Positions 1-35,901 of a DNA stretch of 35,901 nucleotides are shown piece by piece. This DNA is from Peptococcaceae bacterium (GTDB lineage Bacteria; Bacillota; UBA994). The position numbers and the translations under genes are program-made. Location of the stretch: assembly GCA_018334055.1 (NCBI GenBank), contig JAGXSS010000054.1, positions 1-35,901 of the forward strand, written 5' to 3'. The notes under the pieces were generated by a model. The model searched no databases, was not told the origin of the DNA, and saw only the letters and a list, made by a program, of their open reading frames with translations. Each line of letters starts with the position of its first letter. The first letter of the stretch is position 1.

Positions 1-4
1 ACTA

Positions 5-301
5 ATGTTGTGCCCGATATGCCCTAATGCTGAACTGAAGATGACGGAGCGCCAAGGTGTGGAAGTGGACTACTGCCCGAAGTGCCGAGGAGTGTGGCTG
101 GACCGCGGTGAGCTTGACAAGATAATTGAGCTGTCAGCTCCGCCTAAGACCGTCGACCGCGAGCGCCGCCCGGATGAATTACGCGACTCACGCGACTCAC
201 GCGACTCACGCGATTCACGCGATGATCGGGATGACCGCGATGATTTTAATCGCAACCCGCGCCGCCGTAAGTCTTTGCTTGGGGATCTCTTCGACTTTTA
301 G
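5..301 (+). CDS. TFIIB-type zinc-ribbon protein with acidic/basic repeat tail
   Basis: This small protein of 98 residues carries one zinc ribbon of the zf-TFIIB type at residues 3-42. The four ligands are visible as C3-x2-C6 and C24-x2-C27, followed by the family-typical GVWLDRGELDKII. The C-terminus (RRKSLLGDLFDF) also matches the usual ending of this family. The linker between them is low complexity, with four RDS and three RDD units, encoded by a 9-bp tandem repeat. The start is ATG at position 5 or TTG at 8; the ribosome binding site lies outside the window, so the start is not settled. Function is unknown. The ribbon may bind nucleic acid or protein, but that is inference from the fold alone. 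No operon partner is visible on this side of the window. Confidence 0.85.
   Translation: MLCPICPNAELKMTERQGVEVDYCPKCRGVWLDRGELDKIIELSAPPKTVDRERRPDELRDSRDSRDSRDSRDDRDDRDDFNRNPRRRKSLLGDLFDF
182..244 (+). repeat. Seven-copy 9-bp tandem repeat inside the zinc-ribbon gene
   Basis: Four units of CGCGACTCA (one with a C-to-T change) are followed by three diverged units (CGCGATGAT, CGGGATGAC, CGCGATGAT). The period equals three codons, so the repeat can change copy number without shifting the frame. It encodes the RDS/RDD linker. Confidence 0.9.
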
Positions 302-322
302 CCCCTGTTTGCTCGGGGCTTC
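301..322 (+). terminator. Weak hairpin terminator after the zinc-ribbon gene
   Basis: GCCCC and GGGGC pair across a 9-nt loop directly at the stop codon and are followed by TTCT. The stem is short and the T-run poor, so it is only a probable terminator. Confidence 0.4.
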
Positions 323-330
323 TGCATGCC

Positions 331-373
331 AAAACGAAACAGGTGCTATCTCTTTTCGCCAGAGATAGCACCT
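331..373 (-). terminator. Intrinsic terminator of the PEP carboxykinase gene
   Basis: A perfect 13-bp inverted repeat (AGGTGCTATCTCT, 7-nt loop, AGAGATAGCACCT; 341-373) lies 9 nt past the stop codon of the minus-strand gene. On the minus strand it is followed by the T-rich GTTTCGTTTT. It may also stop plus-strand transcription coming from the zinc-ribbon gene. Confidence 0.75.
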
Positions 374-381
374 GTGCTTTA

Positions 382-1932
382 TTATGAGCGGCCGAGCGGT
401 CCGGCTTGGGCAATAGCGGGGGTTACGTTTCCGAATTGAGCAAAGTTTTGGCGGAAGCGGGCGGCCAAGTCGTGGGCGGTGACATCGTAGCTATTGTGGT
501 CCTCCCAAGCGAGGCGCGGGGTGAGTAGGCCAATGGGGAGGCCGGGCACATGCTCCGGAACGAGGAGCTGAAAGATGGGTTCTTCTTGGTAACTACATTT
601 ATCGAGGTCGCCGCTCAAAATGGCGGTGATGATGGCGCGGGTGTAGGCGATGGAGATGCGTTTGCCGCGGCCGTAGCCGCCACCTGTCCAGCCGGTGTTC
701 ACCAGGAAGACTCTCACTTTGCTCTGCGAGATTTTTTCGCCGAGCAAGTTAGCGTAAACCGTGGGATGAAGCGGAAGGAAGGGGCTGCCAAAGCAGGCAG
801 AAAAGGTGGCTTCGGGCCTGGTGATGCCGCGCTCGGTACCGGCGAGCTTGCTGGTGTAGCCGGAGATGAAGTGGTACATGGCCTGTTCGCGGGAGAGACG
901 GGCGACGGGGGGCAAGACGCCAAAAGCGTCGGCGGTGAGAAAGACGATGGTCTGGGGTAGGCCGCCCTGCCCGTCGAGGACGGCATTAGGAATAAACTCG
1001 ACCGGATAGCAGGCGCGGGTGTTTTCGGTAATGCTGTCATCGTTATAATCGGGGTGGCGCGTGTGTTCATCGAGCACCACATTTTCGATGAGTGAGCCGA
1101 AAGTAAGGGCGTTGAAGATTTGCGGCTCCTGCTCCTTGGAAAGCCCGATGCATTTGGCATAGCAGCCGCCTTCGATGTTAAACACCCCGTGCTCGCTCCA
1201 GCCGTGCTCGTCATCGCCGATGAGCCGGCGGTCTGGGTCGGCCGAGAGGGTGGTCTTGCCCGTACCCGAAAGGCCAAAGAACAAGGCGACGTCATCATAA
1301 ACCCCGATGTTGGCCGAGCAGTGCATGGGGAGGACGCCTCTTTTGGGCAGGAGGTAGTTCATCACCGAAAAGAGAGATTTTTTGATTTCGCCGGCGTACT
1401 CTGTCCCCCCGATGAGCACTATGCGCTTGGCGAAGCTGATGATGATGAAGGCTTCGGAATGAGTGCCGTCAAGCACGGGGTCAGCCTTGAACTTGGGTGC
1501 GGAGATGACGGTGAAGTCGGGTGTAGAGTCGTTTAGCTCTTCCTTGGTGGGGCGACGGAATATTTGCGTGGCAAAAAGACTGTGGTAGGCAAGTGATGTT
1601 ATAACCCGCACATTGAGGCGGTGGGTGGGGTCGGCCCCGACCAAGCCATCGCAGACAAAGGCGGCGCGGCCGGAAAAGTAGCCGAGGAGCTTGTTGTGGA
1701 GCGCGGCAAAACGCTCCGGCGGAAAAGGTCGATTGACCTTGCCCCAGTCAATTTCGTCATGCACCTCCGGCTCGTCCACGATAAAGCGGTCTTCGGGTGA
1801 ACGCCCGGTGTATTTGCCGGTGTTGACCGCGAGCGCACCCGTCGCGGTCAACACCCCCTCCCCACGCTTGAGGGACTGCTCAATCAATTCGGGGATGGTC
1901 AAATTGCGGTACACATTTTCCGTAGTCCTCAT
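382..1932 (-). CDS. pckA: Phosphoenolpyruvate carboxykinase (ATP)
   Basis: This enzyme converts oxaloacetate and ATP to phosphoenolpyruvate, ADP and CO2 in the cytoplasm, the first committed step of gluconeogenesis; in some anaerobes it runs in reverse. The 516-residue product has the normal length of the ATP-dependent family. Visible motifs are the substrate-site RSPEDRF near residues 44-50, the kinase-1a P-loop GLSGTGKTT near 220-228, and the metal-binding LIGDDEHGW near 237-245. The ATG start has AGGAG eight bases upstream, and a convincing sigma-A promoter lies about 40 bases further up. The gene stands alone between a terminator and a 500-bp intergenic gap, so it is probably monocistronic. 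Confidence 0.97.
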
Positions 1933-1969
1933 GCGCCCACTCCTATTCTACAATTGCAACAACACAAAT

Positions 1970-1999
1970 ATACTACATAATTTGCGATCTGCATGTCAA
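1970..1999 (-). promoter_or_regulatory. Sigma-A-type promoter of pckA
   Basis: On the minus strand a perfect TTGACA -35 box (1994-1999) is followed after 18 bases by TAGTAT (1970-1975). It lies about 40 bases upstream of the pckA start codon. Confidence 0.65.
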
Positions 2000-2186
2000 T
2001 ATGAAGGCACATTAACCGAATTGTTCATCATATTTGATGACACGGGTCAAGTTATCCGAATTAGTCGGCGGGACTGCGTCGTTGCTGCCATTTTGTGCCG
2101 GCAATTGCTAATAACTATCTTTCTAAAGAAAATATTGTTATTATAAATATGATTTTAATGCACGAATTCGAGTATATTGTTTTGTA

Positions 2187-2376
2187 GGCGGTGTAATACA
2201 CCGCCGCTACGAAAAACATGTACATAAATGTCCGCCCAAGGTTTTGCGACCGGGAGGGCGGTGTAATACACCGCCGTTACGAAAAACATGTACATAAATG
2301 TCCGCCCAAGGTTTCGCGACCGGGACGGCGGTACCAACACCGCCGCTACGAAAAACCACGTGTTTTGGTCGTAGCG
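2187..2376. repeat. 70-bp tandem repeat with GTAG-footed hairpins
   Basis: Two complete 70-bp units start at 2187 and 2257, and a diverged third starts at 2327. Each unit opens with a palindrome. Copies 1 and 2 have GGCGGTGT, AAT, ACACCGCC. Copy 3 reads, on the minus strand, GTAG, stem CGGCGGT, loop GTTGGT, stem ACCGCCG (2324-2349). All end in CTAC or a one-base variant, which is a GTAG foot on the minus strand. The last part forms a second inverted repeat, CGCTACGA (2344-2351) with TCGTAGCG (2369-2376), around the palindrome CACGTG. The foot and geometry match the REP hairpins next to the RAYT gene at 13.4-14.6 kb, although the stem sequence differs. I take this as an outlying REP array (inference). 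Confidence 0.8.
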
Positions 2377-2436
2377 ACATAAGGAACGCCCGACCACAGA
2401 CATCGTCCCCCTAGTCGGAATTTTGAGAGGAGGCCC

Positions 2437-3612
2437 ATGATGACTACTGCCGTTGGTCCCGTACCCGTTAAAGAGAGGATAGCCGTCCTCGACATTATCC
2501 GGGGGTTTGCGCTCTTTGGGGTGCTCTTGGTCAATATGCTGATGTTTAACTACACGCTCACTGACTTCAGCTTCGGCCGCGATGCCCTCTCGCGCCCGGA
2601 CCTCCTCGTCGGCGCGCTTGACCGCGCGGTTGTCTGGACGATTCAGGTCCTGTTTCAGGGTAAATTCTACACAATATTCGCTTTTTTGTTCGGGCTGGGC
2701 TTCTATCTCTTTTTAGAGCGCGGGGCGGATAAACAAGAGGCGAACAGCAAGCTCTTTCGCCGCCGCTTGTTCGTTCTTTTGGCGGCGGGGTTACTGCACC
2801 TCATCTTTGTCTGGTGGGGCGATGTGCTTTCTACCTATGCTCTTATCGGCTTCTTGCTGCCGCTCTTTAGTCACATGAGCCTACCTCGTCTACGGACATG
2901 GATTGTGGTGCTCTTGGTTTTTTCGCTGTTAATCTATGCCGGGGCGCTCGCTGTGATGGTGGTTATGCCAGCGACCCCGGATCTGCCCATCTTTGACCCG
3001 GCGCGCGCCGTGTACTCGCAAGGGTCTTACTGGGCAGGGGTACAGTTTCGCCTGCAAAATGAGGTCGCGATCGCCTTGCTTAACACAGTGGCCATGTTGC
3101 CGCGCATTCTGGGGCTCTTCTTGCTCGGGGTGTATGCGGCCAAGACGGGCATATTGCAAAACACGGCTGCCCACCTACCCTTAATCGGTCGACTCTTTCG
3201 CTTGGGGGCGGTAGTGGGCATAGGGCTTTCGCTCCTTCACCTCGGATTACAGTTCGCTGGGAGCCTCTTCTGGGCAGGCGTTCTCCGCGAGGTGAGCACG
3301 CCCTTTATTTCCCTATTCTATGTCAGCGGCATCATGCTGTTATGGCAGGGGGGTAAGCTCACCGCACTCTGGGTTTATCTCGCCCCCCTTGGCCGGATGG
3401 CTTTTACTAACTACCTAGTGCAGTGCATAGTATGTGCCTGGCTGTTCTATGGGCATGGGCTGGGGTTAATGGGCAACATCAGCCTAAGCTACATCCCCTT
3501 GTTGACTTTGTTGATCTACGCTTCGCAGGCGTTCTACAGCAAGTGGTGGTTAGCGAAATACCCGCAGGGCCCAGCCGAGTGGCTGTGGCGCCGCCTGACC
3601 TACGGGGTCTGA
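2437..3612 (+). CDS. DUF418 (YeiB-like) multi-pass membrane protein
   Basis: This 391-residue protein begins with VKERIAVLDIIRGFALFGVL, the typical opening of DUF418/YeiB proteins. Many hydrophobic segments follow, and the C-terminal part contains LAPLGRMAFTNYLVQC, the hallmark of the DUF418 domain. The biochemical function of the family is not known; some members are treated as possible transporters. The start is ATG at 2437 or 2440. The strong GAGAGGAGG at 2425-2433 gives better spacing to the second. Its 3' end overlaps the oppositely oriented LysM gene by 13 bp, and no terminator separates them. Family placement is firm, function is not. Confidence 0.9.
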   Translation: MMTTAVGPVPVKERIAVLDIIRGFALFGVLLVNMLMFNYTLTDFSFGRDALSRPDLLVGALDRAVVWTIQVLFQGKFYTIFAFLFGLGFYLFLERGADKQEANSKLFRRRLFVLLAAGLLHLIFVWWGDVLSTYALIGFLLPLFSHMSLPRLRTWIVVLLVFSLLIYAGALAVMVVMPATPDLPIFDPARAVYSQGSYWAGVQFRLQNEVAIALLNTVAMLPRILGLFLLGVYAAKTGILQNTAAHLPLIGRLFRLGAVVGIGLSLLHLGLQFAGSLFWAGVLREVSTPFISLFYVSGIMLLWQGGKLTALWVYLAPLGRMAFTNYLVQCIVCAWLFYGHGLGLMGNISLSYIPLLTLLIYASQAFYSKWWLAKYPQGPAEWLWRRLTYGV

Positions 3613-4895
3613 CCACAGGGTTTTTGGCTCCAGTCGGGGTTTTCGTTGCTCCCCAGGCTCGTGATTTGCACGGGTAGCCCGGCGAATCTGACGATGGATA
3701 GCTGGGGATTGACGGTGAGGCAGTTGCTGTAAATTACGCTGCCACTGTCCGGGGCGAAGGCAAGCTGTCCGGCAAAGCATGCCGTATCGGTCAAGTCTTG
3801 AACTAGCTGTCCACGGCGATCGACCACGCGGATGATGCCCCTTAGCCCTGCCGGGCCCTCATTTGTCGCGGTGTTGTAGGCGAGGAGTTGGCTGTCCGGC
3901 GACCAGGCCGGGTGAAAGTCTTGCCCGAGGGGTCCGGTGGGCGTGGGGGTGACTAAGCCGGTGGCCACATCCACGATGAAAACATTGGCGGCGGCGACAC
4001 CGGGGAAGGCATAGGCGGCCAGTTGCCCATCGGGCGATAGGGTGAGTGCTTGAATAGTGCCCGGCTCTTTGAGTCGGGTTACTTGTTTGACCCCCGTGCC
4101 GTCAAGTTTCGCGGCGAACACTTGGGAGGTGCCGTCAACAGACCGAGTAAAGAGCATGCGCTGGCCATCGGGGAAATAATTTGGCCATTCACCTGTGGTG
4201 ACCAGGTGAGTCTGGCCCGTGGTGACATTAATCGTTATGACTATCGGGATTGCTTCGGGTCGGCTGAAGGCAATTGTGGTGCTGTCGGGTGACCAGTCTA
4301 GGCCAGCAAAAATCTGTAAGTTTTCCATGATGCGGTCGGCGGTCAGGCTCTCGGCATTGACCACCCACAGGGCATGGCCGCGGCCGACAAAGGCGATAGA
4401 TTTCCCACTTGGCGACCACTTGGGCAGGCTGGACTCTAACCCAAGTCCAAAGGTGATACGGCGGCTGCGGCGTTCTGCCGGTGGCCGAATGAAAATGTCT
4501 GGTCTGCCGCCGCGAGTGGAGAGCCAGGCCAGGCAGCCCTCACCCGGGGTTAGGACTGCGGGCACGATGAGCACTTGCCCCGGAAAGATGGTGAAAGGCG
4601 CAGCCAGGTTGTTGGCTGCGGCCAGTACTTCAACCGTCACGTCAAAACGCTGGCCTATAGCCCAGAGGCTGTCCCCCGGCTGCACACGCACGCGGATTGG
4701 TCCCGGCACCGGTATGAGTAGCTTTTGTCCGGGCTCTAGATTGGTCGGGTCTAGTGGTGGATTGGCAGCGGTGATGATGCTGACGCTCGTTGCAAAACGC
4801 TGCGCGAGCAAGTACAGGGTATCTTGAGGTTCCACAGTGTAAATATACAGACTATCACCCCCTAAGTAGCTGTTACAGACTATGCGTTTTGTCAT
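3600..4895 (-). CDS. Two LysM domains fused to a TolB-like beta-propeller
   Basis: Two LysM modules lie near the N-terminus, the first around YIYTVEPQDTLYLLAQRF and the second around IRVRVQPGDSLWAIGQRF, each ending in a GQ-LIxPx motif. LysM binds peptidoglycan or chitin-type glycans. The remaining 300 or so residues show repeated propeller blades of the WD40/PD40 kind (SPSGKSIAF, SPDSTTIAFSR, FPDGQRMLFTR, SPDGQLAAYAF, SPDSQLLAYN). No classic signal peptide is evident. The start is uncertain. The longest frame begins at 4982 and would overlap addB. ATG at 4895 avoids this but lacks a good ribosome binding site. The reading AGGGGGTGAT just before SLYIYTV suggests a still later, non-ATG start near 4850. 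Secreted LysM proteins of spore formers often begin right at the LysM domain. Function is unknown; a wall- or spore-associated role is inference. Confidence 0.8.
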   Translation of the reverse strand: MTKRIVCNSYLGGDSLYIYTVEPQDTLYLLAQRFATSVSIITAANPPLDPTNLEPGQKLLIPVPGPIRVRVQPGDSLWAIGQRFDVTVEVLAAANNLAAPFTIFPGQVLIVPAVLTPGEGCLAWLSTRGGRPDIFIRPPAERRSRRITFGLGLESSLPKWSPSGKSIAFVGRGHALWVVNAESLTADRIMENLQIFAGLDWSPDSTTIAFSRPEAIPIVITINVTTGQTHLVTTGEWPNYFPDGQRMLFTRSVDGTSQVFAAKLDGTGVKQVTRLKEPGTIQALTLSPDGQLAAYAFPGVAAANVFIVDVATGLVTPTPTGPLGQDFHPAWSPDSQLLAYNTATNEGPAGLRGIIRVVDRRGQLVQDLTDTACFAGQLAFAPDSGSVIYSNCLTVNPQLSIVRFAGLPVQITSLGSNENPDWSQKPCGQTP

Positions 4896-4981
4896 GGTGT
4901 TGACACTTGTCCGGTACCTAGCCAAGAGGAATATAGCGGCATGGCACGAATAATAGCCAGAGAGTGAAAGGGGTTTTGGCA

Positions 4982-7900
4982 TTGTCGCTACGGTTATTGT
5001 TAGGGGGAGCAGGCAGCGGCAAGACGGAGACTATCTTGCAGGAAATCGTGAGTGAGGTGCAAAGAGAGCCGCTAGGCAAGCCCCTCTGGGTGCTGGTGCC
5101 CGAGCAGGCAACTTTTCAGACCGAGCAAGCGCTGTGTGGCAGGTTAGGTGGCATAATGCGCGTTAGGGTGGTCAGTTTTCAGCGTCTGGCCTACCAAGTG
5201 ATGAACCATGTGGCGGGGGCCGCCTTGACCCCCCTCAATGAAATGGGGCTGACCATGCTCGTTCGCCAGGTACTCGGGGAGTGCCGGGGTCAGCTTAAGC
5301 CCTTTGTGCGCGCCGCGCGGCAAGTTGGTTTTGCGGCGGAGGTCACCGCCCTCATCTTGCAGCTCAAGCGGCAGAACATTACCCCGCAGTACTTGGGCGA
5401 AGTTTTGGCCGCTAACAGCGAGACCCTGCCGAGGTCAGTAGCGGATAAGCTGCAAGACCTAGCCACAGTCTATGCCAAACTTCAGGGCAAGCAACATGCT
5501 AAGCAGCTCATCGACAGTGAGGACAGCATAGCCTGGCTAGCCAAACACATTGCCGACTATGGAGATATTCAGGGTGCCAGCGTCTGGATGGATGGGTTTT
5601 CGGGGTTTATGCCGCAGGAATATGCGGTCATTGAAAAACTCATAGCCATGGCTAAAGTTTCTGTCGCCCTGACCCTCCCCGGTGAATACGCAAACCGCAA
5701 TCTTGATGCTCCGCATCTCTTCTATCCCACGTGGAGCACCAAAAAAAAGCTGCTCAGTCTAGCCGCCGCGGGCAGAGTCAAACTCTACCCCGCAGTGATT
5801 CTTGGTGAACAACATAGATTTGCAAAAAATAGGGCGCTCGCTCGACTGGAGCAATTTTTAAGCCGGGGCGAGGTGGCGGGTGATGAGGCCGAAACGCCGC
5901 TTGGCATGAGCGTCGTTCTGGCGGCTACGCACAGAGTGGAGGTGGATGCTGCCGCGCGCGAGATTGTGCGCCTCTGTCGCGATGAGGGCTTGCGGTATAG
6001 GGATATATGCCTGGTGGTGCGCGACCTCAGTCTATACGAAAGTCTTTTTACGACTACCTTTGCCGATTACGATGTGCCAATCTTTATCGACCGAAAGCGT
6101 GCCGTGCGCCATCATCCCTTTCTTAATTTGCTCAGCGCGGCCTTGGTGCTCATTATGGATGACTACCCATATGAAGCTGTGATGCGCTGCTTTAAGAGTG
6201 GCCTGTTTGCCATTTCTGCGGAGGGTATTGACACCTTGGATAACTTTTTGCTGGCCACGGGTCTACGCGGGAGTCGCTATCTGACCGATGCCGAGTGGAG
6301 ATTTGCGCAGGGCGAGCTTCTTAACTCTCTGCGGCAGACGGTGCAACCGCACATCGCGCGCCTGCATGCCGCCTTGACCGGTGGCCGGACGGTGCGCGAT
6401 TTTACGCAGGCCCTCCTCACTTTGAGTGCCGACTTGCAGGTGTCAGCGACACTGGAAACGTGGGCGCAGGAGAGCGAAGCTAAGGCCGAGTTACAAATGG
6501 CCCGGGTGCATGCGCAGGTGCATGGTGCAGTCATGGCCATATTTGAGCAGCTAGACGAAATTCTAGGGGAGACAGAGATGCCGCTCTCTGAATATGCAGC
6601 CATACTAGAAACGGGACTGGAGAGCCTGCGCCTTGGGCTCATCCCGCCAAGCATGGACCAGATATATATTGTGGAGGCGGGCCGGTCACGCGTGCCTATG
6701 GTTAAGGTGGCCTTAGTCCTAGGGCTGAATGAAGGTATTTTTCCGGCGCGAGCACCTTCGCCCGGAGTCTTCTCCGACCGGGAAAAGGAGCGCCTGGCAA
6801 TGATAGGGCTTGACCTAGGGCTTACCCTGCAAGATAAAGTTTTCGAAGAGCAGTTTTTGCTCTATACGGCGCTGACCCGCGCGAGCGACCAGCTCTGGCT
6901 GAGCTATGCCTCGGCCAGTGAGGGGGGCTCGGCGCTATTGCCATCGGTCGAATTAAAAAGGCTACTCGCCAAATTTCCGAAGCTCGCGGTGCGGCACGAA
7001 GCTCTCGCCATGCCCAAAGACAGTCTGTCTATTTTAAGACGCATCGCGCACCCGCGCCTGGCCCTTGCGGCTCTCGGCCTGCCCTTGCGTGAGGCTAAGG
7101 CGGGAGGTGCAATATCCCCCTTGTGGTGGGATGTCTACGGGCACTTAGCGGTTGCGGACAGGTGGCAGAGTCAAGCCCGGCAAGTGGTCGAGGCACTCCA
7201 CTACACTAATGCTGAACACCCCTTGCCAAACAAGACCCATCATCGGGATAAGGCTAGAGTCTTGCGGAGCAGTGTCTCACGGATTGAGCGGTTTAAAGCC
7301 TGCCCCTTTGCCTATTTTGCGGCGTATACGCTTAAATTGCGGGAGAGAAAGGTCTTCAAGCTGTCTTCAGCGGATATCGGCAATTTTTATCACGAAGCGC
7401 TGGAGATGTTCCATGCTCGTTTGAACGCAGAAGAGGTGCCGTGGCAGGACTTGACGAAGGACCTCTGCCAAAAAATTAGTACAGAGGTAGCCACAGAACT
7501 GCAGCCTAAAATGCAAAGCAGTATCCTCACCAGTTCAAAACGCCAGTCCTATCTCGGCCGGAAACTGCAGCAGGTAGTCGAGCGCTCGGCCCTAGTCCTG
7601 TCTGCACATGCACGTCAGGGTAGCTTTGTGCCGCTTAAAGTCGAACTGGGCTTTGGGCATGATGGTCTTTTGCCCGCCTTAGAAATTACCTGCGCCGATG
7701 GCAGCCTGGTTCAGCTGACTGGGCGCATTGACCGCCTTGATTGCGCTAAGATGGGGACCAGGCTCTATTTAAGGGTAATCGACTTTAAGTCCAGCCGGAA
7801 TACGCTGACCTTGCCGGAGATTTACTACGGGCTGCGTTTGCAGCTTTTGACCTACCTCGAGGTGGCGCTCAGGAAGGGGACGAGCCTAGTTGACGAGCCG

Positions 7901-8446
7901 GGCCTAGTTGACGAGCCGGTAAGTGAAGTCCTGCCGGCCGGTGCGCTGTATTTTCATGTCCACAACCCCCTCTTACAGGCCGAGAGACCATTGTCAGCAC
8001 TTGAAGCCACGCAAGAGCTGTTGAAGAAGTACCGCACCACCGGGATGGTCGTTGATGACCTTGATATTATCAAGTTGATGGATAAGTCACTGGGCTCCGG
8101 AACATCGACATCGACCCTCATCCCCGTCAGGGTGAAGGAAAAGGGAACCTTGGTATGTCCATCGAATGATGTCTGGTCGGCTGAACAATTGTCCGCCATG
8201 CGGGCCCATATCGAGCGGGTCTATGCGGCCGTCGCCGCCGAAATCATGCAAGGTAAAATCGACATTGCGCCGATTAGACTGGACAAAAAATGTGCCTGTA
8301 CCTACTGCGAATATAAAGCGGTCTGTCAATTTGACCTCACGCTAGAGGGCAGCAACTATCGCCATCTGCCGAAGATTAAGCCAAAGGATGTGTGGGCGTT
8401 GCTCGGAGTCGGAGCAGGAGAGGGGGTTGAGGACAGTGTGGACTAA
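4982..8446 (+). CDS. addB: AddB, helicase-exonuclease subunit B
   Basis: AddB partners AddA in the AddAB (RexAB) complex, which resects double-strand breaks to a Chi site before RecA loading. The N-terminus SLRLLLGGAGSGKT contains the P-loop at residues 8-15. The C-terminal RecB-type nuclease is visible as GRIDRLD and VIDFKSS. The iron-sulfur cysteines are in KACPFAYF and, at the end, CACTYCEYKAVC, the expected C-x2-C-x5-C cluster site. I prefer the TTG at 4982, because AAAGGGG lies eight bases upstream and the protein then starts like known AddB; GTG at 4964 is the alternative and has no clear ribosome binding site. The length of 1154 residues is normal. It overlaps addA by 11 bp, so translation is probably coupled. 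A short in-frame duplication (LVDEPGLVDEP) sits near residues 970-980. Confidence 0.96.
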   Translation: MSLRLLLGGAGSGKTETILQEIVSEVQREPLGKPLWVLVPEQATFQTEQALCGRLGGIMRVRVVSFQRLAYQVMNHVAGAALTPLNEMGLTMLVRQVLGECRGQLKPFVRAARQVGFAAEVTALILQLKRQNITPQYLGEVLAANSETLPRSVADKLQDLATVYAKLQGKQHAKQLIDSEDSIAWLAKHIADYGDIQGASVWMDGFSGFMPQEYAVIEKLIAMAKVSVALTLPGEYANRNLDAPHLFYPTWSTKKKLLSLAAAGRVKLYPAVILGEQHRFAKNRALARLEQFLSRGEVAGDEAETPLGMSVVLAATHRVEVDAAAREIVRLCRDEGLRYRDICLVVRDLSLYESLFTTTFADYDVPIFIDRKRAVRHHPFLNLLSAALVLIMDDYPYEAVMRCFKSGLFAISAEGIDTLDNFLLATGLRGSRYLTDAEWRFAQGELLNSLRQTVQPHIARLHAALTGGRTVRDFTQALLTLSADLQVSATLETWAQESEAKAELQMARVHAQVHGAVMAIFEQLDEILGETEMPLSEYAAILETGLESLRLGLIPPSMDQIYIVEAGRSRVPMVKVALVLGLNEGIFPARAPSPGVFSDREKERLAMIGLDLGLTLQDKVFEEQFLLYTALTRASDQLWLSYASASEGGSALLPSVELKRLLAKFPKLAVRHEALAMPKDSLSILRRIAHPRLALAALGLPLREAKAGGAISPLWWDVYGHLAVADRWQSQARQVVEALHYTNAEHPLPNKTHHRDKARVLRSSVSRIERFKACPFAYFAAYTLKLRERKVFKLSSADIGNFYHEALEMFHARLNAEEVPWQDLTKDLCQKISTEVATELQPKMQSSILTSSKRQSYLGRKLQQVVERSALVLSAHARQGSFVPLKVELGFGHDGLLPALEITCADGSLVQLTGRIDRLDCAKMGTRLYLRVIDFKSSRNTLTLPEIYYGLRLQLLTYLEVALRKGTSLVDEPGLVDEPVSEVLPAGALYFHVHNPLLQAERPLSALEATQELLKKYRTTGMVVDDLDIIKLMDKSLGSGTSTSTLIPVRVKEKGTLVCPSNDVWSAEQLSAMRAHIERVYAAVAAEIMQGKIDIAPIRLDKKCACTYCEYKAVCQFDLTLEGSNYRHLPKIKPKDVWALLGVGAGEGVEDSVD

Positions 8447-11400
8447 GGACCAGCAATCTGCCATTAACGAGCGAGGAACAAACCTCTTGGTTTCCGCAGG
8501 GGCCGGGGCCGGCAAGACCGCGGTGCTGGTCGAGCGCATTATCGCGCGGCTGCTCGACCCGGCAGACCCAATCGACCTTGACGAATTCTTAGTCGTCACC
8601 TTTACTAATGCCGCGGCCTCCGAAATGAGGGCGCGCCTTGGCGAGGCGCTGGCCAAGCTAGCCGCAAAAGACCCCACGCAGGTAGATTTGCGCCGGCAAC
8701 AATTGCTCCTCAACAAGAGCTCTATCAGCACCCTGCACTCTTTTTGTCTGGAGATACTGCGTCAGCACTACTACCGCCTTGACCTTGACCCGGCCTTCAA
8801 AGTCGCCGATGACATCGAGGCCGAGATAATCAAGGCCGATGCGGTGGACAAAGTCCTCGAAGGGTGCTATGAGCAACTATCGCCAAGCTTTGTCCTCCTG
8901 GCGGAGGGGTTTGGCGGCAAACATGACGATGTCGAACTAAGTCGGCTGATTTTGCGGCTTGCCGAGTACAGCCGCAGTCAGCCCGACCCACAGTCCTGGC
9001 TGCAGGGGCTGGCCGGGCACTATGCCCCATGCCCGTCGACGGGGTGGTTCGCACACCATAAGTGGTATCAAGAGTTTAGTTCAACAATCGCCGAATCCCT
9101 GAACGAAGCTAGGGATAAGTTGGTCGAGGCCTGCGAGTTAGCCGGCAGGCAAAAAGGGCCGGCTAGTTACCTCCCTTTGCTTGAGGTCGAATGCCGTCAG
9201 CTCAAGGACTTAGTTGATGCGGCGCCTCTGCTCGAGTGGGATGAGCTCCGCGGTCGTCTGGCCGCCGTTAAATTTGACCGACTGCCAACGATTAAGAAAG
9301 ATGTCGACGAGGCTTTGCGAAGTATGGCGAAAGTAGCGCGTGATAACTGCAAAAAAATATTGCGCGAGGAGCTGCTTGAATCATCTCTAGCGCAAACTGC
9401 AGCCGAGGTGCGGCATGGTCTGCTTGTGGCTCAGGGCATGGTTGAAACTTTGGCGCAGCTGGTCATAACTGTGCAAGAGGAGTTTCAGCGCGCGAAGCGG
9501 GCGCGGAATCTAGTCGACTTTAATGACCTCGAACACTTGGTGCTGTCCTTACTTACCCCGGAGGACAGCCCAGTGGCGAGTGAACTAAAGCAGCAATTCA
9601 AAGAAATACTGGTAGACGAATACCAAGACATCAATGCCGTGCAAGAAAAGATACTGTCGCTCATCAGTCGGGGAACAAACTTGGTGACGGTTGGCGATGT
9701 TAAACAGAGCATTTACAGGTTTAGATTGGCCGACCCGAGCCTTTTTATGGCTAAGTACCATAGCTACCGAGCGAAATCATCGCCGGGGACTGTTGTGCAC
9801 CTCGCGCATAACTTCCGCAGTCGACCGCATGTTATTGCCGGGGTAAACCACATCTTTCGGCAGTTGATGTCGCAGCGGGTGGGCGAGGTAGATTATGATG
9901 CCGAGGCCGCTTTAGTGTCGGCGGCGGAGTACCCGGCCACTGAGGATGAACCAACGATTGAATTGCTCTTTCTAGACAGCAATGCGCTGCCGGGGGATAA
10001 AGATAGCGGGTCTGACGGAGCCGGAGCCGGAGCCGGAGTTGAACACGAAGCCGATGCCGCAGAAGGTGGCGATGCTGTTCTTAACTCGATTGACCTAGAT
10101 TTGGACACACCCACCAAGGAGGCCAGGGCTATTGCTGAGCGCATTGCCGAGCTGGTCCACAGTGGAAAAAATCTAGTGTGGGATAGGGAGCAAGGCGCAA
10201 GCCGCCCCCTCTGCTACCGCGATATCGTCATCCTCCTGCGGGCGGCGAAGAGTTGGGGCGGGGTGTTTTCTGAGGTCTTCAGCCAAATGTCCATACCCTC
10301 CCATGTCGACGTTGGCACGGGGTACTTTGCCGCGACCGAAGTCTCGGTCATGCTGAGCCTGCTCAAGGTGGTCGATAACCCCGAACAGGACATTGCCCTA
10401 GCGGCAGTTCTGCGCGCGCCATGGGTGGGATTGACCGGAGCGGAGCTGGAGACCGTGCGCTCCAGTCAGAGGGAAGGGTCATTTTTGGCAGCGGTAAGGG
10501 CAGCAGCCGAGACGCCTGACCTTGTGCCGAGAGCATTATTTGAGACTCTAGAGAATTTCTTGGCGGTGCTCCATACTTGGCGCGAAGTTGCGGTGCGGGA
10601 GCCCTTGCCGGATTTAATCTGGCGGCTGTACCGCGATACCGGTTATTACAACTATGTAGGGGCTTTGCCTAATGGGGTGCAGCGCCAAGCCAATTTACGC
10701 GCCCTTTATGACCGGGCCTGTCAGTTCGAGGGCACTTCTTTCAAAGGCCTCTTTAAGTTCTTGCGCTTTATTAATCGCTTGCAGGAAGATGAGCAGGACC
10801 TCGGTCAGGCGCCGGCTCTCGCCGAGAACGAAGATGTGGTGCGGGTCATGAGCATCCACAAAAGCAAGGGCCTTGAGTTTCCGGTGGTGGTGGTGGCGGG
10901 GCTGGGGCGCGAGTTTAATCGGCAGGACTTTAACAGCCCCCTCCTTATCCACCGGGAGATGGGGGTTGGCCTCTCGACCGTAGATTTGGAATGGCGCTGC
11001 AAGTACCCCACCCTAGCCTTCTACGGTCTTAAACATCGCCTCATGCAAGAACTGTTGTCTGAAGAAATGCGCATTCTCTACGTGGCCCTCACTCGTGCTA
11101 AGGAGCGACTCATTTTAGCGGGGTCACGGAAAAATCTCGAGACGAAGGTGCAACGATGGCAGGCGCTGGGGTCAAGTAACAGGGCTACGCCGCAATTGAC
11201 CATTGTCAAGGGGCGTTGTCCCTTAGACTGGCTGGGCCCGGCGGTGTACCAACATTCCTCCCTGCAGTCCGAGGATGGGCGGGCAGAGGACGGACTTCGT
11301 TTCCGGCGCATATTTCCCCACATTACCGGAGCCGAAGTCGCAGCGCAGCCAGACCACGCCGACGAACTGCAAAACATTAGAGCGGGGCTGCCGCTTGCCG

Positions 11401-12104
11401 ACCATGGTTTTGGCGCGGCGGTCAAGCATCTTTTTGAGTGGCGGTACCCTCACTTGCCTGCCACTACAGCCCGTATTAAGAGTTCGGTTTCGGAGCTCAA
11501 GGCGAGGGTTAGCCGCGAGGAGATGGAGGAGCCGGAGGAGCCGGTCATCAATAGGCCGAGGCCCAGCGTGCCTAAAACTAAAAAATCCGCCCTTACGGGG
11601 GCGGAACTTGGTACAGCACTGCATATGGTGATGCTGCACATCGACTTATCTAAGGACGTGACCGGGGAGAGTGTCGCCTTGCTCCTAGAGAACCTGCTCG
11701 AGCGACAGCTTTTGACCAAGGCGGAGACTCATAGTGTGGACATTGCCTTGATACTGGGATTTTTCGCGAGCCCGCTCGGGAGGCGTCTGCTCGCGGCTGA
11801 CGAAGTATGGCGGGAGTTGCCTTTTGCCTTGGCGGTGGATGCAAAAGCCATACACCCCGATGTCGAGGGAGAACAGTCCTACATTCAGGGTGTGATTGAC
11901 TGTCTTTTTAGAGAGGGAGAACGCCTCATCATCGTCGACTTTAAGTCTGACCAAGTGACGAGGGAGACCAGGGATAACTTAGTTAAGAAGTATGAAGTGC
12001 AATTGTCTTACTACGCCCAAGCGGTGAGTACCATAGCGCGGCAAGCGGTGGCCGAAAAATACCTCTATTTGTTCCGCTTGGGAGAGGCGGTTAGTCTGGA
12101 TTAG
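8436..12104 (+). CDS. addA: AddA, helicase-exonuclease subunit A
   Basis: AddA is the UvrD-type 3'-5' helicase and second nuclease of the AddAB break-repair complex. Superfamily 1 motifs appear in order: SAGAGAGKTAVL (motif I), VTFTNAAASEMR (Ia), ILVDEYQDINAVQ (II), GDVKQSIYRFR (III), HNFRSRP (IV), MSIHKSKGLEFPVV (V) and LYVALTRAKERL (VI). The C-terminal nuclease shows GTALHMVMLH, GVIDCLF and IIVDFKSD followed by QLSYYAQAV. GTG at 8436 is the likely start, preceded by GAGGGGGTTGAGG, and gives 1222 residues. An ATG-initiated frame from 8388 would overlap addB much more. The 3' end overlaps the convergent permease gene by 14 bp. A short GGAGCC repeat near 10018 encodes a Gly/Ala-rich insert, a probable flexible linker. 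Confidence 0.97.
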   Translation: MWTKDQQSAINERGTNLLVSAGAGAGKTAVLVERIIARLLDPADPIDLDEFLVVTFTNAAASEMRARLGEALAKLAAKDPTQVDLRRQQLLLNKSSISTLHSFCLEILRQHYYRLDLDPAFKVADDIEAEIIKADAVDKVLEGCYEQLSPSFVLLAEGFGGKHDDVELSRLILRLAEYSRSQPDPQSWLQGLAGHYAPCPSTGWFAHHKWYQEFSSTIAESLNEARDKLVEACELAGRQKGPASYLPLLEVECRQLKDLVDAAPLLEWDELRGRLAAVKFDRLPTIKKDVDEALRSMAKVARDNCKKILREELLESSLAQTAAEVRHGLLVAQGMVETLAQLVITVQEEFQRAKRARNLVDFNDLEHLVLSLLTPEDSPVASELKQQFKEILVDEYQDINAVQEKILSLISRGTNLVTVGDVKQSIYRFRLADPSLFMAKYHSYRAKSSPGTVVHLAHNFRSRPHVIAGVNHIFRQLMSQRVGEVDYDAEAALVSAAEYPATEDEPTIELLFLDSNALPGDKDSGSDGAGAGAGVEHEADAAEGGDAVLNSIDLDLDTPTKEARAIAERIAELVHSGKNLVWDREQGASRPLCYRDIVILLRAAKSWGGVFSEVFSQMSIPSHVDVGTGYFAATEVSVMLSLLKVVDNPEQDIALAAVLRAPWVGLTGAELETVRSSQREGSFLAAVRAAAETPDLVPRALFETLENFLAVLHTWREVAVREPLPDLIWRLYRDTGYYNYVGALPNGVQRQANLRALYDRACQFEGTSFKGLFKFLRFINRLQEDEQDLGQAPALAENEDVVRVMSIHKSKGLEFPVVVVAGLGREFNRQDFNSPLLIHREMGVGLSTVDLEWRCKYPTLAFYGLKHRLMQELLSEEMRILYVALTRAKERLILAGSRKNLETKVQRWQALGSSNRATPQLTIVKGRCPLDWLGPAVYQHSSLQSEDGRAEDGLRFRRIFPHITGAEVAAQPDHADELQNIRAGLPLADHGFGAAVKHLFEWRYPHLPATTARIKSSVSELKARVSREEMEEPEEPVINRPRPSVPKTKKSALTGAELGTALHMVMLHIDLSKDVTGESVALLLENLLERQLLTKAETHSVDIALILGFFASPLGRRLLAADEVWRELPFALAVDAKAIHPDVEGEQSYIQGVIDCLFREGERLIIVDFKSDQVTRETRDNLVKKYEVQLSYYAQAVSTIARQAVAEKYLYLFRLGEAVSLD

Positions 12105-13215
12105 ACTTCGTGAAATTATGGCGATAGAGCAAGGCCAGGGAGTACAGGTGGCTCACTGCCACCCTGAGCACCGCGAAGGCGGGGATGGCGAAAAGGACTC
12201 CCCAGAAGCCGGCTAAGCTACCGGAGATAAGGATGACAAAGAGGATGACGACAGGGTGGCTACCGAGTTTCTTCCCCATGATGCGCGGCGAAATCAGCAG
12301 GCTCTCGACCTGTTGTGCTACCACGATGACGAAGAGGACCCGCACTGCCATGCCCGGCGACATGACCAGCCCGACGATGATTGCGGGTATGCCACCAAGG
12401 AGGGGTCCGACGAAGGGAATGATGTTCGTCACCGCCATCACCAAGGCGAGCAAGAGGGCGTAGTCTAGACCAATGATTAAGTAGCCGAGGAAGGTAAGCA
12501 AGCCCACCGAAAGACTAACCAAGGCCTGGCCTTGTATGTAGGCGCTGAGGGCTTGGTCCATGTCGCGCAGTATTCTTCTTCCCTCGTCCTGCAAAGACTG
12601 GGGCAAGAGGTAGCTGACGAGTGTGGGGGCGAGCTTTTCGCCGTCAGCGAGCATGTAGAAGAGGATGAAGGGAACAAGAAACAGCATGGTCAAGACATCG
12701 GTCGTAACCTTGATAATCGGGGTAATGTTCTCCCCGATGGTGGTGAGGAGCGAACTGGCGAGAGCGGTTACCTGATTGACTAGGCCGTCTAAGTTGAGGG
12801 CCTGAGGACCGAGGAGGCGCACCACCCACTCGTTCTCCTCTAGGGTCAGGAGGTGCCCTTGCAGCACTCTGACTAAACGGGGCGCGTTACTCACTAGGCC
12901 CGCGATTTGTTGTTGCAGTGGTGGGCCGGCGAGAGCGACTAGGAGAGCCACAGTACCTATGATCAGTCCAAAGACGAGCATAATGGCTAGGCCCTTAGGT
13001 AGGCGCAAGTTGTTAGGCAGACGCAAGTTGCCAAGCCGGCGGACGATAGGGTTTAGCCAGTAATAGAAAAGCCCGGCGATAAGCGCCGGGAAGAACACCG
13101 CTCGAAAAGCGACGATGAGCGGAGAGAAGATGAAGGGCACTTCGCTGCCCACGAGGGCGATAAGCAGGACCATGAGCAGCCAGGTTGCGGCACGAAAGAG
13201 GGGTGAGTTCGGCAA
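12091..13215 (-). CDS. AI-2E family transporter (UPF0118 permease)
   Basis: This 374-residue membrane protein has about eight hydrophobic segments and the domain order of the AI-2E/UPF0118 family. There is a paired N-terminal helix region, a long amphipathic middle, then GFWGVLFAIPAFAVLRV near the end, which is the best conserved stretch. Members include TqsA (autoinducer-2 export) and Na+/H+ antiporters, so the substrate cannot be told from sequence. TTG at 13215 is the best start: AGGAGG lies seven bases before it. The longer frame from 13233 would place this ribosome binding site inside the gene. A lysine-rich 26-residue gene lies 47 bp upstream on the same strand, probably in the same transcript. 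Its tail overlaps addA by 14 bp. Confidence 0.92.
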   Translation of the reverse strand: MPNSPLFRAATWLLMVLLIALVGSEVPFIFSPLIVAFRAVFFPALIAGLFYYWLNPIVRRLGNLRLPNNLRLPKGLAIMLVFGLIIGTVALLVALAGPPLQQQIAGLVSNAPRLVRVLQGHLLTLEENEWVVRLLGPQALNLDGLVNQVTALASSLLTTIGENITPIIKVTTDVLTMLFLVPFILFYMLADGEKLAPTLVSYLLPQSLQDEGRRILRDMDQALSAYIQGQALVSLSVGLLTFLGYLIIGLDYALLLALVMAVTNIIPFVGPLLGGIPAIIVGLVMSPGMAVRVLFVIVVAQQVESLLISPRIMGKKLGSHPVVILFVILISGSLAGFWGVLFAIPAFAVLRVAVSHLYSLALLYRHNFTKSNPD

Positions 13216-13262
13216 GGAACATCCTCCTGTCAAGAGAGGACCAGTCTTCTTTAGTCGCTCGC

Positions 13263-13343
13263 TTAGTAGACTTTTTTCTCTTTTTTGGGTTTTTCTTGCT
13301 TGGGCTTCTTGGTGGCCTTCTTCACAACCTTTTCTTTACTCAC
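13263..13343 (-). CDS. Lysine-rich 26-residue microprotein
   Basis: A short frame starts at GTG 13343, seven bases after an excellent AAGGAGGG ribosome binding site, and ends in TAA at 13263. The product has 26 residues, of which 12 are lysine, and starts SKEKVVKKATKK. There is no signal peptide, cysteine or membrane segment. It lies 47 bp upstream of the AI-2E-type permease gene on the same strand, and a good extended -10 promoter element lies just upstream. I do not recognise a family. A role in binding nucleic acid, or as a leader peptide with lysine codons (11 AAA/AAG in the middle part), is possible. The strong ribosome binding site is the main evidence that it is real. Confidence 0.6.
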   Translation of the reverse strand: MSKEKVVKKATKKPKQEKPKKEKKVY

Positions 13344-13380
13344 AAGAGTCCCTCCTTCCTTCTTATGATTATCAAGTAAC

Positions 13381-13389
13381 AGTATAACA
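13381..13389 (-). promoter_or_regulatory. Extended -10 promoter element before the microprotein
   Basis: On the minus strand the sequence TGT TATACT forms an extended -10 box (TGnTATACT). No good -35 box is seen at 17 bases. The element sits exactly at the edge of the left copy of the 51-bp direct repeat, about 38 bases upstream of the microprotein start. Confidence 0.45.
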
Positions 13390-13435
13390 TGCGCCTAGCT
13401 TGTGGGAAATAGCAGGTCCTGAAAATCTGCCGGCG
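13385..13435. repeat. Left 51-bp direct repeat: duplicated 3' end of the RluA-type gene
   Basis: This segment is 49/51 identical to 14615-14665, where the sequence is the last codons, the stop and 10 downstream bases of the pseudouridine synthase gene. Read on the minus strand it still encodes PADFQDLLFPTS and a TAG stop, but is detached from the gene body. It bounds the RAYT/REP island. Confidence 0.9.
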
Positions 13436-13449
13436 AGACACCGCCCCGG

Positions 13450-13530
13450 GTAGCGGCGTGACATGGCACGCCGACCCCATATACGGCGTGCCGGTTTTCC
13501 CTAGGTAGCGGCGTGACATGGCACGCCGAC
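13450..13530 (+). repeat. REP hairpins A and B (direct pair)
   Basis: Two identical 26-nt elements lie at 13450-13475 and 13505-13530. Each reads GTAG, stem CGGCGTG, loop ACATGG, stem CACGCCG, then AC. The spacer between them contains a degenerate hairpin (CGGC-GT-GCCG at 13484-13493). The whole 81-bp block recurs nearly unchanged at 14479-14559. Confidence 0.9.
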
Positions 13531-13569
13531 CCTCCCCGGTCGTAACCATGATGGAAAAACCACGCCGAG

Positions 13570-13654
13570 GTCGCCGGCTTTTGTGCCGGCGCTACAACCT
13601 CCCGTGTGGGTAGTGGCACCCTTCCCAAGTAGCGGCGTGACATGGCACGCCGAC
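13570..13654. repeat. Inverted REP doublet 1 (C and D)
   Basis: Element C (13570-13595) is on the minus strand: GTAG, stem CGCCGGC, loop ACAAAA, stem GCCGGCG, AC. Element D (13629-13654) is on the plus strand with stem CGGCGTG. The two GTAG feet face each other across 33 bp. The 85-bp layout is repeated exactly in two further doublets. It resembles a REPIN, but the two halves have different stems. Confidence 0.88.
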
Positions 13655-13682
13655 CTGACACCCTCCCCCGGTCCGTAACCGA

Positions 13683-14222
13683 TCAAATAAAATCCCCAAT
13701 ATTCTCGGGCGATTCCCGCTCCAACTCCCACCGGAGAGGGTTGTTTTCAATGTACCGCCTAATTAGGTGCAGTGACTTCTCATTCCGAATGATGTGGTCG
13801 TAAAAACGTGGCTGCCATGCAAACTCGTTGTAACCGTTTTCCCGGCACCACTTAGTCACTGCTGCCTTGTAGCATGACAATACATGGCCTAGGGAACCGC
13901 CCTTGGGTTTAGAAATGGCACTAAGTCCGTGAATAGTGGTTTTTCTCCCGGAAGGGGTGTTATCAAAGATTAGAATGGCGTGAATGTGATTAGGCATTAC
14001 GACGAAACAATCGATTTCTACATGGGAGAAGTGATCATGAATTGCTCCTAGGCATACCTGTGCGTGTTCTCCCATGCGAGAAAGATGCATGTGTCCATCT
14101 TGGATCATCCCGAAATGAGGGTGTTGGTCCTTGGTGCAGATAGTGATGTAGTAATAAGCTCCTTGGGTATAGTCCCAGCACTCTAAGCGGGTAGTGGTTC
14201 TGCGACACTTCATCCAGTCCAT
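13683..14222 (-). CDS. REP-associated tyrosine transposase (RAYT), Y1/HUH family
   Basis: The 179-residue protein belongs to the Y1_Tnp (IS200-like) superfamily. The start of the fold reads YYYITICTKDQHPHFG, and the HUH metal site is VVMPNHIHAIL with H79 and H81. The region WQPRFYDHIIRNEKSL with Y141 supplies the probable catalytic tyrosine, and RRYIENNPLRW is the usual C-terminal helix. RAYTs are single-copy, domesticated relatives of IS200 transposases that bind and cut REP hairpins at a GTAG-type foot in single-stranded DNA. The ATG start has AGGAGGT five bases upstream. The gene is intact, and nine GTAG-footed hairpins surround it, which strongly supports the RAYT assignment over an ordinary IS200 transposase. 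Confidence 0.9.
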   Translation of the reverse strand: MDWMKCRRTTTRLECWDYTQGAYYYITICTKDQHPHFGMIQDGHMHLSRMGEHAQVCLGAIHDHFSHVEIDCFVVMPNHIHAILIFDNTPSGRKTTIHGLSAISKPKGGSLGHVLSCYKAAVTKWCRENGYNEFAWQPRFYDHIIRNEKSLHLIRRYIENNPLRWELERESPENIGDFI

Positions 14223-14269
14223 TATCCACCTCCTATATTAGAGGTTTACGCCGCGGATGTATGGCCGAG

Positions 14270-14354
14270 GTCGCCGGCCCTTGTGCCGGCGCTACAACCT
14301 CCCGTGTGGGTAGTGGCACCCTTCCCAGGTAGCGGCGTGACATGGCACGCCGAC
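14270..14354. repeat. Inverted REP doublet 2 (E and F)
   Basis: Element E (14270-14295, minus) has the CGCCGGC stem with one changed loop (ACAAGG). Element F (14329-14354, plus) has the CGGCGTG stem. The spacing and total length (85 bp) equal doublet 1. It lies just upstream of the transposase start. Confidence 0.88.
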
Positions 14355-14419
14355 CCTACCCGCCGTGTAACCCCGTGTAACCCTATGACCGCCCAGTCCG
14401 TAACCCCAGCACCGCCGAG

Positions 14420-14504
14420 GTCGCCGGCTTTTGTGCCGGCGCTACAACCTCCCGTGTGGGTCGCGGCACCCTTCCCAGGTAGCGGCGTGACATGGCACGC
14501 CGAC
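14420..14504. repeat. Inverted REP doublet 3 (G and H)
   Basis: Element G (14420-14445, minus, CGCCGGC stem) and element H (14479-14504, plus, CGGCGTG stem) repeat the 85-bp layout. The spacer differs from doublet 1 in only a few bases. Confidence 0.88.
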
Positions 14505-14559
14505 CCCATATACGGCGCGCCGGTTTTCCCCAGGTAGCGGCGTGACATGGCACGCCGAC
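14479..14559 (+). repeat. REP hairpins H and I (copy of the A-B block)
   Basis: This 81-bp block (H at 14479-14504, I at 14534-14559) is nearly identical to 13450-13530, including the degenerate hairpin in the spacer. The island therefore has similar ends, 1,029 bp apart in direct orientation. Confidence 0.88.
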
Positions 14560-14614
14560 CCCGTATTGACAAGGACATGCCGTATTTTTTTGCGAGGGGC
14601 TGTCAACGTCGGGG

Positions 14615-14665
14615 TAACATGCGCCTAGCTTGTGGGAAATAGCAGGGCCTGAAAATCTGCGGGCG
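14615..14665. repeat. Right 51-bp direct repeat (in-gene copy)
   Basis: This copy spans the last codons and stop of the RluA-type gene and 10 bases beyond. It matches 13385-13435 at 49 of 51 positions in the same orientation. Confidence 0.9.
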
Positions 14666-15524
14666 GTGGCACGAAGAGAGATATTCTCTCGCCGGAAACC
14701 GGGTGCCTAAACGACTGCCAGGCGGCGTGTAAAGCTTGCCTGGAGATCAGTGGCGAAAATGATCCGTAGACCTCATCCCCTACTAACGGGTGTCCGATGT
14801 GGGCCATGTGTACCCTGACTTGGTGGGTGCGGCCGGTAATGAGGGTGACTTTTTGCAGGGTGTTATCGCCATGCACGGCGATTTTCTCCCAGAGCGTGAT
14901 CGCCTGCTGCCCCTCGGGAGATACGACCCGGGCGCGACTGCCGCCCCCGACCCGCATGATTGGCGCATCGATGCGGCCGGAATCGGCCTGTACCACTCCG
15001 GTAACCATGGCCAAGTAGCTCTTTTGCCACTCACCGGAACTATGCTCCGCAGTGAGGACGGCTTGCACATGGGGGTTCTTGGCCCAGAGGACCAGCCCCG
15101 AGGTGTCGCGGTCCAAGCGGTGAACGGGGCGGACGATGAGGCTTTGTCCGGTCTTGGCATAGTGGGCCACAAGGGCGTTCGCCAAGGTGCCCGCCAAATA
15201 GCCTTTGGTGGGGTGGACCACCATGCCCGGGGGTTTGTTAATGACGATGAGGTGCTCGTCTTCAAAGGTGATATCTAAATGGACCTCCTCGGGCAAAAGA
15301 TCTTGTTGCCTTTCTTCGCGCAGGACAACAGTCAATCTATCCCCCGATCGAACGAGATCTTTTAGGTACACGGGGAGGCCGTTATTTTCGACCGTTCCGC
15401 TACGCTTCAGCCTGATTAAAGTCTGGCCTGACATACCGAGGCGCGTGGTTAGGACCTGGCTGACCTTTTTCTGATTGTCCTCGGCGCCGACGGTGTAAGT
15501 GAAGCGATGTTCTGCTGCCGCCAT
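14625..15524 (-). CDS. RluA/RluD-family pseudouridine synthase
   Basis: This 299-residue enzyme isomerises uridine to pseudouridine in RNA, probably 23S rRNA. An S4-like RNA-binding domain covers roughly residues 15-75 (VSQVLTTRLGMSGQTLIRL). The catalytic domain shows VINKPPGMVVHP, the active-site motif RPVHRLDRDTSGL with the catalytic aspartate, and ITGRTHQVRVHMAHIGHPLVGD near the end. These are standard for the RluA/C/D group, and sequence alone does not settle the target site. It starts one base after the permease stop codon and is the last gene of a three-gene minus-strand operon. Its final 12 codons and stop are duplicated 1.23 kb away beyond the RAYT island. Confidence 0.95.
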   Translation of the reverse strand: MAAAEHRFTYTVGAEDNQKKVSQVLTTRLGMSGQTLIRLKRSGTVENNGLPVYLKDLVRSGDRLTVVLREERQQDLLPEEVHLDITFEDEHLIVINKPPGMVVHPTKGYLAGTLANALVAHYAKTGQSLIVRPVHRLDRDTSGLVLWAKNPHVQAVLTAEHSSGEWQKSYLAMVTGVVQADSGRIDAPIMRVGGGSRARVVSPEGQQAITLWEKIAVHGDNTLQKVTLITGRTHQVRVHMAHIGHPLVGDEVYGSFSPLISRQALHAAWQSFRHPVSGERISLFVPPPADFQALLFPTS

Positions 15525-15525
15525 G

Positions 15526-17199
15526 CTAACCCTTCACTTCTAGTCGGGCGTAGAGGTGGTCGGCTTTTGCCAGCAGGGCAGTGACGGCAGTTACTGCCAG
15601 TGCGGCGTGGGCGGCGAGGAGCACCAACAAAGGAACAGTAGTGCCGCTCGCGATGAGTGCCATGTAGCCGAGGTAACTCAGGTAGCCAAGCGGTATCATG
15701 ACAATAAGGGGGCTTACGGCGTTCAAGTTATTTTTGACCGCATGCTGGGGGTTGCTCCAGGTTAAAAAGGGTCGCCACAGGTCAAACCATAGCCCGAGCA
15801 CCTGGGGGGTAAGGCCGGCGGTAATGCCTAGAGCGAAAGCTATGACCAGGTGGAACCCACCTGGGTTTATAAGTACGGCATAAACCGCGATGAGCGGCAG
15901 GCTACTCAGTAGGGCTGCGGCTAGAGCGAAGCAAAGTTTGGCCCGCACTTGGGTCTTGGCGTCGACGGGGAGGGACTTTATTATCCAGAGGTGCTTGCCC
16001 TCGCGACTGATGGAGGTGCTGGTCAGGGTGTTAAGGCTGGTCATCATGGCGATGGCCCCAGCCGCAATAAGTGTGGCGATGGCGAGCCCCTGCGGGTGCT
16101 GGCGGGCGATAGCGGTCAGGCTGTTGATGTCGCCGGTGGCGCCAAAAAAGGCAGGGAAAAAGGCCATGAGCGGAAAGAGAATGACGGTGAGAAACCCGTT
16201 CATCAGCCAGATGGGCATGCGCACAAAGAGTCGGAACTCCCTAAGCAGCAAGGCTTTCGCGGTCGAACTTTGCACTGCCTGCCGCTCGATGACACGCGAG
16301 GTGTAGACTACGCCGCGGCGCACCTTCTCCGCTCCGCCCACCAATCCGCCGTAGAAGACTTTCTGCCCGACCATCAAGAATGCGCCGATGGCCAGCGCTG
16401 CGGTGAAGAAGAGGTAGGCTAGATTGGTCAAACGCTCACCGGTAACCTCGGCGGCGATAGCGCGCGTGGCCCAGACAGCGGGAGGAAAAGCCGCCCCGAC
16501 GACATTGACAAAATCTATGCGGTTATTGATAATGTCCTCTGCGTCTACCTGCCCCGTCAAATCTGACATGAATTGGTACTGCAAGTAAAAAATTACTACC
16601 AGCAACACTAGGCTGGCCACGACCATGAGTATGTCGCGATGGCGACGGTTGACGCCCCGCATGACGGTCACGGCCAAGATGCCGGCTAGGGCCAGAGGGA
16701 TGATGGGCACAAAGACCATTGTGATGAAAGCCCCCACCCAACCGACGAGCGATAGGCCCACGATGCGGTGATAGGCCAGCAAAGTCGGGACTAGAACCAC
16801 AACAACCGGTGCATATTCGGTGATATTGACCAGCGAAAATTTCGTCGCCAATATATGCCAGGCGCGCAGGGGGAGGGGAACGAGGATGTCGAGGTCGTTG
16901 GAAAAGTAGAAAATAGAGGTCATGGCGAACAAGCCGAACATCAAGGCCAGCATCTGCGCCACTAAGATGTACATGGTGAGGACGGCATCGGCCTGACCCA
17001 AAAGCGCGGCACCCCGCGCCATCTGCAAGGCCGAAAAATAGAACATGCTGCCAAAGCTTGCCCCGCCGACGATAACGGCAAAGACCACGAGGAACGGCTC
17101 CCAGAGCTGCTGTTTCTTTTTTAGATACTTAATGCGCATGGCCGAGAGGCCAAAGTAACTCTGTAAAGAGATGCGAAACAGGCTAAGTAGGGCGGTCAT
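15526..17199 (-). CDS. ABC exporter permease, about 12 membrane segments
   Basis: This 557-residue protein is strongly hydrophobic, with about twelve predicted spans, and is translationally coupled to the ATPase gene upstream (ATGA overlap, 17196-17199). The size and the two-half layout fit the large ABC-2-type exporter permeases found next to a single ATPase gene in Bacillota. Motifs such as SNDLDILVPLPL and TSISREGKHLWIIKSLPV resemble conserved cytoplasmic loops of that group. The substrate is unknown. Antimicrobial peptides or hydrophobic compounds would be typical but are not shown here. Confidence 0.85.
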   Translation of the reverse strand: MTALLSLFRISLQSYFGLSAMRIKYLKKKQQLWEPFLVVFAVIVGGASFGSMFYFSALQMARGAALLGQADAVLTMYILVAQMLALMFGLFAMTSIFYFSNDLDILVPLPLRAWHILATKFSLVNITEYAPVVVVLVPTLLAYHRIVGLSLVGWVGAFITMVFVPIIPLALAGILAVTVMRGVNRRHRDILMVVASLVLLVVIFYLQYQFMSDLTGQVDAEDIINNRIDFVNVVGAAFPPAVWATRAIAAEVTGERLTNLAYLFFTAALAIGAFLMVGQKVFYGGLVGGAEKVRRGVVYTSRVIERQAVQSSTAKALLLREFRLFVRMPIWLMNGFLTVILFPLMAFFPAFFGATGDINSLTAIARQHPQGLAIATLIAAGAIAMMTSLNTLTSTSISREGKHLWIIKSLPVDAKTQVRAKLCFALAAALLSSLPLIAVYAVLINPGGFHLVIAFALGITAGLTPQVLGLWFDLWRPFLTWSNPQHAVKNNLNAVSPLIVMIPLGYLSYLGYMALIASGTTVPLLVLLAAHAALAVTAVTALLAKADHLYARLEVKG

Positions 17200-17921
17200 T
17201 GCTCGGTCACCTCAAGAAAGACGCTCTCGAGCGAGCCCTTTTGGCCGACCTGATGGCGCAGTTCATCGAGGGTGCCACAGGCAATAAGCTTGCCCTTCTT
17301 GATAATGCCCACGCGATGGCAGAGCCGCTCGGCGACATCAAGGATATGGGTCGAAAAGAAGACGGTCCTGCCTTGGCGGCAGTGCTCATTCATCAGTTCC
17401 TTGAAAAGGTGGGCGGAGCGGGGGTCAAGCCCAACCATCGGCTCATCTAGGATGAGGAGCGGGGGCTCGTGGATTAATGCGGCGGTCAAGGCGAGTTTCT
17501 GCTTCATGCCATGCGAAAAACTGCCGATGAGGTCACCCATAGCGCCGCTAATCTCGAACATATTTACCAGACGCTCGAGCCTTTGGCGCCGCTCGAAGCT
17601 ACTCACTTGGTAGACGTCGGCGATAAAGTTAATGTACTCCATGCCGGTTAGTTTGTCGTAGAGGTCGGGGTTGTCCGGCACAAAGCCGATGCTCTCCTTG
17701 GCCCGCAAGGGCTCGCTATGGGTGTCATGTCCGTTGACGGTAATCTTACCTTCATCTTGGCGGAGTAACCCCACCACCATCTTGATAGAGGTGGTTTTGC
17801 CGGCGCCGTTCGGGCCGAGGAATCCAAATATCTCGCCTGGATTGACAGTGAGGTCGAGGCCGTCGACCGCCTTGACCTTGCCCTTTTGGTAGGCTTTGGA
17901 GATGTTCTGAAAACGGAGCAT
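17196..17921 (-). CDS. ABC transporter ATP-binding protein
   Basis: The 241-residue ATPase has Walker A GPNGAGKTT at residues 36-44, the signature FSHGMKQKLALTAAL, Walker B PLLILDEPMVGLD and the switch histidine in FFSTHILDVAERL. It powers the permease encoded just downstream. Three consecutive ATG codons follow GGAGG; the third, at 17921, has the best spacing and gives the typical start MLRFQNISKAY. The operon continues into the permease and the pseudouridine synthase. Confidence 0.95.
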   Translation of the reverse strand: MLRFQNISKAYQKGKVKAVDGLDLTVNPGEIFGFLGPNGAGKTTSIKMVVGLLRQDEGKITVNGHDTHSEPLRAKESIGFVPDNPDLYDKLTGMEYINFIADVYQVSSFERRQRLERLVNMFEISGAMGDLIGSFSHGMKQKLALTAALIHEPPLLILDEPMVGLDPRSAHLFKELMNEHCRQGRTVFFSTHILDVAERLCHRVGIIKKGKLIACGTLDELRHQVGQKGSLESVFLEVTEQ

Positions 17922-18082
17922 CATCATTCCTCCTCGAACTTTTCTCTGGGCTCGCCAAATAATACGCCTCTTCCCGTCGCTAGTTCCCACCTGCGACCCC
18001 AAAAACTAATATTTTCACCCCGAGCAGGAATCATGCTGATGATAAGGAATTATTATTTAGTTGCTTTGTAGGGGGAACGTTC

Positions 18083-18565
18083 ATGATTCGTTGCGGCACC
18101 AAGGAAGATATACCGGCCATTCAGGCGGTGGCCCGCATGGCGTGGGAGCATACTTATAGAGAAATTATGCGTCCCGAAACAAGGAGCCACTTTTTGGACC
18201 AATTCTATAGTTACGAGGCCCTCGCCAAAGCGCTTGAGGTGCAGCCCGGGGGTATTTGGGTGGCAGAGCACAATGAAAACCTCACGGGCTTTATCCAGGT
18301 GGTGCCGATGCTTGACCACAGCGGGCTCGAATTGAGTCGGCTGTATGTGCTGCCCGCAGTGCAGCGGCAGGGTGTCGGGCAGGCGCTCTTGGCGGCGATA
18401 CTCGCGGCCTATCCCAGGACCAAGTGGTGGGCACTTGTAGAAAAGGACGACCAAAGGGCCGTCGCATTCTACAAAAAACACCATTTTTTACGCCAGCGCG
18501 AGCTCACCATTAACATAATGGGTGAGGATTTGGTCTTTATCGAGTTTTTGCGCCACGACTATTAA
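18083..18565 (+). CDS. GNAT family N-acetyltransferase
   Basis: This 160-residue protein has the GNAT fold. It begins MIRCGTKEDIPAIQAVARMAW, has LSRLYVLPAVQRQGVGQALL at about residues 84-104 (the acetyl-CoA pyrophosphate loop QRQGVGQALL), and has the late helix AVAFYKKHHF. It transfers an acetyl group from acetyl-CoA to an amine substrate that cannot be inferred. ATG has AGGGGGA seven bases upstream. The gene is convergent with tyrS, with about 37 bp between, and appears monocistronic. Confidence 0.92.
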   Translation: MIRCGTKEDIPAIQAVARMAWEHTYREIMRPETRSHFLDQFYSYEALAKALEVQPGGIWVAEHNENLTGFIQVVPMLDHSGLELSRLYVLPAVQRQGVGQALLAAILAAYPRTKWWALVEKDDQRAVAFYKKHHFLRQRELTINIMGEDLVFIEFLRHDY

Positions 18566-18602
18566 GCCCTGTCCTTAGGACGGCATGACTGGCTGGCTGG
18601 GC

Positions 18603-19832
18603 TTAATAGCTGGGCTTAATGTAAGTGAAGCTCTTCTTGCCACGGCGCACTTCGATGCGCCCTGCGGTCAAGAAATTTTTGTCAATCACGAGGTCCGCAT
18701 TATCAATGCGGGCCGAGTTAATATACAGCCCACCACCTTGGATGAGCCTTTTAACCTCTCCCTTAGACGACATAATGTTGGCCTCTACCAAGAGGTCGGC
18801 TACACTTCGCCCTTCTTCTAAGATGTGGGGGACGATATAGACCGTCGGTACTCCGGTGCTGTCTTCTCCGCCCGCAAAGAGGGCGGTGGCGGCAAGCTCC
18901 GCTTTCTTAGCATTGTCTTCGCCGTGGACCAGCTTGGTGGTTTCAAAGGCGAGTATTTTTTTGGCCTCGTTGATGTCCTGCCCCGCCAATTGCCCTAAGC
19001 GCCTGACCTCAGACATCGGCAAGAAGGTGAAGATGGCCAAGAATCTTTCGACATCGGCGTCATGGGTGTTGCGCCAGTACTGGTAAAAGTCATGCACGGT
19101 GGTGCGCTGGGCATCAAGCCAAATCGCACCGGCTTCGGTCTTGCCCATTTTTTTGCCGCCGGCGGTGGTCACGAGGGGGTAGGTGATGCCGTAGCATTCC
19201 TCGCGTTCAACCCGGCGAATGAGGTCGGCCCCGGCTAAGATGTTTGACCACTGGTCATCGCCGCCCATCTGGAGGCGGCAACCATAGTTGCGGTACAGAT
19301 GCAGAAAGTCGTAGGACTGCAGGAGCATGTAATTAAATTCGATAAAGGACAAACCGCCGTCTAGGCGACCTTTGTAGCACTCGGCGGTGAGCATACGGTT
19401 GACCGAAAAATGCACTCCCACCTCGCGCAGGAAGGGGATGTACGCCAGTTCAGAGAGCCAGGCGTTGTTGTTCAAATATATAGGACGAGGTTCGTCTGCG
19501 GTGAGAAAGCGGTCGAGCTGCGCCGCAATACCACGGACATTGTGCTCGATTTGCAGGGCGGTGAGCATGGGGCGCATATCGGTTTTGCCGCTAGGGTCGC
19601 CAATCATGGCGGTGCCGCCGCCGAGAATGACGATGGGGCGATGCCCGGCGCGCTGCAGGTGAGCCAAGGCCATAATGGGTACGGTGTGCCCGATATGCAG
19701 GCTGTCTGCGGTGGGGTCGAGGCCGACATAGCAGGTCACGGACTCTCGCCCGAGCAAATCTTTAAGCGGCTCATCGTGGGTGAGTTGCTTGATAAAACCC
19801 CGTTCGCGCAAGATATCGAGTGCATTAACCAC
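18603..19832 (-). CDS. tyrS: Tyrosyl-tRNA synthetase
   Basis: TyrS charges tRNA-Tyr with tyrosine. The class I motifs are LHIGHTVPIM (HIGH) and KKMGKTEAG (KMSKS variant KMGKT). A C-terminal S4 domain follows, with VKRLIQGGGLYIN. GTG at 19832 is favoured: GAGGTG lies five bases upstream and the protein then starts VVNALDILRERGFIKQ as in known TyrS, giving 409 residues. The longer frame from 19928 would run through the promoter. No T-box leader is recognisable in the short upstream region, which is unusual for a Bacillota tyrS. Confidence 0.96.
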   Translation of the reverse strand: MVNALDILRERGFIKQLTHDEPLKDLLGRESVTCYVGLDPTADSLHIGHTVPIMALAHLQRAGHRPIVILGGGTAMIGDPSGKTDMRPMLTALQIEHNVRGIAAQLDRFLTADEPRPIYLNNNAWLSELAYIPFLREVGVHFSVNRMLTAECYKGRLDGGLSFIEFNYMLLQSYDFLHLYRNYGCRLQMGGDDQWSNILAGADLIRRVEREECYGITYPLVTTAGGKKMGKTEAGAIWLDAQRTTVHDFYQYWRNTHDADVERFLAIFTFLPMSEVRRLGQLAGQDINEAKKILAFETTKLVHGEDNAKKAELAATALFAGGEDSTGVPTVYIVPHILEEGRSVADLLVEANIMSSKGEVKRLIQGGGLYINSARIDNADLVIDKNFLTAGRIEVRRGKKSFTYIKPSY

Positions 19833-19863
19833 AATATCACCTCTAGCTCTAGATATTTGCAAC

Positions 19864-19892
19864 ATCTTAACACATACTGCTGTGCTAGACAA
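19864..19892 (-). promoter_or_regulatory. Sigma-A-type promoter of tyrS
   Basis: On the minus strand TTGTCT (19887-19892), a 17-base spacer and TAAGAT (19864-19869) lie about 32 bases before the GTG start. The implied leader is about 25 nt, too short for a T-box. Confidence 0.6.
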
Positions 19893-19913
19893 ACGGGCAT
19901 AACTCGCAGGGGG

Positions 19914-19942
19914 TTGAAGGGGGACCACGGGGGTGGTATAAT
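19914..19942 (+). promoter_or_regulatory. Sigma-A-type promoter of the guanylate kinase gene
   Basis: TTGAAG (19914-19919), a 17-base spacer and a perfect TATAAT (19937-19942) precede the start codon by 27 bases. It is back-to-back with the tyrS promoter, with 21 bp between the -35 boxes. Confidence 0.75.
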
Positions 19943-19969
19943 GCCGTCAACTGGTAGAGGGGGAGACAG

Positions 19970-20569
19970 ATGAGGGAACCTATCTTATTTGTGGTCACCG
20001 GGCCTTCGGGGTCGGGCAAGGGGACGATTATGCGCGCGATTATCGCGGCTTTTAAGGACATAGTTAAAGTTGCCACATTTACGACGCGCCTGCCGCGACC
20101 TAATGAGGAAAACGGCTTTGACTATAATTTTGTGACTGCGGAAGAATTTAGGGCGAAAATTGAGCAAAGCGAAATCGCCGAGTACGAGCAGGTCTACCAC
20201 GACCACTACTACGGCTCGCCTCAGTTTGATCCTAATGTTGGACCCGATAGGCTCATGGAGCTGGATTTTAACGGCATGTACAAGTATAAGAAGACAACGA
20301 AGCGCTTGGTCAGTATCTTTATTGCTCCGCCTTCGTTAGAGGTCATTGCCGGGCGTATCACTCGCCGCAGCCAAGAAGTTAATCTCGAGCGGCGTATGGG
20401 CAATGCCTATGAGCAATTGCAGCAGGCGGAAAACTACGATTACATCATCATCAATGAAGACTTTGAGGCCGCGCGCGCCGAAGCTTTGGCCGTAGTGCTG
20501 GCCGAGCGTCTCAAGCGTGACCGCGAGCGGCGGGCGACACTTATTAAGGGCATGTGTGAGCCCCGTTAG
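19970..20569 (+). CDS. Guanylate kinase family protein
   Basis: Guanylate kinase phosphorylates GMP to GDP with ATP. The P-loop is GPSGSGKGT (residues 11-19). The GMP-binding region reads TTRLPRPNEENGFDYNFV and then EYEQVYHDHYYGSP, keeping the expected arginines, glutamate and tyrosines; IFIAPPS and YDYIIINEDFE are the usual later motifs. The 199-residue length is typical. It differs from standard Gmk in details (TTR, PNEEN instead of P-x-GE, GSP instead of GTP), and it does not lie beside rpoZ, remA or coaBC as the housekeeping gmk usually does. It may therefore be a second, divergent copy. AGGGGGAGAC precedes the ATG. Its last 4 bp overlap the convergent HD-GYP gene. Confidence 0.85.
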   Translation: MREPILFVVTGPSGSGKGTIMRAIIAAFKDIVKVATFTTRLPRPNEENGFDYNFVTAEEFRAKIEQSEIAEYEQVYHDHYYGSPQFDPNVGPDRLMELDFNGMYKYKKTTKRLVSIFIAPPSLEVIAGRITRRSQEVNLERRMGNAYEQLQQAENYDYIIINEDFEAARAEALAVVLAERLKRDRERRATLIKGMCEPR

Positions 20570-21615
20570 TTGCCGGCGACAGACTCGCTCCCCGTGAGCA
20601 CTTTAACGATGCGCAGGGTGGAGTGGTTGAGTTCAATATCGGACTGCGTACTGAGCAGGCGCACACGGGGATAGAGCGGTGCTCCCGGTGCGGTATCGAG
20701 GACGATGGCCTTGCTGCCGTCGCTCAGTTCTACGGTCAGCCCGCTTGGGTAGGCGGCGATGTTCTTCAGGAAAACACGGAGCAGGCGCATGTCAAAGGCC
20801 TTGTTGCCGGAGGCGGATAAGTATTCGTAAGCCTCGTGCGCCGGGAAACCCATGCGGTACTGGCGATGGGCGGTGAGGGCGTCAAAAACATCGGCCATCG
20901 CAACTATCTGGCTTGTTTCGAGGATGTGGCCCCCTGTGAGCGCCTGCGGGTAGCCGGTGCCATCGACGCGCTCATGGTGTTGGTAGGCGATATCTTTGGC
21001 GATGGGGATGTCCTTGAGGAGCAGGTAGCCATGGTCGGTATGGCGCTTGATGATGGCATACTCTTCGGGGCTCAGGCTCCCTGGTTTGTTCAAAATGGGT
21101 TTAGGAATCATTATCTTGCCGACATCATGAAATAGAGCTCCGAGGCCCACCTCGTGGAGCTTGTTTTGTGTGTAGCCGAGTGATATGCAGGTGAGCAAGG
21201 CCAGGACGCAGACATTGACCGAATGCGCAAAGAGGTAGTCATCGTCTAAGCGGATATCAGTCAGGTTGACGACCGCATGGCTGTTTCTAAGGAGCTCGCG
21301 CACAATGTCCTTGACCGAGCTTAAAGCCCCTTCGGTCCTAAGGGCGATGGTTTCTTTGCTCGGGTCCTCGAGTATATCGCGCACGCGCACCATGGCGGTG
21401 ACGCGCGTTTCGTCGGAGATGACATCCTTCACTTCCGGCAGGTTGAGGGACGGCTCGCGTATGTAGAGACAGGGGATACCGAGCATCTCTAAGCGACGGA
21501 TGTAGTTTGCGGACAGCATGGTGCCACTTTTGAGCAGGGTTTGTCCAAGGCTGTTGTAGAGGCTTCGCCCTATAACCATGCCGGGAACAATGTTGGGCAG
21601 GTCAATGCGACGCAT
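20566..21615 (-). CDS. HD-GYP domain protein 1 (c-di-GMP phosphodiesterase family)
   Basis: The 349-residue protein has an N-terminal domain of about 60 residues (PGMVIGRSLYNSLGQTLL) and a C-terminal HD-GYP domain. Metal ligands are visible: H131, H163-D164 in FHDVGK, H192, and YQHHE at about 211-215, followed by the DGTGYP signature at 218-223. HD-GYP enzymes hydrolyse cyclic di-GMP, which controls motility, biofilm and sporulation. ATG at 21615 has AAGGAGGGG upstream; the longer frame from 21672 would overlap the preceding gene. It lies 28 bp downstream of a paralogue, so the two form an operon. Confidence 0.93.
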   Translation of the reverse strand: MRRIDLPNIVPGMVIGRSLYNSLGQTLLKSGTMLSANYIRRLEMLGIPCLYIREPSLNLPEVKDVISDETRVTAMVRVRDILEDPSKETIALRTEGALSSVKDIVRELLRNSHAVVNLTDIRLDDDYLFAHSVNVCVLALLTCISLGYTQNKLHEVGLGALFHDVGKIMIPKPILNKPGSLSPEEYAIIKRHTDHGYLLLKDIPIAKDIAYQHHERVDGTGYPQALTGGHILETSQIVAMADVFDALTAHRQYRMGFPAHEAYEYLSASGNKAFDMRLLRVFLKNIAAYPSGLTVELSDGSKAIVLDTAPGAPLYPRVRLLSTQSDIELNHSTLRIVKVLTGSESVAGN

Positions 21616-21643
21616 AATGCCCCTCCTTGTTAGGTGTGAGGTG

Positions 21644-22744
21644 TTAGATGGAGACCCCACGCAATGCGGCAAATTCTTCTTCGGTCAAAACCTTGCGGAT
21701 GTTGAGCGTGGTGTGCTCGAAGGTGTTGATGACAGTGTATTTCTTGATTAGCTGTTTGTCTTGGTCGAAGAGTAGTTTCACGCGTGGGTACTTGCTAAAT
21801 CCGGCGGGAGTGTCGATGACGATGCCCACACGCTTGTCAGACAATTCAACGATCGACCCCGAGGGGTAGGCGGCGATGTTTTGCAGAAATTTATGAACTA
21901 AGTTGAGGCTAAAGGCATGGTTGCCGGAGGCCGATATTAACTCTACAGCCTCGTGAGTCGGGTGCGCGGCACGGTAGATTCTAGCTGAAGTGACGGCGTC
22001 GTAGACATCGCAGATGGAGGCGATTTGCGAGTGCAGGTGGATTTCCTCGCCCTTTTTGCCGTTTGGATAGCCATGCCCGTCGTAACGCTCGTGATGCTCA
22101 AGCGCCACCTCCCTCCCCTCCGGCATGGTGTGGAGGAGGTCGTAGCCCTTGGTGGTGTGCTTCTTGACGATGTCAAATTCAGCAGCGGTCAATGAGCCGG
22201 CCTTGTAAAGTATATCGTGGGGTATTAAGCCCTTGCCAACGTCATGTAAAATAGAGCCAATTCCTAGTTGTGCCAACTGTTCTCTCTTTAGACCTAGCGT
22301 GATGCCGGTGATGAGTGACAGAATGCATACGTTTACGGAATGCCCAAAAAGGTAGTCATCCTCCAGTCGAATGTCAACGAGGTTGACCATGAGATGGCGC
22401 TGCTCTAACAGGTCGCTGACAATATCGTGCACCGTCCTCGCTGCCTGCTGGGTGCGGAGCAGGACATGACTGACCGGGTTTGGGGTTTCTACGGCAGCGA
22501 CTAGTTCGCGTACTCGCTGGACGGCTTCGTAACGGGTTTCGTCACGGATGACATCGGCTACGTCGTGGTTGTCGAGCAAGCCATCATCTATGTACAAAAA
22601 GGTCAGTCCTAGGCATTTCAGTTGAGTGATGTACCGGCGAGTTAGGACCATGTTGCGTTGCAACAAAACTTGGCCCTCCGGTCCATGCACTGGGCGGGCT
22701 ACCTTCATGCCGGGCTGTAGGGCGTATAACGGAATTCTGCGCAT
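21644..22744 (-). CDS. HD-GYP domain protein 2 (c-di-GMP phosphodiesterase family)
   Basis: This 366-residue paralogue has the same two-domain build. The N-terminal part reads PGMKVARPVHGPEGQVLL. The HD-GYP part contains HSVNVC, LHDVGK at 166-171, EHHERYDGHGYP, and a similar C-terminal extension with AAYPSG and ELSD motifs shared with protein 1. Both proteins keep the metal ligands, so both may be active. The ATG start follows GGCAGG. It is the first gene of the pair, and its upstream region holds two perfect palindromes. Confidence 0.93.
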   Translation of the reverse strand: MRRIPLYALQPGMKVARPVHGPEGQVLLQRNMVLTRRYITQLKCLGLTFLYIDDGLLDNHDVADVIRDETRYEAVQRVRELVAAVETPNPVSHVLLRTQQAARTVHDIVSDLLEQRHLMVNLVDIRLEDDYLFGHSVNVCILSLITGITLGLKREQLAQLGIGSILHDVGKGLIPHDILYKAGSLTAAEFDIVKKHTTKGYDLLHTMPEGREVALEHHERYDGHGYPNGKKGEEIHLHSQIASICDVYDAVTSARIYRAAHPTHEAVELISASGNHAFSLNLVHKFLQNIAAYPSGSIVELSDKRVGIVIDTPAGFSKYPRVKLLFDQDKQLIKKYTVINTFEHTTLNIRKVLTEEEFAALRGVSI

Positions 22745-22804
22745 GTCACTACCTGCCTGTCATCGTTGAGTTGTAGAGGTACAATGCTTCTACATACGTT
22801 ATTT

Positions 22805-22840
22805 CGACATAATTGTGTCGTAACCTTTCGCTCTCGAGAG
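22805..22840. promoter_or_regulatory. Two palindromes upstream of the HD-GYP operon
   Basis: CGACA-TAATTG-TGTCG (22805-22820) and CTCTCGAGAG (22831-22840) lie 60-95 bp upstream of the HD-GYP gene pair. Both are perfect dyads of operator size. No recognisable c-di-GMP riboswitch is present. An operator role is inference. Confidence 0.35.
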
Positions 22841-22884
22841 AATTTTATCGGGCCAAATGAGCCGAAGCTGCGAAGCAAATTAAG

Positions 22885-22904
22885 GGGGAGGATTGCTCCT
22901 CCCC
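22885..22904 (-). terminator. Hairpin downstream of the 74-residue orphan gene
   Basis: A perfect 8-bp stem (GGGGAGGA, loop TTGC, TCCTCCCC) lies 31 bp beyond the stop codon of the minus-strand orphan gene. It is followed by CTTAATTTG, a weak T-tract. Confidence 0.45.
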
Positions 22905-22935
22905 ATGTGGTGCTCTGGTGCTAGCTAGGCGGGTG

Positions 22936-23160
22936 TTATGGGACTACTATGGGCAAGGTGTGTGGGCAGTGGAGACGCCGTTGCTCGAGCAAGGCGTCTA
23001 TCGAGACTTGGGCTTCGGCGGCGAAAGAACGCATGAGCGTGGCCACATCGGCATTAGGTGCAAGGCGGGCTAGCGCCAAGAAACCGCGCACAGTGGACCG
23101 TTGGTGGCAAATGCCGTGGTGGACGAGGCGGCAGAACCTAGCCCTTCGGGTGTGCATCAT
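22936..23160 (-). CDS. Orphan 74-residue protein
   Basis: I do not recognise this protein. It begins MMHTRRARFCRLVHHGI, is rich in Arg, His and Ala, has two cysteines near the N-terminus and one near the end, and ends PHTLPIVVP. A helical middle (LARLAPNADVATLMRSFAAE) is likely. ATG at 23160 follows GGAAGGGGGTGA at good spacing, which supports a real gene. The longer frame from 23169 would begin inside the ribosome binding site. It has no operon partner: the next minus-strand gene lies 190 bp away. Confidence 0.5.
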   Translation of the reverse strand: MMHTRRARFCRLVHHGICHQRSTVRGFLALARLAPNADVATLMRSFAAEAQVSIDALLEQRRLHCPHTLPIVVP

Positions 23161-23306
23161 TAAAATCACCCCCTTCCGTTACCACATTACGCGCGAGGCG
23201 CGGAAAGGGCCATAAATTGGACAGGCTGGCGGGGGCTTCTGGCGGCAGGAGTTTGCCCTCTGGCGTCGAAAATTAAGAGTGTAGCATGTTGAAGGGAGGC
23301 ATGGGG

Positions 23307-24311
23307 TTGCGTGGTGCGTTAGCAGTCCTTCTGTGTTTTTTCGTGGCCGTCATGCCCGTGGGTGAGTCTACGTCTTACGCGCCGGTAGTCGATGCGGTGC
23401 CGGGCGAAAGAGTGAGCACTCGCCCGCTCAACCTGCAAATTAATGTAGATAGGGTGTATAGCGTAGGCTTGCTCTATGATCACTTGGGGAAGCTGGCCGA
23501 GGCCTACCCCCATCTCAAGGTCGATCGTCTGGCTAACTCTACCTTTGGCAGCCCAATCTATGCGGTGGTGCTAGGGAGCGGACCGCAGACGGTGATGATT
23601 ACCGCCGGCATGCATGGCTGGGAGTGGGTAACGAGCTACCTAGTGATGCGAGAATTGGCGGCGCTGCTTTATCAGCAGGCGACTGGGGTGCCAGAAGCCG
23701 TGCGGGTCCTTGCCGACTATCGTTTGGTGTTCTTGCCGCTCGTGAATCCCGACGGCATGCGCATTGCCCAAGGCGAGCGCCGACCCTTGGTGGGCGATTT
23801 TTGGGGGCTAGACATCAGGGACTGGAAGGCCAATGCGTGGGGGGTGGACATTAACCGCAACTTCCCCCATGGCTTTGCCGAGATGAGTCGCCACTTGCCA
23901 AGGACACCCGGGCCGGAGTTCCACCCGGGGAGGGCCCCAGCCAGCGAGCGGGAGACGCAAGCGGTTATGTTGGCCATTGCCACGTACAAGCCCGACATTC
24001 TTTACGATTTTCACTCTTCCGGCAACGTGATTTTTTGGCACTACAATCAGACTGAACATCTGGAGCGCGACCGTTCCCTGGCCCGCCGGGTGGCTGGAGC
24101 ACTAGGTTTTGCTGTTAGTGATGACCTCGACATGGCTATTGGGGCGCATCTTAAGGATTACTTCATCGGCACCTATAAGCGGCCGGCCTTCATTGTGGAA
24201 ATAGGCACTTTTCAAAATCGCCATCAGATCCACCTTGAACTGACGGATCTCTATCGCCGCTTTGCTAACTTCACTTGGCGACTTGCCCCTCTGACGCCGG
24301 AGTCGCCTTAA
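23307..24311 (+). CDS. Secreted M14 family zinc carboxypeptidase-like peptidase
   Basis: M14 peptidases remove C-terminal residues; bacterial relatives also cleave the gamma-D-Glu-diaminopimelate bond of peptidoglycan. Zinc ligands are seen in GMHGWEW (H-x2-E) and the later histidine in YDFHSSGN. GVDINRNFPHG supplies the substrate-binding Asn-Arg pair, and FIVEIGTF the catalytic glutamate. A signal peptide of about 25 residues (RGALAVLLCFFVAVMPVG) points to export. TTG at 23307 has GGGAGG eight bases upstream. ATG at 23286 or 23301 is also possible but poorly spaced. The amidase gene begins 26 bp after its stop, so the two likely form a cell-wall hydrolase operon. Confidence 0.9.
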   Translation: MRGALAVLLCFFVAVMPVGESTSYAPVVDAVPGERVSTRPLNLQINVDRVYSVGLLYDHLGKLAEAYPHLKVDRLANSTFGSPIYAVVLGSGPQTVMITAGMHGWEWVTSYLVMRELAALLYQQATGVPEAVRVLADYRLVFLPLVNPDGMRIAQGERRPLVGDFWGLDIRDWKANAWGVDINRNFPHGFAEMSRHLPRTPGPEFHPGRAPASERETQAVMLAIATYKPDILYDFHSSGNVIFWHYNQTEHLERDRSLARRVAGALGFAVSDDLDMAIGAHLKDYFIGTYKRPAFIVEIGTFQNRHQIHLELTDLYRRFANFTWRLAPLTPESP

Positions 24312-24337
24312 TTGCAGTTACAGAATGGAGGAATAAA

Positions 24338-25810
24338 ATGAAGCGCCTAATCGCCTTGATCACTGTTTTGATAATCGTGACCCTTGTATCTTCGGCTTGG
24401 GCTGCCACCCCGGGGGTGGTCAGCACGGCTATGCTCAATTTGCGTAGCGGACCCGGACAGGCTTTTCAGGTGGTGGCCACTCTCCCTCTGGCCACACCGC
24501 TGGTTGTACTCGCGGAGTCGGGAGACTGGAAACAGGTAATGACGACCACCGGCAGGACGGGTTGGGTTTTTGGTCAGTTCGTAGCCGATGAGCCTGGCTT
24601 TGTGGCCGAGCCGCGGAACGTGTCTGTCCGTGTGGCCTCTCTTAATGTGCGCCAAGGGCCGGCTACCTCCTACCCGGTGCTGGGCACGGTGCGCGAAGGT
24701 CAACTCCTTGCGGTGACCGGGCATATGGGCAGTTGGCTCCAGGTACGCACGGCGGGCGGTCTGGGTTTTGTCCACGCTGATTTTGTCGCCTCGGTCGTAG
24801 AACCTGACCAAGATGTCAGCGTGCCCCTAGCGAAGGTCAATGTTAGCTTGCTCAACTTGCGCAGTGGGGCCGGCACGCAATTTCCGGTAATCGCCAGGCT
24901 CACGCGCGGCACGCCGGTGGCCGTCTTAAGTGAGGACACTTGGGCGCGGGTACTATTAGAAAACGGGGCAATCGGCTTTGTCGCGCGCGAATTTCTCTCC
25001 CCGGTCGATGGACAGGCCTTGGCCCGCATCGGTGCTGAATTAGTCAATCAGCGCAGTGGCCCAGGCACCACTTTCCCCGTACTCACTGCTCACCCGCGGG
25101 GCCAGACTGTTGCCATTACGGGGTTAAGCGGCGATTGGGTCCAAGTTAATGGTAGGGCCGGATCAGGATTTATTCTGGGTAGCCTCTTGGTGTTTTCTTT
25201 TGCCACGGGGGAAGAAGATGCCCTTCCGCCAACGCCTAATCTAGGTGCGGGCCTGTCTCGTTTCACTGTGGTCATCGACCCCGGGCACGGCGGCAGAGAC
25301 CCGGGAGCCATAGCGGCGAGTGGGCTACGGGAGAGCGATGTAAACTTAACCATGTCGCACAAGCTGCGAACCAAGTTAGAAGCCGCGGGCGCTACAGTCA
25401 TCATGACGCGCTCTACCGATGTGGGTCTCACCCTGGCCGAGAGGGTGGCTATCGCCAACGGTTCCGGCGCCGACCTCTTGGTGAGCATCCATAACAATGC
25501 GCACACCAACCCCCAAATTTCGGGTACGCAGACTTTTCATGGTGTAACCGAAGGTAGCTTCTCTCTGGGGCTTGGGGTGCATCGCCGCTTAGTGGCACTG
25601 GGTCTTAACGATAGGGGGGTGCTCACGGCCAACTTTGCCGTGTTGCAGCGCACCACCGTCCCGGCCATCCTCACCGAAACCGCCTTTCTCTCGAACCCCC
25701 AAAATGCGGGCCTCCTAGCGCAAGAATGGTTTCTCGACCAAGCAGTGGCAGCTCATTTTGAGGCCATTAGAGAATGGCTGCTCGGCACGCGCCGCGCGAG
25801 AACGGACTAG
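24338..25810 (+). CDS. N-acetylmuramoyl-L-alanine amidase with four SH3b repeats
   Basis: This exported enzyme cleaves the amide bond between MurNAc and the stem peptide of peptidoglycan. After a signal peptide (KRLIALITVLIIVTLVSSAWA) come four SH3b modules, each with an LNxRxGP-type core (LNLRSGPG, LNVRQGPA, LNLRSGAG, VNQRSGPG). SH3b domains bind the wall. The C-terminal Amidase_3 domain shows IDPGHGGRDPGA, the glutamate in GLRESDVNL, SIHNNAH and ILTETAFLSN, which are all zinc and catalytic positions. ATG at 24338 follows GGAGG and gives 490 residues. A strong bidirectional terminator follows at 25831. It likely works with the M14 peptidase just upstream in wall or spore remodelling. Confidence 0.95.
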   Translation: MKRLIALITVLIIVTLVSSAWAATPGVVSTAMLNLRSGPGQAFQVVATLPLATPLVVLAESGDWKQVMTTTGRTGWVFGQFVADEPGFVAEPRNVSVRVASLNVRQGPATSYPVLGTVREGQLLAVTGHMGSWLQVRTAGGLGFVHADFVASVVEPDQDVSVPLAKVNVSLLNLRSGAGTQFPVIARLTRGTPVAVLSEDTWARVLLENGAIGFVAREFLSPVDGQALARIGAELVNQRSGPGTTFPVLTAHPRGQTVAITGLSGDWVQVNGRAGSGFILGSLLVFSFATGEEDALPPTPNLGAGLSRFTVVIDPGHGGRDPGAIAASGLRESDVNLTMSHKLRTKLEAAGATVIMTRSTDVGLTLAERVAIANGSGADLLVSIHNNAHTNPQISGTQTFHGVTEGSFSLGLGVHRRLVALGLNDRGVLTANFAVLQRTTVPAILTETAFLSNPQNAGLLAQEWFLDQAVAAHFEAIREWLLGTRRARTD

Positions 25811-25830
25811 GAAGCCCTCGTGGGACATAG

Positions 25831-25860
25831 AAAAAGACCGACTACCTAGTCGGTCTTTTT
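25831..25860. terminator. Bidirectional intrinsic terminator
   Basis: A perfect 13-bp stem (AAAAAGACCGACT, loop ACCT, AGTCGGTCTTTTT) with T-runs on both strands ends the amidase transcript and, on the other strand, overlaps the last codons and stop of the 35-residue gene. Confidence 0.9.
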
Positions 25861-25949
25861 CCTTTTTGTCCGGTTGTTGCCTGGGGTTGTACCTTGTCCA
25901 TTTTCAACTGCTTACCTATTTTAAAAATCTTCTTGCACTTTGCACCCAT
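25842..25949 (-). CDS. Basic 35-residue microprotein
   Basis: The frame starts at ATG 25949 with GGGGAGGTG six bases upstream and ends in TAG at 25842. The product begins MGAKCKKIFKIGKQLK, has eleven lysines or arginines, and a possible amphipathic helix at the start. There is one cysteine and no signal peptide or membrane span. The stop codon lies inside the terminator hairpin, so any transcript would end directly at the gene. I do not recognise a family. The neighbours are the amidase (convergent) and a DMT-type transporter (divergent). Confidence 0.5.
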   Translation of the reverse strand: MGAKCKKIFKIGKQLKMDKVQPQATTGQKGKRPTR

Positions 25950-26056
25950 CTTGACCACCTCCCCGAAGATTATAACATGCAGCAGCCCTAAGCGCATAGC
26001 GGCATGCATTGCGGAAGGAGGTGTGAGCAAGACTACGGGGTAGACAAAGGGGCGAG

Positions 26057-26506
26057 GTGGTTAACTTGGGCATTTTCGGCGCAGTAATGGCTTTTTTCTC
26101 GGGGGTCTTGATGGCGGTACAGGGGAGTATGAATGCCGGGCTCGGCAAGCATGTCGGCGTGATCAGAGCGACCTTGGTGGTGCACTTGGTAGGTTCGCTG
26201 GTGGCCTTGGTCCTAGTCTTTTTGCCCTTTCTGCGCACGCCCATGTCGCGGAAGTGGCTTGAAGTGTCATGGGTATACTACCTTGGAGGGATACTTGGGG
26301 TGGGGATTATCTACTTGGTGGCGGTGAGTATTCCGAAGCTCGGCGTAGCGGTGGCGACCACCCTCATTATCGTCGGTCAGGTGGGCACTGCCCTTATCAT
26401 CGACCACCTCGGCCTTTTTGGTCTTCTGCGCGTGCAGTTTACTTGGCAGAAGGGCATAGGGGTGCTCCTGCTCGCTGCCGGTGCCTTGCTACTGCTGAAA
26501 AAATAA
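26057..26506 (+). CDS. DUF606/YdcZ-type small DMT transporter
   Basis: This 149-residue membrane protein has about five hydrophobic spans and matches the YdcZ/DUF606 family of drug/metabolite-superfamily proteins. FFSGVLMAVQGSMNAGLGKH near the start and TTLIIVGQVGTALIIDHLG in the middle are typical. Members often come as pairs forming a heterodimer; no partner gene is adjacent. GTG at 26057 and TTG at 26066 are both plausible starts, each with a purine-rich upstream site. Substrate unknown. Confidence 0.88.
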   Translation: MVNLGIFGAVMAFFSGVLMAVQGSMNAGLGKHVGVIRATLVVHLVGSLVALVLVFLPFLRTPMSRKWLEVSWVYYLGGILGVGIIYLVAVSIPKLGVAVATTLIIVGQVGTALIIDHLGLFGLLRVQFTWQKGIGVLLLAAGALLLLKK

Positions 26507-26600
26507 AAGCTGAGTAGCGTTTTCGTTGTAAGAATTGTAATATAGGTTTAACGCTCGAACTTTGCAGTCGGGACGCTTACAGTGCCTAAGGAGGGTTCGT

Positions 26601-26801
26601 ATGCTCAGTGAAGAAAAACTTGCCCGTCTCAATGCCTTGGCCAAGAAAAAACGCGAAATCGGGCTATCCCCTGAGGAACAAAGCGAGCAGGGGCAGTTGC
26701 GCGAGCAGTATTTGGCCGCTTTTCGCGGTCGTTTTGCGGCGCAACTGGAAGATTTGGGCCTAGAAAAGGTGCAGAAGGACTGCCCATGCTGCAAGCACTA
26801 G
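26601..26801 (+). CDS. DUF896 (YnzC-like) protein
   Basis: This 66-residue protein fits DUF896: LARLNALAKKKREIGLSPEE at the N-terminus and LREQYLAAFRGRF in the second helix. The structure of the family is a three-helix hairpin. In B. subtilis YnzC is encoded near sulA-like yneA and its role is unclear. The C-terminal CPCC is unusual for the family and may bind metal. ATG follows AAGGAGGG. Its stop overlaps the stop of the convergent DppA gene by sharing CTAG. Confidence 0.9.
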   Translation: MLSEEKLARLNALAKKKREIGLSPEEQSEQGQLREQYLAAFRGRFAAQLEDLGLEKVQKDCPCCKH

Positions 26802-27613
26802 TTCTTGGAGGCTAGGGTTATCATGGCCCGCAGACCCTGAAAAGCGGTGACATAATCCTCCGCCGTGTACTCGACGGTGCGCCCGTCAAGGCGCTTTGAG
26901 TGGGGAAGAAAGCTAGCGGCATCGGCCATGCCGGAATTAAGTAGCTCTAAGCGCATGGTGACCGGGGCGGAGAACGTGAGCGTCTCTATGCTAGACAGTC
27001 TTTGCACGGCCCGTTCGGCCTGTTGCTTGATAAGTGAGGTGGCTTTTTCAGGGTGCAGGTTTTTCGCGCTGTAGCGGGTTACCGCCTCTTTGACGATGGC
27101 GACCTCAGTGCCCTTGATGAGCGCCTGGGCCTCGCCGGCTGCGTCACTGTCGCCGCTCACTAAGATTACCGGCACACCAAAATGTCCCGCTAGGCCGGCG
27201 TTGATGCCGATTTCGCCGCAGAGCACACCGTTGACCCATACATTGCTCACCACGCCTCCGCTGATGGTGTGGGCGAGGACGCCGGCGGCATGCATGCGGG
27301 AGTGGTAGCCGATGAACATCGCAGCGGCACAGCTCGTATCGACGCCCTCCATCATCATGAGGGGTTTGGGTGTGCCGAGGATGACCAGCGCCACTGGGTG
27401 CAGGTCTTTTGGGATGAGGTTGTTCATGCCGCCGTGACTGTCGTTGACAATAATCTCGGTGGCGCCGGCGGCCAGTGCGCCTTGAATAGCCGCATTGACT
27501 TCTGCCGTCATCTGTCGGCATGCTTCGCTATAGTCCTTGCCGGTCGGTCCGGTGCTGTCGCTGTTGACCACACCGGAGATGCCCTCAATATCGACACTGA
27601 TAAAAATCTTCAA
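26798..27613 (-). CDS. D-aminopeptidase, M55 family (DppA)
   Basis: DppA of B. subtilis is a zinc D-aminopeptidase, a decameric self-compartmentalising enzyme that releases D-amino acids such as D-Ala from peptides. The zinc ligands known in DppA line up here: D8 and E10 (SVDIEGISG), H60 (NDSHGGMN), H104 (IGYHSRMH) and E134 (LCGEIG), with the catalytic histidine at H115. TTG at 27613 follows AGGAGGG seven bases upstream and starts at KIFISVDIEG, the family's usual start, for 271 residues. The longer frame to 27673 has no such support. The gene stands alone, not in a dpp transport operon, so a recycling role is inference. Confidence 0.94.
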   Translation of the reverse strand: MKIFISVDIEGISGVVNSDSTGPTGKDYSEACRQMTAEVNAAIQGALAAGATEIIVNDSHGGMNNLIPKDLHPVALVILGTPKPLMMMEGVDTSCAAAMFIGYHSRMHAAGVLAHTISGGVVSNVWVNGVLCGEIGINAGLAGHFGVPVILVSGDSDAAGEAQALIKGTEVAIVKEAVTRYSAKNLHPEKATSLIKQQAERAVQRLSSIETLTFSAPVTMRLELLNSGMADAASFLPHSKRLDGRTVEYTAEDYVTAFQGLRAMITLASKN

Positions 27614-27713
27614 CTGTAGCCCTCCTGTAAGTATATTTCGGTTGCCTATATGTTTCGACACTGTCCGGCACATTCCTGCCGGGCGGGCAAGGGAAGAAAG
27701 AGGGGCGAGCTAG

Positions 27714-28937
27714 GTGAGAATTAGGGACCCTATCCATGGCGATATTGTTATCGACCAAGTGGCGAAAGGGCTACTAGATACCAAGGCGCTGCAGCGCTTG
27801 CGGGGCGTTAAGCAGCTTGGTCTGACGCACTACGTCTACCCGGGTTGTGTGCATACACGCTTTGACCATAGTCTGGGCGCCTACCACATGGCGCGGCGTC
27901 TGTACCAAGGTGTGGCCGAAAACCCTTGCCCCACCGAATTGCTGGCGGTAGGTTGTGCCGCTTTGCTGCATGATGTGGGGCATATGCCTTTTGGGCACAC
28001 CCTCGAAGAAGAGTTTTCCCTTTTCGCGAAACACGATTCCAAGGCGCGTCTGGCACGGGTCTTAAGTGACACCGAGGTGATGGCTATTCTTTCTCGTGCC
28101 GGTCTCTACGGCCAAGTTGCGGACATCTTACTCGAAACATTGCCTGGGGCAGAATCTTATCTTAGCGAGATAATAAAAGGCACTATCGATGCCGATGTCC
28201 TAGACTACCTGCGCCGTGATGCCTACTTTGCCGGCCTCGTGCATGATTATGATGACCGAGTCTTGGATAATTTTTCTGTTAGAGATGGACGCTTGGTGTA
28301 CCGTTTAGTGCATAAGGGCCTTGACCGCCCCGATGCCCGCTCGGAGTTAGTGCATCTTTTGCGACTAAGGTACTACTTGACCGAGAGGCTTTACTATCAC
28401 CATGCCAAGTTAGCCGCCGGAACTATGTTGGCCAAAATGGTAGAGAGGGCGGGCTTTACCGAAGGGGAACTTTTGGCTCTCACCGACGAGGGGCTCTTGA
28501 CGCAATGTCTCAGTCGGGCAACGGAGCGCCACGATACTGCTCTCTGGGCCTTAGCCGATAATCTACGTTGGCGGCGCCTCTATAAGCGCGCCTTCGTTCA
28601 GGTTGCCGATGACGCGCTCGCACTGCTATGGCAACGAAGGCGCTATTATGAAGGGGTTATTGCCGAGGCGGTGGGACTTGACCCGACAGAGGTAGGAATT
28701 TATCTAGGGCCACGCGGGGTGCTAAAAGAGGCAGAGGTCACTGTGCTGACTAAACGCGGCAGTGAGCCCCTCGCGCTAGAGGAGAGCGGCGACATTGCGG
28801 CCTTGGCTCGTCAATATGCGGCACTGGCGAGATTTTATGTCTTTGCCCCCCCCGATAAAACGCAACAAGTGCGCCTGGTGGTGGAGAATATGCTGGGTAG
28901 GCCCAGCGAGTACCGCAAAGATTTAATGAGTTTGTAA
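27714..28937 (+). CDS. HD superfamily phosphohydrolase (dGTPase/SAMHD1-like)
   Basis: This 407-residue protein starts with IRDPIHGDIVID, then LQRLRGVKQLGLTHYVYPG and HTRFDHSLGAYHMA, then the metal-binding LLHDVGHMPFGH at about 84-95, and a later aspartate region (DADVLDYLRRDAYF). This set is typical of COG1078 HD phosphohydrolases, relatives of dNTP triphosphohydrolases and SAMHD1. The substrate may be dNTPs or other nucleotides. GTG at 27714 is the start, with AGGGGCGAG upstream. It precedes the first GerMN lipoprotein by 49 bp. Confidence 0.9.
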   Translation: MRIRDPIHGDIVIDQVAKGLLDTKALQRLRGVKQLGLTHYVYPGCVHTRFDHSLGAYHMARRLYQGVAENPCPTELLAVGCAALLHDVGHMPFGHTLEEEFSLFAKHDSKARLARVLSDTEVMAILSRAGLYGQVADILLETLPGAESYLSEIIKGTIDADVLDYLRRDAYFAGLVHDYDDRVLDNFSVRDGRLVYRLVHKGLDRPDARSELVHLLRLRYYLTERLYYHHAKLAAGTMLAKMVERAGFTEGELLALTDEGLLTQCLSRATERHDTALWALADNLRWRRLYKRAFVQVADDALALLWQRRRYYEGVIAEAVGLDPTEVGIYLGPRGVLKEAEVTVLTKRGSEPLALEESGDIAALARQYAALARFYVFAPPDKTQQVRLVVENMLGRPSEYRKDLMSL

Positions 28938-28945
28938 CAAGATGA

Positions 28946-28976
28946 CCCTGTCCTTAGCGGTATACTAAGAGCAGGG
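28946..28976 (+). promoter_or_regulatory. Hairpin upstream of the first GerMN gene
   Basis: CCCTG-TC-CTTAG pairs with CTAAG-AG-CAGGG across a 7-nt loop that contains TATA. It ends just before the purine-rich site GGGGTGTAAGG of the GerMN gene, so it could limit access to it or act as a weak terminator. There is no T-run. Confidence 0.35.
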
Positions 28977-28986
28977 GGGTGTAAGG

Positions 28987-29955
28987 ATGCGCGCGTGGAT
29001 GAAGATGTTTGTGGTATTACTCCTAGCGCTCTTTATGGCCACCGGCTGCGTCAATGTCGCCCGCCGGGGCACGGATGCGCCTATCGCACCCGTCGCTACT
29101 TCCTACACCACCGATGGGAACGCACCTTTTGTCAGTGTATTTGTCGTGCACCAGGCGAGCTCGCACCTTGTCCCGGTGAGCGTGAGCCGCAAACTAGACG
29201 GGTCATCACCAGTCGAGCAAGTGGTATCCCTTATAAATGGCGGACTTGTTTCGCCGGGGTTTCGTCTGCCTGGAGGTCCCGAGGCCCGCATTGTCGGTGC
29301 TTCTCTTCAAGGCAACACTTTAGAGGTGGAGATGACCGGGGCATTTCAAGCCTGGGTATCGCGCAATCAGGCTGAGCAGCGCACCTTCATTGGCGCAGTG
29401 GTCCTCACCTTGACGACGTTCGCTGATGTTGACGCTGTGCGCTTGGTGATCGCCGGTCGTCCCGTACAGGGCGTGGTCGGCGGGTTTAACTTGAGCCATC
29501 CGCTAGCGCGACCATCCGCAATTAATTCTGTGCAATTGGCGGAGCCCCATGTGGTGCTTTACGCCAGAATGCCGGATAGAGATTTGCTCGTGCCGATTAC
29601 GGTGCCCGTGCCGCGGCGCGAGCCGGCCATGGCCCTTCAAGCTTTGCTCAACCTCCCGCCTAGTGACGGACTTGTCTCGCCGGTGCCGCGTGGTGTACAA
29701 TTCCGAGGTATCAGCGTGGAAAACGGTGTAGCCGTAGTCAACCTAGACAAGACAGTGGTCAATCTTTTTCTGCGGGGAGCCTTTCACGAGCAAATTGTCG
29801 TGGATGCCTTGGTGCAGACCTTGCTTGAGTTCCCGCAGGTTAAAAAGGTGCAGTTCTTAGTCGATGGGCGGGTGCTCGGCCCCCTGAGCGCGAACATCGA
29901 TTTAAGTGCCCCCATCGGTAGGACTCCCATTAACCACATTGTGCTCCCCCAATAG
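28987..29955 (+). CDS. Lipoprotein with two GerMN domains
   Basis: The 322-residue protein has a lipoprotein signal (VVLLLALFMATGC) with lipid-modified Cys at residue 21, then two GerMN domains. Each shows the pattern of a conserved hydrophobic strand followed by NG or LSxGV-like turns (for example VVSLINGGLVSPGF and VVNLDKTVVNLFL). GerM of B. subtilis is a spore-germination and sporulation lipoprotein in the engulfment channel. This is the second GerM-like gene in the window; the one at 31554 sits in the classic GerM cluster, so this is probably a paralogue. A strong terminator follows. Confidence 0.87.
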   Translation: MRAWMKMFVVLLLALFMATGCVNVARRGTDAPIAPVATSYTTDGNAPFVSVFVVHQASSHLVPVSVSRKLDGSSPVEQVVSLINGGLVSPGFRLPGGPEARIVGASLQGNTLEVEMTGAFQAWVSRNQAEQRTFIGAVVLTLTTFADVDAVRLVIAGRPVQGVVGGFNLSHPLARPSAINSVQLAEPHVVLYARMPDRDLLVPITVPVPRREPAMALQALLNLPPSDGLVSPVPRGVQFRGISVENGVAVVNLDKTVVNLFLRGAFHEQIVVDALVQTLLEFPQVKKVQFLVDGRVLGPLSANIDLSAPIGRTPINHIVLPQ

Positions 29956-29966
29956 GATTGGTGTTG

Positions 29967-29993
29967 CTGCCCCGCTGCCTGGGGGCAGTTTTT
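29967..29993 (+). terminator. Intrinsic terminator after the first GerMN gene
   Basis: CTGCCCC and GGGGCAG pair around an 8-nt loop and are followed by TTTTT (29989-29993), 12 bases after the stop codon. Confidence 0.85.
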
Positions 29994-30034
29994 GTGTCGT
30001 TTTCAGAATACAGGTTTAAAGATTGGCGGATGCC

Positions 30035-30062
30035 TTGACGCCTTGTTCCGTTATGGTAGAAT
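30035..30062 (+). promoter_or_regulatory. Sigma-A-type promoter upstream of the MarR gene
   Basis: TTGACG (30035-30040), a 16-base spacer and TAGAAT (30057-30062) lie 80 bp before the MarR start. An imperfect dyad (ACATATAGT / TGCATGT) near 30079-30095 could be its operator, but that is speculative. Confidence 0.55.
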
Positions 30063-30141
30063 TATCTCGTGCTACATTAACATATAGTTGCATGTGTTCG
30101 AGCTGTACGTGGTTGAGACATAGAGCGAGAGGGGTGATCAG

Positions 30142-30597
30142 GTGGTAACCAGCCAGATTTCTGCAGAGAGTGTCGAGGATGTTGAGCGGCTTTTGCGCAC
30201 TGTCGGTCAAATCATTAAGAAACGCGGGCGGGAGATATTATCCGACTTTGAGATTACTCCGCCCCAATTTGACGCCTTGCTCATCCTCATCCAGAACGGG
30301 GTGCTGACCATTGGTGAGTTGGGCGAAAAAATGTACCTCGCCTGCAGTACGGCCACCGATCTAGTAGATCGCATGGAGCGCAATGGACTCGTGATAAGGG
30401 AGAGAGACAATCTTGATCGGCGCGTCATCCGTTTGCGGGTTCTCGACCGCGGTCACCAAATGTTAGCCGAGGTCATGGCGGCGCGGAAGCGCTACTTGGC
30501 GGATGTCTTGGTGAAAGTTTCGCCTGAGGAAAATAGGGCTATGATTATGGCGCTTACGCATTTGTCGGAATTGATGGCTCAAGAAGAGGTAAGTTAG
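30142..30597 (+). CDS. MarR family transcriptional regulator
   Basis: The 151-residue protein has the winged helix of MarR: PPQFDALLILIQNGVLTIGELGEKMYLACSTATDLVDRMERNGLV covers the recognition helix, and RDNLDRRVIRLRVLDRG the wing. MarR proteins are dimeric repressors of efflux or stress genes. In B. subtilis the equivalent gene is ysmB, upstream of racE. GTG at 30142 follows AGGGGTGA. A hairpin terminator just downstream separates it from murI. Confidence 0.93.
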   Translation: MVTSQISAESVEDVERLLRTVGQIIKKRGREILSDFEITPPQFDALLILIQNGVLTIGELGEKMYLACSTATDLVDRMERNGLVIRERDNLDRRVIRLRVLDRGHQMLAEVMAARKRYLADVLVKVSPEENRAMIMALTHLSELMAQEEVS

Positions 30598-30603
30598 GGC
30601 TTG

Positions 30604-30624
30604 ACCTGCGCGAGCAGGTTTTTT
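30604..30624 (+). terminator. Intrinsic terminator between MarR and murI
   Basis: ACCTGC and GCAGGT form a 6-bp stem with a GCGA tetraloop, followed by a T6 tract. It lies seven bases after the MarR stop. Confidence 0.8.
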
Positions 30625-30690
30625 GCTTATTGAGACCACCTCCTTGTGGGTAGCATAAGATACTGTACTGACAACGAAGGGGTGGCTTGT

Positions 30691-31497
30691 TTGACCATCG
30701 GACTGTTCGATTCGGGCGTTGGCGGCTTGTCGGTTCTCAGGAGAGTGCGGGACCTGAAAATCAGTGAAGACTGCCTCTATTTTGCCGACACTTTGCACAT
30801 GCCTTACGGGTCTAGGAGTAGCACTGAACTAAGAGAAATTGTCTTCGCCATTTGCGACTTCCTTGTGGCCGAGGGCTGCCGGCTTATTGTCATGGCCTGC
30901 AACACATCGTCGGCCTTGGTTTTGCCTCAAGCGCGCGCGAGGTATAAAGTGCCTCTCATTGGCGTCCTCGAGCCTGGCGCGAGGGCGGCGGCAGAAGTAT
31001 CCCGTACCGGTGCCATTGGGGTGTGGGCCACGCTCGCCACCACAAGGTCGCAGGCCTACGAGAAAAGCATCCTTGCCTATCGACCCGAAGCGAGGGTGTA
31101 CACACATGCTTGTGTAGAGCTGGCTCCGCTCGTAGAGCAGGGTGAACTTTGCGGACCAATAGTCGAGCAAGCTCTAGCTGCCTGTCTTCTGCCACTCTTA
31201 GAGCAGGATGTAGACACCTTGGTCCTCGGGTGCACGCATTATCCCTTCTTGCTCGAAGCGCTCACTCCCCTCTTGCCGCCCGGTGTGGCTGTGGTCGACC
31301 CGGCTTACCAGGCGGCCGCAGCCGTGGCCGGCCACTCTACCGAAATTCACCGCGGTCAGGGGCACACTACCTGTTTGGTTTCTGGGTCGGGGGATAATTT
31401 TCTCCGCGTGGCGCGCGGCCTGTGGCCGGATATCGGGGAGACTAAAGAGGTGCGGTTCGCGAGGGGTAGTGAAGGCTTGCGTGTAGAGATGTCATAA
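30691..31497 (+). CDS. murI: Glutamate racemase
   Basis: MurI makes D-glutamate for peptidoglycan. The motifs FDSGVGGLSVL at residues 6-16, MACNTSSAL with catalytic C70, and LGCTHYPFL with catalytic C181 are all present; the 268-residue length is typical. TTG at 30691 follows AAGGGGTGG five bases upstream and gives a start at TIGLFDSGVGG. The longer frame from 30646 has no support. It corresponds to racE in the B. subtilis ysmB-racE-gerM-rph cluster, supporting a vertically kept block. Confidence 0.96.
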   Translation: MTIGLFDSGVGGLSVLRRVRDLKISEDCLYFADTLHMPYGSRSSTELREIVFAICDFLVAEGCRLIVMACNTSSALVLPQARARYKVPLIGVLEPGARAAAEVSRTGAIGVWATLATTRSQAYEKSILAYRPEARVYTHACVELAPLVEQGELCGPIVEQALAACLLPLLEQDVDTLVLGCTHYPFLLEALTPLLPPGVAVVDPAYQAAAAVAGHSTEIHRGQGHTTCLVSGSGDNFLRVARGLWPDIGETKEVRFARGSEGLRVEMS

Positions 31498-31553
31498 GTT
31501 CTTTGGGCTTCACATATCGATGTAAGGAAACTTACTCGAGGAGGGGGTGCCCA

Positions 31554-32600
31554 ATGGGGTTTTGGCGAGTAAAAGGCCTGCGCTTGTCCTTTATAGTTGT
31601 CCTGCTGACCTCTTTGCTGACGGCATGTTGGCCTCTTGATGCCCTGTTGCCGGTGAGACAGCCAGTGGTAACGCCCCTTCGTCAAGGGAGTTTTGCTCCA
31701 ACGGCGCTACCGGTCCTGGCCGCGGGGGAAACCCACCAAAGGGTGCTTTGGCTACTAGACCACAGTTCGCGCTATGTAGTGCCATTTGTGTTGAACGTGC
31801 CGCGAGTTGAGGGCATGGCTCGGGCCGCCGTGATGCGGCTCATCGACTCACCCATTAACCAACAGGCGATACACGGCACAGGGTTACGTCTGCCTTTGCC
31901 GAGTGAGACCAGTATTCGCGGTTTGACGATACGCGATGGCGTGGCCCGCATTGATTTCAGCGAGGCGTTTCTGGGGTATACGGAGGCCATGGAAAAGCTG
32001 GTGGTCGATGCGGTGGTGCTCACGTTAACTGAGTTCCCCAACATTGAAAGCGTGCAATTTATGGTTCATGGCGAACAGGTCCCCGTGCTGCCCGGCGGTA
32101 CAGAAACCGCGCGCCCCATTCGCCGCACCGACCGTGCCATCAATCGAGAGCCGGAGGGCCCGGTAGGTGGCAGTACGGCACAGGTGTTGCTCTATTTTAC
32201 CAGCGCTAGCCCCGAAAATTACATCTACTTTGTGCCCGTCACGCGTACCATCACTCAGCAGGTGAATCTGTTAGAAGCGGTTGTCAATGAGCTTATTGCC
32301 GGACCGCCTAAAGGCAGCGGTCTGTGGCATGATCTGCCGTCCGCGGCTAGGGTGCGCGGGGTGCGCTTGAACAGCCTAGGGATAGCCGAGGTAGATTTCA
32401 CGCGGGAGATTTATGCCCATGGGGCCAGTGCCACGGCGGAGACCGCCATTTTGGGGGCCGTGCTTCACACCCTCAGTGAACTACCGGGGGTGCAGGGCGT
32501 TAGATTTACGGTAGAGGGTCGCGCGCCGAATTTCCCCGGAGGGAGCGATGCTAGTCAACCCATCGCCAAGCCAGTCTTCGTCAACCCCTTTGCCCTCTAG
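31554..32600 (+). CDS. gerM: GerM-type lipoprotein with two GerMN domains
   Basis: The 348-residue product starts with a lipoprotein signal (LSFIVVLLTSLLTAC) with Cys at residue 25, then two GerMN domains. GerM in B. subtilis is a sporulation lipoprotein needed for stable mother-cell/forespore connection and for germination. The location between murI and rph is the same as in B. subtilis, which makes this the likely orthologue, and the gene at 28987 the paralogue. ATG follows GGAGGGGGTG. A terminator hairpin follows the stop codon. Confidence 0.88.
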   Translation: MGFWRVKGLRLSFIVVLLTSLLTACWPLDALLPVRQPVVTPLRQGSFAPTALPVLAAGETHQRVLWLLDHSSRYVVPFVLNVPRVEGMARAAVMRLIDSPINQQAIHGTGLRLPLPSETSIRGLTIRDGVARIDFSEAFLGYTEAMEKLVVDAVVLTLTEFPNIESVQFMVHGEQVPVLPGGTETARPIRRTDRAINREPEGPVGGSTAQVLLYFTSASPENYIYFVPVTRTITQQVNLLEAVVNELIAGPPKGSGLWHDLPSAARVRGVRLNSLGIAEVDFTREIYAHGASATAETAILGAVLHTLSELPGVQGVRFTVEGRAPNFPGGSDASQPIAKPVFVNPFAL

Positions 32601-32604
32601 CTTC

Positions 32605-32628
32605 GGGTGGCTGATCCACCCTTTTTTT
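32605..32628 (+). terminator. Intrinsic terminator after gerM
   Basis: GGGTGG and CCACCC pair around CTGAT and are followed by T7 (32622-32628). Only 38 bp remain before rph, so rph must be transcribed by read-through or from a promoter inside gerM. Confidence 0.85.
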
Positions 32629-32666
32629 AGAGACGGGCGTCGGACAAGCACAGAGGAGGAACAAAC

Positions 32667-33413
32667 ATGCGTGTAGACAAAAGGACAGTAGAGGAATTGC
32701 GCCCGCTAAGTTTTGTGCGTGGCTACATCAGTCACGCGGAAGGATCGGTCTTGGTGCAGATGGGCCAGACCAAAATCATTTGCACGGTCTCGGTGGAGGA
32801 CAAGGTGCCCCCGTTCTTAAAAGGCAGTGGCAAGGGCTGGATTACGGCGGAGTATGCCATGTTGCCTCGGGCGACAGCGGTGCGCAACCAAAGGGAAAGT
32901 GTCAAAGGCAAAATAGGGGGGCGCACCCACGAAATACAGCGCCTTATCGGGCGAGCCCTGCGCGCGGTGGTCGACCTATCGGCTCTCGGTGAAAAAACCC
33001 TGTGGGTAGATTGCGATGTCATCGAAGCAGATGGCGGCACCCGCACCGCCTCCATAAACGGAGCTTACGTGGCTATGTGCGATGCCTTTAGTCGGTTGAA
33101 GGCGCAGGGCAGGCTACACACCTACCCCGTCACCGATTATTTGGCAGCAGTGAGTGTCGGTGTAGTCGGCAACGTGCCTATGCTTGACCTTTGCTACATT
33201 GAGGACGCGGCTGCTCAGGTGGACATGAACGTGGTCATGACCGGGAGCGGGAAGTTTGTCGAGGTGCAGGGTTCAGGCGAGGAAGCCACTTTTAGCCGGG
33301 ACGAGATGCAAATATTGCTCAGTCTAGCCGAGTTGGGCATCACCGAGATCATTGGGCGGCAGGCGGCGGCCCTTGGGGGAGCAGCCCAGTTCACTTGCAG
33401 GCCTAGACCATGA
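32667..33413 (+). CDS. rph: Ribonuclease PH
   Basis: RNase PH trims the 3' ends of tRNA precursors by phosphorolysis. The 248-residue protein matches the family throughout: [20 protein letters not shown] at the start, [10 protein letters not shown] with the phosphate-site region, [17 protein letters not shown], and [15 protein letters not shown] late in the chain. GGAGGAAC precedes the ATG. The stop overlaps the RdgB start by ATGA, so the two are translationally coupled. Confidence 0.97.
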
Positions 33414-34003
33414 AGAAATTAGTTTTGGCGAGTGGCAACAGCGGGAAAATCAGCGAGTTTAGAGCGGCGCTCGCCTCAACCGGCATCGAGGTAGTGCCGA
33501 TAACCAATTACTACGCCGAGTGGTCCGTTGACGAGACCGGACAGACTTTTTTCGTCAATGCCGCCATCAAGGCGGTCGCCGCCATGCAAGCGACAGGTTT
33601 GCCGGCGCTTGCTGATGACTCTGGGTTAACGGTTAACTACCTCGGTGGGGAGCCGGGGGTGCATTCGCGTACTTTTGCCGGTCCGGAGGCCACGGCGGCG
33701 GAGAATAATGCGCTTTTGCTGAGGAAGATGCTCATGGCGAAAGAGCGAAGACATGCCCACTTCACCTCCGTCCTAGCGCTGGCTATACCGGGGCAGGAAG
33801 TGCGTTTTGCGGTGGGGAGGCTTTTTGGGTCTATTGCCAGAGAGCCGCGCGGCGAAGGGGGCTTTGGGTACGACCCGCTGTTTGTGGTGCGGGGGACCGA
33901 CCAGACGCTAGCTGAGTTCACGCTGGCCGATAAAAATAAAATTAGTCACCGCGGGCAGGCGCTTTTAGGCCTCCGTGACATCTTGACCCATGCAGGGGCC
34001 TGA
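33410..34003 (+). CDS. rdgB: XTP/dITP diphosphatase (RdgB/HAM1 family)
   Basis: This enzyme removes non-canonical purine nucleotides (XTP, dITP, ITP) from the pool by pyrophosphate release. Motifs are [12 protein letters not shown] near residue 6, [36 protein letters not shown] and [12 protein letters not shown]. The length of 197 residues is normal. It overlaps rph by 4 bp and yfcE by 14 bp, and corresponds to ysnA in B. subtilis. Confidence 0.96.
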
Positions 34004-34493
34004 GAGCATTTTTCGCCTTGGCGTCCTTAGCGACTCCCATGGGCATCTCCCTTCGCTCGCGGCCGCCTTAGCCGGTTTTCGGGGAGTAGATATAATTGTC
34101 CATGCGGGGGACTTTTTTAGAGATAGTCAGTACCTAGCCCAGCAGACCAAGATTCCGGTCATCGGCGTGGTCGGCAACTGCGACCGTGAGCAGAGCCCCG
34201 CTGACGAAGTTGTCGATTTTTGCGGACGGCGTTTCTTCATCACGCATGGCCATCTGTATGGCGTCAAGCTTGCCTCGGTCGGCATTGTCAAGGAAGGTGT
34301 ACGGCGGCGCGCGCAAGTCGTCATCTTTGGGCATACCCATGTGCCGACCAAGTTTTGGCAGCAGGGCATCCTGTTTGTCAATCCCGGCTCTGTCTTTGCC
34401 GGGCGCAGGGGGCATGGCAAGAGCATGGCCATCATCACCCTGACGCCGGAGAGCAGCGAGGTCGAATTTTTCGTGCCAAATTCTAGACATTGA
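33990..34493 (+). CDS. YfcE/MJ0936-type metallophosphoesterase
   Basis: The 167-residue phosphodiesterase shows LGVLSDSHG, HAGDFF, VGNCD, FITHGHLYGV and IFGHTHVP in order, covering the dinuclear metal ligands of calcineurin-like phosphoesterases. E. coli YfcE and archaeal MJ0936 hydrolyse small phosphodiesters in vitro; the natural substrate is unknown. B. subtilis ysnB is at the same place. ATG at 33990 overlaps the RdgB end by 14 bp. The tRNA promoter's -35 box overlaps its stop codon. Confidence 0.94.
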   Translation: MQGPESIFRLGVLSDSHGHLPSLAAALAGFRGVDIIVHAGDFFRDSQYLAQQTKIPVIGVVGNCDREQSPADEVVDFCGRRFFITHGHLYGVKLASVGIVKEGVRRRAQVVIFGHTHVPTKFWQQGILFVNPGSVFAGRRGHGKSMAIITLTPESSEVEFFVPNSRH

Positions 34494-34517
34494 ATTTTTC
34501 TCTTTTTATGATAAAAT
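34490..34517 (+). promoter_or_regulatory. Promoter of tRNA-Arg
   Basis: TTGAAT (34490-34495), a 16-base spacer and TAAAAT (34512-34517) lie 13 bases before the tRNA. The -35 box overlaps the stop codon of the upstream gene. Confidence 0.6.
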
Positions 34518-34530
34518 GTATTGGTCACAT

Positions 34531-34606
34531 GCGCCTGTAGCTCAGGGGATAGAGCAACTGCCTTCTAAGCAGTGGGCCGCAGGTTCGATTCCTGCCAGGC
34601 GCGCCA
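34531..34606 (+). tRNA. tRNA-Arg(UCT)
   Basis: A complete cloverleaf can be drawn. The acceptor stem GCGCCTG pairs with CAGGCGC, the D-arm is GCTC-loop-GAGC, and the anticodon stem ACTGC/GCAGT encloses CTTCTAA with anticodon TCT. The T-arm is GCAGG-TTCGATT-CCTGC, with discriminator G and an encoded CCA. It reads AGA and AGG-type arginine codons. It is the likely attachment site for the integrated element that follows. Confidence 0.97.
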
Positions 34607-34619
34607 TAAAAAACGAGCA

Positions 34620-34660
34620 ACCACGCGGGCTTCTAGCCTGCGTGGTCTTTGGTTTTTTGG
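34620..34660 (+). terminator. Hairpin terminator after tRNA-Arg
   Basis: ACCACGC-G-GGC pairs with GCC-T-GCGTGGT around TTCTA (34620-34646), with one G-T wobble. CTTTGGTTTTTTGG follows. Confidence 0.75.
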
Positions 34661-34673
34661 TCCGAAAGCTTTG

Positions 34674-34695
34674 TTTGACAGCAATTTGACAGCAA
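34674..34695 (+). repeat. Tandem 11-bp repeat beside the integrase remnant
   Basis: Two perfect adjacent copies of TTTGACAGCAA lie between the tRNA terminator and the integrase remnant. Short repeats of this kind near a tRNA and integrase can be arm-type integrase binding sites (inference). Confidence 0.5.
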
Positions 34696-34711
34696 CGCGC
34701 TTTATTTTGGA

Positions 34712-34786
34712 GTTCACTACAGCGCGCCAGCGGTCATCGGACTTGCGCTTAAAAACAGATCCTTCGTTGTTGCCTCTTCTGCCCAT
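34712..34786 (-). pseudogene. N-terminal remnant of a tyrosine-type integrase
   Basis: From ATG at 34786, with AGGAGGTG seven bases upstream, the first 25 codons read MGRRGNNEGSVFKRKSDDRW, the typical beginning of a phage or ICE tyrosine recombinase arm-binding domain. Homology then stops, and the frame runs into the sequence beside tRNA-Arg. The core-binding and catalytic domains are gone, so it is a deletion remnant. Its position beside the tRNA 3' end fits a former site of integration there. Confidence 0.65.
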
Positions 34787-34833
34787 AACAACACCTCCTA
34801 TTGGACGGGACAGGTCTTCATCCTTCTGTAAGG

Positions 34834-34858
34834 GAAAAGCCCGACTTGATGCCGGGCT
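34834..34858 (-). terminator. Intrinsic terminator of the methylase fragment
   Basis: On the minus strand AGCCCG-GCATCAAGT-CGGGCT is followed by TTTTCCC, directly after the stop codon of the methylase fragment. Confidence 0.7.
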
Positions 34859-34863
34859 CAAAT

Positions 34864-35255
34864 CTAGTCATTTGCAACTACTACCGAGTATCTAAAAATC
34901 CTAGTCGGCGGTATCCTCATATTGGAGATCAGCAATTCCCTTGCTCGCTTGTGTTGGCTACCAACTGAATAGTCCCGATAAAGGCCCTGGATGTGTGTCT
35001 GATCATTGAAGTAAAGGTCGCTGATGAACGGATGATCATCGTAGCTAATTAGCCATGGGTACGTACAATGCGCAATGAACTCAGCTAGGTCCTGGTGATC
35101 TTTATCGGAATAATAGTGACGGTAGAGACTCTTGCCCTGCTCATAATAGGGTGGGTCTATATACACAAAGCATCGGGAGTGCTGCATGGCGCCGTAGTTG
35201 TTCTTCATAAAGTCCAGTGCATCACCCCAGTGTATGTGAGTATTGCGGGTCAACA
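34864..35255 (-). pseudogene. C-terminal fragment of a D12-class adenine DNA methylase (Dam-like)
   Basis: The remaining 130 residues carry the catalytic motif IV as FVYIDPPYYEQGKSLY near residues 30-45, preceded by HIHWGDALDFM, the usual stretch before it in Dam-type N6-adenine methyltransferases. The N-terminal half, with the AdoMet-binding FxGxG-type motif, is missing. The break coincides with the first TGAGCCA repeat of the IS21-type element, so insertion of that element probably destroyed the gene. It lies upstream of the integrase remnant on the same strand and probably belonged to the same mobile element. Confidence 0.82.
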
Positions 35256-35328
35256 TGAGCCATCAGTACGGTCAGTTTGAGCCACCTCTGCGGTGAAAAT
35301 GAGCCAGGTTCACGGTAAGAGTGAGCCA
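35256..35328 (+). repeat. Four TGAGCCA terminal repeats at 22-bp spacing
   Basis: TGAGCCA occurs at 35256, 35278, 35300 and 35322. The first three units also share CGGT 13 bases in, giving a 22-bp pattern of TGAGCCA, six variable bases, CGGT and five variable bases. These are the expected transposase binding sites of an IS21 end. Confidence 0.9.
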
Positions 35329-35403
35329 GTGGCATTTAGCCCCTATAGAATGAGAGTGTCCACTGTTAGTGGCAGTGGAACTACATGTTTAGGGGGAAAA
35401 GAA

Positions 35404-35901
35404 ATGATCGACTACCGGGAAATCTTGCGCCTGTCCAGTCAGGGTGTCAGCCAGCGTGGCATCGCTGTTAGCTGTGACTGCTCGCGCAACACCATCGCCA
35501 AGGTGCTGGAGGAGGCACACAAGCAGGGCATCGGATGGCCTCTCAGGGAAGGTATTACCAACGGGGACCTGCAAGAGATGCTATTCCCAGAAAAGTCTAT
35601 GCCAACACTGCGCAAGCGGCCAGACTACGAACAGGTACACCGTGAGCTAGCCAAGAGTAGTGTGACACTTAGCTTACTCTGGAACGAGTACTGCGAGGAA
35701 TGCCGCCGTGGGGGCGAATTGCCCCTGATGTACACTCAGTTCTGCCTGTACTACCGCGAATTCGCCCATAAAACCAAGGCGACAATGCACATTAACCGAA
35801 AACCTGGTGAGCAGATGGAGGTGGATTGGGCTGGACAGAGTGCAAAGCTTGTCGACACAGATACGGGCGAAGAAATCCCTGCCCCGGTGTTTGTAGCTGT
35901 T
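35404..35901 (+). CDS. istA: IS21-family transposase IstA, partial
   Basis: The open frame runs from ATG at 35404 (AGGGGGAAAAG upstream) to the window end, 166 codons without a stop. The N-terminal helix-turn-helix reads YREILRLSSQGVSQRGIA, followed by CSRNTIAKVLEEA. The beginning of the DDE domain appears as GEQMEVDWAGQ near residues 136-146, with the first catalytic aspartate. A full IstA has about 400-500 residues, so roughly two thirds lie outside. IstA is the DDE recombinase, acting with the ATPase IstB. Confidence 0.93.
   Translation, partial: MIDYREILRLSSQGVSQRGIAVSCDCSRNTIAKVLEEAHKQGIGWPLREGITNGDLQEMLFPEKSMPTLRKRPDYEQVHRELAKSSVTLSLLWNEYCEECRRGGELPLMYTQFCLYYREFAHKTKATMHINRKPGEQMEVDWAGQSAKLVDTDTGEEIPAPVFVAV

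Follow-up and report, generated by a model that had tools for sequence, protein, structure and literature searches.

The locus at positions 13436-14614 of the window (the whole stretch of 35,901 nucleotides that was analysed) raises the question of whether its RAYT (TnpAREP) gene and the GTAG-footed hairpins around it form one system, and what the presence of two hairpin classes means for such a system in Bacillota. On the evidence presented below, we are highly confident that the locus is a REPtron. It consists of a single-copy and selectively maintained RAYT flanked on either side by REPs of its own family, and it was inserted between two genes, one of the AI-2E family and one rluD-like. Judged by its motifs, the RAYT appears to be of the subclass 2.4 type, which corresponds to group 4 in the RAYT classification of Bertels et al. 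2017 (grouping according to PMC6006769).

Hairpin units around the transposase gene

The original prediction described nine GTAG-footed hairpins with a fixed 4-7-6-7-2 layout, and a pattern check of the window found this description to be exact to the base. All nine units around the transposase gene follow the 26-nt plan GTAG-7-6-7-AC, and the stems are complementary at 7 of 7 positions. In 20 first-order Markov shuffles of the window, no GTAG-7-6-7 hairpin was obtained, and the pattern common to the nine units had no match in 100 dinucleotide shuffles. A 222-kb sample of the other contigs of the genome contained one unrelated GTAG hairpin; this sample is free of REP clusters and describes the background only.

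Both predicted stem sequences, CGGCGTG and CGCCGGC, are present, in six and three units, respectively. Class A (GTAG, stem arms CGGCGTG and CACGCCG around the loop ACATGG, then AC) is always on the forward strand and is located at 13450-13475, 13505-13530, 13629-13654, 14329-14354, 14479-14504, and 14534-14559. Class B (GTAG, stem arms CGCCGGC and GCCGGCG around the loop ACAAAA, then AC) is always on the reverse strand and is located at 13570-13595, 14270-14295 (here with the loop ACAAGG), and 14420-14445. All nine loops begin with ACA, and stem positions 1, 2, 4, and 5 are identical between the two classes. When folded as single-stranded DNA, each class formed the stated hairpin with -8.7 to -10 kcal/mol, which beats nearly all shuffles.

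The transposase gene sits between hairpins 4 and 5, and REPs in both orientations are found on both of its sides. In addition, a 93-nt B-A heterodimer with the GTAG ends inward occupies 13563-13655 (forward strand) and is repeated at 14263-14355 and 14413-14505. The 29-nt spacers between direct class-A copies (13476-13504 and 14505-14533) each contain a palindrome (CGGCGTGCCG / CGGCGCGCCG), which resembles a class-A hairpin with the loop deleted and the foot lost.

REP population and the dimer rule

To estimate the abundance of the two classes, pattern searches allowing up to 3 mismatches were carried out in whole genomes. In the genome that carries the locus (G000, 2.38 Mb), there were 74 class-A and 53 class-B units, 127 in total, and reversed control patterns gave no match in the same search. 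The genome-wide search that had been suggested as a check therefore revealed a clear enrichment of these GTAG hairpins. The 127 REPs form 40 clusters on 30 contigs, from singles to arrays of up to 14, and many of them stand in tandem arrays of 5-14 copies. The clusters are located between genes. At first count, 41 of 92 REPs seemed to lie inside ORFs of at least 120 aa; these long ORFs proved to be translations of the arrays themselves.

The gene and the REPs occur together. G001, a genome of the same genus with a RAYT gene 89% identical to that of G000, contains 34 class-A and 18 class-B units, and in G002, also of this genus, neither the RAYT gene nor either REP class was found. Meanwhile, a hairpin nearly identical to class A was observed in G004, which belongs to another genus and has a RAYT only 36% identical with an REP family of its own. 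The sites are C63:3096-3121 (L063) and C67:35312-35337 (L098), and a compensated variant (CGGCGTA/TACGCCG) is included. These few isolated copies lie beside the different, larger REP family of G004, and either transfer or shared ancestry could account for them.

The hairpins could also be host elements, such as terminators, mRNA-stabilising sites or protein-binding sites, which are kept by host selection and have the transposase gene near them by chance. The hairpins lie outside genes, and REPs elsewhere have been credited with such roles (PMC3733652). However, they are missing from the gene-less G002, the arrays of 5-14 copies are unlike terminators, and different hairpin families accompany other RAYTs. 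We consider this explanation very unlikely for the population as a whole; some REP copies may have acquired a host role later.

The arrangement of the two classes follows a strict rule. In G000, the two units point in opposite directions in all 68 pairs of A-B neighbours and in the same direction in all 19 pairs of same-class neighbours; array copies are not independent of each other in these counts, and the rule is kept in all 20 two-class clusters. The mixed clusters of G001 obey the same A-B orientation rule, as judged from their coordinates, and neither genome showed an inverted A-A or B-B pair. Thus, classes A and B are the arms of one asymmetric heterodimer, not alternative stem classes. 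The spacers of G000 with GTAG inside are 10, 32-35, or 55-56 nt long; these three classes are about 23 nt apart in length and differ in sequence. The outward-facing spacers vary from 11 to 65 nt, and their ends are conserved.

In addition to the foot and the AC tail, the two arms share stem positions 1, 2, 4, and 5 and the loop start ACA. The latter is invariant in 127 of 127 copies, whereas loop positions 4-6 carry 59 changes (search allowing 3 mismatches). It had been proposed that the enzyme reads foot and geometry rather than stem sequence. This was too broad: foot and geometry are indeed common to both arms, but so are the four stem positions and ACA. Recognition by geometry only is weakened by the constancy of loop positions 1-3, and loop bases are known to be read by some RAYTs (PMC8266576).

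The stems of A and B differ at 3 of 7 positions, which would also fit two different enzymes, each served by one class, with one of the enzymes lost or not assembled. However, only one RAYT was found in the genome, the A and B partners keep a fixed relative orientation in two genomes, and the foot, a part of the stem, and the loop start are common to both. We therefore regard a second enzyme as extremely unlikely, and we return to a single RAYT acting on an asymmetric heterodimer. In a stricter form of this reading, heterodimers would be obligatory: the RAYT would tell A and B apart as left and right partners, and only inverted A-B pairs would be copied. If this is true, the lack of inverted A-A or B-B pairs in two genomes would follow from it. 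We think that this stricter form is rather doubtful. The preference for heterodimers over homodimers 'has no obvious explanation' in the literature (PMC3733652).

Two stem classes at one locus had also been put forward as a special feature, but they are not. Heterodimer arms are known in E. coli, where REP Y pairs with Z1/Z2 (PMC6006769), and in P. aeruginosa (GTAG-24, PMC3733652), and the same is found at other Bacillota loci. Furthermore, in a survey of RAYT loci, nearly half had more than one REP subfamily (PMC6006769).

The transposase gene, its insertion site and a proposed mechanism

The RAYT gene (13683-14222, reverse strand) encodes a protein of 179 aa with the HUH motif H79-I-H81, W136-Q137, D142, H143, R146, the predicted catalytic Y157, and N161. 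The Y1-family HUH motif (H79/H81) and tyrosine (Y157) are aligned to those of TnpAREP 4er8, and the fold matches too. This E. coli TnpAREP-REP complex was the sole PDB chain matched by sequence (E 0.0036), and the match includes the foot-reading region WQPRF..H.IRN. In the alignment, W136, Q137, D142, H143, and R146 correspond to W94, Q95, E100, H101, and R104, which are the residues of the GTAG-reading region in E. coli TnpAREP (PMC6006769), and Y157 and N161 correspond to Y115 and N119. The AlphaFold model (mean pLDDT 72.8) fits 4er8 with an rmsd of 2.7 A, and it also matches IS200/IS605 transposases. The NCBIfam profile REP_Tyr_transpos (REP-associated tyrosine transposase, NF047646) was matched with E 2.8e-16, at 59.7 bits, below the curated cut-off of 80. 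WQPRFYDHIIR (containing WQ) and YIENNP are motifs of the RAYT type, and the protein also contains NHIH. Judged by these motifs and by locus features of its relatives, the protein appears to match TnpAREP subclass 2.4, whose key motifs are NH[IFV]H, WQ, and YIxNNP (PMC6006769).

The least likely of the explanations is that the gene belongs to an ordinary IS200/IS605 insertion sequence, whose subterminal hairpins were left behind by deletions at the dispersed sites: the HUH/Y1 fold is in common and the genome does contain a genuine IS200 gene as well as truncated copies of it, but the protein has no match to the Pfam Y1_Tnp (IS200) profile at E 1e-3, it carries WQ and YIENNP where IS200 proteins are listed with W[TS] and Y[IV]ENQ (PMC6006769 Table 1), its gene is single-copy without several near-identical copies, and the 127 small heterodimer hairpins are not IS ends. 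In the tree, the protein clusters with other short RAYTs, separate from both the IS200 transposase of G000 and the long Y1 proteins, and the very long branch of E. coli RayT makes the fine placement unsure. An IS200 origin of the gene was thus ruled out by profile searches, by comparison with the genome's own IS200, and by the tree. The original prediction of a RAYT with its REPs, which had named a grouping with ordinary IS200 transposases as evidence to the contrary, is upheld by the motifs, the dispersed hairpins, and the non-IS200 grouping, alongside the REP profile match below the cut-off. The true IS200 transposase gene of G000 is located at C24:10129-10482 (L153), and IS200 fragments at the ends of contigs C9, C10, C17, C56, C65, and C103 suggest that more copies were broken by assembly.

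The RAYT gene has one copy in G000, and that of G001 occupies the same place beside rluD, as expected for a single-copy gene that is kept vertically. Between these two genes, dN is 0.056 and dS is 0.436. The resulting dN/dS of about 0.13 indicates that the RAYT gene is under purifying selection.

The block is placed between the AI-2E-family transporter gene and an intact rluD-like gene (14625-15524, reverse strand). In other members of the family, the AI-2E-family, rluD-like, and ABC permease genes are adjacent without an intervening RAYT. Therefore, the simplest explanation is that the block was inserted in the lineage that G000 and G001 share. At the left edge, the 3' end of the rluD-like gene is present a second time (13385-13435, forward strand), as about 46 nt of gene sequence followed by the remains of a class-B arm. 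The matching 3' end of the intact gene forms the right edge (14615-14665, forward strand). The 51-nt direct repeat made by these two segments exactly brackets the edges first given for the block, 13436-14614. In G001, this copy of the 3' end is followed directly by one half of a class-B hairpin, with CTAC as its end (C186/L193, C101/L032). About 45 nt were apparently lost between GGCG repeats at the left edge of G000. Since IS200/IS605 enzymes do not make larger target duplications (PMC2817692), the direct repeat is likely to come from a template switch or from a break at a hairpin during growth of the cluster.

As for the mechanism, we infer binding, cleavage, strand transfer, and mobilisation from the enzymes of E. 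coli, Stenotrophomonas, and Marinomonas. These three enzymes cut and rejoin single-stranded REP DNA, the foot helps to choose the cleavage site, and the identity of the REP is read through either the bulge or the loop (PMC8266576). By analogy, the RAYT studied here would most likely bind the hairpins as single-stranded DNA and read the GTAG foot together with the hairpin, of which ACA at the start of the loop is probably also read. The strand would then be nicked and rejoined by Tyr157 with the His79/His81 metal site. The hairpins are perfect palindromes with an invariant loop start, and reading of the loop would thus be the better guess for how REP identity is recognized in this family. What moves or is amplified is most likely the asymmetric dimer, in which a class-A hairpin is paired with an inverted class-B hairpin. 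Such dimers may have spread to many sites, some of which would then have grown into tandem arrays (BIMEs). That the dimer moves as a unit is suggested by its strict orientation rule and by the conserved ends of the spacers.

RAYT/REP systems in Bacillota and comparison with known systems

A family profile search found relatives in 15 of 199 Bacillota genomes, the present genome counted, and a close match beyond the genomes examined is the Bacillota MAG QLUC01000019. Most of the other Bacillota RAYT loci examined have GTAG hairpin families of their own, often with two oppositely oriented stem types, double-foot hairpins, or gene-internal hairpins. Double-foot and gene-internal REPs are found among both the Bacillota and the Chloroflexi relatives, and GTAG hairpins lie within RAYT genes of Bacillota, Chloroflexi, and Bacteroidales (L046, L047, L198, L200, L203, and L205). 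The hairpins of relatives mostly have 7-9-bp stems and 2-5-nt loops.

A survey in 2013 reported GTAG repeats from Proteobacteria, Cyanobacteria, Chloroflexi, and the PVC group, and Firmicutes were not among these phyla (PMC3733652). The subclass 2.4 gene type is patchy and scattered over various phyla (PMC6006769). The Bacillota host, which had been considered noteworthy, is indeed a less expected group, but it lies within the range already known for this subclass. The locus is a real and fairly typical case of a RAYT, a domesticated transposase, with its REPs, of a kind already known and in a less usual host group. For Bacillota, it contributes a clean, genome-wide population of REPs and the enzyme that goes with them, together with further RAYT/REP pairs across the phylum. 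Its most useful feature is the strict A/B heterodimer rule. With two well-separated classes and an invariant loop start, the system is a handy test case for heterodimer preference and for what the enzyme reads.

Among known systems, the subclass 2.4 REPtrons (Quentin et al. 2018, PMC6006769) share with the present locus the motifs NH[IFV]H, WQ, and YIxNNP, GTAG-footed REPs on both flanks, and low copy number. The length of the protein is also similar, with 179 aa here and a median of 194 in the subclass. The REPs of the subclass start the stem with three G-C pairs or have a double foot, and a gene-internal REP is frequent (PMC6006769). In contrast, the present copy lacks a gene-internal REP, and its REPs are single-foot, with a 7-bp stem and a 6-nt loop. 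The stem starts with CG here and with GGG in most relatives; the class-B stem is made of G-C pairs throughout (seven of seven), that of class A at its first five positions. Judged against the relatives, the bases ACATGG of the class-A loop could form an A-G mismatch and a C-G pair that close a 2-nt loop, which would give nine stem positions.

The E. coli K-12 rayT REPtron (Y/Z1/Z2) is alike in having two inverted REP types that build BIME arrays. Its enzyme belongs to subclass 2.2 and shows 21% identity across the structural alignment; W94, Q95, H101, R104, Y115, and N119 are identical here, and E100 is replaced by Asp. E. coli REPs have longer, bulged stems, whereas the stems here are perfect.

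The REPs of Stenotrophomonas and Pseudomonas are alike in combining a GTAG or GTGG foot with a short stem-loop (PMC3733652, PMC2817692). GTGG, rather than the GGAG given in the original prediction, is the alternative foot of known RAYTs (PMC2817692, PMC6006769). The published Smal2 REP of S. maltophilia (GGTAGCGCCGGGCCATGCCCGGCG) resembles the class-B plan. However, the enzyme of these genera is of subclass 2.5, their loops are shorter than here, and most Pseudomonas dimers consist of identical units.
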